DNA of 64,000 bases from Agreia sp. Leaf210 (GTDB taxonomy: Bacteria > Actinomycetota > Actinomycetes > Actinomycetales > Microbacteriaceae), in contig NZ_LMKK01000001.1 in NCBI RefSeq assembly GCF_001421485.1, positions 5,717-69,716 on the forward strand. Reading direction: 5' to 3'. The notes under the pieces were generated by a model that saw nothing but the letters and a program-made list of their open reading frames with translations, made no database searches and was not told the DNA's origin. Below are positions 1 through 64,000 of this stretch, in pieces. Made by a program: the position numbers and the translations under genes. Within the stretch, counting starts at the first letter, position 1, and each line of letters begins with the position of its first letter.

Positions 1-2
1 TA

Positions 3-29
3 GTGCACGCTGTTGAGTTCTCAAAGATC
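3..29 (-). promoter_or_regulatory. Conserved rRNA-leader motif
   Basis: On the minus strand this contains TTTGAGAACTCAACAGCGTG. A near-identical block stands before rRNA genes in many actinobacteria, where it belongs to the leader involved in processing and antitermination. A related block also occurs before 23S. The upstream promoters favour a 16S leader. Confidence 0.7.
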
Positions 30-89
30 GGACGCACCCGAACATCCACCACACCAACCGGCGCAGCCTCAACTCGGGGCAACTTCTCA

Positions 90-118
90 AACCTAGACCC
101 AAGTTTCGTTTCTGTCAA
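90..118 (-). promoter_or_regulatory. Putative rRNA promoter, proximal
   Basis: The minus strand shows TTGACA at 113-118, a 17-base spacer and TAGGTT at 90-95. This is a perfect -35 box with good spacing. It lies about 60 bases before the conserved leader motif. Confidence 0.65.
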
Positions 119-315
119 ATCGTGTTTTGCGCTAGTCCGGATGAATCCGGGCGCTCAACATGACTTCCGACAGAACGTTCCTGGGAAGAGGCGTTATACA
201 TCCTAAAGCAGTTCTACAGAACACTTCTAGAGCGAATCTGATTCAGCTTAGGATTTGGTCCCGCTTGAGGCCGGAAGCTCTTCGGCTTTCCGAACCTGTG
301 GGGTGACAAGAGAAG

Positions 316-344
316 ACATTACGGGCAGTTTCTGCGGCCGTCAA
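316..344 (-). promoter_or_regulatory. Putative rRNA promoter, distal
   Basis: The minus strand shows TTGACG at 339-344, a 17-base spacer and TAATGT at 316-321. Together with the proximal promoter it gives the tandem-promoter layout common for rRNA operons. It sits only about 45 bases after the tyrS stop codon. Confidence 0.6.
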
Positions 345-370
345 AACCGGCGTGCAGCCCGGGCGTGTCG

Positions 371-386
371 CCGCGGAATTCCGCGG
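371..386 (-). repeat. 16-bp perfect palindrome after tyrS
   Basis: CCGCGGAATTCCGCGG is self-complementary and starts four bases after the tyrS stop. It has no T-tract, so it is not a classical intrinsic terminator. It may act as a transcript-end hairpin or a protein site separating tyrS from the rRNA promoters. Confidence 0.4.
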
Positions 387-390
387 AACG

Positions 391-1698
391 TCACTCGACG
401 AAGACTCCAGCGAGCGTCTTCTTGCCCCGTCGTAGAACGGCGACACCCGCAGGCAGAACCGATCCGTCGATCGTGGCCGACTCGTCGACCACCACCGCGT
501 TGTTCACATAGACCCCGCCCTGGGCGATCGCACGCCGCGCTTCGCTCGCGCTCTTGGTCAGACCTGTGTCGACCATGAGTTGCGTGATCAGGGCGTCGGG
601 CGCACACGTGGTGTTCGGCAACTCGCGGAGTGCGGACACCAGCGTGACGTCATCGAGATCGGCCAGATCTCCTTGGCCGAACAAGGCCTGAGCCGCCGCT
701 ATCGCCGAATCGGTCGCTTCGACTCCGTGCACGAGCGAAGTCACCTCGTAGGCGAGTGTCTTCTGTGCTTCACGACGGAACGGTTCCGATTCGACGAGCC
801 CGGCGAGCCGCTCGATCTCTGTGCGGGGAAGGAAAGTGAAGATCTTGAGCCGGGCGATGACGTCGGCATCGAGGGTGTTGAGCCAGAACTGGTAGAAGGC
901 GTATGGACTCGTGAGCTCGGGATCCAGCCACACGGCGTTGCCCTCGCTCTTGCCGAACTTGGTGCCGTCCGAGTTCGTGATGAGGGGGGTGCCGATGGCG
1001 TGGGCACTGCCCTGCGCTGCCCGGTGGATGAGGTCGGTTCCGCTCGTGAGATTGCCCCATTGATCGCTTCCCCCGGTCTGGAGGACGCAGTCGAAGGACC
1101 GGTACAACTCCAGGAAGTCCATCCCCTGCAGAATCTGGTAGCTGAACTCCGTGTAGCTGATGCCCGCGTCGGAGTTGAGTCGCGCGCTCACCGCGTCTTT
1201 CTTGAGCATCGTGCCGACTCTGTAGTACTTGCCCACATCACGGAGGAAGTCGATGGCCGAAAGAGGTTGCGTCCAGTCGAGGTTGTTGACCATACGGGCC
1301 GCGTTGTCACCTTCGAAGTTGAGGAACTTCTCGATTTGACGCCGAAGGTAGTCGACCCATTCGGCGACGGTGTCCTTGGTGTTCAGGGTGCGCTCGGCAG
1401 TCGGCCGAGGGTCCCCGATGAGACCGGTCGATCCTCCGACCAGACCGAGGGGCCGGTGGCCTGCGAGCTGGAGCCGACGCAGAAGGAGGATCTGCACCAG
1501 ATTTCCCAGGTGCAGACTCGGAGCGGTCGGATCGAATCCGCAGTAGTAGGTGATCGGAGGACCGGCGAGGATCTTCTTCAGAGCGTCGCGATCAGTGGAG
1601 ACGTGAACGAGACCACGCCACTCGATCTCATCCCAGACATCGTCGAACGAGGAATCGTTGTGCTGGCTCGAGAGAACTTCATTCGGGTTGGTCGACAC
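391..1698 (-). CDS. tyrS: Tyrosine--tRNA ligase
   Basis: Charges tRNA-Tyr with tyrosine in the cytoplasm (class I synthetase). The 435-residue product has the HIGH-type signature HLGN at residues 63-66, the tyrosine-pocket region around YQILQGMD (187-194), the KMSKS-type loop KFGKS at 247-251, and a C-terminal S4-like RNA-binding domain from about 370. The GTG start at 1698 was chosen because it begins just before the conserved region; the open frame runs on to 2394 but that extension shows no homology and overlaps the divergent gene. A TACTGT hexamer lies seven bases before the GTG, so the mRNA may be leaderless. Length is normal for the bacterial family. Confidence 0.95.
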   Translation of the reverse strand: MSTNPNEVLSSQHNDSSFDDVWDEIEWRGLVHVSTDRDALKKILAGPPITYYCGFDPTAPSLHLGNLVQILLLRRLQLAGHRPLGLVGGSTGLIGDPRPTAERTLNTKDTVAEWVDYLRRQIEKFLNFEGDNAARMVNNLDWTQPLSAIDFLRDVGKYYRVGTMLKKDAVSARLNSDAGISYTEFSYQILQGMDFLELYRSFDCVLQTGGSDQWGNLTSGTDLIHRAAQGSAHAIGTPLITNSDGTKFGKSEGNAVWLDPELTSPYAFYQFWLNTLDADVIARLKIFTFLPRTEIERLAGLVESEPFRREAQKTLAYEVTSLVHGVEATDSAIAAAQALFGQGDLADLDDVTLVSALRELPNTTCAPDALITQLMVDTGLTKSASEARRAIAQGGVYVNNAVVVDESATIDGSVLPAGVAVLRRGKKTLAGVFVE

Positions 1699-1757
1699 CT
1701 GACCCACAGTATCAGCGGAGCCATCCGGCCCGATGAGGAGAAAACAGGGCTGAGGTC

Positions 1758-1787
1758 TTGATACCCGGGTAATCAGGTCAGTAGGCT
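1758..1787 (+). promoter_or_regulatory. Promoter of the SatD-like gene
   Basis: TTGATA at 1758-1763, an 18-base spacer and TAGGCT at 1782-1787. This places a start about 40 bases before the ATG at 1834, leaving room for the AGGAGG ribosome site at 1823-1828. Confidence 0.5.
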
Positions 1788-1833
1788 TGATCTGCAGCAC
1801 ATCAAGGCTGAGGGCTTGACCCAGGAGGACCAT

Positions 1834-2460
1834 ATGATCGTCATCACCGCAGACCAGGTCGACAGCCGACATTCGGCCGATCTCGTATCGCAGACGGCTG
1901 TCCAGCTCGGGAACACCTTCGGCGAGGGACTCGCTCTTCCCGTAGACAGGAACGCCGGCGACGAGATACAAGCTCTCGTCGTCGACGCCGATGCGGCGGT
2001 CGGTATCGTCCTCGACCTGACCCGGACCGGAAGCTGGAGCGTCGGCTTGGGAGTGGGTAGCGTCGAACAGCCGTTGGGAACGAGCACCCGTGAGGCTCGA
2101 GGTCCTGCCTTCATCGCCGCACGAGCCGCCGTCGAGTCTGCCAAGAAATCCCCCCATCGATTCGCTTGTCGATCGGAGCGCCCCGTGAACATCGGCGATG
2201 CGGCCGATCTCGAGGCTCTGATGCTGCTGCTCCTCTCGATACGCGAACGCCGAACGAAACAAGGCTGGCAGGTCTACGACCTCCTGGCACAGGGACGGAC
2301 TCAACGTGAGGCCGCCGGTCACCTGGGAATCACACCGCAGGCCGTGAGTGATCGGATGTCGGTGGGCCAGGTCAGAATCGACCTCGAGGCACATGTGCCA
2401 CTCGGCCGACTGCTGTCTCGACTCGACTCGACAGATGAATCGCCGAAAGGACGGGCCTGA
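1834..2460 (+). CDS. SatD-like DNA-binding protein
   Basis: 208 residues. The N-terminal part (MIVITADQVDSR onward) resembles the SatD family, whose founder in Streptococcus mutans is linked to acid tolerance. The C-terminal part (about 140-190, with QGRTQREAAGHLGITPQAVS) reads as a sigma-70 region-4-like helix-turn-helix. The start at 1834 is set by AGGAGG five bases upstream; the in-frame ATG at 1816 has no such site. The stop overlaps the start of the following membrane gene (TGATG), so the two are translationally coupled and probably act together. The target sites and biological role are unknown. Family assignment is moderate, DNA binding is inferred from the helix-turn-helix. Confidence 0.7.
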   Translation: MIVITADQVDSRHSADLVSQTAVQLGNTFGEGLALPVDRNAGDEIQALVVDADAAVGIVLDLTRTGSWSVGLGVGSVEQPLGTSTREARGPAFIAARAAVESAKKSPHRFACRSERPVNIGDAADLEALMLLLLSIRERRTKQGWQVYDLLAQGRTQREAAGHLGITPQAVSDRMSVGQVRIDLEAHVPLGRLLSRLDSTDESPKGRA

Positions 2461-3185
2461 TGGTCATCACCCCTCTGATCGTGTTGCTGGGCGTGGGCGT
2501 CGCGGCGAGTTCCATCGCGTTGATCCTCGACATCCGTGCCCAGAGTCCTGACACAAAAGCATCGAGAAGAACACGGTCCGGCCGCGCCGTCCTGTACTCC
2601 ACGACAATCGTCGCGTGCTGCACGCTCCTCGGCGCACTGGCTTTCTCCGGTCTCACACCGAGCGACGAGATCGATCAGACACCTCTCGGTCGCGTGACCG
2701 TGACGATCCTCACCCTCATTCTGGCCACAGTCGGCGGAGGTCCGTTCGCCGTGCTCGCACTGCGCCTTGCGACACGGGGCGCCAGTCGCGCCGGAGTTCA
2801 CGGCGGCATTCTCATCACGACGAACGGCCAGCCGAGCACTCCGGAACCCCTGCGCCAGTCCCCCGCGACCGCCGGTCTTCTTCGACGCCTTCTCGGCAAC
2901 CGGCGCGCCGATCCGGAGACGACAGAGCGTGCTCCGACTGAACCGGCGGTGGGCGCCTCGACGGTCGAGGTGCTCCGGGGAGGAACGACCATCGGGGTTC
3001 TCGAACGTCTCGCTATCGCGGGAGCCATCATCGCTGGCTTCCCCGAGGCCATCGCTGTCGTCATCGCCATCAAGGGCGTCGGCCGGTTCAGCGAGCTGGC
3101 GGCGTCCGAGGCCAAGGAGCGGTTCATCATCGGGACACTCGCGAGTTTCGTCTGGGCCTGTGCCTGTGCACTCGTTCTGCGGTGA
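2460..3185 (+). CDS. Multi-spanning membrane protein coupled to SatD-like gene
   Basis: 241 residues. Hydrophobic segments lie at about 4-24, 47-66, 80-103, 182-205 and 223-240, so it is probably an inner-membrane protein with four or five spans. Between spans three and four is a polar loop (about 105-175) rich in Arg, Pro and Thr. Its ATG overlaps the stop of the upstream SatD-like gene by one base. I recognise no catalytic motif and do not assign a function. The pairing of a DNA-binding protein with a membrane partner suggests a sensing or sequestration pair, but this is inference from context. Confidence 0.75.
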   Translation: MVITPLIVLLGVGVAASSIALILDIRAQSPDTKASRRTRSGRAVLYSTTIVACCTLLGALAFSGLTPSDEIDQTPLGRVTVTILTLILATVGGGPFAVLALRLATRGASRAGVHGGILITTNGQPSTPEPLRQSPATAGLLRRLLGNRRADPETTERAPTEPAVGASTVEVLRGGTTIGVLERLAIAGAIIAGFPEAIAVVIAIKGVGRFSELAASEAKERFIIGTLASFVWACACALVLR

Positions 3186-3218
3186 GCAGACCCTCGTGAC
3201 CGCGAGAAGCTCGATCGT

Positions 3219-3842
3219 CTAGCTGCGCTTGCGCGGCACACTCGCACGATACGGCGACACCGTCGGATCGCCGTCGATGAAGTACCGCCACGGGTACGCT
3301 GCCAGCCCGCCTGGTCCGCTGACCCCCGTGCGCACACTGCTCGCTATCTCGAACACCGCGTCGGTGAGCTCGAGCGAGTAGCCCTCGCCGAGCACATACG
3401 CTCCCCCATCCGACAGGGGAATACCCATCGCCTTCGTCAGTCTCGCCGGCCCACGAGCGAGGTCACGCAGAGCGACGTTCTCGCCCCGATGTGCTCGCGC
3501 AAGGTCGAGCCCCTCCACGATCTCGCCGGCGCGGAGAAGAACGGCTGATGCCTGGCCTTCGGGGGAACACACGATGTTGGCGCAGACGTGCATGCCATAG
3601 GTGAAGTACGTGTACAGATGCAGGGGCGGCCCGAACATCACAGCGTTCCGTGCCGTCATCCCCCGGTAGCTGTGCGATCCCGGATCTTCACCCACACCGA
3701 GATACGCCTCGACCTCGGTGATGCGCAGCGTGATATCGCCTGACTCAGAGTGCCGGGTGAACCGAGCTCCCAACAACTCGGGAGCGACGTCGACACTCGT
3801 CCTGTCGAAGAAACCCGAACTGTTCGAGGCCGGGGTGAGCAT
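3219..3842 (-). CDS. DNA-3-methyladenine glycosylase (AAG/MPG family)
   Basis: Excises alkylated purines from DNA, the first step of base-excision repair. The 207 residues match the AAG family: LLGARFTR near the N-terminus, the catalytic-site stretch ITEVEAYLG (about 42-50), then GMTARNAVMF and YFTYGMHVCANIV. The active-site glutamate is expected in TEVEAY. The gene starts four bases after the small membrane gene that follows argH, so it is probably cotranscribed with the arginine operon. It converges on the membrane gene at 2460-3185. Confidence 0.9.
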   Translation of the reverse strand: MLTPASNSSGFFDRTSVDVAPELLGARFTRHSESGDITLRITEVEAYLGVGEDPGSHSYRGMTARNAVMFGPPLHLYTYFTYGMHVCANIVCSPEGQASAVLLRAGEIVEGLDLARAHRGENVALRDLARGPARLTKAMGIPLSDGGAYVLGEGYSLELTDAVFEIASSVRTGVSGPGGLAAYPWRYFIDGDPTVSPYRASVPRKRS

Positions 3843-3846
3843 CGAT

Positions 3847-6388
<2,542 letters not shown>

Positions 6389-6445
6389 GGGAGAGCTTTC
6401 GATAAGTGTCGGAAAGGGAAAGACTAGCGGTCGCGACGGGGCTCT

Positions 6446-7639
6446 TCAGTCGAAGGGCACGGCGTCGAGCGCCGCTCGGAATCGCTCGGCGAAGAGACGT
6501 ACCTCGTCGTCGCCCACGATGAGCGGCGGAGCGATGCGGATACTCGAGTCGTTCGCCGCGTTCACGATGAGGCCCGCGTCGAGCGCTGCGGCCGACACAG
6601 CCGACGCGACCGGGCTGGTCAGACCTACTCCGATCAGGAGACCGCGACCGCGGACCTCGGCCACGTGCGGAGAACCGATGTCCCGGATCGTGCGCGCGAT
6701 CTCTTCTCCGCGAACGGCGGCGTTCTGGATGAGCCCGGCCGACTCGATCTCGGCGAGCACCGCGTTGGCCGTCGCCGTCGCGAGCGGGTTTCCGCCGAAC
6801 GTCGAGCCGTGCATTCCGCGTTGGAAGAGTTCGGATGCCCATCCGAAGGTCACGAGGGCTCCGATCGGGAAGCCCCCACCCATGCCCTTGGCCATCGTCA
6901 CGGCGTCGGGACGGATTCCGAACTGCTCGTAAGCGAACCAGGACCCCGTGCGACCGGCGCCCGTCTGGATCTCATCGAGGATCAGCAGCACGTCGTGCTC
7001 GGCGGTCAACTCTCTAGCGCGAACGAGCAACCCTTCCGGCAATTCGACGACGCCGGCCTCGCCCTTGATCGGCTCGAGGATGAGTGCGGAGACCGAGCCG
7101 TCGATGGACCGCTCGAGGGCCTCGATCGTCGAGTCGATGTGCTCCACGCCCGACGGCATCGGCTCGAAGGCGTCGCGCAGGGCAGGCTTTCCGGTCAGGG
7201 CGAGTGCGCCCATCGTGCGCCCGTGGAACGAGTCGTGCACAGCGAGAATGCGGTGACGGCTACCCGTCTTGTTGAGCCGAGCAAGCTTGAAGGCGGCCTC
7301 GTTCGCCTCGGCGCCGGAGTTTCCGAAGTACACTCGGCCCTCGTCGCCGGCGCCCGTGATTCTCTTCAGCCGCTCGGCGAGCTCGAGCTGCGGAGCGGTG
7401 GTGAAGTAGTTCGACACGTGCGCGAGGGTCGCCGCTTGACGCGAGACCGCGTCGACGAATGCCGGATGCGCGTGGCCGAGCGAGTTCACGGCGATGCCGG
7501 CGAGGAAATCCAGATACTGCTTGCCGGATTCGTCCCAGACGTAGCAGCCCTCTCCTCGAGTAAGCAGGGCGAAAGGCGAACCCATCGATTTCATCAGCGA
7601 GTCGCCGAAACGATCCGACCATGCTGTCTCGGTGTTCAC
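6446..7639 (-). CDS. argD: Acetylornithine aminotransferase
   Basis: Transfers an amino group from glutamate to N-acetylglutamate semialdehyde, giving acetylornithine (PLP enzyme, class III fold). The 397 residues show [19 protein letters not shown] for the cofactor phosphate region, [12 protein letters not shown] with the PLP-binding aspartate, and the lysine-containing [13 protein letters not shown]. It starts on a GTG that overlaps the argB stop as GTGA. Such enzymes often also act on succinyl-DAP in lysine synthesis; whether this one does cannot be told from sequence. Confidence 0.96.
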
Positions 7640-8538
7640 AGTGCCTCCCGGCTGACCTCGGTGCCGATGCCGCTCTGGGTGAAGACCTCGAGCAGGATCG
7701 AGTGGGGCGTACGTCCGTCGATGATCGCGGCCTTCGCCACTCCCCCATCGACGGCTTCAAGACAGGCGGCCATCTTCGGAATCATTCCGGACTCCAGCCT
7801 GGGCAGGAGTTCGCGCAGCGATTCTGCGTCGATGCTGCTCACGAGAGAATCCCGGTTGGGCCAATCGCTGTAGAGTCCTGCCACATCGGTGAGGATGACC
7901 AGCTTGACCGCCCCGAGAGCCACGGCCAGCGCGGCGGCGGCGGCATCGGCGTTGACGTTCAATGACTGGCCGGGATTGTCGATGTCTGGAGCGATCGATG
8001 AGACGACCGGAATGTACCCGGCCTCGAGCCGCTGTCGGATACCGTCAGGATCGACCGCGACGATGTCACCCACCTGGCCGATGTCGACCTGCTCGCCGTC
8101 GACCTCGATGGTGCGTTTGCGACCGGAGAAGAGGCCGGCGTCGTCTCCGGAGAAAGCAACGGCGAGGGGGCCGTGTTCGTTGATGTGCCCGACGATCTCT
8201 CGACTGATCTGGCCCGCGAGAACCATGCGCACGACGTTCATCGCCTCGGGGCTCGTCACGCGGTAGCCGCCACGGAATTCGCTCTGGATACCGAGGCGAT
8301 CGAGCATCGCCGAGATCTGCGGTCCGCCTCCGTGCACCACGACGGGGCGGATACCCGCGTAACGCAGGAACACCATGTCTTCGGCGAACGACTTCTGTAG
8401 GGCTTCGTCGACCATGGCGTTGCCGCCGAACTTGATGACCATGATCTGGCCGTGGAATCTCTTGAGCCAGGACAAGGACTCGATCAGAGTCGAGACTTTG
8501 TCGCCGGCGGAGGCGATCGGGGTGGGCATGTCTGTCAT
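7636..8538 (-). CDS. argB: Acetylglutamate kinase
   Basis: Phosphorylates N-acetylglutamate, the committed and usually arginine-inhibited step. The 300-residue product is an amino-acid-kinase fold protein with [11 protein letters not shown] near residues 33-43, VVHGGGPQI (nucleotide/substrate loop) and [15 protein letters not shown]. Its ATG overlaps the argJ stop by one base (TGATG). The same open frame extends upstream through argJ on the other reading phase, but that part is a shadow and was discarded. An N-terminal helix before KFGGN, as seen here, is typical of the arginine-sensitive hexameric form; that inhibition is inferred. Confidence 0.96.
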
Positions 8539-9698
8539 CAGGTGGCGTATGCGCTGTTCTCGTGGACGTAATCGTGGGTGAGGTCGTTCGTGAGGATCGT
8601 CGCGCTCGATGCACCGACCTTCAGATCGATGAGCACGTGCACGGCACGCGGAGTGAGATCGACCGAGTCGCTCGGCTGATCCGGCTGGCCGGAAGAGCAC
8701 ACCCGCACGCCGTTGATCGTCACATCGATATCGAATGGATCGAATTGCGCCTGGGTCGTGCCGACGGCCGCGAGCACCCGCCCCCAGTTGGGGTCGTTGC
8801 CGAAGACCGCGGCTTTGAATAGATTGCTCCGCGACACCGCGCGTCCTACGTCGACCGCCTCGTCTTCGGTGGCCGCGCGGATCGTCTCGATCGTGATGTC
8901 GTGGCTCGCGCCTTCGGCGTCGCCCTGCAACTGCTGTGCGAGATCGGCGCAGATCGCGGTGACGGCCGCCTCGAATTCGGCAGGATCGGGCACGGTTCCG
9001 GAAGCGCCCGACGCCATGATCGTCACCTGATCGTTCGTCGACATGCACCCGTCGGAGTCGAGTCGGTCGAAGGTGACTCTCGTCGCAGCGCGGAGAGCCG
9101 CGTCGAGCTGGGGGCTCGACACGTCGGCATCGGTCGTGATGACGACGAGCATCGTCGCGAGCCCCGGTGCCAGCATGCCGGCGCCCTTCGCCATGGCGCC
9201 GATGACCCAACCCGAAGGTGAGTTCACGACGGCCTGCTTCGGATGCGAGTCGGTCGTCATGATCGCACGGGCAGCATCGGGTCCACCGTCTGCGGTCAGA
9301 GCCGGAGCGGCGATATCCACCCCGGCGAGCAGACGGTCGCGGAAGCTCTGGTCCCCCGTGCCGATGAGGCCCGTCGAGCAGACGAGCACGTCCCCCGACG
9401 AGACCCCCAGACGGGCACCGACCTGTTCCGCCGTCTGATGCGTGGTCTGAAATCCGAACGCGCCGGTGTAGCAGTTCGCGCCGCCCGAATTGAGCACGAT
9501 CGCCTCGACCGATCCGTCGAGGATCGCCTGACGCGACCAGATGATGGGGTTGGCGGTGCAGCGGTTGCTCGTGAACACGGCGGCGGCCGATCGGCGCGGG
9601 CCGAGGTTCTGAACCAGGGCGAGATCGAGCGCACCCGATTCCTTGAGGCCCGCAGCGATCCCTGACGCGACGAATCCTTGTGCTGCGGTGACACTCAC
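8538..9698 (-). CDS. argJ: Bifunctional glutamate N-acetyltransferase / ornithine acetyltransferase
   Basis: Recycles the acetyl group from acetylornithine to glutamate and may also use acetyl-CoA, giving the cyclic arginine pathway. The 386-residue precursor of this family cleaves itself before a threonine; the site A181-T182 lies in APGLATML, followed by the beta-chain. The oxyanion-hole region TGLIGT is at about 109-114. It starts on a GTG overlapping the argC stop. Whether it is mono- or bifunctional is not decidable here, but the absence of argA and argE in the cluster fits recycling. Confidence 0.95.
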
Positions 9699-10741
9699 GG
9701 TGCGACTCCATTCACCGGCAGGCCGGTCGTTTCGCCCAGACCGAGGGCGATGTTGGCCGATTGGATGGCGGCACCGGCTGTTCCCTTGACGAGATTGTCG
9801 AGGGCGGTCACGGTGACCACCCTGCCTGCGGCCTCATCGACAGCGAGCCCGACGAGAGCGACATTCGCGCCGGTGACGTCGCCGGTGCGCGGAAAACGCC
9901 CCTCGGGAAGAAGATGGACGAAGGGCTCGTCCGCGTACGCGAGCTCCCACGCACTCCGCACGTCCGACGCCGTCACTCCGGGAGCCAGTCGAGCTGTCGA
10001 GGTGGCGAGAATGCCTCTCGACATGGGAACGAGCACGGGAGTGAACGACACCGAGATGCGAGCGCCGGATGCTCCGCGGAGGTTCTGGACGATCTCCGGC
10101 ACGTGACGGTGGCGCCCGCCGACGCCGTAAGCGCTGGCCGAGCCCATGATCTCGGATGCCAGCAGATCTGTGCGCAGAGCTTTGCCCGCGCCCGAGGGAC
10201 CCACCGCGAGAACGGCCACGATGTCGTCTCCCTCTATCACGTGCGCGGCAAGCCCGGGTGCCAGCCCCAACGAGATCGCTGTGACATTGCAGCCGGGAAC
10301 GGCGATGCGCTTCACGCCGACGAGCGCATCGCGCTGCCTCGACCCGTCGTGCCTGATCAGCTCGGGGAGGCCGTAGGGCCAGGAGCCGTAGAACTCGCCA
10401 CCGTAGAAGTCGGCCCAGTCGGCCTCGTCGACGAGGCGGTGATCCGCGCCGCAGTCGACGACGAGAGTCGACGGGTCGAGACGCTCTGTCAGCTCGCCGG
10501 ACTTGCCGTGCGGCAGTCCGAGGAAGACCACGTCGTGGCCATCCAGTTTCTCGGCGGTCGTGTCGACCAGCTCAAGGTGCGCGAGCGAACGCAGATGCGG
10601 ATGCACGTCGATCAGTCGCTGGCCTGCCTTGGCGTGAGCCGTGACCGTGGTCACCTCGAAGTCGGGATGGTCGGCGAGAAGACGGAGCACCTCGCCCCCG
10701 GCGTACCCGCTCGCACCGGCAACAGCAACCGAATAAGTCAT
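9695..10741 (-). CDS. argC: N-acetyl-gamma-glutamyl-phosphate reductase
   Basis: Reduces acetylglutamyl phosphate to the semialdehyde with NADPH. The 348 residues begin with the Rossmann motif [10 protein letters not shown] (8-17) and carry the catalytic cysteine C151 in VPGCNVTA. It is the first gene of the arginine cluster. No ribosome site precedes the ATG; instead TAGATT stands six bases upstream (10748-10753), consistent with a leaderless operon mRNA. I see no obvious ArgR-type AT-rich operator before it. Confidence 0.97.
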
Positions 10742-10747
10742 GCCTTA

Positions 10748-10753
10748 AATCTA
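10748..10753 (-). promoter_or_regulatory. Predicted leaderless -10 box of argC
   Basis: Minus strand TAGATT followed by six bases and the ATG. No clear -35 box. Confidence 0.5.
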
Positions 10754-10763
10754 GTCGCTCCGC

Positions 10764-13295
10764 TCACTCGCGCAGTGACGCCCCGAACTGCCCGGCGGCG
10801 ACCGCGAGGCCCGCGAGTTTGGCATCGGACGCCTCGCTGGCGGTGAGCGTGCGGTCGGTGGCGCGGAATCGGAGCGCGAACGTCAGCGACTTCTGACCCT
10901 CGTCGACACCGGAGCCCCGGTAGTCGTCGACGAGCCTGATGTCTTCCAGGAGGGCGCCGGCACCGCGGACGACCGCATCCGAGACCTCGGCCGCGGGTGT
11001 GTCCCGAGGCACGACCAGCGACAAATCCTGCGTCGCTGCGGGGTATCCGAAGATCGGCTGAACCGCGATCTCCCGCGGCGACAGCTCGATCAGTGCATCG
11101 AGGTCGAGCTCGGCCACGGCGACGATGCGCGGCAGGTGGGCCTCCTCGGCAATGCGGGGCAACACCTCCCCCGCCACACCGACGACCGTGTCGCCTGCAG
11201 CCGTGGTCGCCACGAGCGAGGCCGTACGACCGGGATGCAGGGCTGGATGGGCGCCCTGCACGGGGCGGATCTGGACGCCGAGCGCGAGACCGAGCTGGCG
11301 TACGGAATCGAGAGCATCGGCGAGGCCCACAGCGCGCGCGTCGAGTCCCGGCTGCTTCTCCCAGGCCTGGCCGGCGAAGACGACGGCGACGTGTCGTGGT
11401 TGTGCGGGCAGACCGGCATCGAGACCGGCGAGTACATCGTCGCCGGGGCGGGCGCCGCCGAGGGGTAGCTCCGCCTGGCCGTAGTCGACGCCCGGCTCAG
11501 GCAGGAACACCAGACCGGCCTCGAAGAGGGCGAGGTCGTTGAGCCCGCGCGACAGGTTGCGGCGCACGATGTCGAGCAGTCCAGGAAGGAGCGAAGTGCG
11601 CAGGTATGGCGATTCGGCATCGAGCGGGTTGGCGACTCGAACCGCGGTGACCGCATCGCCCTTCAGCGATCCGAACAGCTTGACCGAGGCATCCGACACG
11701 AAGGGATAGGCCATCACTTCGACGAGGCCGCTCGACGCGAGCGCCTGCGAGGCCTGCCTGCGCAGAGTCTGCTCACGGGTGAGGCCCCTGCCCGGAGGAG
11801 CCACGGGGAGCACACTCGGGATGCGCTCGTAGCCCACGATGCGAGCCACTTCCTCGGCGAGCGCTGACTTGTGCGTGATATCTGAACGCCAGGTCGGCGG
11901 GGTCACGCGAAGACCCCCGTCTATCTCGACGATGTCGCCACCGATCTCGGCCAGCGCCGATCTGATCTCATCGGCCGTGAAGTCGGCGCCGATGAGCCCC
12001 GAGATGTACCCGTCGGGCAGTTCTACGGGTGTCGGCTGCGCGTGTTGCGTGTACGACGACCCCAGCTGATCCGCCGTTCCGCCGGCCAGATCGACGAGCA
12101 GCTGCACGACGCGCGCCGCAGCCACACCGGCGACCGCAGGATCGACACCCCGCTCGAATCGGCGCGACGCCTCGCTCGGCAGCTTGTGCCGACGAGCTGT
12201 GCGGGCAATCGATACGGGGTCGAGGTTCGCTGCCTCGACCAGGACGGCGCGCGAGGAATCGCCGATCTCGGTCGAAGCGCCGCCCATGACACCGGCGAGG
12301 CCGATGACACCGGACTCGTCCGCGATCACGAGATCTTCTGTGTCGAGGAGTCGCGTCTGGTCGTCGAGGGTCACGAGCTTCTCGCCCGAGCGGGCGCGAC
12401 GAACACGGATGCCGCCGGTCACCTTGTCGAAGTCGTACGCGTGAATCGGCTGGCCGAGCTCGAGCATCACGTAGTTGGTGATGTCGACGACCAGCGAGAT
12501 CGAGCGGATGCCGGCAAGACTCAGCCTGGTCGCCATCCACGGCGGGGTCGGCTTCGTCGGGTCGACGCCGTTCACCAGTCGGGTCACGAAGACGGTCGCG
12601 CCGACCCGCCCACGAATGGGGGCGTCGTCGTCGATGACGACCTCGAAACCCGATGCCTCGGCGGCCGAGGATGCAAGGGCCGGATCGCGGAAGGCGGCAC
12701 CGGTGGCATGCGCGTACTCGCGCGCGATTCCGCGAATCGAGAACGCGTATCCGCGGTCGGGCGTGACGTTGACCTCGACGGCCTGATCGTCGAGGCCCAG
12801 CAGCGAGAGCGCGTCTGTGCCGACGACCGGATCGAGCCCGAGGGTGGCCAATCTGAGGATGCCGTCGTGCTCGTCGCCGAGACCCAGCTCACGAGACGAC
12901 GCGATCATGCCGTCGGAGACGTGCCCGTATGTCTTGCGTGCCGCGATCGCGAAGCCTCCCGGAAGCACGGCTCCGGGCAGCGTCACGACGACCTTATCGC
13001 CCGGCGCGAAGTTATGGGCGCCGCACACGATGCCGCGCACGTCCCCACCGCCATCCAGAGCCGTCTCGCCATCGGGAGCGACGCGCACGCTGCACCAGCG
13101 GATCGTCTTGCCGTTCGACTGCGGCTCCTCGACGAAGTCGAGCACCTCGCCGACCACGATGGGGCCGGTGATGTCGAAATCGTGAGAGCCCTCTTCTTCG
13201 AGCCCGACCTTGACGAGCGCCGCGTGAACATCGGCGACCGTGGAACCTGGTGCGACGTCGACGTATTCCGCCAACCATCCGAGTGGGATACGCAT
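10764..13295 (-). CDS. pheT: Phenylalanine--tRNA ligase beta subunit
   Basis: Large subunit of the alpha2-beta2 enzyme that charges tRNA-Phe. The 843 residues contain, in order, an EMAP-like tRNA-binding domain (about 40-150, with VCGAHNF), the B3/B4 editing domain (about 215-390), the B5 domain (about 410-480), a catalytic-like core and the C-terminal ferredoxin-fold anticodon domain (about 750-843, FGYPAATQDLSLVV). It begins three bases after pheS stops and is cotranscribed with it. Confidence 0.96.
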   Translation of the reverse strand: MRIPLGWLAEYVDVAPGSTVADVHAALVKVGLEEEGSHDFDITGPIVVGEVLDFVEEPQSNGKTIRWCSVRVAPDGETALDGGGDVRGIVCGAHNFAPGDKVVVTLPGAVLPGGFAIAARKTYGHVSDGMIASSRELGLGDEHDGILRLATLGLDPVVGTDALSLLGLDDQAVEVNVTPDRGYAFSIRGIAREYAHATGAAFRDPALASSAAEASGFEVVIDDDAPIRGRVGATVFVTRLVNGVDPTKPTPPWMATRLSLAGIRSISLVVDITNYVMLELGQPIHAYDFDKVTGGIRVRRARSGEKLVTLDDQTRLLDTEDLVIADESGVIGLAGVMGGASTEIGDSSRAVLVEAANLDPVSIARTARRHKLPSEASRRFERGVDPAVAGVAAARVVQLLVDLAGGTADQLGSSYTQHAQPTPVELPDGYISGLIGADFTADEIRSALAEIGGDIVEIDGGLRVTPPTWRSDITHKSALAEEVARIVGYERIPSVLPVAPPGRGLTREQTLRRQASQALASSGLVEVMAYPFVSDASVKLFGSLKGDAVTAVRVANPLDAESPYLRTSLLPGLLDIVRRNLSRGLNDLALFEAGLVFLPEPGVDYGQAELPLGGARPGDDVLAGLDAGLPAQPRHVAVVFAGQAWEKQPGLDARAVGLADALDSVRQLGLALGVQIRPVQGAHPALHPGRTASLVATTAAGDTVVGVAGEVLPRIAEEAHLPRIVAVAELDLDALIELSPREIAVQPIFGYPAATQDLSLVVPRDTPAAEVSDAVVRGAGALLEDIRLVDDYRGSGVDEGQKSLTFALRFRATDRTLTASEASDAKLAGLAVAAGQFGASLRE

Positions 13296-13298
13296 GGA

Positions 13299-15273
<1,975 letters not shown>

Positions 15274-15277
<4 letters not shown>

Positions 15278-15921
15278 CGCTGTACCGCCAGCTTCTTCTC
15301 GAGGTGCGCGGAGAGGATTCCGAGCGGGATGGTGACGGCGAGGTAGAACGCCGCGACGGCGAGCAGAATGGCGATCACGGCGTTGCCGTTCGCATTCGTG
15401 AGTTCTTTGGCCGCGGAGAAGAGCTCGAAGACGAAGAATCCGCCGGCGACCGACGTGTTCTTCGTGAGGGCGATCATCACGTTGATCAGGGGTGGGATCA
15501 CCATGCGGAACGCCTGCGGGAAGATGATCAACGTCGTCGACTGCATGAAGCCGAGGCCCAGGCTGCGTGCAGCTTCGGCCTGGCCGACGGCGACGCCGTT
15601 GATACCCGATCGCAGTGCCTCGGCCACGAAGGGAGAGGTGTAGAGGGTGAGTCCGATGAAGGCCGCCCATTCATAGGGAAGGCGTGAGCCCAGCTGGGGC
15701 AGCACGAACGCGCAGAAGAACAGCACCAGAGTCAGGGGCGTGTTGCGCAGCAGCTCGGTGTAGACGTTCGCGAAGGCACTCAGCGACGGCACCGGTGAGA
15801 TCCTCATCGCGGCGATCACGGTGCCGATGATCAGTGCGCAGGCTCCGGAGAGCACGAGCAGCCACAGGGTCATCCCGAAGGCTTCGATGAACCGCGGCAG
15901 GTTCTCGATGACGGCGTTCAC
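15274..15921 (-). CDS. gluC: Glutamate-type ABC transporter permease
   Basis: First permease of the importer, 215 residues with about five spans. The cytoplasmic EAA loop is seen as VAEALRSGINGVAVGQAEAARSLG (in two parts, about 99-122). It pairs with GluD to form the channel. A strong hairpin in the 95-base gap before it (15968-16002) separates it from the binding-protein gene, which suggests lower expression of the permeases than of gluB. Confidence 0.87.
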
Positions 15922-15967
15922 ATGGGCTCATCTCGTGCAGAGGGACGGTCGGTCAGTTCACCTGAGC

Positions 15968-16002
15968 GGAGGGCCGGCTGCGTCGATCGCAGTCGACCCT
16001 CC
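15968..16002 (-). terminator. Imperfect hairpin between gluB and gluC
   Basis: Outer arms GGAGGG (15968-15973) and CCCTCC (15997-16002), inner arms CTGCG (15978-15982) and CGCAG (15988-15992), with a five-base loop and a partly pairing internal loop. There is no U-tract. Hairpins at this place in binding-protein operons commonly protect the upstream mRNA or cause partial termination; that role is inferred. Confidence 0.5.
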
Positions 16003-16016
16003 GGTCGGTTGTCGCG

Positions 16017-16886
16017 CTAGTACCGGTTGACTGCCGGCGGCTCGACGTATTCGAGCACCTCACCGGCCGTGGCATCCCACGCAGCCTTGTAGCTGCCGTC
16101 CTCGTACGATTCCTCGAGCACGTCGTTGATGAAGTTCCGGAAGTCGGTGTCGTCCTTCGCCAGTCCGATGCCGTAGGGCTCCTGGGTGAACGGCTTGCCG
16201 ACGACCTTGAACTGACCCTCGTTCTGCTGCGCCAGTCCGGCCAGGATCACGTTGTCGGTCGAGACCGCGACGACCTGCCCGCCGCGAAGCGGCTCGAGGC
16301 AGTTGGTGTAGGTGTCGGTCAGCAGCGGCTCGGCACCGATCTCGCTGAGCTTCGCCGCGGGAGTCGACCCGGTCACGGAGCACACGGGCTTGCCGACGAG
16401 GTCCTTCTCGCTCTTGATGTCGTCGTTGTCGGCCTTCACGAGGATGGACTGGCCTGCCTCGTAGTACGGGCCGGCGAAGGAGATGACCTCTTTGCGCTTG
16501 TCGTTGATCGTGTACGTCGCGACCACGATGTCGACCTCGCCGTTCTGGATGAACGGCTCGCGGTTGGCTGACACCGCCTCTTTCCAGACGATCTTGTCTT
16601 CGGCGATGCCGAGCTTGGCCGCGATCAGCTTGCCGATCTCGACGTCGAAGCCCTTGGGCGTGCCATCGATGTCTGTCAGTCCGAACAGCGGCTGGTCGAA
16701 CTTCGTGCCGATCGTGATCGTGCCGGCATCGGCGAGACGCTCCATCGTCGATCCCGCTGCGAATGTGGGGGCCGGCTCCGGCGTCGTGGTCGTCTCGGCC
16801 TCATCGAGTGACCCGGCGCATCCGGCCAGCGCGATCATGGTCGCTGCCGCCAGTGCGGCCAAGCTCAGTTTTTTCGATGCTCTCAT
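16017..16886 (-). CDS. gluB: Glutamate-type ABC transporter substrate-binding lipoprotein
   Basis: Extracellular binding protein anchored to the membrane by lipid. The 289 residues start with a lipoprotein signal peptide ending in the lipobox LAGC (cysteine at about 22), then a solute-binding family 3 domain (about 45-280) with TIGTKFDQPLFG and DIVVATYTIND, typical of glutamate/glutamine binders. The ATG at 16886 was chosen because GAGAGGT precedes it and it begins the signal peptide; the ATG at 16928 would add 14 residues before it. Confidence 0.88.
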   Translation of the reverse strand: MRASKKLSLAALAAATMIALAGCAGSLDEAETTTTPEPAPTFAAGSTMERLADAGTITIGTKFDQPLFGLTDIDGTPKGFDVEIGKLIAAKLGIAEDKIVWKEAVSANREPFIQNGEVDIVVATYTINDKRKEVISFAGPYYEAGQSILVKADNDDIKSEKDLVGKPVCSVTGSTPAAKLSEIGAEPLLTDTYTNCLEPLRGGQVVAVSTDNVILAGLAQQNEGQFKVVGKPFTQEPYGIGLAKDDTDFRNFINDVLEESYEDGSYKAAWDATAGEVLEYVEPPAVNRY

Positions 16887-16930
16887 CGGTTTCGTACCTC
16901 TCTCCGTATGCTGCGTGCCCGACCACATGA

Positions 16931-17746
16931 TCAGTGGTCGAGTATTTTCGACAGGAAGTCCTGCGCCCTGTGCGACTGGGGGTTCGTGAAGAACTGCTCT
17001 GGGGTCGCCTCTTCTTCGATGCGCCCGTCTGCCATGAAGATCACGCGATCCGCGGCCTTTCGAGCGAAGCCCATCTCGTGGGTCACGACGATCATCGTCA
17101 TGCCGTCTTTGGCGAGACCGACCATGACGTCGAGAACCTCGGTGATCATCTCGGGGTCGAGCGCGCTGGTGGGCTCGTCCATGAGGATGAGCTTGGGCTG
17201 CATCGCCAGACTGCGGGCGATGGCGACACGCTGCTGCTGACCACCGGAGAGCTGCGCCGGCATCTTGTTCGCCTGGTTGGCGATGCCCACTCGGTCGAGC
17301 ATCTCCATACCGCGCTTATCTGCCTCTTTGCGTGACAGCCCGCGCACCTTGATCGGCGCCAGGGTGACGTTTTCGAGAATGGTCTTGTGGGCGAAAAGGT
17401 TGAAGGACTGGAAGACCATGCCGACGTCGGCTCGGAGCTGCGCGAGGGCCTTGCCCTCTTCGGGCAGCACCTTGCCATCGATCGTGATGCTTCCGGAGTC
17501 GATCGTCTCAAGCCGGTTGATCGCTCTGCAGAACGTCGACTTGCCGGAGCCGCTCGGCCCGATCACGACGACGACCTCGCCTCGATTCACGACGGTGTCG
17601 ATGTCGTTGAGAACGTGCAGCTCACCGTAGTGCTTGTTCACGTTATTGAGCACTACAAGCGGCTCGCCCCGGCGAACAGAGATGTTCGACGTGGCCGGGC
17701 CCGCCACCACATTGTTGACAGGGGCATCGGCGTTGGTGGACTCCAT
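16931..17746 (-). CDS. gluA: Glutamate-type ABC transporter ATPase
   Basis: Cytoplasmic ATPase that drives the importer. The 271 residues carry Walker A GPSGSGKST (63-71), Q-loop VFQSFN, the ABC signature LSGGQQQR (166-173), Walker B LILMDEP (186-192) and the switch histidine in VVTHEM. The first 25 residues are a poorly conserved lead. It is the first gene of the operon. TACGGT lies six bases before the ATG, and a 16-base inverted repeat lies about 50 bases upstream. Confidence 0.93.
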   Translation of the reverse strand: MESTNADAPVNNVVAGPATSNISVRRGEPLVVLNNVNKHYGELHVLNDIDTVVNRGEVVVVIGPSGSGKSTFCRAINRLETIDSGSITIDGKVLPEEGKALAQLRADVGMVFQSFNLFAHKTILENVTLAPIKVRGLSRKEADKRGMEMLDRVGIANQANKMPAQLSGGQQQRVAIARSLAMQPKLILMDEPTSALDPEMITEVLDVMVGLAKDGMTMIVVTHEMGFARKAADRVIFMADGRIEEEATPEQFFTNPQSHRAQDFLSKILDH

Positions 17747-17752
17747 GCCCCC

Positions 17753-17758
17753 ACCGTA
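17753..17758 (-). promoter_or_regulatory. Predicted leaderless -10 box of gluA
   Basis: Minus strand TACGGT, then GGGGGC and the ATG. The G-run could also serve as a very close ribosome site, so this is a weaker case. Confidence 0.4.
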
Positions 17759-17794
17759 GGGGACATCGTGTTACGGCCGTGTGTCAGAACCTCG

Positions 17795-17810
17795 ACGGTT
17801 ATCTAACCGT
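17795..17810. promoter_or_regulatory. Inverted repeat upstream of gluA (candidate operator)
   Basis: ACGGTT-ATCT-AACCGT, perfect six-base arms with a four-base centre. It is the only clear dyad between gluA and trmH and lies where a regulator of the transporter would bind. The regulator is unknown. Confidence 0.4.
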
Positions 17811-17846
17811 GATCGCTCCTGTTCATGCGCCGGCACGACGCCCGAT

Positions 17847-18656
17847 TCACGAGCTCCGCTGGGCGAACGCGCTTTCGTAGAGACAGACGGATGCGGCCGT
17901 CGCGAGATTCATCGACTCGGCCTGGCCGTAGATCGGCACAGAGATGGCATGATCCGCCAGGGCCAGGTCTTCGTCGGCCAGACCTCGCGCCTCGTTGCCG
18001 AACAGCCAGGCAGTCGGCGCGTTGAGAACCCCGGAATTTCGAGCCGTGAGCATGTCGTCGCCCTTGATGTCGGCGGCGAGGATCTGGATGCCCGCCTCGG
18101 TGGCACGCGCCCTCACGTCGGCCAAGCTCGCCTCGACCGCGACAGGGAGGTGGAACAGCGACCCGGTCGTCGAACGCACGACCTTCGGGTTGTAGAGGTC
18201 GACGCTGCGCCCCGTGAGGATCACGGCATCGGCGCCCGCGGAGTCGGCGGCACGGATGATCGTTCCCGCGTTGCCGGGGTCGCGCACCTCTTCGAGGATG
18301 GCGATGAGCCGGGGCGAACCGCTGAAGATGTCCTTCAGCGCGGTGGGGAACTGGCGACAGACGGCGACGAAGCCCTGCGGGGTGACCGTGTCGGCCATGG
18401 CCTGGAGCACGGTCTCGGTGACGAACTCGACTTCGACCCCCGCCTTGTCGGCGGCGTCGGCGATGTCGGCATATCGATCGAGGGCGAAGGGCGTCGCGAA
18501 CAGGTCGACGACGAGGTCGGGCGCGAAGGTCAGCGCCTCGGAAACGGCTTGTGGCCCCTCCAAGAGAAAGAGCCCGGTCTCAGACCGGGCTCCTTTCTTG
18601 GAGAGCTTTGCCACTGCCCGGACCCGCGGCGACCGCGGGTTATCCAGGAGGGACAT
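17847..18656 (-). CDS. TrmH/SpoU-family RNA 2'-O-methyltransferase
   Basis: Transfers a methyl group from S-adenosylmethionine to a ribose of rRNA or tRNA. The 269 residues have an N-terminal substrate-binding domain and the SPOUT knot with its three motifs: RDPGNAGTIIRAAD (motif 1), LFGNEARGL (motif 2) and SMNLATAASV (motif 3). Neighbouring rplT and its position in actinobacteria suggest a 23S rRNA target, but the modified base cannot be read from sequence. The 5' coding region contains a terminator-like hairpin at 18570-18592. Confidence 0.9.
   Translation of the reverse strand: MSLLDNPRSPRVRAVAKLSKKGARSETGLFLLEGPQAVSEALTFAPDLVVDLFATPFALDRYADIADAADKAGVEVEFVTETVLQAMADTVTPQGFVAVCRQFPTALKDIFSGSPRLIAILEEVRDPGNAGTIIRAADSAGADAVILTGRSVDLYNPKVVRSTTGSLFHLPVAVEASLADVRARATEAGIQILAADIKGDDMLTARNSGVLNAPTAWLFGNEARGLADEDLALADHAISVPIYGQAESMNLATAASVCLYESAFAQRSS
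18570..18592. terminator. Terminator-like hairpin inside trmH 5' region
   Basis: GAGCCCGGTCT (18570-18580) pairs with AGACCGGGCTC (18582-18592); in practice the tip opens to a small loop. On the minus strand it is followed by a T-rich stretch (CTTTCTCTT). It lies about 110 bases after the rplT stop and 65 bases into trmH. Confidence 0.6.
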
Positions 18657-18702
18657 GCGACCTCTTTCGGGTCAAAGGAACATGGATGTTCCCTACAGCT
18701 TA

Positions 18703-19089
18703 TTAGGCTGCGGTCCTCGGCGCCGACGTGTCGGCGGGGAGGGCGGCACGAGCACTCTCGACGAGCGCCGCGAACGTGGCGGGCTCGTGAACGGCGAGGT
18801 CGGCCAGGATGCGACGGTCGACCTCGATGCCTGCAAGGCCGAGACCCTGGATCAGACGGTTGTACGTGAGGCCGTTCGCACGGGACGCCGCGTTGATGCG
18901 CTGGATCCACAGGCGACGGAAGTCACCCTTGCGGGCGCGACGGTCGCGGTACGAGTAGACGAGCGAGTGGGTGACCTGCTCTTTGGCCTTGCGGTACAGG
19001 CGCGAACGCTGTCCGCGGTAGCCGCTGGCGCGCTCGAGGATGACCCGACGCTTTTTGTGGGCGTTGACGGCCCTCTTTACTCTTGCCAT
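18703..19089 (-). CDS. rplT: 50S ribosomal protein L20
   Basis: Early-assembly protein of the large subunit that binds 23S rRNA. The 128 residues match the family end to end: a long basic N-terminal helix ([32 protein letters not shown]) and a globular C-terminal half ([11 protein letters not shown] onward). It is the last gene of infC-rpmI-rplT. In several bacteria L20 represses this operon; a leader hairpin is visible before infC. Confidence 0.98.
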
Positions 19090-19122
19090 TTCCTAATTCC
19101 TTATTCCGTGTGGAGTCGGCGA

Positions 19123-19317
19123 CTACAGGCCGAGAAGCTTCTTGATGACCTTCGAGTCGGCAGGAGCCAACACCTGGTCCTGGTTCAGGCGAGCCTTGCG
19201 CTTCGCCGACTTGACCTCGAGGTTGTGACGCATTCCGGCCTGCTGCTTCATGAGCTTGCCGGTGCCAGTGACCTTGAAACGCTTCTTGGACCCGGAGTGG
19301 GTCTTCATCTTGGGCAT
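19123..19317 (-). CDS. rpmI: 50S ribosomal protein L35
   Basis: Small basic protein of the large subunit, 64 residues, beginning [14 protein letters not shown], the family hallmark, with a Lys/Arg-rich body. It lies between infC and rplT with 33-36-base gaps, each holding a purine-rich ribosome site. Confidence 0.98.
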
Positions 19318-19353
19318 TGATATCTCCTTGGGACTTGCTCGGTTTGTGGGGTG

Positions 19354-20007
19354 CTACTTCATCTCGGCAGAGTCTGCCGCGACGGTGTCTGTTGCAGCGG
19401 GCGACGCAGCCTCGGGGGCTTCGTCGGCTGACTCTTCTGCACCGGGACGGCTCTTCGAAGCGGCACGCTGAGCGTTCGCCTCGGCCTTGGCCTCGGACTT
19501 GTTCTTCAGCGGCCCGATCACCATGACCATGTTGCGGCCATCGATCGTCGGAGTCGATTCGACGGCACCGAACTCGGAGACGTCTTCTGCGAAGCGCTGG
19601 AGAAGACGGACGCCCTGCTCGGGGCGCGACTGCTCGCGGCCGCGGAACAGGATCATGGCCTTCACCTTGTCGCCCGCCTTGAGGAAGCCCTCGGCGCGCT
19701 TGCGCTTCGTCTCGTAGTCGTGCACGTCGATCTTCAGACGGAAACGGACCTCTTTGAGGATCGTGTTCGCCTGGTTACGACGGGCTTCCTTGGCCTTCTG
19801 CGCAGCTTCGTACTTGAACTTGCCGTAATCCATGATCTTGGCAACGGGCGGCTTGCTATTGGGGGCCACCTCAACCAGATCGAGGTCTGCCTCTTGGGCA
19901 AGCTTGAGTGCGACGTCGATACTGACGACGCCGACCTGCTCACCGGCGGGGCCAACGAGGCGGACCTCGGAGACCCGGATACGGTCGTTTGTACGGGGAT
20001 CGCTGAT
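19354..20007 (-). CDS. infC: Translation initiation factor IF-3 (AUC start)
   Basis: Binds the 30S subunit and checks the start codon. The product has 217 residues: the N-terminal domain from [11 protein letters not shown], the linker with the family signature [21 protein letters not shown], the C-terminal domain (about 85-170), and an Ala/Ser/Glu-rich tail of about 40 residues. There is no ATG, GTG or TTG before the N-terminal domain. An in-frame TAA lies two codons upstream, and GAAGGAG (20014-20020) stands six bases before ATC at 20007-20005. The gene therefore starts on AUC, as in the rare-codon autoregulation known for Escherichia coli infC (AUU). A start at the internal GTG would remove the whole N-terminal domain. 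Confidence 0.93.
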
Positions 20008-20038
20008 GCGTTACTCCTTCAATCGCTGGTGCGGCACT

Positions 20039-20058
20039 CCCAGACACAGACGTCTGGG
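20039..20058 (-). promoter_or_regulatory. Leader hairpin before infC
   Basis: Arms CCCAGAC (20039-20045) and GTCTGGG (20052-20058), six-base loop, 18 bases upstream of the GAAGGAG site. No T-tract follows on either side, so it is not an intrinsic terminator. Confidence 0.5.
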
Positions 20059-20337
20059 TACCGGGCTCGGCAGCGCGATCGTAGGTGAGCACGCAGCCAC
20101 GAACCTTGAATAATCTGCACGCGAACTCGAGCCTGAGCCGTTCTGCGCACCACACCCTGTCTACTTCGGATCGATGTTCTGACCCGAAGCGGAGTGCAAT
20201 CTACCCGGTAACCTGTTGAAGCGGTGTGCGGGTGGGAGATTCTCCACTTTTCGTACTGGGGGTAAACATGTTCCCCAGAGCCTTGAAGATACTAACAGAG
20301 GATTCGGTCCCGGCATAGTCCACGGCGACAGGCGACC

Positions 20338-20343
20338 TAGACT
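20338..20343 (+). promoter_or_regulatory. Predicted leaderless -10 box of DUF1844 gene
   Basis: TAGACT, six bases, ATG. No ribosome site is seen. Confidence 0.5.
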
Positions 20344-20349
20344 CGCCTC

Positions 20350-20697
20350 ATGAGCTTTGCATACGACGACTCGGCCACCTCCGCCACGCGAGACATCTCG
20401 GAGGTGCCCGCGGTCGAATTGATCACCACCACGGCCGTGCACCTCATGAGTGCTGCGGCCATCAAGACGGGGCTGGCCGACGATCCGGAGAACCAGATCG
20501 ACCTCGATGAGGCGCGCAAGCTGATCATCGCTCTGGCTGGCCTGGTCACGAGCGCCTCACCCGAGATCGGCGATCAGCACGCTCGAAGCCTCCGCGACGG
20601 TCTCCGTTCCCTGCAGCTCGCGTTCCGCGAGGCGTCGGCGATTCCGGATGCGATCGGCCAGGGCCCGGGAGAGAAGCTCACCGGTCCGGTCACCTGA
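20350..20697 (+). CDS. DUF1844 family protein
   Basis: 115 residues, soluble and largely helical. The central part (VELITTTAVHLMSAAAIKTGL through IDLDEARKLIIALAGLV, about 22-73) fits DUF1844, an actinobacterial domain of unknown function usually next to infC. There is no signal peptide or span. It is divergent from infC and converges on the SseB-like gene with a 10-base gap. I assign no biochemical role. Confidence 0.75.
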   Translation: MSFAYDDSATSATRDISEVPAVELITTTAVHLMSAAAIKTGLADDPENQIDLDEARKLIIALAGLVTSASPEIGDQHARSLRDGLRSLQLAFREASAIPDAIGQGPGEKLTGPVT

Positions 20698-20707
20698 GTC
20701 GGTCGGC

Positions 20708-21508
20708 TCAGCGGGCCTCTGCCAGTTTCACGCCCAGAGAGTCGACCTCGCTCGCGATGAGCTCGCTCGCCTGCCAGGACCTCTGCAGGTACGCCAGCAC
20801 CTCGTCGAGCTCGCTGCGTGTGAGGTCGGGAACCAGGCCCAACTCGACGATGACCTGCGGGCCCGCCATCCGGGCATCCGGATCGCCATCGGACAGCCGC
20901 ACCGACCGGACAGCCGCCGACGAGGCGATCGACTGTTGGAAGGCTTGGACGATGGTCGATGAGGCCGACGGGTGCACCCACGCCGTCCCCTCGGCTATCG
21001 CCCTCAGCATCGGCCGTCGGAAGACGAACTCCGTGTCGCTCGTGGGGTCGAGCACCATGAGCGGCGTCTCCTCCCCCGCTGCGGCGAGAGCGGCCCTGCG
21101 AGCCGAGGCCGGTATCGGCCGGGCAGCCGGATTCCAGGCCGCCATGGCCTCGGTCGAGGTGAACACGGGAAGAACGCGGCGTCCGTCGGGAGCGCCGACG
21201 GTGACGAGCGACAGCTCCTGGGTCTTGTCGAAGCGCCGGCCGTGAGCATCGACACCGGTCTCGCCCGCGTGGGCGACGAGCGGAACCAGGAGACGAACGT
21301 CGCGCACGGCATCGAGGACGTCGGTCTGGGCAAGCTCAGCCGCCCGGAACCGCCGGAGGGCTTCGACGAGCCGCTCGGGGGCCCCGCCGGAGTCGCCGGC
21401 GAAGAAGTTCGCGTCGAACGACCGGCCGGCCCACGGCTGACCCGCCGAGTCGGACGCGCTGTGGTCGTGGGGCGCACGAGCGCCCGGATGCTCAGTCAGA
21501 CGCCACAT
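20708..21508 (-). CDS. SseB-like protein downstream of priA
   Basis: About 266 residues if started at the ATG at 21508, which lies inside the last codons of priA (17-base overlap). The stretch LLVPLVAH, then [20 protein letters not shown] and [18 protein letters not shown], is the SseB N-terminal domain; the C-terminal third (about 205-260) resembles the SseB C-terminal helper region. SseB proteins are linked to secretion in Salmonella under the same name, but the actinobacterial ones have no known role. Its constant place after priA suggests cotranscription with histidine genes. The start is uncertain. Confidence 0.75.
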
Positions 21509-22241
21509 CCAATGCCTCTGCGAGGGTGAACGCCCCCGAGTAGAGTGCCCGACCGACGATCGCTCCCTCGAGTCCGAGAGAGACGAGCGTCCGGAGCTCG
21601 GCGATGTCGTCGAGGCTGGAGATGCCACCCGAGGCGACGACCGGACGCGATGTGTGCTCCATGACCTGCTTCAGCAACGCGACGTTCGGTCCCTTGAGTG
21701 TGCCGTCCTTGGTGACATCCGTGACCACGTATCGCGCGCAGCCCGCGTCTTCGAGGCGAGTCAGAACCTCCCACAGGTCTCCCCCGTCCTCCGTCCACCC
21801 GCGCGCGGCCAGAGTCGTGCCGCGCACGTCGAGACCGACGGCGATCGCCTCGCCGTAGCTCGCGATCACGCTGGCCGCCCACTCAGGGTTCTCGAGCGCC
21901 GCCGTGCCGAGATTGACGCGCTTCGCGCCGCTCTCGAGGGCCGTCTCGAGACTGCGATCGTCGCGGATACCTCCGGAGAGCTCGACATTGACGCCCTTCG
22001 CTTCGTGGATGACGCGCTTCACGACGTGGAGGTTGTCTCCTCTGCCGAACGCCGCGTCGAGGTCGACCAGGTGAATCCACTCGGCGCCCTGGCTGACCCA
22101 GTCCGCCGCCGCGTCGACCGGGTCGCCGTGGTTCGTCTCCGTGCCCGCCTTGCCCTGAGTGAGTCGCACGGCCTTGCCTCCGGCGATATCGACGGCAGGC
22201 AGCAGGGTGAGTGCGGGGGTCTTGATGCTGAACTCGCTCAT
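21492..22241 (-). CDS. priA: Phosphoribosyl isomerase A (HisA, likely also TrpF)
   Basis: A (beta-alpha)8 barrel that isomerises ProFAR in histidine synthesis; in actinobacteria the same enzyme (PriA) usually also isomerises phosphoribosyl anthranilate for tryptophan. The 249 residues show the first catalytic aspartate in LPAVDIAGG (D18), LSGGIRDD, and the second in VTDVTKDG, plus the phosphate loop VASGGISS. The dual role is from established knowledge of the lineage, not shown here. A ribosome site AAGGA precedes the ATG. Confidence 0.9.
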
Positions 22242-22330
22242 GGGGTCCTTCTTGTCTCTGGCAGGCGCACGTGCGGACACCCCGTGCGATCTTAACGATT
22301 CCTCTGAGGCCGACGAAATCGGAGCCGGGG

Positions 22331-22963
22331 TTAGAGCGACGCGATCCAGTTGCGCAGCAGCTGCAGGCCCGCCTCGCCCGACTTCTCGGGGTGGAACTGA
22401 GTCGCGGAGAGGGGGCCGTTCTCGACGGCCGCGATGAAGGGGCCGTCGTGATCCGCCCAGGTCACGTGAGGTGCGGGCAGAGGCGACTGGGGCGGAAGCA
22501 GCCACTGCTGGGCCGCATTGGAGTGCACGAAGTAGAAGCGTTCATCTCGGATGCCGTCGAACAGCACAGACTCGCTCGGGGCGTTGACGACGTTCCACCC
22601 CATGTGGGGCAGGATCTCCGCAGGCAGTTGCTCGACCGCACCGGGCCACTCGCCGAGGCCTCCGGTATCGATGCCGCGTTCAACGCCGCGGTCGAACATC
22701 ACCTGCATGCCGACACAGATGCCGAGCACCGGTCGGCCTCCGGCCAACCGCCTGTCGATGAGTTCATCGCCTCGCACGGCCCGGAGCTGTTCCATCACCG
22801 CGGAGAACGCGCCGACCCCGGGCACGAACAACCCGTCGGCCTCCATGACGCGTGCCCGGTCGCGGGTGAGTTCCACTTGGGCGCCCGCGCGCTCGAGTGC
22901 CTTGGCCGCCGAGTGGATGTTTCCACTGCCGTAATCGAGGACGACGACGGACTTGCCGGTCAC
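22331..22963 (-). CDS. hisH: Imidazole glycerol phosphate synthase, glutaminase subunit
   Basis: Releases ammonia from glutamine for HisF. The 210 residues form a class I amidotransferase with nucleophile C83 in GICVGMQ and the H191/E193 pair in FHPEKSG. Its GTG start shares bases with the hisB stop (GTGA). The partner hisF is not in this window. Confidence 0.95.
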
Positions 22964-23568
22964 AGGGCACCCTTGGTCGACGGGACGCCCGAGACGAGCG
23001 GGTCGAGCGACTTGGCCTGACGGAAGGCGCGAGCGAACGCCTTGAACTCCGCCTCGGCGATGTGGTGGGGATCGCGGCCACCGAGAACGGTGACGTGAAC
23101 GGTCATCGCCGCGTGGAAGGTGATCGCTTCGAAGACGTGGCGCACCATGGATCCGGTGAAGTGGCCGCCGATGAGGTGGAACTCGAATCCGTTCGGCTCT
23201 CCGCTGTGAACCAGGAAGGGGCGTCCGGAGATGTCAACCACGGCCTGCACCAGCGCTTCGTCGAGAGGCACGAGGGCGTCGCCGAAGCGAGAGATCCCGG
23301 CCTTGTCTCCCAGGGCCTGCTTGATCGCCGTGCCCAGCACGATTCCCACGTCTTCGACGGTGTGGTGCACGTCGATATCGACGTCACCCGATGCTGTGAC
23401 CGTCAGATCCGTCAGCGAGTGCTTGGCGAAGGCGGTGAGCATGTGGTCGAAGAACGGCACACCCGTCGAGATAGAACTCTCACCCGTTCCATCGAGGTCG
23501 AGCGAGAGTTCGATACTGGATTCGCTGGTCGCGCGCTGCAGGCGCGCGGTGCGGGAAGGTGTGGCCAT
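22960..23568 (-). CDS. hisB: Imidazoleglycerol-phosphate dehydratase
   Basis: Dehydrates IGP to imidazole acetol phosphate. The 202 residues show both metal-binding repeats of the family: FFDHML with DVHHTVED in the first half and the second copy GGHFTGSM with the [10 protein letters not shown] region. It lacks the phosphatase domain fused in enterobacteria, as expected. TAAACT lies six bases before the ATG. Confidence 0.96.
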
Positions 23569-23574
23569 GGCCTC

Positions 23575-23580
23575 AGTTTA
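23575..23580 (-). promoter_or_regulatory. Predicted leaderless -10 box of hisB
   Basis: Minus strand TAAACT, GAGGCC, ATG. It sits in the 62-base gap after hisC, so it would be an internal promoter. Confidence 0.45.
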
Positions 23581-23630
23581 CCGGCCCCGATCCGTCACGG
23601 TACGGTTGGGCCGCCGTGCGACCCGATGGG

Positions 23631-24704
23631 TCAGGACAGGGCGGCCATCGCGTCGAGGAAAGCGGTGGTCTCGGCCTGCGTACCGGCACTCACGCGAAGA
23701 TGCCCCGGAATGCCGAGATTGCGAATGATGATGCCCTGCTCGAGCAACGTCTCGAACACCTCAGCAGGATTCTCGACGCCACCGAAGAGCACGAAGTTCG
23801 ACCACGTCGGCCACGCGTGGTAGCCCAGCTCGGTGAGCCTCTCGACGATCCGATCACGCTGCACCGAGATGTCGTCAACCATGGCGAGCATCTCGGCCGA
23901 GTGATCGAGCGCAGCGACTGCGGCGGCCTGCGTGAGCGACGACAGGTGATACGGAAGACGAACGAGGCGAAGCGCGTCAGCGACTGACGGATCGGCAGCC
24001 AGGTACCCGAGCCGAGCACCGGCGAACGCGAAGGCCTTGCTCATGGTGCGCGACACGATGAGCCGCGGACGCCCGGGCAGCAACGTGAGGGCCGACGGGG
24101 CGCCTGCCGGGGCGAACTCCGCGTATGCCTCGTCGACGATCACGATCTTGTCGGTCGCGTCGTAAGCCGCCTCGATGGTTTCGAGCGACAACGGGGTTCC
24201 CGTGGGGTTGTTCGGCGAACAGAAGATGACGATGTCGGGCTGGTGCTCGCGGATCGCTGCGACCGCCGTGTTCGGCGAGATCTCGAAGCCGGCGTCGCGC
24301 TCCGCGGAGATCCATCGTGTACCGGTGCCAGACGCGATGATGGAGTGCATCGAATACGTGGGAGGGAACCCCAGAATGGACCGCCCGGGGCCGCCGAAGG
24401 CCTGCATGATCTGCTGGAGGATCTCATTCGAGCCGTTCGCAGCCCAGATATTGTCTCGAGTCATACCGTGCCCGAGATATGCCGCCAGACTCTCGCGCAG
24501 CTGAGAGAACTCCCGATCGGGGTAGCGGTTGATCGTCAAGATCGCACGAGCAAGCGACTCGATGATGTCTCGCGCCACCGGCTCCGGGATCGGGTGCGTG
24601 TTCTCATTGACGTTCAGCTCGACGCGGACGTGTTTCTGAGGAGCCCCGTAGGGAGACATACCCCGGAGATCGTCGCGAATGGGAAGGTCGTCGAGAGAGG
24701 TCAC
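23631..24704 (-). CDS. hisC: Histidinol-phosphate aminotransferase
   Basis: PLP enzyme that makes histidinol phosphate. The 357 residues follow fold type I: LNVNENTHPIPEPV at the N-terminus, FCSPNNPTG (substrate arginine region), IVDEAYAEFA, and the PLP lysine in SRTMSKAFAFAGARLGY. The start is GTG at 24704 with TAAAAT six bases upstream. The usual partner hisD is absent; the LysM gene lies directly upstream instead. Confidence 0.95.
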   Translation of the reverse strand: MTSLDDLPIRDDLRGMSPYGAPQKHVRVELNVNENTHPIPEPVARDIIESLARAILTINRYPDREFSQLRESLAAYLGHGMTRDNIWAANGSNEILQQIMQAFGGPGRSILGFPPTYSMHSIIASGTGTRWISAERDAGFEISPNTAVAAIREHQPDIVIFCSPNNPTGTPLSLETIEAAYDATDKIVIVDEAYAEFAPAGAPSALTLLPGRPRLIVSRTMSKAFAFAGARLGYLAADPSVADALRLVRLPYHLSSLTQAAAVAALDHSAEMLAMVDDISVQRDRIVERLTELGYHAWPTWSNFVLFGGVENPAEVFETLLEQGIIIRNLGIPGHLRVSAGTQAETTAFLDAMAALS

Positions 24705-24710
24705 GTGACG

Positions 24711-24716
24711 ATTTTA
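24711..24716 (-). promoter_or_regulatory. Predicted leaderless -10 box of hisC
   Basis: Minus strand TAAAAT, CGTCAC, GTG. This is the closest of the set to the TATAAT consensus. Confidence 0.55.
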
Positions 24717-24762
24717 GCGGGCCCCTGCGACGCCTCCGCGATCACCCGAATAGCTGAACGGC

Positions 24763-25110
24763 TCAGTACTCGTCGGGAACGGCGAGACGCTGCCCCGGCT
24801 GGACCTCGGCGGATGGAAGCTGGTTGAGGCTCACGATGTCGGCGATGACGTCGCGCGGGTCGGCCGTCGGAGCGATCTCTTCGGCCAGGCCCCAGAGGGT
24901 CTCACCGGCCTGAACGGTGACGTAGTCGAAGGCCTGCGTCGCCCCCGACGATGCGACACCGTCTGCGACCGCGCTATTCGCGCCGAAGAGAGCCACGGCG
25001 GTGACGACGGCCACCACGGGGATCGACGCCAGTGCCGCGAGGACGACACGGCCGCGGCGGGTGATGCGCAGGCGAGCGGTGTGTGACGCGGTAGCGGGCA
25101 GTGCGGTCAT
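24763..25110 (-). CDS. LysM membrane protein divergent from lexA (SOS division-inhibitor type)
   Basis: 115 residues: basic cytoplasmic head (about 1-25), one membrane span (about 26-46), an extracellular linker, and a LysM peptidoglycan-binding domain (about 62-112, YVTVQAGETLWGLAEEI). The start at 25110 follows GGAGG. Its position divergent to lexA and the LexA-like palindrome inside its promoter match the SOS-induced division inhibitors DivS of Corynebacterium and the Rv2719c product of Mycobacterium. By analogy it halts septation after DNA damage. The function is inferred from position, topology and operator; the sequence shows no enzymatic domain. Confidence 0.8.
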   Translation of the reverse strand: MTALPATASHTARLRITRRGRVVLAALASIPVVAVVTAVALFGANSAVADGVASSGATQAFDYVTVQAGETLWGLAEEIAPTADPRDVIADIVSLNQLPSAEVQPGQRLAVPDEY

Positions 25111-25177
25111 GGCAACCTCCAGGAGAAATTCGTATCCGGCGCTCGGCCGGGAGCACCGGATACGAAGCTGTGTTCCG

Positions 25178-25206
25178 AATATAGCTTCGAATGTTCGATA
25201 GATCAA
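25178..25206 (-). promoter_or_regulatory. LysM-gene promoter with LexA-like palindrome
   Basis: Minus strand TTGATC (25201-25206), a 17-base spacer and TATATT (25178-25183). The spacer contains TCGAACATTCGA (25187-25198), an almost perfect dyad built from LexA half-site TCGAA. LexA bound there would block polymerase. Confidence 0.65.
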
Positions 25207-25237
25207 GCTCGAAAGTCGACCGATTATGGCGACACAC

Positions 25238-25253
25238 TCGAACATGTGTTTTG
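25238..25253 (+). promoter_or_regulatory. Probable LexA (SOS) box of lexA
   Basis: TCGAAC-ATGT-GTTTTG, compared with the actinobacterial box TCGAAC-N4-GTTCGA: left half perfect, right half three of six. It lies about 19 bases before TACAGT (25272-25277), the best -10 for lexA. Confidence 0.6.
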
Positions 25254-25281
25254 TTTGCACCCTGAGTTGGATACAGTTTCG

Positions 25282-25318
25282 ACTGTCGGTACAAAGTGCA
25301 TCACCAGCCACCGACAGT
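25282..25318 (+). promoter_or_regulatory. lexA leader hairpin
   Basis: ACTGTCGGT (25282-25290) pairs perfectly with ACCGACAGT (25310-25318), with a 19-base loop. It begins about 10 bases after the putative -10, so it would form near the 5' end of the lexA mRNA. Confidence 0.4.
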
Positions 25319-25336
25319 GCACCACCAGCCACCGAC
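25295..25336. repeat. 21-bp tandem repeat in lexA leader
   Basis: Two 21-base units (25295-25315 and 25316-25336) differ at one position. On the minus strand each reads TGTCGGTGG, the core of PafBC/RecA-NDp-type promoters. The period equals two helical turns. Confidence 0.6.
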
Positions 25337-25394
25337 ATCGGCGACTGCGAAGGCACAGCACACTCGAAAACGACGCCGACGGAAAGCGGGACAC

Positions 25395-26075
25395 ATGACC
25401 ACCGAACGTGGAACGAGACGGCGAAAGAGCCTCTCGGAGAAGCAGTTGGCCATCCTCGGAGTCGTTCAACGATCGGTCAGCCAGCGCGGCTACCCGCCGA
25501 GCATGCGCGAGATTGGCGATGCGGTCGGTCTTGCCTCGCTCTCGAGCGTCACGCATCAGCTCAACCAGCTCGAGTTGAGCGGCTACCTTCGTCGCGACCC
25601 GAACCGCCCTCGCGCCATGGAGGTCCTCATCGACATCCCTACGCCCGAGTCGTCATCGGAGACCGTCGAGTCATCCGACACAGCGGCCCCAATGGGCGAC
25701 GCCGCCCTCGTGCCGCTGGTAGGTCGCATCGCAGCAGGTATCCCGATCACGGCCGAGCAGCAGGTCGAGGAGGTCTTTCCCCTCCCCCGTCAGCTGGTCG
25801 GCGGCGGCGATCTCTTCATGCTGAAAGTGGTCGGAGAATCGATGATCGACGCGGCGATCTGCGACGGCGACTTCGTCGTCGTCCGGGCTCAGCAGACCGC
25901 TGAGAACGGCGACATCGTTGCAGCGATGCTCGACGGCGAGGCCACCGTGAAGGTGTTCCGGCAGCGCGACGGACACACGTGGCTGCTCCCCCGCAACTCG
26001 AACTTCGAGCCGATCGTGGGCGACCACGCTCAGGTGCTCGGCAAAGTCGTCTCTGTCTTGCGCTCGGTACGCTGA
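25395..26075 (+). CDS. lexA: SOS repressor LexA
   Basis: Represses DNA-damage genes and cleaves itself when RecA filaments form. The 226 residues have an N-terminal winged helix (about 11-78; [14 protein letters not shown]...SSVTHQL), a linker, and an S24 peptidase domain. The cleavage bond is A114-G115 in GRIAAG, with catalytic S149 in VVGESM and K186 in ATVKVF. The ATG at 25395 was chosen because it begins the conserved domain; the open frame extends to 25296 through the repeat. The 16-bp-stem terminator follows. Confidence 0.97.
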
Positions 26076-26100
26076 CGACAGCACCGCTCGACGCAGCGAA

Positions 26101-26136
26101 GAAAGGCCCCGGACGAATGATCGTCCGGGGCCTTTC
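26101..26136. terminator. Bidirectional terminator between lexA and hflX
   Basis: A 16-base perfect stem, 26101-26116 against 26121-26136, with loop ATGA. Each strand ends in CCTTTC. It serves convergent lexA and hflX. Confidence 0.85.
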
Positions 26137-26167
26137 TGCGCCGTGGGCGCAATCGATCAGAAGCGCG

Positions 26168-27700
26168 TTAGCGGGAGACCGCGAACTCCTCCAGGGCCTG
26201 CTCGTATTCCGGGTTGACGAGGGCGCGGACTCGAGTTCCCGCCTCTTCGTAGTCGGTGCTGAGCACGGTGTTGTGGTCGTGCAGGAGGGCCACCAGATCG
26301 CCACGCTCATACGGGAGCAGGACATCGACGGTGATCGTCGGCTTGGGCAGCGCCTGTTCGACCATCTCGAGCAGTTCCGTTATGCCTTCTCCGGTGCGCG
26401 CCGAGACGAACACCGAGCGAGGCTCGAGCCCCCGCAACACGATGCGATCGCTTTCGGAGATCAGATCGCTCTTGTTGAAGGCCACGATCTCGGGGATGCC
26501 TCGAGCCCCCACCTCGCCGATCACGTCTCTGACGGTGGCCAACTGGCTCGCGGGATCGGGATGAGCCCCGTCGACGACATGGATGATGACGTCCGCGTCA
26601 GCCACCTCCTCCAGGGTCGAGCGGAATGCCTCGACGAGCTGATGGGGAAGGTTCCGAACGAAGCCCACCGTGTCGGCGAACGTGTACTGACGGCCGTCGA
26701 CTGCGGTGGTTTTGCGCACGGTCGAATCGAGTGTCGCGAACAACGCGTTCTCGACCAGCACTCCTGCGCGCGTCACCCTGTTCAACAGCGACGACTTGCC
26801 GGCATTCGTGTATCCGGCGATGGCGACAGAAGGCACGGCGTTGCGTTTGCGATTGGCGCGCTTCGCATCGCGAGCGGGCTTCATCTCTACGATCTGCTTG
26901 CGCAACCGGGCCATGCGTGTGTGGATCCGGCGACGGTCGAGTTCGATCTTCGTCTCACCCGGTCCGCGCGAGCCCATACCGGCTCCGGCACCACCCACCT
27001 GGCCACCTGCCTGGCGAGACATCGAGTCACCCCAGCCTCGAAGCCTCGGAAGGAGGTACTCGAGTTGAGCGAGCTCCACCTGGGCCTTGCCCTCTCGACT
27101 CTTGGCGTGCTGGCTGAAGATATCGAGGATCACGGCGGTGCGGTCGATCACCTTGACCTTGACGACGTCTTCGAGGGCTCGGCGCTGGCTCGGCGCGAGC
27201 TCGCTGTCGGCGATCACGGTGTCGGCGCCCAGCGACTGCACCAAATCTCGCAGTTCGTGGGCCTTGCCCTTGCCGAAGTAGGTGCTGGGATCTGGTGTGG
27301 GTCGGCGTTGCAGCAGGCCTTCGAGTACCACCGCACCCGCGGTCTCTGCCAGCGCGGCCAGCTCATGCATCGAGTTCTCTGCGTCGGTGAGACTGCCCTG
27401 GGTGTACACCCCGATGAGAATGACGTTCTCGATGCGCAGCTGTCGATACTCGACCTCGGTGACGTCTTCGAGTTCCGTCGACAGCCCGACCACTCGGCGC
27501 AGGGCCTGTCGGTCTTCGCGCTCACTCTGGTCGCCGTCGAATCCGGATTCGCGGCCAGTCGTGTCGCGCTGCAGGGCCTGAGCCGCTGAGTTCGTGAACA
27601 GGGAGTAACCCGCTGCCCGCGTCTCCGCCATGGACAGCACTCTCGCGACCACGTCGTCGCTGTCGTGGTTCTCTGTTGTTGCTTCAGTTTTCTCGGTCAT
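26168..27700 (-). CDS. hflX: GTPase HflX
   Basis: Ribosome-associated GTPase that splits or rescues stalled ribosomes. The 510 residues have an extended acidic N-terminus (about 1-70), the HflX nucleotide-binding domain (about 75-250, with STYFGKGKAHEL and the Gly-rich GGQVGGAGAG linker before GPGETKIE), and the Era-like G domain with GYTNAGKSS, DTVGF and NKSD. Start ATG 27700 begins MTEKTEATTEN; upstream frame to 28609 is a shadow of the methyltransferase and dapF. Confidence 0.93.
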   Translation of the reverse strand: MTEKTEATTENHDSDDVVARVLSMAETRAAGYSLFTNSAAQALQRDTTGRESGFDGDQSEREDRQALRRVVGLSTELEDVTEVEYRQLRIENVILIGVYTQGSLTDAENSMHELAALAETAGAVVLEGLLQRRPTPDPSTYFGKGKAHELRDLVQSLGADTVIADSELAPSQRRALEDVVKVKVIDRTAVILDIFSQHAKSREGKAQVELAQLEYLLPRLRGWGDSMSRQAGGQVGGAGAGMGSRGPGETKIELDRRRIHTRMARLRKQIVEMKPARDAKRANRKRNAVPSVAIAGYTNAGKSSLLNRVTRAGVLVENALFATLDSTVRKTTAVDGRQYTFADTVGFVRNLPHQLVEAFRSTLEEVADADVIIHVVDGAHPDPASQLATVRDVIGEVGARGIPEIVAFNKSDLISESDRIVLRGLEPRSVFVSARTGEGITELLEMVEQALPKPTITVDVLLPYERGDLVALLHDHNTVLSTDYEEAGTRVRALVNPEYEQALEEFAVSR

Positions 27701-27730
27701 CTGCGTCAAGGATATCCCTCTCAGGTTTGC

Positions 27731-27736
27731 TACTGT
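27731..27736 (+). promoter_or_regulatory. Predicted leaderless -10 box of methyltransferase gene
   Basis: TACTGT, six bases, ATG. There is no ribosome site in the 42-base gap from hflX. Confidence 0.5.
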
Positions 27737-27742
27737 CCCTCT

Positions 27743-28354
27743 ATGACGAATGAGCACTATTTCTCGGCCACCCCGGCGAGTCCGCTCATCCCTCGAGAGA
27801 TCTCGGTGCGTCTCGCCGATACCGACCACACGCTGGTCACGGCCGGCGGGGTCTTCAGTCCGGACCGCATCGATGTGGGCACTCAAGTGCTCCTCGCGAA
27901 CACTCCGGCTCCCCCGCCCGGCGGCAATCTCCTCGACCTCGGGTGCGGGTGGGGGCCGATCGCTCTGTCGCTCGCTCTCCTGTCTCCGCGAGCCCAGGTC
28001 TGGGCCGTCGACGTCAACGAACGGGCTCTCGATCTCGTTCGTGCCAACGCCGACCGCCTCGGTCTCACGAACGTCAACGCCGTTCTGGCATCCGATGTTC
28101 CCGCCGACATCTCGTTCATGACGATCTGGTCGAATCCACCCATCCGAGTCGGCAAGGCAGAACTGCACACGATCATGAAGACCTGGCTGCCTCGACTCGA
28201 GAAGGGCTCGGACGCCTGGCTCGTGGTTCAGCGCAATCTCGGCTCCGACTCCCTGCAGCGCTGGATCGAGTCCGAGTTCCCGTCCGACATCCAGATCACG
28301 CGTGCCGCGACCAACAAGGGTTACCGGGTGCTGCGCGCCCGCTCGATCGCCTGA
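27743..28354 (+). CDS. Class I methyltransferase, RsmC-like
   Basis: 203 residues, one Rossmann methyltransferase domain: SAM-binding LLDLGCGWGPIALSL (about 62-76), acidic VDVNERAL, and the NPP motif in WSNPPIRVGKA (about 132-142), which marks amino-group methylation of bases. The half-size length and YFSATPASP N-terminus match the RsmC C-terminal-domain group often labelled 16S rRNA m2G methyltransferase. The exact substrate is not proven. It is divergent from hflX and converges on dapF. Confidence 0.85.
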   Translation: MTNEHYFSATPASPLIPREISVRLADTDHTLVTAGGVFSPDRIDVGTQVLLANTPAPPPGGNLLDLGCGWGPIALSLALLSPRAQVWAVDVNERALDLVRANADRLGLTNVNAVLASDVPADISFMTIWSNPPIRVGKAELHTIMKTWLPRLEKGSDAWLVVQRNLGSDSLQRWIESEFPSDIQITRAATNKGYRVLRARSIA

Positions 28355-28361
28355 CCTTCGG

Positions 28362-29243
28362 CTATCCGAGCGAGAGATCGCCCTCGAACACGAGCTCGGC
28401 AGGCCCGGACAACGACACATGCTCGCCGTCCTCGGCTGCAAACATCCGAACGCCGACCGTGCCACCCGGCACGTCGACCCTCCAGATGTTCGGAGCACCA
28501 CGGCCGGCCCAATGCCGTGTGGCCAACGCGGCCGCAGCAGCCCCTGTGCCGCACGAGAGGGTCTCACCGCTGCCGCGCTCGTGGACTCGCATCGTGATGC
28601 GCCCGACACCGTCTGCGACGAGCGGCTCGTGAGGCACGACGAACTCGACGTTCGCGCCGTCGGCCGGTTCCGGCTCTACCTGGGGGATATAGGCGAGATC
28701 GGCTGACGCAAGCTCGTCGGTATCCGCGAGGGCCACGACGACGTGCGGATTGCCTATGTTGATTCCCTGCCCGGGGCGTGCGACAGCGAGGTTGCGCGCC
28801 CGAACCACGGGCTCGCCCGCCTCGAGACGCCAGCGTCCGAGGTCGACCTGGAATCCCGTGGTGCTGCGCTGGACATCGCGTACGCCCACTCGCGTCCCGA
28901 TCGCGAGTGTGTCTCCCGGGCCCAGCTCGACCAAACCGTTGTCGATGAGATACCGCGTGTAGACCCGGATGCCGTTGCCGCACATCTCGGCGATCGACCC
29001 GTCGGCGTTGCGGTAATCCATGAACCATTCTGCGGCCGCATCTTCGGCCAGAGCGGCGGCCCCATCGGGAAGGCTGTCGGACCTGACGGCGCGGATGACT
29101 CCATCGGCGCCGACCCCGAAGTGCCGATCACAGATGGCGGCGACCTGGGCAGGGGTGAGATCGTTCGTGCCCTGAGCATCGGTGTAGAGCACGAAGTCGT
29201 TGCCCGTGCCGTGCCCCTTGGTGAAGTGCAGTTCAGTCGCCAT
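28362..29243 (-). CDS. dapF: Diaminopimelate epimerase
   Basis: Turns LL- into meso-diaminopimelate for lysine and cell wall. The 293 residues contain the two proton-shuttling cysteines, C88 in MCGNGIR and C231 in LSCGTGA, in the paired-domain fold. Its first 11 bases overlap miaA. TAGGCT stands six bases before the ATG inside the miaA end, so it may have its own promoter. Microbacteriaceae that use other wall diamino acids still keep this enzyme for lysine. Confidence 0.96.
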
Positions 29244-30198
29244 CCTGCAAGCCTAGGGTCTCTGACAGTGCGCGTGCCGTCGAGTCCGGATCACGGGCAT
29301 CCGTCGTCACCGATGCGACGTAGCGCCGGAACCACCCCACCTGGCGACGGGCGTAGCGCCGAGTGAGAGCCTGGGTCGAGGCGATCGCCTCGTCTTCACT
29401 GATCTCGCCGGCCAGTTGGGCCAGCGCCTGTGCATAGCCGATCGCCTTGCCGGCGGTCGTGTCAGCCGCGAGACCCTCCGAGCGCAGAGCATCTGCTTCG
29501 TCGACGATTCCGTCTCGCCACATGCCGCGCACGCGCTCGTCGAGGCGCGAGACGAGGTCTGCACGGGGCATCTCGAGGGAGATGATGCTCGACGTTCGCC
29601 ATCCGACGGGAGCGCCGGGAAGCGTTCCCGTGAGCGTTCGGCCCGTCATCTCGAACACCTCGAGAGCACGCACGAGCCTGCGACCATTCTGCGACCCGAT
29701 CGCCGCGGCGGCGCTCTCGTCGCGCTCCTTGAGTCGCCTGTAGAGGGATCCAGGACCGTCGGCGATGAGCTCGGCTTCGAGACGTGCGCGGATCGCCGGG
29801 TCGGTGCCCGGGAAGTCGAACTCGTAGATGACGCTCGAGACGTACAGACCCGACCCACCGACGAGGATCGGTACATTGTCGCGTTCGATAACCGCGTCGA
29901 TCTCGGCGCGCGCCGAGGTCTGGAAGTCGGCGACGGAATTCTCTTGTGTGACATCGAGCACGTCGAGAAGGTGATGAGGAACGCCTCTGCGGTCGACGAG
30001 CGGAAGCTTCGCCGTGCCGATGTCCATGCCGCGGTACAGCTGCATTGCATCGGCGTTCACCACCTCCGCACGGCGACCATGCCGAAAGAGGCCCTCGGCC
30101 AGATCGAGAGCAAGACCCGACTTGCCTGTTCCCGTGGCCCCGACGATCACGACCACGTCTGCGACGGTGGGGTGGCCGTCGGAACCGCTAACGCTCAC
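29233..30198 (-). CDS. miaA: tRNA dimethylallyltransferase
   Basis: Adds an isopentenyl group to A37 of tRNAs reading codons that begin with U. The 321 residues show the P-loop [16 protein letters not shown] (about 17-32), [17 protein letters not shown], and the tRNA-contact region with GGSGLYV. I chose the GTG at 30198 overlapping the miaB end by 11 bases; the frame runs to 30360 without further homology. It works directly before MiaB, which methylthiolates the same base. Confidence 0.93.
29250..29255 (-). promoter_or_regulatory. Predicted leaderless -10 box of dapF
   Basis: Minus strand TAGGCT, TGCAGG, ATG, lying inside miaA. TGCAGG could also act as a weak ribosome site. Confidence 0.4.
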
Positions 30199-31729
30199 CG
30201 TCGGCGAGATCGTAGATCGGCACAGTGCCGACACGCAGCGTGGGGAGTCCCAGGGAGACAGGCCGGGGGCCAGCGGATGCGCCGGTGGCGGGTGTCGGAA
30301 CGCCGCAGGACTCGGCCGCGGCGCGATCCCATGCATCGCCAGCGAGGGTGCGGCGAACACGTAGGGGCGTGCCGTCGGAGTCGGCGATCAGGTGGAACGG
30401 CGCGGCCTCGGTCACGACGACGGCGACGATGTCGCCGGGTCGCGGCACTGCCGAGGTCGGGGACACCTCGAAGTGCACGAGCCGCGAGTCTTCAGCGCGA
30501 CCGCTCAGGCGGTGCGTATCCGAGTCTTTGCGCCCTTCCCCGTTGGCGACCAGAACGTTGACCTCGCGACCGATGACGCGCTGATTCTCTTCCCACGAGA
30601 TGCGATCTTGGAGGGCGGCCAGCCTCTCGTAACGCTCTTGCACGACCGCCTTCGGAACCTGATCCGGCATGGTGGCCGCCGGGGTTCCTGGCCGGATCGA
30701 GTATTGGAACGTAAAAGCCGTGGCGAACCGCGCTTGCTCCACCACGCGTAGGGTCTCGGCGAAGTCTTCTTCGGTCTCGCCGGGGAACCCGACGATGATG
30801 TCGGTGCTGATCGCCGCGTGCGGGATCCGCTGCCTCACGCGATCGAGGATGCCGAGGAACTTGGCGGAACGGTACGAGCGTCTCATGGCCTTGAGGACAC
30901 GATCCGATCCGGACTGCAACGGCATATGGAGCTGAGGCATGACCGCCGGTGTCTCTGCCATGGCATCGATGACGTCGTCGGTGAAGGCAGCGGGGTGCGG
31001 GCTCGTGAAGCGGATGCGCTCGAGGCCAGGGATCGCTCCTGCGGCCCTCAAGAGCTTCGAGAAGGCGAACCGGTCGCCGAACTCCACCCCATAGGAATTG
31101 ACGTTCTGCCCCAGAAGAGTGACCTCGATCGCACCGTCGTCGACGAGCGCCTGGATCTCGGCGAGGATGTCGCCCGGTCGCCGGTCTTTTTCTTTGCCAC
31201 GCAGGGCGGGCACGATGCAGAAGGTGCAGGTGTTGTTGCAGCCGACCGATATCGACACCCACCCGCTGTAGGTGGAGTCGCGCTTGGTGGGCAGTGTCGA
31301 CGGGAAGGTCTCGAGCGAGTCGAGGATCTCGATCTGGGCTTCGCCGTTGTGCCGGGCTCGCTCGAGAAGGCTGGGCAGAGAGCCCATGTTGTGTGTACCG
31401 AAGACCACGTCGACCCAGGGGGCCTTCGTGAGGATGGTGTTCTTGTCTTTCTGCGCCAGGCAGCCGCCCACGGCGATCTGCATGCCGTCGTGCCTGCGCT
31501 TGACACTGGCCAGGTAGCCGAGGTTGCCGTAGAGCTTGTTGTCTGCGTTCTCACGTACCGCGCAGGTATTGATGACGACGGTATCGGCCTCGGTTCCGGG
31601 CTCCGCCTTCACATAGCCAGCAGCTTCGAGAGAGCCGGAGAGCCGCTCCGAGTCGTGCACGTTCATCTGACAACCGAAGGTGCGGACCTCGTAGGTGCGA
31701 ATGCGGGGTGGTGCGGTCACGCTGTTCAT
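30188..31729 (-). CDS. miaB: tRNA-2-methylthio-N6-dimethylallyladenosine synthase
   Basis: Radical-SAM methylthiotransferase acting on i6A37 made by MiaA. The 513 residues have the N-terminal UPF0004 domain with three cluster cysteines (FGCQMN, NTCAVRE, GGCLAQK), the radical-SAM motif CNNTCTFC, and a TRAM domain (about 385-450). A Pro/Ala-rich tail of about 45 residues follows, overlapping miaA. TAAACT lies six bases before the ATG. Confidence 0.96.
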
Positions 31730-31735
31730 AGGGCA

Positions 31736-31741
31736 AGTTTA
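31736..31741 (-). promoter_or_regulatory. Predicted leaderless -10 box of miaB
   Basis: Minus strand TAAACT, TGCCCT, ATG, in the 47-base gap after recX. Confidence 0.5.
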
Positions 31742-31776
31742 CGTTCGACGAACCGAGAGCCCGCGCCACCGTCCGC

Positions 31777-32457
31777 TCAGCGGAAACGAACGGTGCTCGT
31801 GCCCGTCACCAGGGTCTTCGAGACCGCGTCGCGCACGACTTGGGACGGGTATCCCTTGCGCTGGAGGAAGCTGCTCAGCCGGCGTTCTGCCGTGGCTCGG
31901 TCAAGACGCAGCAGGCTGGGAGCCTTCTTCTCGGCCAGCTCGAGGGCGCGGGCAAGCTCGTCGTCGTCATCGAGTGCGGTGAGCAGATCGGACACGATCT
32001 CCTGGCTGATGCGCTTGGCCCCCAGCTCGCGCTGGATCTGGCTGCGGCCGAACCCCTTGCGCCGGTGCAGACGCTCGATCTCGCGCTCGGCAAACGCGTA
32101 GTCGTCGACATAGCCCTTGGAGCGGTAGATCGTGAGAAAGCCCTCGAACGCCGACGATTCGACCCCATTCGCCGCCAGAATCTCGGTGACCTGCCACTCG
32201 GAGAGGTCTTTACGAGCCAGCGCCCGCACCACCAGGTTCTCAAGATCGGCGAGTTGCAACTCTTGCTGTTCGACCTCGTCGGGGGTGAGCCCGGCGGTAT
32301 CGAGGGTCGGAACCGCTACGGGGCCGGCGAAGTGACGGGCTGGCTCGGGTTGCTCGGCGGGCGCGCCGAACAGAAAGGCCACGGGAGCCACCGGGCTGTC
32401 GGCGGTCTCATTCGAATCGTCGTCGTCGGTGTCGGATGAGCCGGTGAATCTGACCAT
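31777..32457 (-). CDS. recX: Regulatory protein RecX
   Basis: Binds RecA filaments and tempers their activity. The 226 residues have an acidic, poorly conserved lead (about 1-65) and three-helix RecX repeats from about 70 (LARKDLSEWQVTEILAANGV; GYVDDYAFAEREIE; RKGFGRSQIQRELGAK; FLQRKGYPSQVVRDAV). It lies 39 bases after recA with its own AAAGG site, the usual recA-recX pair. Confidence 0.92.
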   Translation of the reverse strand: MVRFTGSSDTDDDDSNETADSPVAPVAFLFGAPAEQPEPARHFAGPVAVPTLDTAGLTPDEVEQQELQLADLENLVVRALARKDLSEWQVTEILAANGVESSAFEGFLTIYRSKGYVDDYAFAEREIERLHRRKGFGRSQIQRELGAKRISQEIVSDLLTALDDDDELARALELAEKKAPSLLRLDRATAERRLSSFLQRKGYPSQVVRDAVSKTLVTGTSTVRFR

Positions 32458-32496
32458 GACCGTGGCCTTTCTGTTCAGGTGGGGTGCGTGGGCAGG

Positions 32497-33564
<1,068 letters not shown>

Positions 33565-33680
33565 TGCTGTCTCCTTCTGTCGTGCGCGGAATCCGTCGCG
33601 TGAGTTTTTCGCCTATAGGCTGTCGCGCCGGAGAACCGGGTATCGACAAGGCGTTCGCATCGTGTTGTGCGTGTAATCCG

Positions 33681-33702
33681 ACTGTAGACACGACCACCGA
33701 CA
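33681..33702 (-). promoter_or_regulatory. PafBC/RecA-NDp-like promoter of recA
   Basis: Minus strand TGTCGGTGG (33694-33702), seven bases, TACAGT (33681-33686). The mycobacterial LexA-independent recA promoter has the same build: TGTCAGTGG, seven bases, then a -10 box. It would start about 110 bases before recA. Confidence 0.65.
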
Positions 33703-33773
33703 CGGAGCCGGTGAGGCGTCGATCGGTGGACAACACGACCAATAGTTCTGCTGTGAAGGAGACTACACAGTTC

Positions 33774-33789
33774 TAGAACATATATTCGA
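33774..33789. promoter_or_regulatory. LexA (SOS) box upstream of recA
   Basis: TAGAAC-ATAT-ATTCGA, two mismatches from TCGAAC-N4-GTTCGA. It lies 210 bases before recA and 35 bases after DUF3046. Confidence 0.65.
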
Positions 33790-33824
33790 TCCGGCGATGG
33801 CGTGTCGGTTCGAATATCCGCGAA

Positions 33825-34049
33825 CTACGAGCGCGGCGTGGGCAGACCGACGCCGTGCCACCGCTCCTCGGGCACCCCGCTCGCGCGGCAGAGCGCGAGC
33901 CATACGTCACGTGGGGGAATGCCCTGACGGAGAGCGTCGTCTGCGGTGCGATCGGAGAGCTCGGCGATGACGAGATCGCCGGTCAGGACACGGCCGTACG
34001 CCGCACCGAATTCGTCGGAGACAGCTCTCCTGAACTCGCTCAGTCTCAT
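33825..34049 (-). CDS. DUF3046 protein upstream of recA
   Basis: 74 residues from MRLSEFRRAVSDEFG, a short helical protein with WLALCRASGVPEERWHG near the end, matching DUF3046, an actinobacterial family found almost always just before recA. The ATG at 34049 follows AAGGA; the ATG at 34100 would read through the terminator hairpin. Its function is unknown. Its fixed position suggests a link to RecA, which is inference. Confidence 0.82.
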   Translation of the reverse strand: MRLSEFRRAVSDEFGAAYGRVLTGDLVIAELSDRTADDALRQGIPPRDVWLALCRASGVPEERWHGVGLPTPRS

Positions 34050-34087
34050 GCCGTCCTTCGCGCCGCACAACCGTGCAGAAACGGTGA

Positions 34088-34120
34088 AGGGCCCCGTCAC
34101 ATCACTCGTGACAGGGCCCC
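34088..34120 (-). terminator. Terminator after clgR
   Basis: GGGCCCCGTCAC (34089-34100) pairs with GTGACAGGGCCC (34108-34119) through one G-T wobble, with a seven-base loop. It ends transcription from clgR before DUF3046. Confidence 0.75.
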
Positions 34121-34150
34121 CACGTGATCGATCTCGTGCTCGGAGGTGGA

Positions 34151-34459
34151 CTACCGAGTGAGAAGTTTGGAATCGTAGCCTGCGACGAACTCGTCGGGCA
34201 CGGTATCGGGAATGGTATCGATGCCCTCGATGACGGCGAGCCGGTCGCCGACCTCGCGCATGATCACCGAGATGGGCGTGTCAAGCGCCTCGGCTACCGA
34301 TGCGAGAATCTCGCTCGATGCCTCTTTCTGGCCACGCTCGACCTCGCTGAGATAGCCGAGGGCGACGCTTGCCTTGCTTGCAACCTGCCGAAGGGTGCGA
34401 CCCTTCTGGAGACGAAAGTCTCGCAGCACGTCGCCGATCTCCTGGCGAACTAGAATCAC
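34151..34459 (-). CDS. clgR: Helix-turn-helix regulator ClgR
   Basis: 102 residues: an XRE-type helix-turn-helix (about 5-65; LRDFRLQKGRTLRQVASKA...GYLSEVERGQKEAS), a short C-terminal tail rich in Asp/Glu and hydrophobic residues. In actinobacteria ClgR activates clp protease, lon and, in corynebacteria, recA/recX genes. The GTG at 34459 is fixed by AAGGAGG upstream. The exposed C-terminal end fits its known proteolytic control by Clp. The target set here is inferred. Confidence 0.87.
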   Translation of the reverse strand: MILVRQEIGDVLRDFRLQKGRTLRQVASKASVALGYLSEVERGQKEASSEILASVAEALDTPISVIMREVGDRLAVIEGIDTIPDTVPDEFVAGYDSKLLTR

Positions 34460-34703
34460 TGGACCCCTCCTTGCTGTATGCCTTGCGTCAATCGGACCTT
34501 GCCGAACCGGCGAAACCCGTTCGGTACTGTGTGAAACTCTAAACGACACTGAACCGTCTTTTCTGTGAATGACATTAGTTGTAACGAGATGGAAATGCCG
34601 TTCATTCCCGAGTCGGACGAATGTCGATCGCGAGTTCTCAATGATGATTCGTGGCCAGCGCGTGCACGGATTGGATCGACGCGGCCCGTTCTTCGTCGAT
34701 CGG

Positions 34704-35207
34704 TCAGTTCTGTTCGAGTGTCTCGAGCATCAACCGGATGGCCGCCGCCACAGTCTGCTGCCTGACGCTGTCGCGATCCCCGTCGAGGTGAAGCCGACGA
34801 GAGACCGCACCGTCTTCGCTCGCGAAGCCGAGGAACACCGTGCCTGCGGGATGCCCGTCTTGCGAGCCGGGGCCGGCCACACCCGTGGTCGAAACCCCCC
34901 AAGCGGCCGCATCCGGCCCTTCGCCGAGACGGTGCCGCACCCCGTGCGCCATCTGGATCGCGACCTCGGGATCGACGGGCCCGCGCGCGGAAAGGATCTC
35001 GTTGTCGACTCCCAGCAGAGAGGCCTTGAGATCCGTGGCGTAGGCCACCACTCCCCCGCGAACAACCCGAGACGCACCCGGAATACGGATGAGCTCAGCC
35101 ACGAGGAGGCCGCCCGTGAGCGACTCAGCGACGGCCACCGTGAGCGAGCGGCGCACCATCTTTTCGATCAGCGCGTGAGTCTCGTCTATTCGGACCGGCG
35201 GGGTCAT
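34704..35207 (-). CDS. pncC: Nicotinamide-nucleotide amidohydrolase (CinA C-terminal type)
   Basis: Hydrolyses NMN to nicotinic acid mononucleotide in the pyridine-nucleotide cycle. The 167 residues make up the whole CinA C-terminal domain: VAVAESLTGG (24-33), GGVVAYATDLKASLLGV and STTGVAGPGSQDGHPAGTVF. The N-terminal CinA domain is absent, as in the single-domain PncC proteins. Its ATG overlaps the pgsA stop (ATGA). Confidence 0.9.
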   Translation of the reverse strand: MTPPVRIDETHALIEKMVRRSLTVAVAESLTGGLLVAELIRIPGASRVVRGGVVAYATDLKASLLGVDNEILSARGPVDPEVAIQMAHGVRHRLGEGPDAAAWGVSTTGVAGPGSQDGHPAGTVFLGFASEDGAVSRRLHLDGDRDSVRQQTVAAAIRLMLETLEQN

Positions 35208-35794
35208 GCTGCCGGCTTAGCCGCTCGTCCGAGGCGCCATGCCTGCACGAGGTAGTCGATACCCGTGACGACCGTGAGAACGAAGGCGATCGACATCGTC
35301 ACGATGTTGACCCAGTCGAACCAATCGCCCAAGAGTGCGGGAAACGGCACGAGGGCCAGCGAGATAGCGATCGACTGAGCCAGTGTCTTGAGCTTTCCCC
35401 CGCGCGACGCCGGAATCACTCGATCGCTGAGCACGGCGAACCGGAACACGGTGATTCCGACCTCGCGCACGAGGATGACCGCCGTGACCCACGGGGGAAG
35501 TTCCATCAAGATGGAGAGACCGACGAGCGCCGCCCCCGTGAGCACCTTGTCGGCGATGGGATCGAGCAGCTTGCCCAGATCGGTGACCTGGTTACGAGAA
35601 CGAGCGATGTGGCCGTCGATGCCGTCGGTGGCGATCGCCACGATGAACAGCGCTGCGGCGGCGTAGCGGAGCGGCGTGTCCGCGCCGCCGTCGGCAAGAA
35701 GCATCCAGAAGAACAGCGGTGCCAGCAGGATACGGACGACGGTGATGACGTTCGGAAGGTTCCAATTGCTCACGCGCGTAGTGGCCTCGGTCAC
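35204..35794 (-). CDS. pgsA: CDP-diacylglycerol--glycerol-3-phosphate phosphatidyltransferase
   Basis: Membrane enzyme that makes phosphatidylglycerol phosphate. The 196 residues have about five or six spans and the CDP-alcohol motif, here DGIDGHIARSRNQVTDLGKLLDPIADK split as DG-x2-DG-x-AR and G-x3-D-x3-D (about 58-84). It begins six bases after ftsK and is coupled to pncC. Other CDP-alcohol transferases share the motif, but the place between ftsK and cinA is that of pgsA. Confidence 0.9.
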   Translation of the reverse strand: MTEATTRVSNWNLPNVITVVRILLAPLFFWMLLADGGADTPLRYAAAALFIVAIATDGIDGHIARSRNQVTDLGKLLDPIADKVLTGAALVGLSILMELPPWVTAVILVREVGITVFRFAVLSDRVIPASRGGKLKTLAQSIAISLALVPFPALLGDWFDWVNIVTMSIAFVLTVVTGIDYLVQAWRLGRAAKPAA

Positions 35795-35800
35795 GGTGCT

Positions 35801-38677
35801 CTACTCTCTGCCGGTCAGGCCCCAGGCATCTTCGTCTGAATCGCCCTCTTCTTCAGGGTACCGCTCGAGTCCCCGGGCCACCGGGTCGTCGGCGTAGGGA
35901 TCGTCGTCTGCCGCGGGTACGGGAACAGCGGACTGCTGCGGTGCGGCCGGCACGGCCGACGCTGAGGCTGCGGGAGTACCACGAAGCATGGCGAGCACCT
36001 CGGGGAGCTGCTCCGCGGTGACCAGCACGTCTCGCGCTTTCGATCCCTCGGAGGGTCCGACGATGTCCCGCGATTCCATCAGGTCCATGAGACGACCGGC
36101 CTTCGCGAATCCGACCTTGAGTTTGCGTTGCAGCATCGACGTCGAGCCGAACTGCGTGTTGACCACGAGCTCGGCCGCGGCGAGGAGGATCTCGAGGTCG
36201 TCGCCGATATCGGCGTCGATGTTCTTCTTGACCGCCTCGACCGCCACGTCGTCCCGATACTCCGGCCGGGCCTGATGCGTGACGTGCTGCACCACGGTTG
36301 CGATCTCTGCCTCGCTGACCCACGCACCCTGTACGCGGATGGCTTTCGAGGAGCCCATGGGAAGGAAGAGACCGTCGCCCTGGCCGATGAGCTTGTCGGC
36401 GCCCGGCTGGTCGAGGATGACCCTCGAGTCGGTCACGCTCGTCACCGCGAACGCCAGCCTGCTCGGCACATTCGCCTTGATCAGACCGGTGACCACGTCG
36501 ACGCTCGGTCGCTGCGTGGCCAGGACCAGGTGGATGCCGGACGCACGCGCCAGCTGGGTGATGCGCACGATGGAGTCTTCGACATCTCGCGGGGCCACCA
36601 TCATGAGGTCGGCGAGCTCGTCGACGACGATCAGCAGATAGGGGTACGGCTTCAGCTGCCGGTGGCTGCCCACCGGCAGGATGATCTCGTTATTGACGAC
36701 GGCTTTGTTGAAGTCGTCGATGTGCCGGAAGCCGAAGCTCTCGAGGTCGTCGTACCTCATGTCCATCTCTTTGACGACCCACGCCAGCGCCTCGGCTGCC
36801 TTCTTGGGATTCGTGATGATGGGAGTGATGAGGTGCGGGACGCCCTGGTATGCCGTGAGCTCGACGCGCTTGGGGTCGATGAGCACCATGCGCACCTCGC
36901 TGGGCTTCGCGCGCATCAGGATCGACGTGACCATGGAGTTGACGAAGCTCGACTTGCCGGAGCCGGTGGAGCCGGCCACCAGGAGGTGGGGCATCTTGGC
37001 CAGGTTCGCCATCACGAACTTGCCCTCGACGTCTTTGCCGACGCCGATGGTCATGGGGTGGTTGTCGGAGGCCGCCTTCGTGGATCGAAGCACATCGCCC
37101 AGGGAGACGATCTCTCGGTCGGTGTTCGGGATCTCGACGCCGATGGCGCTCTTGCCCGGGATCGGCGAGAGGATGCGCACTTCATTGCTGGCGACCGCGT
37201 ACGACAGGTTCTTCGACAGAGCAGTGACGCGCTCGACTTTGACGCCCGGGCCCAGTTCGATCTCGTAGCGGGTGACTGTGGGCCCGCGAGAGAAGCCCGT
37301 GACGGTCGCGTCGACCTGGAACTGCTTGAGGACCTCGGTGATGGCCGCGACGATCTCGTCGTTGGCGGCGGAGCGGGCGAGCGAAGGCCCGCCGGTCTTG
37401 AGACTGGCCGCGGCTGGCAGCCGGTAATCCGCGGCCGGGGTGTCGATCTGGATGCCGGGCTCGGTCGACTCCTCGTCGAGGTCGAGCTCTGGCTGAACCG
37501 CACGCACGGGCGCCTGGGGGTAGGCGGATGACGACTCGACGGCCGCGTCATCGAGGAGGCTCGTCTGCGGTGCCGCGCCCGGCCGGATCTCTCCGGTGAA
37601 GCGTCGAACCGCGCGCTCTGCTGCCTTCATGTCGTCGAGCAGACCCGCCCGGGCCGCTTCGTCGGCGTCGTCGGGATCGACGACGCTCGCGGCGTTGGCG
37701 AACGGCTCGTCGGCCACCGGGGTGCGATCTTCGACTCGCGGAGCCATGGCCGGAGCGTCGAACTCGGGGTCTTCTTCACGCTGCGACGCGTTCCGCCTCC
37801 ACCACGGCAGACCGTCGGAGTCGACGTCGCGTGCGACGAGATCGAGTTGCTCGGTCGACAGCGCCGCCGTGCCCGCCTGAGCCTTGAGCGCTTTCGCCGC
37901 TTTCGTGGCCTTCTTGGCCTCGCGGTGCTCTGCCTCGTCGGGGAAGGCCGCGCCGAACAGGTAGGCGTAGAGCTCGCGAAGACGCGATCCGATGCGGTTC
38001 GGTGGCGTCTTGGTGAGGATGAAGACGCTCAGCAACAGCAGGGCCGACACGACGACGGTGGCGCCGATCGGTGTGATGAGAGCGACCAACGGGGCCGCGA
38101 GCACCCAGCCGAAGATTCCGCCGCCCGAGGCGAGCTGGCCCCCCGCGGGATTCGGCTGGCCGCCGTAGATGTGGCACAACGATGACACGGTGATGAGCAT
38201 GAGGCCGAGGCCGATGCCGATGCGGCCGTTGTTGTGCACCGAACTCGGGTGTCGGAACAGCCATGCTGCGAGCAGCAGTAGAACGACGGGGAGAGCGTAG
38301 GCCACCCGCCCGAACAGCAGGCCGAAGGTCCATGCTTCGATCGTGACGGCGACGGCGTTGGAGACGAGGAACCACTCGACGACCGCACCGGCGATGGCCA
38401 TGAGAACGAGCAGAAACGGCACGCCGTCGCGCCGCTCGGCCTTGTCGAAGTCGGCCGGCGAGAACGCACGGAAGGCGCCGCCGACGACGTGAGCCATCGC
38501 GAGCCAGGCACGACTGACGATGCCGGGGCCCTGTTCTTCTTTGGCGGCGGGGTTCAACCGGACCGTCTTCTGGGTCGCAGCCGCACGCGTGGGGGTCTTT
38601 CGGGCGCCCGTAGACGCACTCGAACGACCTGAGGACGCTCCGCGTGCGCGAGAGGTCGACTTGGTACTCGTAGCCAT
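35801..38677 (-). CDS. ftsK: DNA translocase FtsK
   Basis: Pumps chromosome DNA through the closing septum toward dif. The 958 residues have a basic head (about 1-45), four spans in the N-terminal quarter (about 85-230), a charged linker, and the motor (about 480-860) with Walker [10 protein letters not shown] and Walker [14 protein letters not shown]. The C-terminal gamma winged helix (about 820-890, with [13 protein letters not shown]) reads KOPS sites. An acidic tail ends the protein. TAGCGT lies six bases before the ATG. Confidence 0.96.
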
Positions 38678-38683
38678 GCGCTC

Positions 38684-38689
38684 ACGCTA
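38684..38689 (-). promoter_or_regulatory. Predicted leaderless -10 box of ftsK
   Basis: Minus strand TAGCGT, GAGCGC, ATG. Confidence 0.45.
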
Positions 38690-38743
38690 CCCGCGGGCAC
38701 CGACGATCGCCGGTTGCGTGCGCCGGGTGTCTGATTTCCGGCG

Positions 38744-38749
38744 TACCCT
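38744..38749 (+). promoter_or_regulatory. Predicted leaderless -10 box of membrane gene
   Basis: TACCCT, six bases, ATG. The ftsK box lies only 55 bases away on the other strand. Confidence 0.45.
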
Positions 38750-38755
38750 CGTGCC

Positions 38756-39376
38756 ATGTCATCTCGCCTGCGTCTCGTGCTGCTCGTGTCACTGCCCGCC
38801 GTGGTCTGCGCCGCGATCGGTCTGCTGCACCCGCATCACCTGACCGATGCCACCGCCTCGATCTGGCAGGTGATGCATCTGATTCTCATTCCGCTCTTCC
38901 CTCTCGTCGGACTCGGGCCCTGGCTGATCGCGCGGCGCTCTAGTCGGCCTCTGGGCTGGGTCGCAGCCGTCGGCGGATATGGATTCGCGACGTTCTACAC
39001 CTCGCTCGACCTTCTCGCGGGTGTCGCAGCCGGCACGCTGCAGCTGGCCGGCGTCACGGAAGGCAAGGCGCCCGTGTACGAGGTGGCACGAGCACTAGGA
39101 CTGATCGGCGTCGTCTCGCTCGTCGTCGCCTGCCTCGCGGCTACGGCGGCAGTGGCCATCCGAGTCCGCCTGCGCGCGCTTCCCGGCGGCGTCGTCGCCG
39201 TCATCGGCGCGTGTCTCGTTCAGCCCGGACACATCTACCCCGGCCTCGGCACGGCGGCCATGCTGCTTCTCGCGGCGGGGCTGACCCTGCTGGCGCTGGC
39301 CATCACGTCGTCGATGTCCTCCGATCGAGCGCCGGGAACGACGAAGGGCCCGGCGTCGAACGCCGGGCCCTCGTAG
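38756..39376 (+). CDS. Six-span membrane protein of unknown function
   Basis: 206 residues with hydrophobic segments at about 7-24, 38-60, 68-90, 112-136, 142-160 and 162-185, so probably six spans and no soluble domain. The two ends are short. I recognise no family motif. The last eight codons coincide with the terminator hairpin at 39346-39371, so the coding tail (TKGPASNAGPS) is shaped by the hairpin. It is divergent from ftsK and converges on the RNase J gene. Confidence 0.75.
   Translation: MSSRLRLVLLVSLPAVVCAAIGLLHPHHLTDATASIWQVMHLILIPLFPLVGLGPWLIARRSSRPLGWVAAVGGYGFATFYTSLDLLAGVAAGTLQLAGVTEGKAPVYEVARALGLIGVVSLVVACLAATAAVAIRVRLRALPGGVVAVIGACLVQPGHIYPGLGTAAMLLLAAGLTLLALAITSSMSSDRAPGTTKGPASNAGPS
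39346..39371. terminator. Terminator embedded in a coding 3' end
   Basis: GGGCCCGGCGT (39346-39356) pairs with ACGCCGGGCCC (39360-39370), loop CGA. It lies wholly inside the last codons of the membrane gene and downstream of the RNase J stop, serving both. Confidence 0.7.
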
Positions 39377-39393
39377 GTTCTGTCAGATCGTGA

Positions 39394-41070
39394 CTACGCC
39401 TCGATGACGAGCGGAACGATCATCGGACGACGACGGTAGGACGTGTTGACCCAGCGACCCACGGTGCGGCGGACGACCTGCTGCATGGCGTGCTGGTCGT
39501 GCATTCCGTTCTTGGATGCCTCGGCCAGGGCCGCGACGATCTTGGGCTTCACGTCGTCGAACACCGACTCGTCTTCGGCGAACCCCTTGGCGTGAATCTC
39601 CGGTCCCACGACGACTCGACCGGTCTGGGCCTCGATCACCACGATGATCGAGATGAAACCCTCCTCGCCGAGAATGCGGCGATCCTTGAGATCGGCATCC
39701 GTGATCTCGCCGACGCTGGAACCGTCGACGTACACGAACCCGAGGTCGTACTGGCCGACGACAGAAGCGACGCCGTCTTTCAGATCGATGACCGTGCCGT
39801 CTTCGGCGATGATCGTGTTCTCTTCGGGAATGCCGGTCTGCTGGGCCAGCTTCGCGTTCGCCACGAGGTGACGCTGCTCCCCGTGCACGGGCAGAACGTT
39901 CTTCGGCTTCAGGATGTTGTAGCAGTAGAGGAGCTCGCCCGCCGCAGCGTGCCCGGAGACGTGCACCTTGGCGTTGCCCTTGTGCACGACGTTGGCTCCG
40001 AGCTTCATGAGGCCGTTGATGATGCGGTAGACGGCGTTCTCGTTGCCGGGGATGAGGCTCGACGCGAGGATGACCGTGTCGTTCTCGCCGATCTCCACCT
40101 GGTGCTCACCATTGGCCATGCGGCTCAGCACGGCCATGGGCTCGCCCTGCGACCCGGTGGACATGTACACGATCTTGTCGTCGGGGATGTCCCCCGCCTT
40201 CTTGAAATCGATGAGCACGTTCTCGGGAACCTTGAGGTATCCGAGCTCTGCCGCGATCTGCATGTTGCGCACCATCGAGCGGCCCAGCAGGGCGACCCGG
40301 CGTCCGTTGTTGTGCGCGGCATCCAGAACCTGCTGCACACGGTGCACGTGACTCGAGAAGCTGGCGACCACGACGCGGCGGGGCGCACGGCGGATGACGT
40401 CGTCGAGCACCGGCCCGATCGAACGCTCGAGGGCGGTGAAGCCCGGTACGTCGGCGTTGGTCGAGTCGACAAGGAAGAGGTCGATGCCCTCTTCGCCGAG
40501 ACGGGCGAAGGCGCGAAGATCGGTGAGTCTGTTGTCGAGCGGCAGCTGATCCATCTTGAAGTCGCCGGTGTGCAGCACATTGCCCGCGACCGTCTTGATC
40601 GCCACGGCGAGCGCGTCGGGGATGGAGTGGTTCACGGCGACGAACTCGAGTTCGAACGGGCCGAACTGCTCGATCTGCCCCTCGACGACGGTGAGCGTGT
40701 ACGGCTTGATGCGGTGCTCTTTGAGCTTCGCCTCGATGAGCGCGAGCGTGAGCCCCGAGCCGATGAGGGGGATGTCGCGCTTCAGGCGCAGCAGGTAGGG
40801 GACGGCGCCGATGTGGTCTTCGTGGCCGTGGGTGAGCACGATGCCGAGAACGTCGTCGAGGCGATCGCGCACGATCGAGAAGTCGGGCAGGATCAGATCG
40901 ACCCCGGGCTGGTGCTCTTCGGGGAAGAGCACGCCGCAGTCGACGATCAGCAGCTTGCCGTTGATCTCGAAGACGGTCATGTTGCGGCCGATCTCGCCGA
41001 GGCCACCCACCGGAATGACCCGGAGAGTGTCAGGGGCGAGGGCGCGCGGTTCGTATGCGATGTTGGGCAT
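39394..41070 (-). CDS. rnj: Ribonuclease J
   Basis: Metallo-beta-lactamase RNase with 5'-3' exo- and endonuclease action on mRNA and rRNA. The 558 residues hold the zinc motif HGHEDH (81-86), the following histidine and HTGDFKMD, the beta-CASP domain (about 220-400, with ASFSSHVHRVQQ and STGSQGEPMAVLSRMA), the HVSGHAAAGELL motif and the C-terminal domain. AGGAGGG precedes the ATG. It lies 36 bases after dapA, a neighbour pair known in many actinobacteria. Confidence 0.95.
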   Translation of the reverse strand: MPNIAYEPRALAPDTLRVIPVGGLGEIGRNMTVFEINGKLLIVDCGVLFPEEHQPGVDLILPDFSIVRDRLDDVLGIVLTHGHEDHIGAVPYLLRLKRDIPLIGSGLTLALIEAKLKEHRIKPYTLTVVEGQIEQFGPFELEFVAVNHSIPDALAVAIKTVAGNVLHTGDFKMDQLPLDNRLTDLRAFARLGEEGIDLFLVDSTNADVPGFTALERSIGPVLDDVIRRAPRRVVVASFSSHVHRVQQVLDAAHNNGRRVALLGRSMVRNMQIAAELGYLKVPENVLIDFKKAGDIPDDKIVYMSTGSQGEPMAVLSRMANGEHQVEIGENDTVILASSLIPGNENAVYRIINGLMKLGANVVHKGNAKVHVSGHAAAGELLYCYNILKPKNVLPVHGEQRHLVANAKLAQQTGIPEENTIIAEDGTVIDLKDGVASVVGQYDLGFVYVDGSSVGEITDADLKDRRILGEEGFISIIVVIEAQTGRVVVGPEIHAKGFAEDESVFDDVKPKIVAALAEASKNGMHDQHAMQQVVRRTVGRWVNTSYRRRPMIVPLVIEA

Positions 41071-41106
41071 GTGCCCTCCTAGCTCGTGGTGCCGGCCCGG
41101 ATGGGG

Positions 41107-42084
41107 CTAGCGTGTGGTGCCCGCGACCTTCGGCAGAGCGCCGCCGGCGGCGGCGTTGCGGTCGGGGCGGAAGTTGGTGAAGTCGATCGAGGGAATCCCC
41201 TTGACCAGGTCGATCTCGTTCTCGATGTGCGCGGCTTCCCACTCTTCGGGGCCCACGAGGGGCAACCGAACGCGGGGACTGCCGATACGGCCGAGGCCGT
41301 GAAGAATGTATTTGGCCGCTACCGTGCCGGGTACGTGGGTCATGACCGCGCGAACGAGCGGTTCGAGCGACTGGTGCGCGGCCGTGGCCGTGGCCAGATC
41401 CCCGGCGTTCACGGCGTCGACCATCACTCGATACGGGCCGGAGGCGATGTTGTTCGTGACGCCGATCAGACCGGTCGCGCCGATCGACAGATGCGGCAGC
41501 ACGTTGGCGTCGTCGCCGGAGAAGTACATGAGGTCGGTCTGGTTGATGACGCGACTGACCTCGCTGAAGTCGCCCTTGGCGTCTTTGATGGCGAGGATGT
41601 TTGGGTGCTTCGCGAGTCGGAGGATCGTCTCGTAGGTGATGGGCACGCCCGTACGACCCGGGATGTCGTAGAGAATGACCGGCAGATCGGTGGAATCGGC
41701 GATCATGCGGAAGTGCGTCAGCAGCCCGGCCTGCGTGGGCTTGTTGTAGTAGGGAGTCACGACGAGATTGCCGTCGGCGCCGGCCTTCTCGCTCTGGCGA
41801 GCGAGCTGCATGGCGTGCGCGGTCTCGTTCGACCCTCCGCCCGTGAGTACCTTCGCGCGACCTGCAGAGACCGACTTGGCGACCTGCACGAGCTGGAGCT
41901 TCTCCGCGTCGGTGAGCGTCGAGGTCTCCCCCGTCGTCCCCGAGACGACGATGCCGTCTGCACCATGACTGATGACGTTGTCAATGTGCTTCTCGACGCT
42001 CGGCCAGTCGACCTCTCCGTCGGCTGTGAACGGGGTGACGAGGGCCACGAGTACCTGGCCGAACGGATTCTCTTTCGTGATCAC
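41107..42084 (-). CDS. dapA: 4-hydroxy-tetrahydrodipicolinate synthase
   Basis: Condenses pyruvate and aspartate semialdehyde, the first step to DAP and lysine. The 325 residues form a TIM barrel with SGTTGETSTLT (48-58), YYNKPTQAGL (112-121), catalytic tyrosine in LYDIPGRTG (about 139), and the Schiff-base lysine K167 in AIKDAKGD. GTG start at 42084; TAGCCT stands seven bases upstream, suggesting a leaderless message. The C-terminal tail is about 20 residues longer than the usual. Confidence 0.96.
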   Translation of the reverse strand: MITKENPFGQVLVALVTPFTADGEVDWPSVEKHIDNVISHGADGIVVSGTTGETSTLTDAEKLQLVQVAKSVSAGRAKVLTGGGSNETAHAMQLARQSEKAGADGNLVVTPYYNKPTQAGLLTHFRMIADSTDLPVILYDIPGRTGVPITYETILRLAKHPNILAIKDAKGDFSEVSRVINQTDLMYFSGDDANVLPHLSIGATGLIGVTNNIASGPYRVMVDAVNAGDLATATAAHQSLEPLVRAVMTHVPGTVAAKYILHGLGRIGSPRVRLPLVGPEEWEAAHIENEIDLVKGIPSIDFTNFRPDRNAAAGGALPKVAGTTR

Positions 42085-42132
42085 GGGTTACAGGCTACCG
42101 GTCGTACAAGCCCGCACACTGACACGTCGGCG

Positions 42133-43047
42133 TCAGAATCCGAGTCGCCCGAGTTGCTTGGGGTCACGCTGCCAGTCTTTCGCCACTTTGACTCGCAGAC
42201 TGAGAAACACCTGCTTGCCGATGAGGGGTTCGATCTGCTCGCGGGCGGTGGCGCCGACGGCGCCCAACCTCGATCCGCCCTTGCCGATGATGATGGCCTT
42301 CTGGCTGTCGCGCTCGACGAACACATTCGCGTAGATCTCGACGAGCTCGCGGTCGTCGCGCTCGATGATGTCGTCGATGGTCACAGCCAGCGAGTGCGGC
42401 AGCTCGTCGTGCACTCCCTCGAGCGCGGCTTCGCGGATGAATTCGGAGATGCGCGCCTCGAGCCCTTCGTCGGTCGTCTGCTCGGTCGGGTAGAGCTGAG
42501 GCGACACGGGGAGGAGACGGATCAGCTCGGCTGACAGGATATCGAGCTGGATGCTGCTCTGAGCCGACACCGGAACGACCGCGGCCCAGTCGCGCAGCTC
42601 GGACACGGCGAGGAGCTGCTCGGCGACGGCCGGACGCGATGCCGCATCGATCTTGGTGACGATGGCGACCTTCTTCGCCTTGGGGAAGCTCTCGAGCTGC
42701 TCGTTGATGAACCGATCGCCGGGGCCGAGTTTCTCGTTGGCAGGGATGCAGAACCCGATCACGTCGACGTCGCCGAGGGTGGTCTGCACGATCGCGTTCA
42801 GCCGCTCGCCCAGGAGCGTGCGCGGCCGGTGCATGCCCGGAGTGTCGACGAGGATCAGCTGCCCGTCCTCGCGGTGCACGATCCCTCGAATCGCTCTCCT
42901 GGTCGTCTGCGGCTTCGAGGAGGTGATCGCGACCTTCTCCCCCACCAGGGCGTTGGTCAGTGTCGACTTGCCGACGTTGGGACGCCCCACGAACGAGACG
43001 AATCCCGCTCGGAAGTCGGGGGTTTGTGCAGTGCCGGAGTCGGTCAC
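42133..43047 (-). CDS. era: GTPase Era
   Basis: Binds 16S rRNA and helps 30S maturation. The 304 residues have the G domain with G1 GRPNVGKSTL (21-30), the G2 region PQTTRRAIRG, DTPGMH and TKID, then the KH domain near the C-terminus (about 215-290, VERDSQKAIIIGKGGSRLGAVG). Its GTG overlaps the stop of the CNNM gene. Confidence 0.96.
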   Translation of the reverse strand: MTDSGTAQTPDFRAGFVSFVGRPNVGKSTLTNALVGEKVAITSSKPQTTRRAIRGIVHREDGQLILVDTPGMHRPRTLLGERLNAIVQTTLGDVDVIGFCIPANEKLGPGDRFINEQLESFPKAKKVAIVTKIDAASRPAVAEQLLAVSELRDWAAVVPVSAQSSIQLDILSAELIRLLPVSPQLYPTEQTTDEGLEARISEFIREAALEGVHDELPHSLAVTIDDIIERDDRELVEIYANVFVERDSQKAIIIGKGGSRLGAVGATAREQIEPLIGKQVFLSLRVKVAKDWQRDPKQLGRLGF

Positions 43048-44333
43048 TCGGATCCTCTCTCTGAGACGGCCGGCGTCGCCGACATGTCTCGTTGCACCAG
43101 AACGGTGCTGATTCTTTTGCGTCGACCCTCTGTACGTTCCGCCGTGAGCACGAGGCCCGACGTCGTCACGCGAGATCCGCTCGACGGCAGGCGACCGAGT
43201 TCCTTCGAGAGGAGCCCGCCCACGGAGTCGACGTCGTCGTCGTCGAGTTCGAGGTCGAAGAGCTCGCCGAGTTCGTCGACAGGAAGCCGTGCGCTGACTC
43301 TGTAGACGCCGTCCGACACGTTCTCCACCTCCACGATCTCTCGGTCGTACTCGTCGGAGATGTCTCCGACCAGCTCCTCGATCAGGTCTTCGAGGGTGAC
43401 GAGCCCGGCGATTCCACCGTACTCATCCACAACCATGGCGAGGTGATTGGAGTCGAGTTGCATCTGTCGTAGCGTGTCGTCAACTTTCTTCGACTCGGGC
43501 ACGAACAGGGCGGGGCGTGCGAGCTCGCGAACGGTCTGCTTGTCGACGGCTGCGGGCTTCTCGTGGGTGAGGCGCGCGACATCGCGCAGGTACAGGATGC
43601 CGACGATCTCATCGACGTCGTCTGCCACCACCGGCATGCGCGACACTCCGGTGCTGAGGAACAGCCCCATGCCCTGGCCGACCGTGGCGGTGTCGTCGAC
43701 GGTCACCATGTCTGTGCGCGGGATCATGACCTCGCGCACGACGGTGTCCGAGAAGTCGATGATCGAGTGGATGAGCTCGCGATCCTCTTCTTCGAGAACG
43801 TCGAGCTCCGTCGCCTCGTCGACCATGCTGAGGAGCTGCTGCTCCGAGGTGAAGGCCGCGGATCGAGGACGGCCCGGCGTCACCCGGTTGCCGAAGGTGA
43901 CGAGCGCGCCGGCGATGGGACCGAGCACCACGCGGAGAGCGTGGACCAGGAACGCCGTCAGACCGATCACGGCCTCCGGGTGCGCCCTCCCCACACTGCG
44001 CGGACTCGACCCCACGAGAACGAATGAGACCGTCGTCATGATCAGAGCCGCGAACAGGAGAACGAGCCACGGGCCATCGATCCAGACCGTGAGAACGATC
44101 GTGACGAGAACCGCTGCGGTCGTCTCTGAGACGACGCGGGCGAAGTTCACCGCGTTCATGTGAGGACTCGGATCTGCGGCGATCGCGCGCAGCGATCTCT
44201 TCGCCCGGTACTTCTCCGCGAGCTCGGCGATGTCGGCCCTGGAGAGGACAACGAGAGCCGAGTCGGTGGCCGCGAACAGCCCGCCCAGTGCCACGAGCAG
44301 GAACGCGGCGACCAGGAAGAGTGCAGTGATCAT
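43044..44333 (-). CDS. CNNM/CorC-family membrane protein with CBS domains
   Basis: 429 residues: an N-terminal DUF21/CNNM transmembrane domain (about 1-140, three to four spans), two CBS domains (about 180-310, RTDMVTVDD and [16 protein letters not shown]), and a CorC/HlyC transporter-associated C-terminal domain (about 330-415). Proteins of this kind are linked to magnesium or cobalt efflux; the name hemolysin is historical. Position between ybeY and era is standard. Its ATG overlaps the ybeY stop (ATGA). Confidence 0.88.
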
Positions 44334-44797
44334 GTACGTCGGCGACGCTCGGTGGCGGCGAAGCCGGTGAGGATGTCGCGCTGCAGACCGAACATCTCCT
44401 TCTCCTCGTCGGGTTCGGCGTGGTCGAATCCGAGGAGGTGGAGGACACCGTGAGCCGTCAGCAGCTGGAGCTCGTCGAGGATCGTGTGACCCGCGCCGGC
44501 GGCCTGCACCTCCGCGACCTGGGGGCACAGAACGATGTCGCCGAGCAGGCCCGGTGGGGTCGGCGCGTCCTCGGTGCCGGGGCGCAACTCGTCCATGGGA
44601 AAGCTCAGGACGTCGGTCGGCCCGGGCTCGTCCATCCACTGCACATGAAGCTGTTCCATGGCGGCCTCGTCTACCAGGACGATGGCGAGCTCCGCGTCGG
44701 GATGCACATGGAGCTGGTCGAGCGCGTAGGTCGCGAGCCGCAGAATGGCCGTTTCGTCGACCGGAATCGCGGACTCGTTGTTGATCTCGATGCTCAT
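44330..44797 (-). CDS. ybeY: Endoribonuclease YbeY
   Basis: Zinc-dependent RNase involved in 16S 3'-end maturation and ribosome quality control. The 155 residues carry the metal motif H116-x3-H120-x5-H126 in [11 protein letters not shown] and the preceding [11 protein letters not shown]. It starts on an ATG overlapping the phoH stop (ATGA). Confidence 0.95.
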
Positions 44798-45837
44798 CGC
44801 GTCTTCTTGTACCTTTGGTCTCGCTCGGAGGCGCCGATCGTGTCGCCGGCCTTCTTGGCCATCTGAATCTGGTCGTACTTCGTGTAGGCGTCGACGATCT
44901 GACCCACGAGAGTGTGCCGGACGACGTCGGCGCTGGTCATGGTGGCGAAGTGGATGTCGTCGATGTCGCCGAGCACTCGGGTCACCAGCTGGAGTCCGCT
45001 CGTGCCCATGGGCAGGTCGACCTGTGTGATGTCGCCGGTGATCACCATGCGCGAGCCGAAGCCCAGACGGGTGAGGAACATCTTCATCTGCTCGGGCGTG
45101 GTGTTCTGCGCCTCGTCGAGCACGATGAACGAATCGTTGAGCGTGCGCCCGCGCATGTAGGCGAGCGGAGCGACCTCGATCGTTCCCGCGGCCAGGAGCT
45201 TCGGCACGACTTCGGGATCGAGCATCTCATTGAGTGCGTCGTAGAGGGGACGGAGGTACGGATCGATCTTGTCGGTGAGGCTTCCCGGAAGGTAGCCGAG
45301 TCGCTCTCCCGCCTCGACGGCGGGGCGGGTGAGAATGATGCGATTGACCTCTTTGCGCTGCAGCGCCTGCACCGCCTTGGCCATCGCGAGGTACGTCTTG
45401 CCCGTGCCGGCCGGCCCGATTCCGAAGACGATGGTGTTCTCGTCGATCGCGTCGACGTAGGCCTTCTGACCGGCTGTCTTCGGCCGGATGCTCTTGCCCC
45501 GGGTCGAGAGAATCGCTTGCCCGAGTAGATCGACCGGGCTCGCGCTCTTGTCGGCGTCGAGAATCGCAGCGCTCGAGGTGACTTCGGTGGAGGTCAAATC
45601 CTGTCCGTTCTTGATCATGAGAAAAAGTTCTTCGACGAGACGTCTCGCAGCGTCCACGTTGTCGGCATCGTCTCCGGTGAGAGTGACCTCGTTGCCCCTG
45701 ACGTGCACGTCGACGCCCGGATACTGCTTCTCGATCGTCGAGAGGAGCCGGTCTTGCGGCCCGAGCAGGCGCACCATGGCGATGCCGTCGATGTGGATGC
45801 GCGCCTCACCCGACGCGGAATTCTCAGCCGGCGGCAA
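44794..45837 (-). CDS. phoH: PhoH-like ATPase
   Basis: P-loop ATPase often linked to phosphate starvation or RNA metabolism. The 347 residues have an N-terminal KH-like part (about 15-90, [19 protein letters not shown]) and the ATPase domain with [14 protein letters not shown] (Walker A), [10 protein letters not shown] and [15 protein letters not shown] (Walker B). I propose a TTG start at 45837: GGAGAGG stands six bases before it and no ATG or GTG begins the conserved part in frame. It overlaps the HIT gene by 14 bases. The start is uncertain; the protein is not. Confidence 0.9.
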
Positions 45838-46186
45838 GGGAACCCTCTCCGAGGCCTCCGGCGAGGACGTGCGCGTGAACGTGGAACACCGTCTGCCCGG
45901 CGGCCTCTCCGGTGTTGAACACCAGGCGGAACTCGCCGCCCGCGCGCTCGTCGGCGATGCGGGATGCGAGAGCGACGATCTCGGCGAGCAGTGCAGGGTC
46001 GCCGGCAGCAAGCTCGACGACGTTGCGGTACTTCTCGGTCTTGGGCACGACGAGAACGTGTACCGGCGCCTTCGGAGCGATGTCTTCGAACGCGATGACC
46101 GTATCGGTCTCGGCAATGATGGTCGCGGGGATCTCTCGCGCGACGATGCGGGAGAAGATGGAGGGTGCGTCGCCTGAGGTTGACAT
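45824..46186 (-). CDS. HIT-family nucleotide-binding protein
   Basis: Small nucleotide phosphoramidase of the HINT branch. The 120 residues contain VLVVPKTEKY and the histidine triad HVHAHVL with H102, H104 and H106. The physiological substrate is unknown. TAAGAT lies six bases before the ATG. It leads the phoH-ybeY-CNNM-era run. Confidence 0.92.
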   Translation of the reverse strand: MSTSGDAPSIFSRIVAREIPATIIAETDTVIAFEDIAPKAPVHVLVVPKTEKYRNVVELAAGDPALLAEIVALASRIADERAGGEFRLVFNTGEAAGQTVFHVHAHVLAGGLGEGSLAAG

Positions 46187-46192
46187 GTCTCT

Positions 46193-46198
46193 ATCTTA
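46193..46198 (-). promoter_or_regulatory. Predicted leaderless -10 box of HIT gene
   Basis: Minus strand TAAGAT, AGAGAC, ATG. Confidence 0.5.
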
Positions 46199-46270
46199 AG
46201 AGCGTCGTCGCCGACGCGGCAGGCGCCGCCGGGCGAGTTCGCTCTGGGCACAGCCCGGAGAAGGCGCCCG

Positions 46271-47011
46271 TCACCAGCGGTCGAGTCGCACGTTGAGCAC
46301 GGAGAGCGCCGATGGACCAGCGGTCGACGTGCGCAGGATCTCATCGCCGAGCCGCACCCGGATCGCACCGCGGCTCTCGAACAGATCGAGTTCGTGCGGG
46401 GCGATGCCGCCCTCGGGGCCGACCACCAGAATCAGGATGCGCGCATCCGCGGGAAGCTCGACCTGAGAGAGGCGGGTCTCGGCCGACGGGTCGAGCACGA
46501 GCACCGTCGCGTCTTCAGCGAGTCGAGCGAGCTGCTTGGTGTTCATGTGCTGCTCGACGGAGGGCACCCACGAGCGGATCGACTGCTTGGCGGCCTCGCG
46601 CACGATCGCGCCCCAGCGCTCCATACCCTTCGTGATCTTCGCACCCGTCCATTTCGACACCGATCGCTCGGCAGCCCACGGAATGACTCCGGATGCGCCG
46701 AGCTCGGTCGCCGCCTGCACGGCCAGTTCGTCGCGGTCTCCCTTGGCGAGCGCCTGAGCCAACCAGACTTCGGGAATCGGCGCCGAATCCAGGATCGACG
46801 ACTCGACCCGGATCTCGAGCGCCGCCGGCTCCACCCTGCTGATCGGTCCGCGAACCACGAGCCCGGCGCCGTCACCGATCGAGATGACCTCCCCGACGCG
46901 AAGGCGGTTCACGGTCACCGCGTGACGCGCCTCGGGTCCGTCGAGCGCCACGACATCGCCGACGGCGTGCGGCACCGTTGCGAGGTCGGAGCGCAGAAAC
47001 AGGGAGCTCAT
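46271..47011 (-). CDS. rsmE: 16S rRNA (uracil-1498-N3)-methyltransferase
   Basis: Methylates U1498 of 16S rRNA. The 246 residues have an N-terminal PUA-like domain (about 1-70) and the SPOUT domain with RSVSKWTGAK, REAAKQSIRSWVP, VVGPEGGIAPHEL and LGDEILRTSTAGPSAL, the family signature. It starts two bases after the dnaJ stop. Confidence 0.93.
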   Translation of the reverse strand: MSSLFLRSDLATVPHAVGDVVALDGPEARHAVTVNRLRVGEVISIGDGAGLVVRGPISRVEPAALEIRVESSILDSAPIPEVWLAQALAKGDRDELAVQAATELGASGVIPWAAERSVSKWTGAKITKGMERWGAIVREAAKQSIRSWVPSVEQHMNTKQLARLAEDATVLVLDPSAETRLSQVELPADARILILVVGPEGGIAPHELDLFESRGAIRVRLGDEILRTSTAGPSALSVLNVRLDRW

Positions 47012-47013
47012 GG

Positions 47014-48120
47014 TCAGACGTTGAGGAAGCGGTCGCGCAGCTTGGCGAACAGTCCCTGCTGGAAGTGGCCGAGCGTCGGGGCAGGGTACTTGTGAGCTTT
47101 CGCCAGCTGCTTCACGAGCTCCTTCTGCTTGTGGTCGAGCTTCGTGGGCGTCGTGACCTGGACACCGATCTTGAGATCGCCTCGGCCCTGGCCGCGCAGG
47201 TGGGTGATGCCGCGACCCTTCACCGTGATGATCTCCGCGCTCTGCGTCCCGGGCTTGATCTCCACCTCGATGTCGCCGTCGAGAGCCGTGACCGACGAGG
47301 TCGTGCCGAGTACGGCATCCCACATGAAGACCTCGAGCGTGCAGAGGATGTCGTCGCCACTGCGGCTGAAGACGTCGTGGTGCCGCACCTTCATCTCGAG
47401 GTACAGGTCTCCATTCGGGCCGCCGGCGGGGCCGACCTCGCCCTGGCCGATGAGCTGCAGCCGAAGACCCGTGTCGACTCCGGCGGGGATGTCGACCGGA
47501 ATGGAGCGACGGGCACGCACGCGGCCCTGGCCCTGGCAGGTGACGCAGGGAGCGGGGATGACGGTGCCGTAGCCGCGGCAGGTGCCGCAGGGCGCGCTCG
47601 TCATGACGTTGCCGAGAAGAGACCGCACGGCCCGCTGGATCTGACCGCTTCCGCCGCAGATGTCACAGGTGACGGGGGATGTTCCGGGCTGGCAGCACGA
47701 GCCGTTGCAGGTCTCGCAGACCACGGCCGTGTCGACCTCGAGGTCACGGTGCGTTCCGAAGATGACTTCGCCGAGGTCAATCTCGACGCGCAGCAGGGCG
47801 TCCTGCCCGCGCTCTTCACGCGATTTCGGACCCCGTGAGCCGCCCTGCGCTCCGAAGAAGGTCTCGAAGATGTCGCCGAAGCCGCCGAAGCCACCCTGCC
47901 CGCCGGGATACCCCTGCTGAGGCCCTCGGTCGTAGTCGCGGCGCTGCCCTGGATCGCTCAGCACGTCGTAGGCGTGGGTCACGGCCTTGAACTTCTCTTC
48001 GGCGTCGGGTGCCGAGTTCACGTCGGGGTGCAGCTCGCGGGCCAGACGCCGATAGGCCTTCTTGATCTCTTCGGGGGTGGCGCTCTTGTCTACGCCGAGC
48101 ACGTCGTAATGGTCAGCCAC
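47014..48120 (-). CDS. dnaJ: Chaperone DnaJ
   Basis: Co-chaperone of DnaK. The 368 residues have the J domain with HPD at 31-33, a Gly/Phe linker (about 68-90), four zinc-finger repeats (about 127-200) and the substrate-binding C-terminal domains. The first zinc repeat reads CETCNGSC, where the last glycine of CxxCxGxG is a cysteine; the others (CDICGGSG, CGTCRGYG, CVTCQGQG) are regular. It lies after hrcA, the HrcA-controlled second dnaJ of actinobacteria; no dnaK or grpE is nearby. Confidence 0.95.
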   Translation of the reverse strand: MADHYDVLGVDKSATPEEIKKAYRRLARELHPDVNSAPDAEEKFKAVTHAYDVLSDPGQRRDYDRGPQQGYPGGQGGFGGFGDIFETFFGAQGGSRGPKSREERGQDALLRVEIDLGEVIFGTHRDLEVDTAVVCETCNGSCCQPGTSPVTCDICGGSGQIQRAVRSLLGNVMTSAPCGTCRGYGTVIPAPCVTCQGQGRVRARRSIPVDIPAGVDTGLRLQLIGQGEVGPAGGPNGDLYLEMKVRHHDVFSRSGDDILCTLEVFMWDAVLGTTSSVTALDGDIEVEIKPGTQSAEIITVKGRGITHLRGQGRGDLKIGVQVTTPTKLDHKQKELVKQLAKAHKYPAPTLGHFQQGLFAKLRDRFLNV

Positions 48121-48216
48121 GCGGGCGTCTCCTTATAAGTCGGGATTCGCTGACCGTGAAGCGGCAGCGTTCTGTCAGATGGGGGCGGCGTCCGGACGAC
48201 GCGCGGGGAAGAAGGG

Positions 48217-49239
48217 TCAACTCTCTCCGAGGGCGCGGGAGAGATAGCGGGCCACGGCACGCACGGCGGCGATATTGCTCGAATAGTCCATGCGCGTCGG
48301 ACCGAGCACGCCGAGGTGGGCGAGAGAACCGCCCTGTGCGCTGTAGCCGCTGGCCAGGATCGACGTCTCCCCCAGTCCGAACGGAGCGTTCTCGCGGCCG
48401 ATGCTCACCGAGACTCCACGCTGATCAGCCTCGAGCTCGCTGAACAGTCGCAGAAGAACGACCTGTTCTTCGACCGCCTCGAGCACGGGCAGGATGCTGC
48501 CGTGGAAGTCGTTCTCTGTTCGCACGAGGTTGGATGCCCCGGCGATCACCAGCTTGTCGTGGCGCGTGGCCGCGACGTGATCGGCGATGGCGGCGACGAT
48601 GACCCGCACCACCGGCATCCGGGATGCCGCGAACATGCCCGGCAGCTCACCGAGGCGGGCGGCCGCCTCGACGACGCCGACGCCGGTCAGGGCCGTGTTG
48701 AGCTTGGCGCGGAGCTCTCCGAGGAAGTCGACGTCGACCTCGCTGGGCACGTCGACGACGCGCTGGTCGACGTGCCCAGAGTCTGTGATCACGACGAGGA
48801 GGAGCTTCTGCGGCGCCAGGGCGACGACCTCGAGGTGGCGGAACCGCGCCTGCTGCAACGACGGGTACTGCACCATCGCGACCTGTCGGGTCAGCTGGGT
48901 GAGAAGGCGCACCGTGCGTGCGAGAACGTCGTCGAGGTCGGCGGATTCGCCGAGGAACGTCTCGATCGCCTGGCGCTGAGCCGAGGTGAGGGGCTTGAGG
49001 TCGGCCAGGTGGTCGACGAACAGGCGGTAGCCCTTGTCGGTGGGGATGCGCCCGGACGACGTGTGCGGAGCGGTGATCAGCTCTTCTTCTTCGAGGAGCG
49101 CCATGTCGTTTCGGATGGTGGCCGCGGACACGCCGAACGAGTGTCGATCGACGATCGACTTGGAGCCCACGGGCTCACGGGAGGCCACATAGTCTTGAAC
49201 GATGACGCGGAGCACTTCGAGGCTGCGGTCTGACACCAT
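48217..49239 (-). CDS. hrcA: Heat-inducible repressor HrcA
   Basis: Binds CIRCE and represses heat-shock genes. The 340 residues have an N-terminal winged helix (about 1-75; VGSKSIVDRHSFGVSAATIRND, split around 22-43), then a GAF-like dimerisation domain. ATG 49239 follows a GGGAGGTG site; the frame to 49398 runs through the CIRCE and is not used. The gene is autoregulated through the operator at 49295-49321. Confidence 0.95.
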   Translation of the reverse strand: MVSDRSLEVLRVIVQDYVASREPVGSKSIVDRHSFGVSAATIRNDMALLEEEELITAPHTSSGRIPTDKGYRLFVDHLADLKPLTSAQRQAIETFLGESADLDDVLARTVRLLTQLTRQVAMVQYPSLQQARFRHLEVVALAPQKLLLVVITDSGHVDQRVVDVPSEVDVDFLGELRAKLNTALTGVGVVEAAARLGELPGMFAASRMPVVRVIVAAIADHVAATRHDKLVIAGASNLVRTENDFHGSILPVLEAVEEQVVLLRLFSELEADQRGVSVSIGRENAPFGLGETSILASGYSAQGGSLAHLGVLGPTRMDYSSNIAAVRAVARYLSRALGES

Positions 49240-49294
49240 GTCGCGACACCTCCCTCTCGGCTGCACTCTTTCGTCTACGTAGTCTCGCGAACGA

Positions 49295-49321
49295 TTGGCA
49301 CTCGGAGATCCTGAGTGCCAA
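49295..49321. promoter_or_regulatory. CIRCE operator
   Basis: TTGGCACTC (49295-49303), nine-base spacer, GAGTGCCAA (49313-49321). The arms are perfectly complementary, and close to the TTAGCACTC consensus. It overlaps the hrcA -10 box. Confidence 0.93.
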
Positions 49322-49326
49322 TTATA
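49321..49326 (-). promoter_or_regulatory. -10 box of hrcA
   Basis: Minus strand TATAAT, adjoining CIRCE by one shared base. No clear -35 box at 17 bases. HrcA on CIRCE would cover the transcription start. Confidence 0.6.
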
Positions 49327-49421
49327 TCTCGCCGAGGGCGCCTGGGGATCATTGCCCGCCGGAGGAGTTCCGCAGTATCTTGTGCTGGAAGCCCTCATCC
49401 AGCGACGAAAGGCCGCGACTC

Positions 49422-49976
49422 ATGTCCGATCCCAACGCAACTCCTGAGAACACCTCGGGTGTGGGCGGGCCGACGCCCCCTCCCTACACGCCTCCCGCAG
49501 GCCAGGTCCCACCCGACTTCGGAACCCCGGCCGGCGGCTCGGTCCCGCCGCAGTACGGCACTCCGACCGGTGGCCAGACGCCGCCTCCCGGATACACCCC
49601 TCCGCCCGCCTCTGCGCCCGGTGCGCCGCTCAGCCAGTCCGACGACAAGCTCTGGGCGTCGCTCGCGCACTTCGGTGGCGTCCTCAGCTTCATCCCGCCG
49701 CTGATCATCTGGTTGGTCTTCAAAGACCGCGGCCCTCTCACCAACCAGGAGGGTAAGGAATCGCTGAACTACCAGATCACGATCGCCATCGCGTGGGTCG
49801 CGTACTCGATCGTCGCTGTGATCCTCGGCTTCATTCCCATCCTCGGTTCGATCCTCGCGCTGATCCTCGTGCTGGCGATCTGGGCCGCCCAGATCGTCTT
49901 TCCGATCATCGGCGGGGTCAAGGTCAACGGCGGTGGCACCTACCGCTACCCGTTCGCGATCCGACTCATCAAGTAG
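49422..49976 (+). CDS. DUF4870 membrane protein with Pro/Gly-rich head
   Basis: 184 residues. The first 70 are low-complexity, with repeats like TPPPYTPP, GTPAGGSVPP and GTPTGGQTPP. The rest is a DUF4870 domain: DDKLWASLAHFGGVLSFIPPL (about 74-94), a conserved NYQITIAIAW and C-terminal YRYPFAIRLIK, with three spans. The head is probably cytoplasmic. Function unknown. The next gene is a paralogue, about 36 per cent identical by eye over the domain, so a tandem duplication is likely. Confidence 0.8.
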   Translation: MSDPNATPENTSGVGGPTPPPYTPPAGQVPPDFGTPAGGSVPPQYGTPTGGQTPPPGYTPPPASAPGAPLSQSDDKLWASLAHFGGVLSFIPPLIIWLVFKDRGPLTNQEGKESLNYQITIAIAWVAYSIVAVILGFIPILGSILALILVLAIWAAQIVFPIIGGVKVNGGGTYRYPFAIRLIK

Positions 49977-49987
49977 CCCGCTGAAGG

Positions 49988-50027
49988 GAAGCGCCGGTCG
50001 TCACATCGAGTCGATCGGCGCTTCTTT
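49988..50027 (+). terminator. Terminator between the DUF4870 genes
   Basis: GAAGCGCCG (49988-49996) pairs with CGGCGCTTC (50016-50024), extended by a wobble and three more pairs, and is followed by TTTGGTTT. The two paralogues are therefore probably transcribed separately. Confidence 0.7.
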
Positions 50028-50041
50028 GGTTTAATGGGGGC

Positions 50042-50422
50042 ATGACTGCAGCCCCGCCACCGTTCGAAGCCGCGTACCAGCCCCAGCCCCCGATGGCGCC
50101 GCAAGATCAGCGACTCTGGTCGACGCTGATCCACCTCGGCGGAATCCTCTTCGGATTCCTACCCGCACTCGTCGGCTATCTCGTCCTGAAAGACCGAGGC
50201 GACTTCATTCGCCAGCACACCCGCGAAGAATTGAACTTCCAGATCTCGCTGGCGATCTATCTGACCGCCACCGTGCTCCTCGGCTTCATCACCTTCTTCA
50301 TCGGAACGATCCTCGCGTTCCCCCTCGCGATCGCCGCGATCATCTTCATGATCATCGCGGCAGTCAAAGCGAACGCCGGCGAGTACTACCGCTACCCGCT
50401 GACCATCCGCTTCGTGAAGTGA
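50042..50422 (+). CDS. DUF4870 membrane protein, short paralogue
   Basis: 126 residues, same domain as its neighbour: QRLWSTLIHLGGILFGFLPAL, LNFQISLAIYL and the closing YYRYPLTIRFVK, with three spans. The low-complexity head is only about 20 residues. TTTAAT lies six bases before the ATG, directly behind the terminator, so it may have its own leaderless promoter. Function unknown. Confidence 0.8.
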   Translation: MTAAPPPFEAAYQPQPPMAPQDQRLWSTLIHLGGILFGFLPALVGYLVLKDRGDFIRQHTREELNFQISLAIYLTATVLLGFITFFIGTILAFPLAIAAIIFMIIAAVKANAGEYYRYPLTIRFVK

Positions 50423-50435
50423 CTCCTGTCGGGCG

Positions 50436-51659
50436 CTAGCTCGTCAGGCGCCGCACGACGGCGTCGGCGAGCAGCCGCCCGCGCAGAGTGAGCACCACGG
50501 TGCCCTGGATAGCTGACCGCCCATCGACGAGACCATCGGCGATCAGCCCGGCTACCTCACGCCTCGGCTCCGCACCGAGCGAGTCGATGCGCAGGCCCTC
50601 ACGGATGCGGGTGAGCAGCAGGACCCGCTCCGTCTCGCGGGTCGTCGCATCCAGAGTCTCGCGGCCGGCGGCCGGGGAATGCCCGCCCGCGATGCGCTCG
50701 GCGTATGCGGCGGGATGCTTGACGTTCCACCACCGCGTGTCGCCGACGTAGCTGTGCGCGCCCGGTCCGACGCCCCACCAGTCGTGGCCCTGCCAGTAGG
50801 CGAGATTGTGCCGCGAGACGAACGCGTCGTTCGCAGCCCAGTTGCTGACCTCGTACCAGGAGTACCCGGCGGCGGCGAGCATCTCGTCTGCCAGCTCGTA
50901 CATGTCGGCCTCGAGGTCGTCGTCGGGCTCCTCGACCTCGCCCGACTTGATCTGGCGCGCCAGCTTCGTGCCCTGCTCGACGATCAGCGCATAGGCCGAG
51001 AGGTGATCGGGGCGGGAGGCCAGGGCGCTCTCGAGAGACGTGCGCCAGTTCTCCAGCGACTCCCCCGGTGTGCCGTAGATGAGGTCGAGACTTACCTGCA
51101 GCCCGGCCTCGCGCGCCCAGTCGACCACGAGCGGCACGCGCTCGGGGTCGTGGGTGCGGTCGAGGGTGCGCAGCACATGCGGCACGGCGGACTGCATGCC
51201 GAAGCTCACCCGGGTGAACCCGGCATCGGCGAGGGTCTTCAGATAGTCGGCGTCGACGCTGTCGGGGTTCGCCTCGGTCGTGACCTCGGCCCCCTGCTGC
51301 AGGCCCCACGCGTCACGCACGGCGGCGAGCATGCGCACGAGGTTCTCGGCGGGAAGCAGGGTCGGTGTTCCGCCCCCGAAGAAGACGGTCGACACCTCTC
51401 GGCGCGGCACGCCCGACTGCTCGAGCACTCGGCGGGCGAGGTCGACCTCGACCACCGCCTGAGACGCGTAGTCCGACTGCTTCGCACCCCGAAGCTCGGT
51501 GGCCGTGTACGTGTTGAAATCGCAGTATCCGCAGCGAACGCGGCAGAACGGAACGTGAAGATACACGCCGAAGTTACGGGCGGCGGCGTCGCGGTCGGAA
51601 TCGGGCGGCAGGAGACCGTCGAGGGGGGCGGGATCGCCGAGGGGAAGCGCCGACGCCAT
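50436..51659 (-). CDS. hemW: Heme chaperone HemW (radical SAM)
   Basis: Radical-SAM protein that delivers heme; older annotation calls it oxygen-independent coproporphyrinogen oxidase. The 407 residues carry the cluster cysteines C39, C43 and C46 in CRVRCGYC, the GGGTPTLL motif and a C-terminal HemN-like domain. The fourth cysteine of true HemN (CxxxCxxCxC) is a phenylalanine here (CGYCDF), which supports HemW over HemN. Confidence 0.92.
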   Translation of the reverse strand: MASALPLGDPAPLDGLLPPDSDRDAAARNFGVYLHVPFCRVRCGYCDFNTYTATELRGAKQSDYASQAVVEVDLARRVLEQSGVPRREVSTVFFGGGTPTLLPAENLVRMLAAVRDAWGLQQGAEVTTEANPDSVDADYLKTLADAGFTRVSFGMQSAVPHVLRTLDRTHDPERVPLVVDWAREAGLQVSLDLIYGTPGESLENWRTSLESALASRPDHLSAYALIVEQGTKLARQIKSGEVEEPDDDLEADMYELADEMLAAAGYSWYEVSNWAANDAFVSRHNLAYWQGHDWWGVGPGAHSYVGDTRWWNVKHPAAYAERIAGGHSPAAGRETLDATTRETERVLLLTRIREGLRIDSLGAEPRREVAGLIADGLVDGRSAIQGTVVLTLRGRLLADAVVRRLTS

Positions 51660-51687
51660 CAGCGCCGACCCGTCGCGCGGTGACTAC

Positions 51688-52341
51688 TCACGCGGCGCGA
51701 CCGGGAAGAAGAGCGCGCAGGTACCGCTTCGTCATGAGTCGCTGCTGTCGACGCAGCAGTGGCGAGACCATGCGATAGAGGGCCGTGCTGCCGCGCGAGA
51801 ACGAACGCACGGTGAACCAGACCGAGTCGTCGGGCTCGTGCGTGACGACGAAGCTCTCCTCGCCCTCCTCCGGATGCCCGGGCAGGGTTCCGTAGGCGAA
51901 GCCCGCCTCGTTCGGCTCGTCGATGACGATAACGACCCGCACGGGAGCCGTGACGACACGACCATAGGCCCGGATGCGCAGATCGGCCGTGACACCGGCC
52001 GAGATCTGCGGCGTTCCGTCTTCGGAGTAGGTGAGTTCGGGATTCACGTCGCGCGCGGCCAACGGCGTGCCGTCGGCGTCGTAGACGAGCCCCGCGTAGT
52101 CGGTGTCGCTCGGCGTGGGCAGCTCGATGTTCGACACCTCGATGCCGCTGTTCTTCTGCACGCCCCACGCCAGCAGCGTCGCTGCAGCGGCATCGAATCG
52201 CTCGCGCCCCGAACCGATGCGGATGCTGTCTTCTGCAGGTCGGTAGCCCTTCGGAGGGTAGAACATGAGGTCGGGCGCCTGCGAGGCCCCGACGGCCGCA
52301 TAGGTCAGAGACTGGCCCGTGTGCGTGGATCGCTGCAGCAT
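51688..52341 (-). CDS. DUF1990 family protein
   Basis: 217 residues, soluble, beta-rich by appearance. It fits DUF1990: the stretch GSGRERFDAAAATLLAWGVQ (about 43-62), then IDEPNEAGFAYGTLPGHPEEGEE and a C-terminal VWFTVRSFSR. The fold is related to START/polyketide-cyclase-like proteins in my reading, with low certainty. It sits three bases after lepA and before hemW, so it is probably cotranscribed. No known function. Confidence 0.8.
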   Translation of the reverse strand: MLQRSTHTGQSLTYAAVGASQAPDLMFYPPKGYRPAEDSIRIGSGRERFDAAAATLLAWGVQKNSGIEVSNIELPTPSDTDYAGLVYDADGTPLAARDVNPELTYSEDGTPQISAGVTADLRIRAYGRVVTAPVRVVIVIDEPNEAGFAYGTLPGHPEEGEESFVVTHEPDDSVWFTVRSFSRGSTALYRMVSPLLRRQQRLMTKRYLRALLPGRAA

Positions 52342-52344
52342 GAG

Positions 52345-54198
52345 CTACTTCTTTTCTTTCTTCGTCTCCGTGTCACCTGACAGAGCCGCGATGAACGCGC
52401 CCTGGGGCACCTCGACGCGCCCGACCATCTTCATGCGCTTCTTGCCCTCTTTCTGCTTCTCGAGGAGCTTGCGCTTGCGGCTGATATCGCCGCCGTAGCA
52501 CTTGGCGAGAACGTCTTTGCGCATCGCGCGGATCGACTCGCGCGCGATGATGCGCGCACCGATGGCGGCCTGGATCGGCACCTCGAACTGCTGGCGCGGG
52601 ATGAGCTTGCGCAGACGCTCGGTCATGAGTGCGCCGTAGGCCTGCGCCTTGTCGCGGTGCACGATGGCGCTGAACGCGTCGACCTGCTCGCCCTGCAGCA
52701 GGATGTCGACCTTCACGAGGTCGGCCTCCTGATCGCCGATGGGCTCGTAGTCGAGCGAGGCGTATCCGGCCGTCTTCGACTTGAGGCTGTCGAAGAAGTC
52801 GAAAACGATCTCGGCGAGCGGCATGTTGTAACGGATCTCGACGCGGTCTTCACCGAGGAACTCCATGCCGAGCAGGGTGCCGCGGCGGCTCTGGCAGAGC
52901 TCCATGATGACGCCGACGTAGTCCTTCGGCGCCAGGATCGCCGCCTTGACCACCGGCTCGTGGACGCTCGTGATCTTGCCCGAGGGGAACTCGCTCGGGT
53001 TGGTGACGGTGACGGTCTTCTTGTCTTCAGTGGTGACCTCGTAGATGACGCTCGGCGCGGTGGCGATGAGGTCGAGACCGAACTCGCGCTCGAGGCGTTC
53101 GTTGATGATCTCGAGGTGCAGCAGTCCGAGGAAGCCGCAGCGGAAACCGAAGCCGAGGGCGACCGAGGTCTCGGGCTCGTAGACGAGCGAGGCGTCGCTG
53201 AGCTTGAGCTTGTCGAGGGCGTCTCGGAGTGCGGGGTAGTCGGTGCCGTCGATCGGGTACAGCCCCGAGAACACCATGGGCAGCGGTTCCGTGTATCCCG
53301 GCAGAGCCTCGGTCGCCGGCTTCGAGTGGGTGGTGACCGTGTCGCCGACCTTGGACTGACGGACGTCTTTCACACCGGTGATCAGGTAGCCCACCTCGCC
53401 GACGCCGAGACCCTTGCTGGGGGTCGGCTCAGGCGACGAGACACCGATCTCGAGGATCTCGTGGGTGGCACGGGTCGACATCATCTGGATCTTCTCGCGC
53501 GGCGACAGCTGGCCGTCGATCATTCGCACGTACGTGACGACGCCGCGGTAGGAGTCGTAGACCGAGTCGAAGATCATGGCGCGAGCCGCGGCATCCGGAT
53601 CACCCTGGGGCGCGGGGACGAGAGCCGTGAGGCGGTCGAGGAGCTCGGGAACGCCGACGCCCGTCTTGCCCGACACCCGCAGCACGTCTTCGGGCTTGCC
53701 GCCGATGAGGCTGGCCAGCTCCTGCGCGTACTTGTCGGGGTCCGCCGCCGGCAGATCGATCTTGTTCAGAACAGGGATGATCGTGAGGTCGTTGTCGAGG
53801 GCCAGGTAGAGGTTCGCCAGCGTCTGGGCCTCAATGCCCTGGGCGGCGTCGACGAGCAGGAGGGCGCCCTCGCAGGCCGCGAGAGAACGGGACACCTCGT
53901 AGGTGAAGTCGACGTGGCCGGGGGTGTCGATCATGTTGAGCGCGTAGGTCTGGTCGTCGAGCGACCAGGGCATACGCACGGCCTGGCTCTTGATCGTGAT
54001 GCCGCGCTCGCGCTCGATGTCCATGCGGTCGAGGTACTGAGCCCTCATATCGCGATCACTGACGACTCCGGTGATCTGCAGCATGCGGTCGGCCAGCGTG
54101 GACTTGCCGTGGTCGATGTGGGCGATGATGCAGAAATTGCGAATGAACGCGGGGTCGGTGGATGCCGGCTCCAGGGCCTTGTTAGCTAGCGGGCTCAC
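52345..54198 (-). CDS. lepA: Elongation factor 4 (LepA)
   Basis: Ribosomal GTPase that back-translocates or helps initiation. The 617 residues have the G domain with AHIDHGKST (26-34), [12 protein letters not shown] and DTPGHVDF, then the EF-G-like domains and the LepA-specific C-terminal domain (about 500-610). The GTG at 54198 follows AGAGGAA; the ATG at 54252 would add 18 residues without homology. Confidence 0.96.
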
Positions 54199-54313
54199 GC
54201 GTTCCTCTTGTGTCGTACGGCGGGTAAGCGCCCATTCTCTCACGTTGTTCACGGCCGACGCTTTTCGTCACGTCGTACGGGCAGTCGACAGTTCGGCGCG
54301 GTTGAATATGGTC

Positions 54314-55201
54314 ATGAGTATTTTTCTTACCGGTGCCACCGGCTTCATCGGGTCCGCAGTCCTCCGTCAGCTCCGACTGCAGGGGCGCGACGTGACCGCC
54401 CTCGTGCGCTCGCCCGAGAAGGCGGCCAAGATCGAGGCCCTCGGAGCCACCGCCGTGATCGGTGACGTCACCGACACCGAACTGATGACCGAACAGGCCA
54501 TCGCGAGCGATGGCGTGATCCACCTCGCCTCCCCCGGTGACGAGTCCAGCCGCGACGTCGACGATGCCTTCGTCACGGCCATCTTCGCCGGCCTCGAGGG
54601 AAGCGACAAGCGCTACGTGCACACGGGCGGAATCTGGGTCTGGGGAAGCAACTCCGACATCACGGAGGATTCGCCCCGCAACGCTCCGGCCATCGTGGCC
54701 TGGCGCGAGGAGATCGAGAAGCGCGTGCTCGGCGCGCAGGGCGTCTCGACCACACTGATCGCCCCGGCCGTCGTCTTCGGCCACGGCTCGGGCATTCCCG
54801 CTCTCTTCCTCGGAGATGACAGCGACCCCGAGGCCGCCGTCCGACTCGTCGGCGATGGCTCGCAGCACTGGACCACGGTGCACGTCGACGACCTGGCCGA
54901 GCTGTACATCCTCGCCTTCGATCTCGGCGAATCCGGCTCGACGTACATCGGCGCCAGCGGCGAGAACCCGACCGTGCGCGAGATGGGTGACGCCGCCGCC
55001 GCCGGCCAGGGCCTGGACTCTCGTGTTGAGACCCAGACCGTCGACGAGACGCACGCTCGCCTGGGCGCCGCGTTCGCCGATGCGCTGCTGCTCGACCAGC
55101 AGGCCAGAGGAAGCGCCGCGCGCATCGACCTGGGCTGGGAGCCGAACGGCCCGAGCCTCGTCGACGAGCTGCGCACCGGATCGTATGCGGCAAAGAACTA
55201 G
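54314..55201 (+). CDS. NAD(P)-binding epimerase/dehydratase-like protein
   Basis: 295 residues, atypical short-chain dehydrogenase fold. The dinucleotide motif GATGFIGS is at 7-14 and ALVRSPEKA follows beta-2, favouring NADP. The usual YxxxK is replaced by a GGIWVWG segment (about 101-107), so classical catalysis is doubtful. The nearest group by feel is the plant-like dihydroflavonol reductase/NAD-epimerase group of unknown substrate. Start ATG 54314; an ATG two codons upstream is possible. It is divergent from lepA. Confidence 0.75.
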   Translation: MSIFLTGATGFIGSAVLRQLRLQGRDVTALVRSPEKAAKIEALGATAVIGDVTDTELMTEQAIASDGVIHLASPGDESSRDVDDAFVTAIFAGLEGSDKRYVHTGGIWVWGSNSDITEDSPRNAPAIVAWREEIEKRVLGAQGVSTTLIAPAVVFGHGSGIPALFLGDDSDPEAAVRLVGDGSQHWTTVHVDDLAELYILAFDLGESGSTYIGASGENPTVREMGDAAAAGQGLDSRVETQTVDETHARLGAAFADALLLDQQARGSAARIDLGWEPNGPSLVDELRTGSYAAKN

Positions 55202-55219
55202 CCGTTCGTCGCGCGCCTT

Positions 55220-56878
55220 CTAGAGTTCGAGGCCGTAGGCGCGCGACGGCTCGATGCCCGGAGGGTTCTCGCGATCGGGCATGCGCGAGAACCCGCGCCG
55301 CTCGTAGAGTCCGTGCGCGGTCGTCATCTCGGTTCCGCTGTTCATGACGACTCGCTCGGCGCCGCGCGCTCGGGCGAGGTCGATGACGAAGTCGGTGAGG
55401 GTGCTGCCCACCCGTCGCCCGCGCGACGCCGGGTCGACGGCGAGGAGCCGGAAGTCGAACTCGCCGGGCCGCGCGAGCGGCGTCAGCTGTTCGCCCGATC
55501 GAGGCGTGGTGACCGAGCCCAGGATGCGACCGGTCTCGTCGTCGACGGCGACCCAGACCTCGCCGATGGCCGCGTGCCACGGCACATCGAGGATCTGCAC
55601 GGCGTAGTCGTCGCCGATGGTGAAGTCGAGCCGATACGCCTCGAGCCGCTGGTGGGCGATCTCGTCGTACTCGTCGGGGTGGGCGAGCCGCACGGAGATG
55701 CCCTCCGACGCGGACGGCTGCGCATCCGTCTCGTGTCGCCGGGGTTCGGGCAGACGACGGATGCCCTCGAGCAGGTCGTCGAGGCCGGCCGCGACGCAGA
55801 TGCGGATCCAGCCCTCTCCCCCGCGACCGAACGCGCTGCCCGGGGCCACGGCGACCCGTTTCTCGAGCAGGAACCGCTCGGCCCACCCCGCCACGTCGCC
55901 GTCGGTCGCGTATCCGACGTTCACCCACAGGTAGAAGGCACCCGACGGCTGGAGATATTCGATGCCGCGCTGGCGCAGAACGGCGGTGGCGGCGTCGAGA
56001 TTCTGCCGGTAGTGCAGGCCCGCGGTTCTCACGTGCTGCTGATCGCCCTCAACGGCTACCAGCGCGGCCAGCTGAGCGGGCGTGTTGACGCAGCTGATCA
56101 TCGCCTCCTGCGCCGTGCGCATCGTCGTCGCGAGTCCAGGCGGCGTGACGAGGTAACCCACCCGCGCGCCGGTGAGCGCGTACGTCTTCGACAGCGAGAA
56201 GACAGAGAACACACGATCATCCGCATCGAGGCTTGCGACCGAGACGTGGGGCGTCTCGTAGCTGAAAGCCTCATACACCTCGTCGCTCAGGATCCAAAGG
56301 TCGTTCTGCCGCGCGAACTCCACGAGCGCCCGGAGGGTCTCTTCGGGAAAGACCGAGCCGAGCGGATTCGACGGCGAGTTGATGACGATCATGCGGGTGC
56401 GCGGGGTGACGAGCCTCGTCAGCTCGTCGAAGTCGGGGAGGAACGCGTTGTCACGGCGCAGCGGATACGGCACGGAGACGGCGGAGATCATCGCGGCATT
56501 CATCGCGAAGGTCGAGTATCCCGGATCGGGGATGAGTACCTCGTCTCCCGGGCCGAGCGTGAGGCTCATCGCGACGTAGAGAGCCTGCATGCCGCCGCAC
56601 GTCACCCAGACCTGCTCCGTGTCGACGACGACGCCGTTCTCACGGGCTAGCTTGCGCACCAGCGCCTCCCGAAGTGCGGGAAGGCCGCCGTTGGGACCGT
56701 AGTCGGTCTCGTCGGCGAGCCAGGCATCGGAGCCCGCCCGAAGGATCTCGGGCGCGACCGCGACGTCGGGCTCGCCCACCGCGAGCATCACCACGTCGTC
56801 GAGCACCAGGGCCATCTCGAAGATGCGGCGGATTCCCGACGGGGGAACGGAATCGATGTGGGATGCGAGCTGTGGCAT
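55220..56878 (-). CDS. Aminotransferase fused to a GNAT acetyltransferase
   Basis: 552 residues. Residues 1-380 are a fold type I aminotransferase: YGPNGGLPALREAL (60-73), SPSNPLG (168-174), LSDEVYE with D199, and PLP lysine K231 in SLSKTYALTGARVGYL. Residues about 394-552 are a GNAT domain with LLAVDPASRGRRVGS (478-492), where RRVGS stands for the acetyl-CoA loop. A polar linker (378-393) joins them. The frame is open throughout, so this is a real fusion in this sequence. The substrate is unknown; the fusion suggests transamination and acetylation of one compound. Confidence 0.9.
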   Translation of the reverse strand: MPQLASHIDSVPPSGIRRIFEMALVLDDVVMLAVGEPDVAVAPEILRAGSDAWLADETDYGPNGGLPALREALVRKLARENGVVVDTEQVWVTCGGMQALYVAMSLTLGPGDEVLIPDPGYSTFAMNAAMISAVSVPYPLRRDNAFLPDFDELTRLVTPRTRMIVINSPSNPLGSVFPEETLRALVEFARQNDLWILSDEVYEAFSYETPHVSVASLDADDRVFSVFSLSKTYALTGARVGYLVTPPGLATTMRTAQEAMISCVNTPAQLAALVAVEGDQQHVRTAGLHYRQNLDAATAVLRQRGIEYLQPSGAFYLWVNVGYATDGDVAGWAERFLLEKRVAVAPGSAFGRGGEGWIRICVAAGLDDLLEGIRRLPEPRRHETDAQPSASEGISVRLAHPDEYDEIAHQRLEAYRLDFTIGDDYAVQILDVPWHAAIGEVWVAVDDETGRILGSVTTPRSGEQLTPLARPGEFDFRLLAVDPASRGRRVGSTLTDFVIDLARARGAERVVMNSGTEMTTAHGLYERRGFSRMPDRENPPGIEPSRAYGLEL

Positions 56879-56961
56879 GAGAGCATTAACGCTACGCCTC
56901 GGTCGGGGTACGGTGAAACGCCGCAGTCCGCTGAGACAGCGAACCGTCGGATGCCTCGATA

Positions 56962-56990
56962 TTGTCGAGAAGGCGCCCGTCTGGTAACGT
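56962..56990 (+). promoter_or_regulatory. Promoter of rpsT
   Basis: TTGTCG (56962-56967), 17-base spacer, TAACGT (56985-56990). It gives a leader of about 90 bases before the GTG. Confidence 0.55.
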
Positions 56991-57089
56991 TGCCTGTTGG
57001 CTTACGCTTCCGTCTTACTATGCGGAGCGAACTCGCGGTCGCCGGTCGATCGCATTGCATTCATCCGAACACATACAAGAGGTAATTTC

Positions 57090-57350
57090 GTGGCAAACAT
57101 CAAGTCGCAGATCAAGCGCATCGGCACCAACAAGAAGGCCCAGGAGCGCAACAAGGCCGTCAAGAGTGGCCTGAAGACTGCTATCCGCGCCACCAAGACC
57201 GCTGTCGCCACGGGCGACAAAGACAAGGCCCTCGCCGCGCTGACCGCAGCGGGCAAGAAGCTCGACAAGGCCGCCTCGAAGGGCGTCATCCACAAGAACC
57301 AGGCCGCGAACCGCAAGTCGGCCCTCGCGAAGACCGTCGCCTCTCTCTAA
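57090..57350 (+). CDS. rpsT: 30S ribosomal protein S20
   Basis: Primary 16S rRNA-binding protein of the small subunit. The 86 residues are Lys-rich and helical: [21 protein letters not shown] at the start and the [16 protein letters not shown] signature near the end. It begins on GTG, with AGAGGT nine bases upstream; a non-ATG start with a long leader is compatible with the autogenous control known for S20. It is divergent from the aminotransferase fusion. Confidence 0.98.
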
Positions 57351-57360
57351 CGAGGTGCAC

Positions 57361-57400
57361 GCACGAAAAAAGCCCCGCTGATGCGGGGCTTTTTTCGTGC
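57361..57400. terminator. Bidirectional terminator after rpsT and holA
   Basis: An 18-base perfect stem (57361-57378 with 57383-57400), loop TGAT, with A6 and T6 runs at the stem base. It is the strongest intrinsic terminator in the window. Confidence 0.95.
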
Positions 57401-57407
57401 CCGCTAG

Positions 57408-58436
57408 TCAGCGAGGAAGCTCTCCCCGTTCGGCGATGACACCGATCATGCGCTCGAGCGAGTAGACCGCGTCGCGGCTGCCACCCTTGATGTTCTCGTC
57501 GGTCTCGGCGAGCATCTGGATGCTGCGCCCCAAGCCCGCACCCGACCAGCCGGCCAGGTCTCGGCGGGCTCTGTCGATCTGCCACGGCGCGAGGCCCAAT
57601 TGGCCGGCGAGCTGGCCTGACCCTCCGCGCGTTCCGAGTACCTTGGCCATCGTGCGGAGCTTCATGGCGAACGCCGCGACCATGGGCACGGGATCGGCGC
57701 CCGAGGCGAGCGCGTGACGGGCGAGCGCGAGCGCCTCGCCGTGCCTGCCGGCGATGGCCATGTCGGCCACCGCGAAGGCGCTGGCCTCGACGCGACCGCC
57801 GTAGTAGCGGTCGACCGTGGCCTCGGTGATCTCGGCCGATGCATCGGCGACGAGTTGCTGACAGGCGCTCGAGAGCTCGGCGAGGTCGTCGGAGAACGCG
57901 GCGACGAGCGCCCGCAGGGCGCCCGACGAAACGCGACGCCCGGCGGCCCGGAACTCGGAGGAGGCGAACTCGTACCGCTCGGTGTCTTTCTTGAGCTCGG
58001 CGCAGACGATCTCGATGCCCCCGCCCGAACCGGAGCGGATGGCGTCGAGCAGCCGCTTGCCTCTGACGCCGCCGCCGTGGCGGAGCACCAGGTATGTGTC
58101 GTCTGCCGGATTCTCGAGGTAGGAGATCGTCTCGCTGAGGAAATCGTCGGTGCACTTCTCGACGGACGACACCCGGATCATGCGGGGCTCGCCGAAGAGC
58201 GACGGGCTCGCAACGGTGAGCAGCTCGCCCGGCGCGTACGACGACGCGTCGATGTCGGAGACCTCGAGGCTGGGGTCTTCGATCTTCAACAGCTCACGAA
58301 GCTGCCGGATGCTGCGCTCGGCGAGGAACGTCTCTGTGCCCGAGACCAGCACCACCGGCGCGGGGCGGACCTGCTCCCACGAGAGTTGCGGGATCGAGGC
58401 CTTGGCTGTTTGTTTTGCGCCGCGTGCAGTTGCCAC
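57408..58436 (-). CDS. holA: DNA polymerase III delta subunit
   Basis: Opens the sliding clamp as part of the clamp loader. The 342 residues begin with PVVLVSGTETFLAERSIRQL (about 27-46) of the N-terminal AAA-like domain, without a Walker A, as usual for delta, and end in the helical collar domain (LGLAPWQIDRARRDLAGWS). GTG start 58436 with GAGTGAGGA upstream. It overlaps comEC by 143 bases. A PafBC-like promoter lies at 58466-58487. Confidence 0.93.
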   Translation of the reverse strand: MATARGAKQTAKASIPQLSWEQVRPAPVVLVSGTETFLAERSIRQLRELLKIEDPSLEVSDIDASSYAPGELLTVASPSLFGEPRMIRVSSVEKCTDDFLSETISYLENPADDTYLVLRHGGGVRGKRLLDAIRSGSGGGIEIVCAELKKDTERYEFASSEFRAAGRRVSSGALRALVAAFSDDLAELSSACQQLVADASAEITEATVDRYYGGRVEASAFAVADMAIAGRHGEALALARHALASGADPVPMVAAFAMKLRTMAKVLGTRGGSGQLAGQLGLAPWQIDRARRDLAGWSGAGLGRSIQMLAETDENIKGGSRDAVYSLERMIGVIAERGELPR

Positions 58437-60903
58437 GTGTCCTCACTCTGTCGATTCTCGTCTCGAGCCTAGTCGGCGGCACCGACAGAGCGGACGCGGC
58501 CGGGGCGGCTACCGCCTTCTCGCTCCAGACGACGGTCTGGCCATCCTCGATCGACACCACGATCAGTCCCAGCTGATCCGTGCGGAAGACACGAGTGGCC
58601 GCTCCCGAGAGGATCTCGAGGATGCGGTTGTTCGGATGCCCGTAGTCGTTGTCGGCGCCCACGGAGATGATTCCCGCCCGAGCATGGATGCGTTCATAGA
58701 GCTCTGCGCTCTGATCGCCCGACCCGTGATGCGCGACCTTCACGACATCGACGCGCCCTACCCGACCCTCCGCCATCAACTGGGCCTGGTCGCTCTCGCC
58801 GAGGTCTCCGAGGAACAGGGCATCGACGTCACCGGAGAACAGGAGCGTGACGCTCGCGCCGTTGCCCCGGAGCGTGGTGTCGACGGTGGGCCAGAGCACC
58901 TCCCAGCGCAGTCGGCCGAGCACTCCCCTGTCACCGCGTGCCGCCTGGTGCACCGCGGCCCCGGACTCGACGAGGCGGCTGACCACCGACACATCGGATC
59001 GACCGTCGGTGGGGCCCACGAGCACCGCGTCGGCGCGACCCACCACGGCATCGAGACCGCCGATGTGGTCGAGGTCGAAGTGCGTGAGCACGAGGAGGTC
59101 GATGCGACCGATCTGCATCCGATCGAGACAGGCGCGCAGCGCATCTGGATCAGGCCCCGTGTCGATGAGCGCGGTGACGCCGTCGCTTCTCACCAGTACC
59201 GCGTCGCCCTGCCCGATGTCGCACGCGGCGATGCGCCAGTTCTGCGGCACGGACAACCGGAGCGCGATGGTGCCGCCGACCAGCACCCCTCCGTAGACGC
59301 CGACGATCGCCGCGATCAGGAACACGGCCGCGAAACGACGTAGCCGAGGGGCGCCGGTGGCCAGAACGACCCAGAGCGCCAGTGCCGTCAGCACCAGCAC
59401 GAGCAGGGCGCCGATGAGTCCGGGTACCCAGGGCAGCCGCGCCCCCGGTGCGCCCGCGAAGAAACGTGCGACAGCACCGATCCAGGCGGCGGGCACCCAG
59501 CACAGCCATGCCGTCGGAACCGCGAGCGCCGGTATGAGCGCGCCCACCAGGCAGGCCAGCAAACCCACGACGGTGGCGACGGGGGCGGCCGGAGCCGCGA
59601 GCAGATTGGCCGGCACGCTGTAGGGAGCGATCGTGGGTGTGAGGAGGGCGAGCACCGGCTGACAGGCGAGTTGCGCAGCAAGCGGAACCGCTATGACAGC
59701 GGCGAGCCAGGTCGGCATCCACCGAGACAAGGCGGCGGTGAGGGGCCGGGTGAACAGGAGGAGTCCGGCCGTGGCGAGAGAAGACAGGGCGAAGCCGAAG
59801 CTGTGCGAGAGCCACGGATCGGTGACGATGAGGCTGATGACGGCCACACAGAGCACGGGCATGCCTCGAGCCGAGCGGGACGCACCCATCGACATGAGAA
59901 CGATCCCCGCCATCGCAGCCGCTCGAATGACGCTCGGTTGCGGCGTCACGAGGACGACGAAGAGCACCAGCACGGCGCCGGCCGCGCCGAGTCGTGCGCT
60001 GCGACGAAGACCGGCGAAGCCGGCGATCAGGAATGCACCCGCGATGACGATGGCGCAGTTCGCCCCGGAGACGGCGGTGAGGTGACTGAGACCGCTGTCT
60101 TTCATGGCCTCGTCGAGCGACGCGTCGACCAGCGAGTCGTCGCCCAGAGCGAGGCCGGGCACGAGTTCTGCCCCGTCGCCGGGGAGGCCACGGGCTGCGT
60201 CGGCGAACCGGGCGCGCAACTCGGCTGCCCACGCGAGCTGCCACCCCGGCGGCCGGATCGTCTGCGGTCGACCCTCTGCGAACGCGAGCCACGCCGTCTG
60301 CGATCCGTCATCGGTCGCGCGGAATCTCGCATCGACACGGATCGTCGATCCGATAGCCGGCGCATCGACGGTGCCGAGGTCGTCGACGAAGAGCAGCACT
60401 CTCGTCGACGTGCGGTCGCTGCGGCCCGCAGTGTTCTGGATCCGGTGCAGGGTCGCCTCGAACCGCACCCCCGACACCGACTGGCCGGCGAATCCCGAGT
60501 GCGCGGTCTCTGACGGGGTTCCCACGACCTCGAGCTCGGCCGACAGCATCCCCTGCGTCTCGTCGAGAAGAAGCGGCGGCTCTCGGAGGGGCTGGAAGAC
60601 GAGGACCGCCGACGCGATACTCGCGCCGATGCCGGCGCACACGGCGATCGTCGGGAGAGCGCTGCGTGCTGCTCGGAGTACTCGACCCCGTCGAGATCTC
60701 TTCGGCGACGAGGGCCGCACTGGCCACAGCGCGAGCGAGACCGCCGTGCAGGCGAAGGCGGCGATCAGCACCGGCACAGCAGCAGCAGGCTGGTCCACCA
60801 CAGCGAAGGCCACGCCCCAGGCGCACAGAGCAGGAAGCGTCAGGCGATGATCGGCCCACCGGGTCGAGGCCGATTGCCGTGCGCCATGCCGCGTCTCGGT
60901 CAC
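58294..60903 (-). CDS. comEC: ComEC/Rec2 DNA-uptake channel protein
   Basis: Membrane channel that takes up single-stranded DNA in transformation. The 869 residues have N-terminal spans and an OB-like domain (about 20-220), the competence domain with about eight spans (about 240-535, HLTAVSGANCAIV), and a metallo-beta-lactamase domain (about 560-800, LTHFDLDHIGG, KVAHHGSGDQS). The last 47 residues run into holA out of frame and look unlike the family. A GTG start overlaps the comEA stop. Whether this organism is competent is unknown. Confidence 0.92.
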   Translation of the reverse strand: MTETRHGARQSASTRWADHRLTLPALCAWGVAFAVVDQPAAAVPVLIAAFACTAVSLALWPVRPSSPKRSRRGRVLRAARSALPTIAVCAGIGASIASAVLVFQPLREPPLLLDETQGMLSAELEVVGTPSETAHSGFAGQSVSGVRFEATLHRIQNTAGRSDRTSTRVLLFVDDLGTVDAPAIGSTIRVDARFRATDDGSQTAWLAFAEGRPQTIRPPGWQLAWAAELRARFADAARGLPGDGAELVPGLALGDDSLVDASLDEAMKDSGLSHLTAVSGANCAIVIAGAFLIAGFAGLRRSARLGAAGAVLVLFVVLVTPQPSVIRAAAMAGIVLMSMGASRSARGMPVLCVAVISLIVTDPWLSHSFGFALSSLATAGLLLFTRPLTAALSRWMPTWLAAVIAVPLAAQLACQPVLALLTPTIAPYSVPANLLAAPAAPVATVVGLLACLVGALIPALAVPTAWLCWVPAAWIGAVARFFAGAPGARLPWVPGLIGALLVLVLTALALWVVLATGAPRLRRFAAVFLIAAIVGVYGGVLVGGTIALRLSVPQNWRIAACDIGQGDAVLVRSDGVTALIDTGPDPDALRACLDRMQIGRIDLLVLTHFDLDHIGGLDAVVGRADAVLVGPTDGRSDVSVVSRLVESGAAVHQAARGDRGVLGRLRWEVLWPTVDTTLRGNGASVTLLFSGDVDALFLGDLGESDQAQLMAEGRVGRVDVVKVAHHGSGDQSAELYERIHARAGIISVGADNDYGHPNNRILEILSGAATRVFRTDQLGLIVVSIEDGQTVVWSEKAVAAPAASALSVPPTRLETRIDRVRTRGNCTRRKTNSQGLDPATLVGAGPPRAGGAGLGHRDVPRRAQHPAAS
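58466..58487 (-). promoter_or_regulatory. PafBC/RecA-NDp-like promoter before holA
   Basis: Minus strand TGTCGGTGC (58479-58487), seven bases, TAGGCT (58466-58471). It has the same build as the element before recA and starts about 25 bases ahead of holA, inside the comEC reading frame. Confidence 0.5.
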
Positions 60904-61556
60904 ACGACTGCCGCATCACGGAGTCCATCGAGAGTCTTCTGCCCGATTCCAGGCACCTCGAGCAGCTGGTCGATCGAGGTGAACGGACCGTGCTCGTCTC
61001 GGTAGTCGAGGATCTTCTTCGCCGTCTCCGGACCAATGCGCGGCAGAGTCTCAAGCGCCGCGGAATCGGCGGTGTTCAGGTTGACGGCGGACGACCCGGG
61101 ATCTCCCGACGCTGCGGCGCCGCCGCTCGGCGGAGGTGGTGGCGCCTCTCCAATGGCGGGTGCGTACACCTGCTCCCCGTCGGCTACGACGCGCGCCAGG
61201 TTGAGCTGGGCCGGATCGGCCGCGTCTGTGTAGCCTCCGGCGGCGGCGATCGCATCGACGATCCGCGCGCCCTCGCGCAGTTCGTACAGCCCCGGTCGCG
61301 CCACCGACCCGAGCACGTGCACGTAGATCACCGGCGCATCGGCCCCGCCGCCGCCGTCACCGGGCTCCCCCGTCCCGTCGAACGGGGATCCGCTCTGTTC
61401 GGCCCCCTGGTCGGTCACGAGAACTTCGCTGCTGCCCCTCGGCGCCAGCGCTGAGACCAGCACCGCGACCACGAGCACGGTGAGCACGATGACGATGCCC
61501 GCCCCGAACCCGATGCTGAGCCGAGCCCGCGCCGGCGGCGGTGGTCCGGCATCCAT
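60900..61556 (-). CDS. comEA: ComEA DNA-binding competence protein
   Basis: Binds double-stranded DNA outside the membrane and hands it to ComEC. The 218 residues have one N-terminal span (about 15-38), a flexible Gly-rich linker, an SLBB domain (about 75-130, VHVLGSVARPGLYELREGARI), a Pro/Gly linker and two helix-hairpin-helix motifs at the C-terminus (LETLPRIGPETAKKILDYR; LLEVPGIGQKTLDGLR). TACCGT lies six bases before the ATG. Confidence 0.93.
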   Translation of the reverse strand: MDAGPPPPARARLSIGFGAGIVIVLTVLVVAVLVSALAPRGSSEVLVTDQGAEQSGSPFDGTGEPGDGGGGADAPVIYVHVLGSVARPGLYELREGARIVDAIAAAGGYTDAADPAQLNLARVVADGEQVYAPAIGEAPPPPPSGGAAASGDPGSSAVNLNTADSAALETLPRIGPETAKKILDYRDEHGPFTSIDQLLEVPGIGQKTLDGLRDAAVV

Positions 61557-61562
61557 GCCCTC

Positions 61563-61568
61563 ACGGTA
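61563..61568 (-). promoter_or_regulatory. Predicted leaderless -10 box of comEA
   Basis: Minus strand TACCGT, GAGGGC, ATG. GAGGG could also act as a close ribosome site. Confidence 0.4.
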
Positions 61569-61681
61569 GGCGCGTGAGCGGCCCAGTGGCTCACCCCGGC
61601 GACGCGCTGTGAACAGCACGCACGCCGGGGCGATTGGTGAGGAGAGGATGCGAAAACGCGCCCGCCTCAGCGACGACGACT

Positions 61682-61695
61682 GTATCCCGGGATAC
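61682..61695. promoter_or_regulatory. 14-bp perfect palindrome upstream of comEA
   Basis: GTATCCCGGGATAC is self-complementary and lies in the 230-base gap between tetR and comEA. On the minus strand CTGACA-N17-GATACA overlaps it, so it may be an operator within a weak promoter. Confidence 0.4.
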
Positions 61696-61786
61696 CGGGG
61701 TACTGTCAGCTCTGTGTCCGACGTCGAGGTGCGGCACGGGGACACACTCGAGTTCGCCACCCCGAACGAACTCTGCTCAGCTACCC

Positions 61787-62371
61787 CTAAGGCCGCCGGC
61801 GTGCGGCGATCGGCGCGAGCGCAGCGTCGATGAGCCGAACGGCCCGCTCGGCCGTCATGCGGTCGGTCTTCTCGGCAGCGCGGGCGACGGCGATGCCATC
61901 CGTCACAGCGAGGACGAGCGCGGCGTCGTCGGCCGTGATTCCGGCATCCGGGTAGGCGGCGTCGAGCAACTGCTGGAGGAAGTCCTCGGTGCCGCCCCAA
62001 TCCGCGGCGTGGATCGCCCGGATCCCAGGATCCGTCGTCGCGCGCGCGGCAAACGCCGTCCACACGACAGCGTCGGTCAGGCCTGTCTCCGTGAGGCACG
62101 AGACCTCTTCGCAGAACGCCCGGAGGCGTCGCTCCGCCGACTCCTCGTTCTGGAGCAGCAAGCGCAGGCGCTCACGGAACCGCACGTTGACTGCGGTCAT
62201 CGCGCCGATGATGAGTGCTTCCTTGGTCGGGAAGTTGTGCTGCACTGCGCCCACCGAGACGCCTGCTTCCGCGGCGACGTTGCGAATGGTGACGGCGTCG
62301 CTGCCACGGGTCGAGAGAACCGAGATGACAGCGTCGAGGATCGCGTCCCTGCTCCCGCGTCGGACGATCAT
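61787..62371 (-). CDS. TetR-family regulator
   Basis: 194 residues: an N-terminal TetR helix-turn-helix (about 8-55, SDAVTIRNVAAEAGVSVGAV then HNFPTKEAL) and a ligand-binding domain of the BetI-like C-terminal type. Start ATG 62371 follows GGGAGGGAGAG. It is divergent from the DUF418 gene by 67 bases and probably controls it, perhaps through the dyad at 62444-62459. The ligand is unknown. Confidence 0.88.
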   Translation of the reverse strand: MIVRRGSRDAILDAVISVLSTRGSDAVTIRNVAAEAGVSVGAVQHNFPTKEALIIGAMTAVNVRFRERLRLLLQNEESAERRLRAFCEEVSCLTETGLTDAVVWTAFAARATTDPGIRAIHAADWGGTEDFLQQLLDAAYPDAGITADDAALVLAVTDGIAVARAAEKTDRMTAERAVRLIDAALAPIAARRRP

Positions 62372-62426
62372 CGCTCTCCCTCCCCGCTCGCGGCGACGTC
62401 GCTGGCGTCGATCGCCCCTCTTAGGC

Positions 62427-62432
62427 TACGGT
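62427..62432 (+). promoter_or_regulatory. Predicted leaderless -10 box of DUF418 gene
   Basis: TACGGT, six bases, ATG. TAGGCT at 62422-62427 is an alternative -10. Confidence 0.45.
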
Positions 62433-62438
62433 CAGATC

Positions 62439-63599
62439 ATGACCAATACGAGCGTATTGCACAGCACGAACTCCCGTGGCGCCCGCATCGGGGCGATCGA
62501 TGTCGTCCGCGGTATCGCGATCGTCGGCACGCTCGGAACCAACATCTGGGTGTTCTCCCACCCTTGGGGACTCCTCGGCATGCTGAGCATGCCGGTGACG
62601 TCCGAGCCGGGCGGACCGGAAGCGGTTGCGCAACTCGCCCTGATGTCCCTCGCACAGGGGAAGTTTCTCGCGCTACTCTCCCTCGTCTTCGGGATGGGGC
62701 TTGCGATCCAACACGCCGCGGCCGTGCGTCGTGAAACCCGGTGGCCCGGGCGTTATCTCTGGCGGGCGACGCTCCTGCTGCTCGACGGCGCGATCAACTA
62801 CGTTCTCATCGCGGAGTTTGACGTGCTCATGGGCTACGCCGTGACAGGAGCGATCGTCGCCTACCTGCTCCTCACCCGCCCGCGTGCTCAGCGGGCGATG
62901 ATCGTGATGTTCGGCGCACTCCACGTGCTCATCATCTCCGCGGTCGTGGCCGCCGTAGCTCTCGGCGACGCTGGCGGCGAGGCGGCGCTGCCCAACGGAC
63001 GCAATCCCTACGCCGATGGCTCCTTCCTCGACCTCGTGCTCTTCCGCCTCGACAATGCCGGAATCTTCCGTGTGGAACCCGTGCTCATCGGCTTCCTGTC
63101 GCTCGCGCTCTTCCTCCTCGGCGCTCGGCTCCTGGGTTCCGGTGTCTTCGCCCCAGGGGGCGACAGGCTCCGCCGACGGCTCCTCATCCTGGGTGCTGTC
63201 GCGGTGCCGATCGACCTTGCCCTCGGCATTGGCGGAGGAACCGCGGGACTACTCGCCGAGCGCTACCTGGTGGCGCCGTTCGTGGCTCTCGGGCTCCTCG
63301 CTCTCGTCGCCGAGCTCTGCCTGAGCAGAGGCACGGACGGATGGCTCGCTCGCCGGTCGAGCGAGATCGGTCGCGTCGCGCTCAGCGCGTACATGCTTCA
63401 GAACCTGCTGGCTGGAGCGCTGTTCTATGGCTGGGGCCTCGGCCTTGCTGAGCGCACCCTTGAATGGCGTTTGCCCGTGACCGTGGCGGCCTTCATCGCG
63501 CTCACAGCCGTCATCTCACTGTTCGCGCACCTCTGGCTGCGACGGTTCGCCCTCGGTCCGGTCGAATGGCTCTGGAAGCGCGCCGCCGGAACCCGCTGA
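62439..63599 (+). CDS. DUF418 membrane protein
   Basis: 386 residues with about eight to ten spans. RIGAIDVVRGIAIVGTLGTNIWVF at 16-39 (in the family the motif is RxxxLDxLRGxAxLGI) and a C-terminal DUF418 domain (about 225-380, RVALSAYMLQNLLAGALFYGWG) identify it. The family is distantly like acyltransferase-3 membrane proteins; function unknown. Start ATG 62439 is favoured over the long upstream frame, which overlaps tetR. A palindrome spans codons 2-7. Confidence 0.85.
   Translation: MTNTSVLHSTNSRGARIGAIDVVRGIAIVGTLGTNIWVFSHPWGLLGMLSMPVTSEPGGPEAVAQLALMSLAQGKFLALLSLVFGMGLAIQHAAAVRRETRWPGRYLWRATLLLLDGAINYVLIAEFDVLMGYAVTGAIVAYLLLTRPRAQRAMIVMFGALHVLIISAVVAAVALGDAGGEAALPNGRNPYADGSFLDLVLFRLDNAGIFRVEPVLIGFLSLALFLLGARLLGSGVFAPGGDRLRRRLLILGAVAVPIDLALGIGGGTAGLLAERYLVAPFVALGLLALVAELCLSRGTDGWLARRSSEIGRVALSAYMLQNLLAGALFYGWGLGLAERTLEWRLPVTVAAFIALTAVISLFAHLWLRRFALGPVEWLWKRAAGTR
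62444..62459. promoter_or_regulatory. Candidate TetR operator at the DUF418 start
   Basis: CAATACG-AG-CGTATTG, perfect seven-base arms, located from the second codon of the DUF418 gene. If the message is leaderless the dyad lies right behind the transcription start. Confidence 0.5.
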
Positions 63600-63794
63600 G
63601 TGCGAACCGACCCGTGACGGCGACGCCCGCCGGCGCTCACGGCGTCTGTCGACGGCCAGCACCGCCGCCGAGACGAGCAGGATGACGCCGACCGGGATCA
63701 TGATCCAGGTCATCGTGAGCGCGGGAACGAGCACGCCGAAGTACACGCCGAATCCCGTCAGCAGCACGAGCGCGGTGTTGCGGTAGGCGTCCAC
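63516..63794 (-). CDS. Small two-span membrane protein before leuS end
   Basis: 92 residues from GTG 63794 (VDAYRNTALVLLTG). Two hydrophobic helices lie at about 6-26 and 28-47, followed by a basic stretch DRRRERRR and a polar tail. The tail coding overlaps the convergent DUF418 gene by 84 bases. It begins 13 bases after the leuS stop. No known family; the N-terminal two-span part looks real, the length of the tail is uncertain. Confidence 0.6.
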   Translation of the reverse strand: MDAYRNTALVLLTGFGVYFGVLVPALTMTWIMIPVGVILLVSAAVLAVDRRRERRRASPSRVGSHSAGSGGALPEPFDRTEGEPSQPEVREQ

Positions 63795-63807
63795 TCGGCG
63801 ACTCCCG

Positions 63808-64000
63808 CTAGGCCGCCGGCTTCGTCGCGATGCTGACGACGCGCGGGGCTCGCACGACGACGTTGACGATCTCACGATCGCCAATCGCGCGCTGAACGGC
63901 GGCGGATGCCCGGGCCATCGCCTCGAGGTCGCTGCCGGCGATCGTGGGCGGCACCTCGAGCCGGTCGCGCACCTTGCCGTCGACCTGCACGACCGCGGTC
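63808..64000 (-). CDS. leuS: Leucine--tRNA ligase, C-terminal fragment
   Basis: Only the last 63 residues lie in the window; the gene continues past position 64000. The sequence TAVVQVDGKVRDRLEV and the closing VVVRAPRVVSIATK match the C-terminal domain of bacterial LeuRS, which binds the tRNA elbow. The first complete codon in the window is ACC at 63997-63999. The end at 63808 is intact. Confidence 0.9.
   Translation of the reverse strand, partial: TAVVQVDGKVRDRLEVPPTIAGSDLEAMARASAAVQRAIGDREIVNVVVRAPRVVSIATKPAA

Follow-up and report, generated by a model that had tools for sequence, protein, structure and literature searches.

The closest described counterparts of the site analyzed here are the RecA-NDp promoters of mycobacteria. 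In the mycobacterial mechanism given in PMC11804915, PafBC is activated by single-stranded DNA (ssDNA), with PafB bound to the −26 motif and PafC to domain 4 of sigma-A. The motif core is printed as TGTCGG/AG/AC-N10-TANNNT in section 3.5 of PMC8151990. Outside mycobacteria, the same promoter class is represented in PMC5087735 by the Streptomyces promoters of recA and SCO6735, the latter described as UV-inducible in a section heading, whereas PMC9380542 reports an initial search in which the M. smegmatis motif was not seen to be conserved in S. venezuelae. A further relative is the DriD-type WYL activator of Caulobacter (PMC12340889), with which PafBC shares ssDNA binding through a WYL-domain protein and a non-canonical damage response; it belongs to another lineage, and the likeness is one of activators. 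The gene considered here, holA, is not mentioned in the main text of either PMC8151990 or PMC11804915 nor, by text counts, in PMC6789036, PMC8223512, PMC5656591 and PMC9380542, the comparison being confined to these texts. Its M. tuberculosis counterpart, identified as Rv2413c in PMC2587704, is listed among the drug-responsive genes tabulated in PMC2775200, which also notes its increase at 4 hours of starvation, and PMC10609372 has it in a STRING gene list; these mentions bear on DNA damage neither way.

In the stretch of Agreia sp. Leaf210 DNA that was analyzed (64,000 nucleotides, hereafter the window), the minus strand between 58487 and 58466 reads TGTCGGTG CCGCCGAC TAGGCT, which can also be written as TGTCGGTGC-N7-TAGGCT or, as a pattern, TGTCRGTG-N8-TANNNT. 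The −26 element TGTCGGTG (58480–58487, minus strand) fits both TGTCRGTG and the published core TGTCGG/TGTCAG/TGTCAC. The −10 hexamer TAGGCT (58466–58471, minus strand) lies 8 nt beyond the octamer and 10 nt beyond its first six bases. A promoter scan of 57200–58800 found no sigma-70-type promoter, and upstream of holA on its own strand none was present at spacing 17, in keeping with a promoter that needs no sigma-A −35 element. From the promoter geometry, transcription would be expected to start 5 to 8 nt past the −10 hexamer (58458–58461, minus strand), followed by GTGAGG as the likely ribosome-binding site (58441–58446, minus strand). The original prediction had placed a recA-like element about 25 bases before holA and inside comEC: its sequence and its location within comEC are confirmed, and the distance from the end of the −10 hexamer to the GTG start codon (58436–58434) is corrected to 29 nt (58465–58437).

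The gene downstream (57408–58436, minus strand) encodes the 342-residue delta subunit of DNA polymerase III, with a score of 173.5 bits against TIGR01128 (cut-off 80). The comEC open reading frame (58294–60903, minus strand) holds the site in its 3′ end and runs on past it in a different frame; its overlap with holA is 143 nt. On the far side of holA, in the gap to the convergent rpsT gene, a 17-bp hairpin with A/T runs (57362–57399, annotated on the minus strand) was recognized by eye as a probable two-way terminator; it was absent from the output of the terminator scan. Given this hairpin, a transcript from the 58466 site would probably carry holA alone. A second source of holA message may be the comEC transcripts.

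We consider it likely that the site, within the 3′ end of comEC, is a PafBC-dependent promoter of the RecA-NDp type for holA. It shares with mycobacterial promoters such as recA P1 the TGTCRG box, the 10 nt to TANNNT and the missing −35 element (PMC8151990), as well as a pafBC-type locus in the genome and repair genes among the targets. It differs in that holA is a core replication gene and in that the site is embedded in an upstream open reading frame. The sequence side of this assignment is firm; PafBC binding, a transcription start at the inferred position, induction by damage and a physiological role at holA would be its consequences.

Within the window the exact motif occurred twice, before holA and before recA, as compared to 0.01 occurrences expected from 100 shuffles. 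The recA site (33681–33702, minus strand, 116 nt before the gene) served as the reference within the genome. Farther upstream of recA, a LexA-box-like match with two mismatches was seen at 33774–33789, an arrangement that resembles the two-promoter recA of mycobacteria. The genome-wide scan for TGTCRGTG-N8-TANNNT that had been proposed with the original prediction gave 9 exact sites and none for the backward pattern (3.54 Mb, 5 contigs). Each of the 9 is followed, at a distance of 6 to 116 nt, by an open reading frame on the same strand (73 aa long in the case of L005). Their targets are recA, uvrA, dnaX, clpX, holA, a DUF6504 gene with a dnaE-like gene behind it, and three small genes, of which one is rhodanese-like and two have no family match; recA, uvrA, dnaX and clpX were named by family matches, with only part of UvrA and DnaX scanned. 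DNA-repair genes (recA, uvrA, dnaX and the dnaE-like gene) are thus preceded by the same motif as holA. When one mismatch was allowed, 70 matches were found against 21 in the control. One of the 70, with the form TGTCGGCG, lies upstream of recG; this form, too, thus precedes a repair gene of the genome.

Two further sequence groups were noted in the same genome. Between lexA and a divergent LysM-like gene (window positions 25295–25337, minus strand), TGTCGGTGGCTGGTG(A/G)TGCAC is repeated in tandem, the two copies each having one mismatch to the RecA-NDp pattern. The sequence TGTCGGTGGCTGCTGTTTGACT occurs in five identical copies and four close variants (C1:159224, 1038993, 1103670 and 1140875; C2:440298 and 788881; C4:313382; C5:549 and 64972), and one member of this group precedes an open reading frame with a weak DUF222 match under the Pfam cut-off.

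The regulator itself is encoded in the genome. PafC was recognized by its HTH_PafC, WYL and WCX domains (PF19187, PF13280, PF25583), and the WYL-WCX gene directly upstream is probably PafB, as assigned by position; the order of the locus is FKBP gene, WYL-WCX gene, pafC, tatC. Across the family, a PafC match at E ≤0.001 was obtained in 145 of 150 genomes, including one at only 5e-4 (G005), although some of the weaker matches counted here may be other WYL proteins. The genomes with no recognizable PafC (G015, G065, G081, G088 and G144) and the weakly matching G005 are small (0.9–1.5 Mb). Five PafC-less or weak genomes had a holA region that could be examined, and all five lacked the strict published core, TGTC(GG/AG/AC)-N10-TANNNT, a number too small to tie the box to the regulator; one of these five, G088, still scored 9.8 before holA with the matrix described below.

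Conservation before holA was followed in two overlapping sets, namely the best 80 of 159 named loci and 148 of the 149 family genomes (out of 150) with a HolA match, G099 being left out; two genomes (G077 and G140) share coordinates with named loci (L048 and L049). The four nearest named loci belong to Agreia and are 96 to 98% identical. Among the best 80 of 159 named loci, the best site had 0, 1, 2, 3, 4 or 5 mismatches in 7, 26, 25, 10, 5 and 7 cases, respectively, while none of the 159 control windows contained a site with fewer than three mismatches. Elsewhere in these best 80 of 159 loci, 5 of 58 −10-like hexamers were accompanied by an octamer with one or two mismatches. In whole family genomes, with a spacer of 7 or 8 allowed, sites with 0–1 mismatch were found before holA in 12 of 30, dnaX in 23 of 30, recA in 22 of 29 and uvrA in 24 of 30 genomes, compared with none of 357 control windows inside genes. 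Those before holA, dnaX and recA all had the N8 spacer; the 29 recA loci include two (G022 and G124) with stops in the frame read, which may be wrongly placed or truncated where a contig ends. Before uvrA, a site with 0–1 mismatch and a spacer of 7 rather than 8 nt was seen in 7 of 30 genomes (L203, L209, L210, L211, L212, L214 and L215).

A scoring matrix trained only on 44 recA and uvrA sites, each with at most two mismatches, gave the region before holA 6 bits or more in 88 of 148 genomes, representing 59 of 84 genera, and less than this in 60; the corresponding counts for the 148 genomes were 7 on the reverse complement, 7 on the reversed sequence and 3.1 in letter shuffles. The strict core was more rarely retained: before holA it stood in 21 of 148 genomes (0.02 in shuffles), which represent 16 of 84 genera, compared with 19 of 29 for recA, 17 of 30 for uvrA and 19 of 30 for dnaX. 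Alignment on the −10 hexamer TA(G/A)NCT alone, for which 85 of 108 upstream sequences were usable with exactly one such hexamer and 23 had none, brought out (T/C)GTCGG(C/T)G at precisely the expected distance, without any −35 element; the G, T and C of its GTC were conserved at 99, 87 and 95%. GTCRG stood at the expected −26 offset in 42 of the 104 genomes that have such a −10 (44 of the 148 do not), or in 23 of 63 when one genome per genus was taken; no other offset had it in more than 5 of 104. The original prediction had proposed conservation before holA as a check, and by the matrix it was found in 88 of 148 genomes, yet by the strict core in only 21.

The box itself varies. The exact octamer is kept before holA in the window genome and in G025, G047 and G149, and of five species of the genus two carry TGTCTGTG and two TGTCGGCG. 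At its first position T was present in all 44 recA and uvrA training sites, which were themselves preselected at two mismatches or fewer, and in 56% of cases before holA, where C made up 32%. As judged from these sequences, the −26 box of holA is usually weaker in relatives than those of recA and uvrA, and with a box weakened in most of them holA may be a weak target. Taken together, the architecture shared with the recA, uvrA, dnaX and clpX sites, the −26/−10 spacing conserved before holA both in this family and in several further families of actinobacteria, and the pafBC-type locus support the original prediction of a RecA-NDp-like promoter well.

Beyond the family, 138 genomes of the class with holA were available, 7 of them from the family of the window. 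Of the other 131, 90 were examined, comprising 30 returned loci and 60 picked by hand to spread over families. The family matrix reached at least 6 bits before holA in 31 of the 90 (reverse complement, 2). Many class genomes have a TG-extended −10 close before holA; among 58 of this kind, TGTCRG was found at the standard spacing exactly in 22 and with at most one mismatch in 32, against a background of 0 and 1 of 24, respectively. The core with a strict TANNNT was present in 5 of 90 genomes (reverse complement, 1) and with the −10 relaxed to NANNNT in 28 (shuffles, 0.3; reverse complement, 1). In other families the box recurs with GATGCT or CATGCT as −10. Family f19, a single genus with genomes of 6.8–9.7 Mb that is probably Streptomyces, carries the exact octamer before holA in all six genomes examined. 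In f13, f18 and most of f17 the −10 is retained and the −26 box is gone, f16 shows no strict core before holA, and in the 12 genomes of f23 (1.2–2.2 Mb) no promoter of RecA-NDp type was found there. The exact motif exceeded its backward control in each of the 16 class genomes scanned, from 2 against 0 in one f17 genome to 29–70 against 0–2 in those of f19. If f19 is indeed Streptomyces, its sites point in the opposite direction to the initial search described in PMC9380542 and agree with the Streptomyces promoters of PMC5087735.

The other clamp-loader genes were also inspected. Before dnaX, 14 of 30 class genomes outside the family had a site with 0–1 mismatch (NANNNT allowed) and none on the reverse complement; these genomes were chosen by hand from the 90 in favor of families with a holA box. 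Sites of the PafBC type before dnaX (L156–L185) and uvrA (L186–L215) mostly end 6–7 nt before the start codon, so that the corresponding transcripts would be leaderless. In the window genome, holB (G000:C1:625500-629500, L412) encodes the delta′ subunit (NF005926, 455 bits, cut-off 300). Six nucleotides before its ATG, just after a tmk-like gene, it shows TGTCAC-N10-TAGGTT, the third variant of the published core, with two mismatches to the octamer pattern; when the 190-nt region was letter-shuffled 20000 times, a match arose 9 times, and the site was found after the fact and in this one genome. All three clamp-loader subunit genes of the window genome, holA, dnaX and holB, carry an element, and holB may be a PafBC target too.

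Several other readings of the holA site were weighed. A chance match to a degenerate pattern has some basis in the window shuffles, the rough rate of which, scaled to 3.54 Mb, predicts about half a site per genome, so that by numbers alone a single exact match would be accidental about once in 16. Such a match would not, however, be conserved at fixed spacing before holA across many genera, and upstream of rpsT, examined as a control, none of 77 loci contained the strict core, and 21 −10-like hexamers were accompanied by no octamer with fewer than four mismatches; we hold this explanation to be hardly credible. Equally little speaks for SOS regulation of holA by LexA. Many DNA damage genes of actinobacteria are LexA targets, and the SOS box has the consensus TCGAAC-N4-GTTCGA, but near 58466 no such box was found within two mismatches, though the scan was a weak one, giving 12 matches in the window where 5.7 were expected. 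Part of the −10 conservation does have a second cause, because the comEC stop codon in many relatives is the TAG that opens the −10 hexamer (the equivalent of 58466–58471). The bases could then be kept for the ComEC C-terminus and its stop, and of the 83 loci or genomes whose site has no more than two mismatches, 35 indeed have the called stop within it. By the same calls, which rest on a crude choice of frame that in some cases is plainly not ComEC, the stop lies upstream of the site in 22 of 83, including the exact sites L116, L119 and L125. The window genome moreover reads the site in another frame, and other families have the box with a GATGCT or CATGCT hexamer. Coding constraint as the whole explanation is accordingly very improbable, though slightly less so than chance or LexA.

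More weight has to be given to a constitutive holA promoter, in which the conserved −10 provides steady expression, the −26 box is a leftover or serves basal activity and PafBC adds little or nothing. The persistence of the −10 in families without the box (f13, f18, most of f17), its frequent TG extension outside the family and the degenerate box of most family members are all consistent with it. An unused box would, however, not be expected to hold one spacing, as GTCRG does, and the exact octamer is kept in the window genome, its three family relatives and all six f19 genomes examined. We regard a purely constitutive promoter as unlikely, although it is the most serious of the alternatives.

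For a PafBC-dependent holA promoter, the mycobacterial mechanism would predict that DNA damage gives rise to ssDNA, which activates PafBC; PafB would then read the −26 box and PafC would hold domain 4 of sigma-A, allowing RNA polymerase to start at the −10 hexamer without a −35 element. The product after damage would be a short-leader, probably single-gene holA mRNA. Through the sites before dnaX and holB, the clamp-loader subunits would be raised together with holA, and the raised clamp loader could reload clamps where gaps are filled and forks restarted.

To our knowledge, the clamp loader is not among the damage-induced genes of the classical SOS picture in E. coli. The target set found here is suggestive of an increase of clamp-loader subunits in damaged actinobacteria. 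We see an even chance that the clamp loader (holA and dnaX, and for the window genome at least also holB) has from early on been a common component of the actinomycete damage response under PafBC, large-genome lineages such as f19 included. The small genomes without PafC are natural experiments for asking which sites require it, and the f19 result makes the PafBC response testable in lineages for which it was reported as open (PMC9380542). If holA, dnaX and holB are PafBC targets, more clamp loading would be available under ssDNA build-up, serving gap filling, polymerase exchange and fork restart, and DNA damage would raise the loading capacity of the replisome in addition to repair and mutagenesis.
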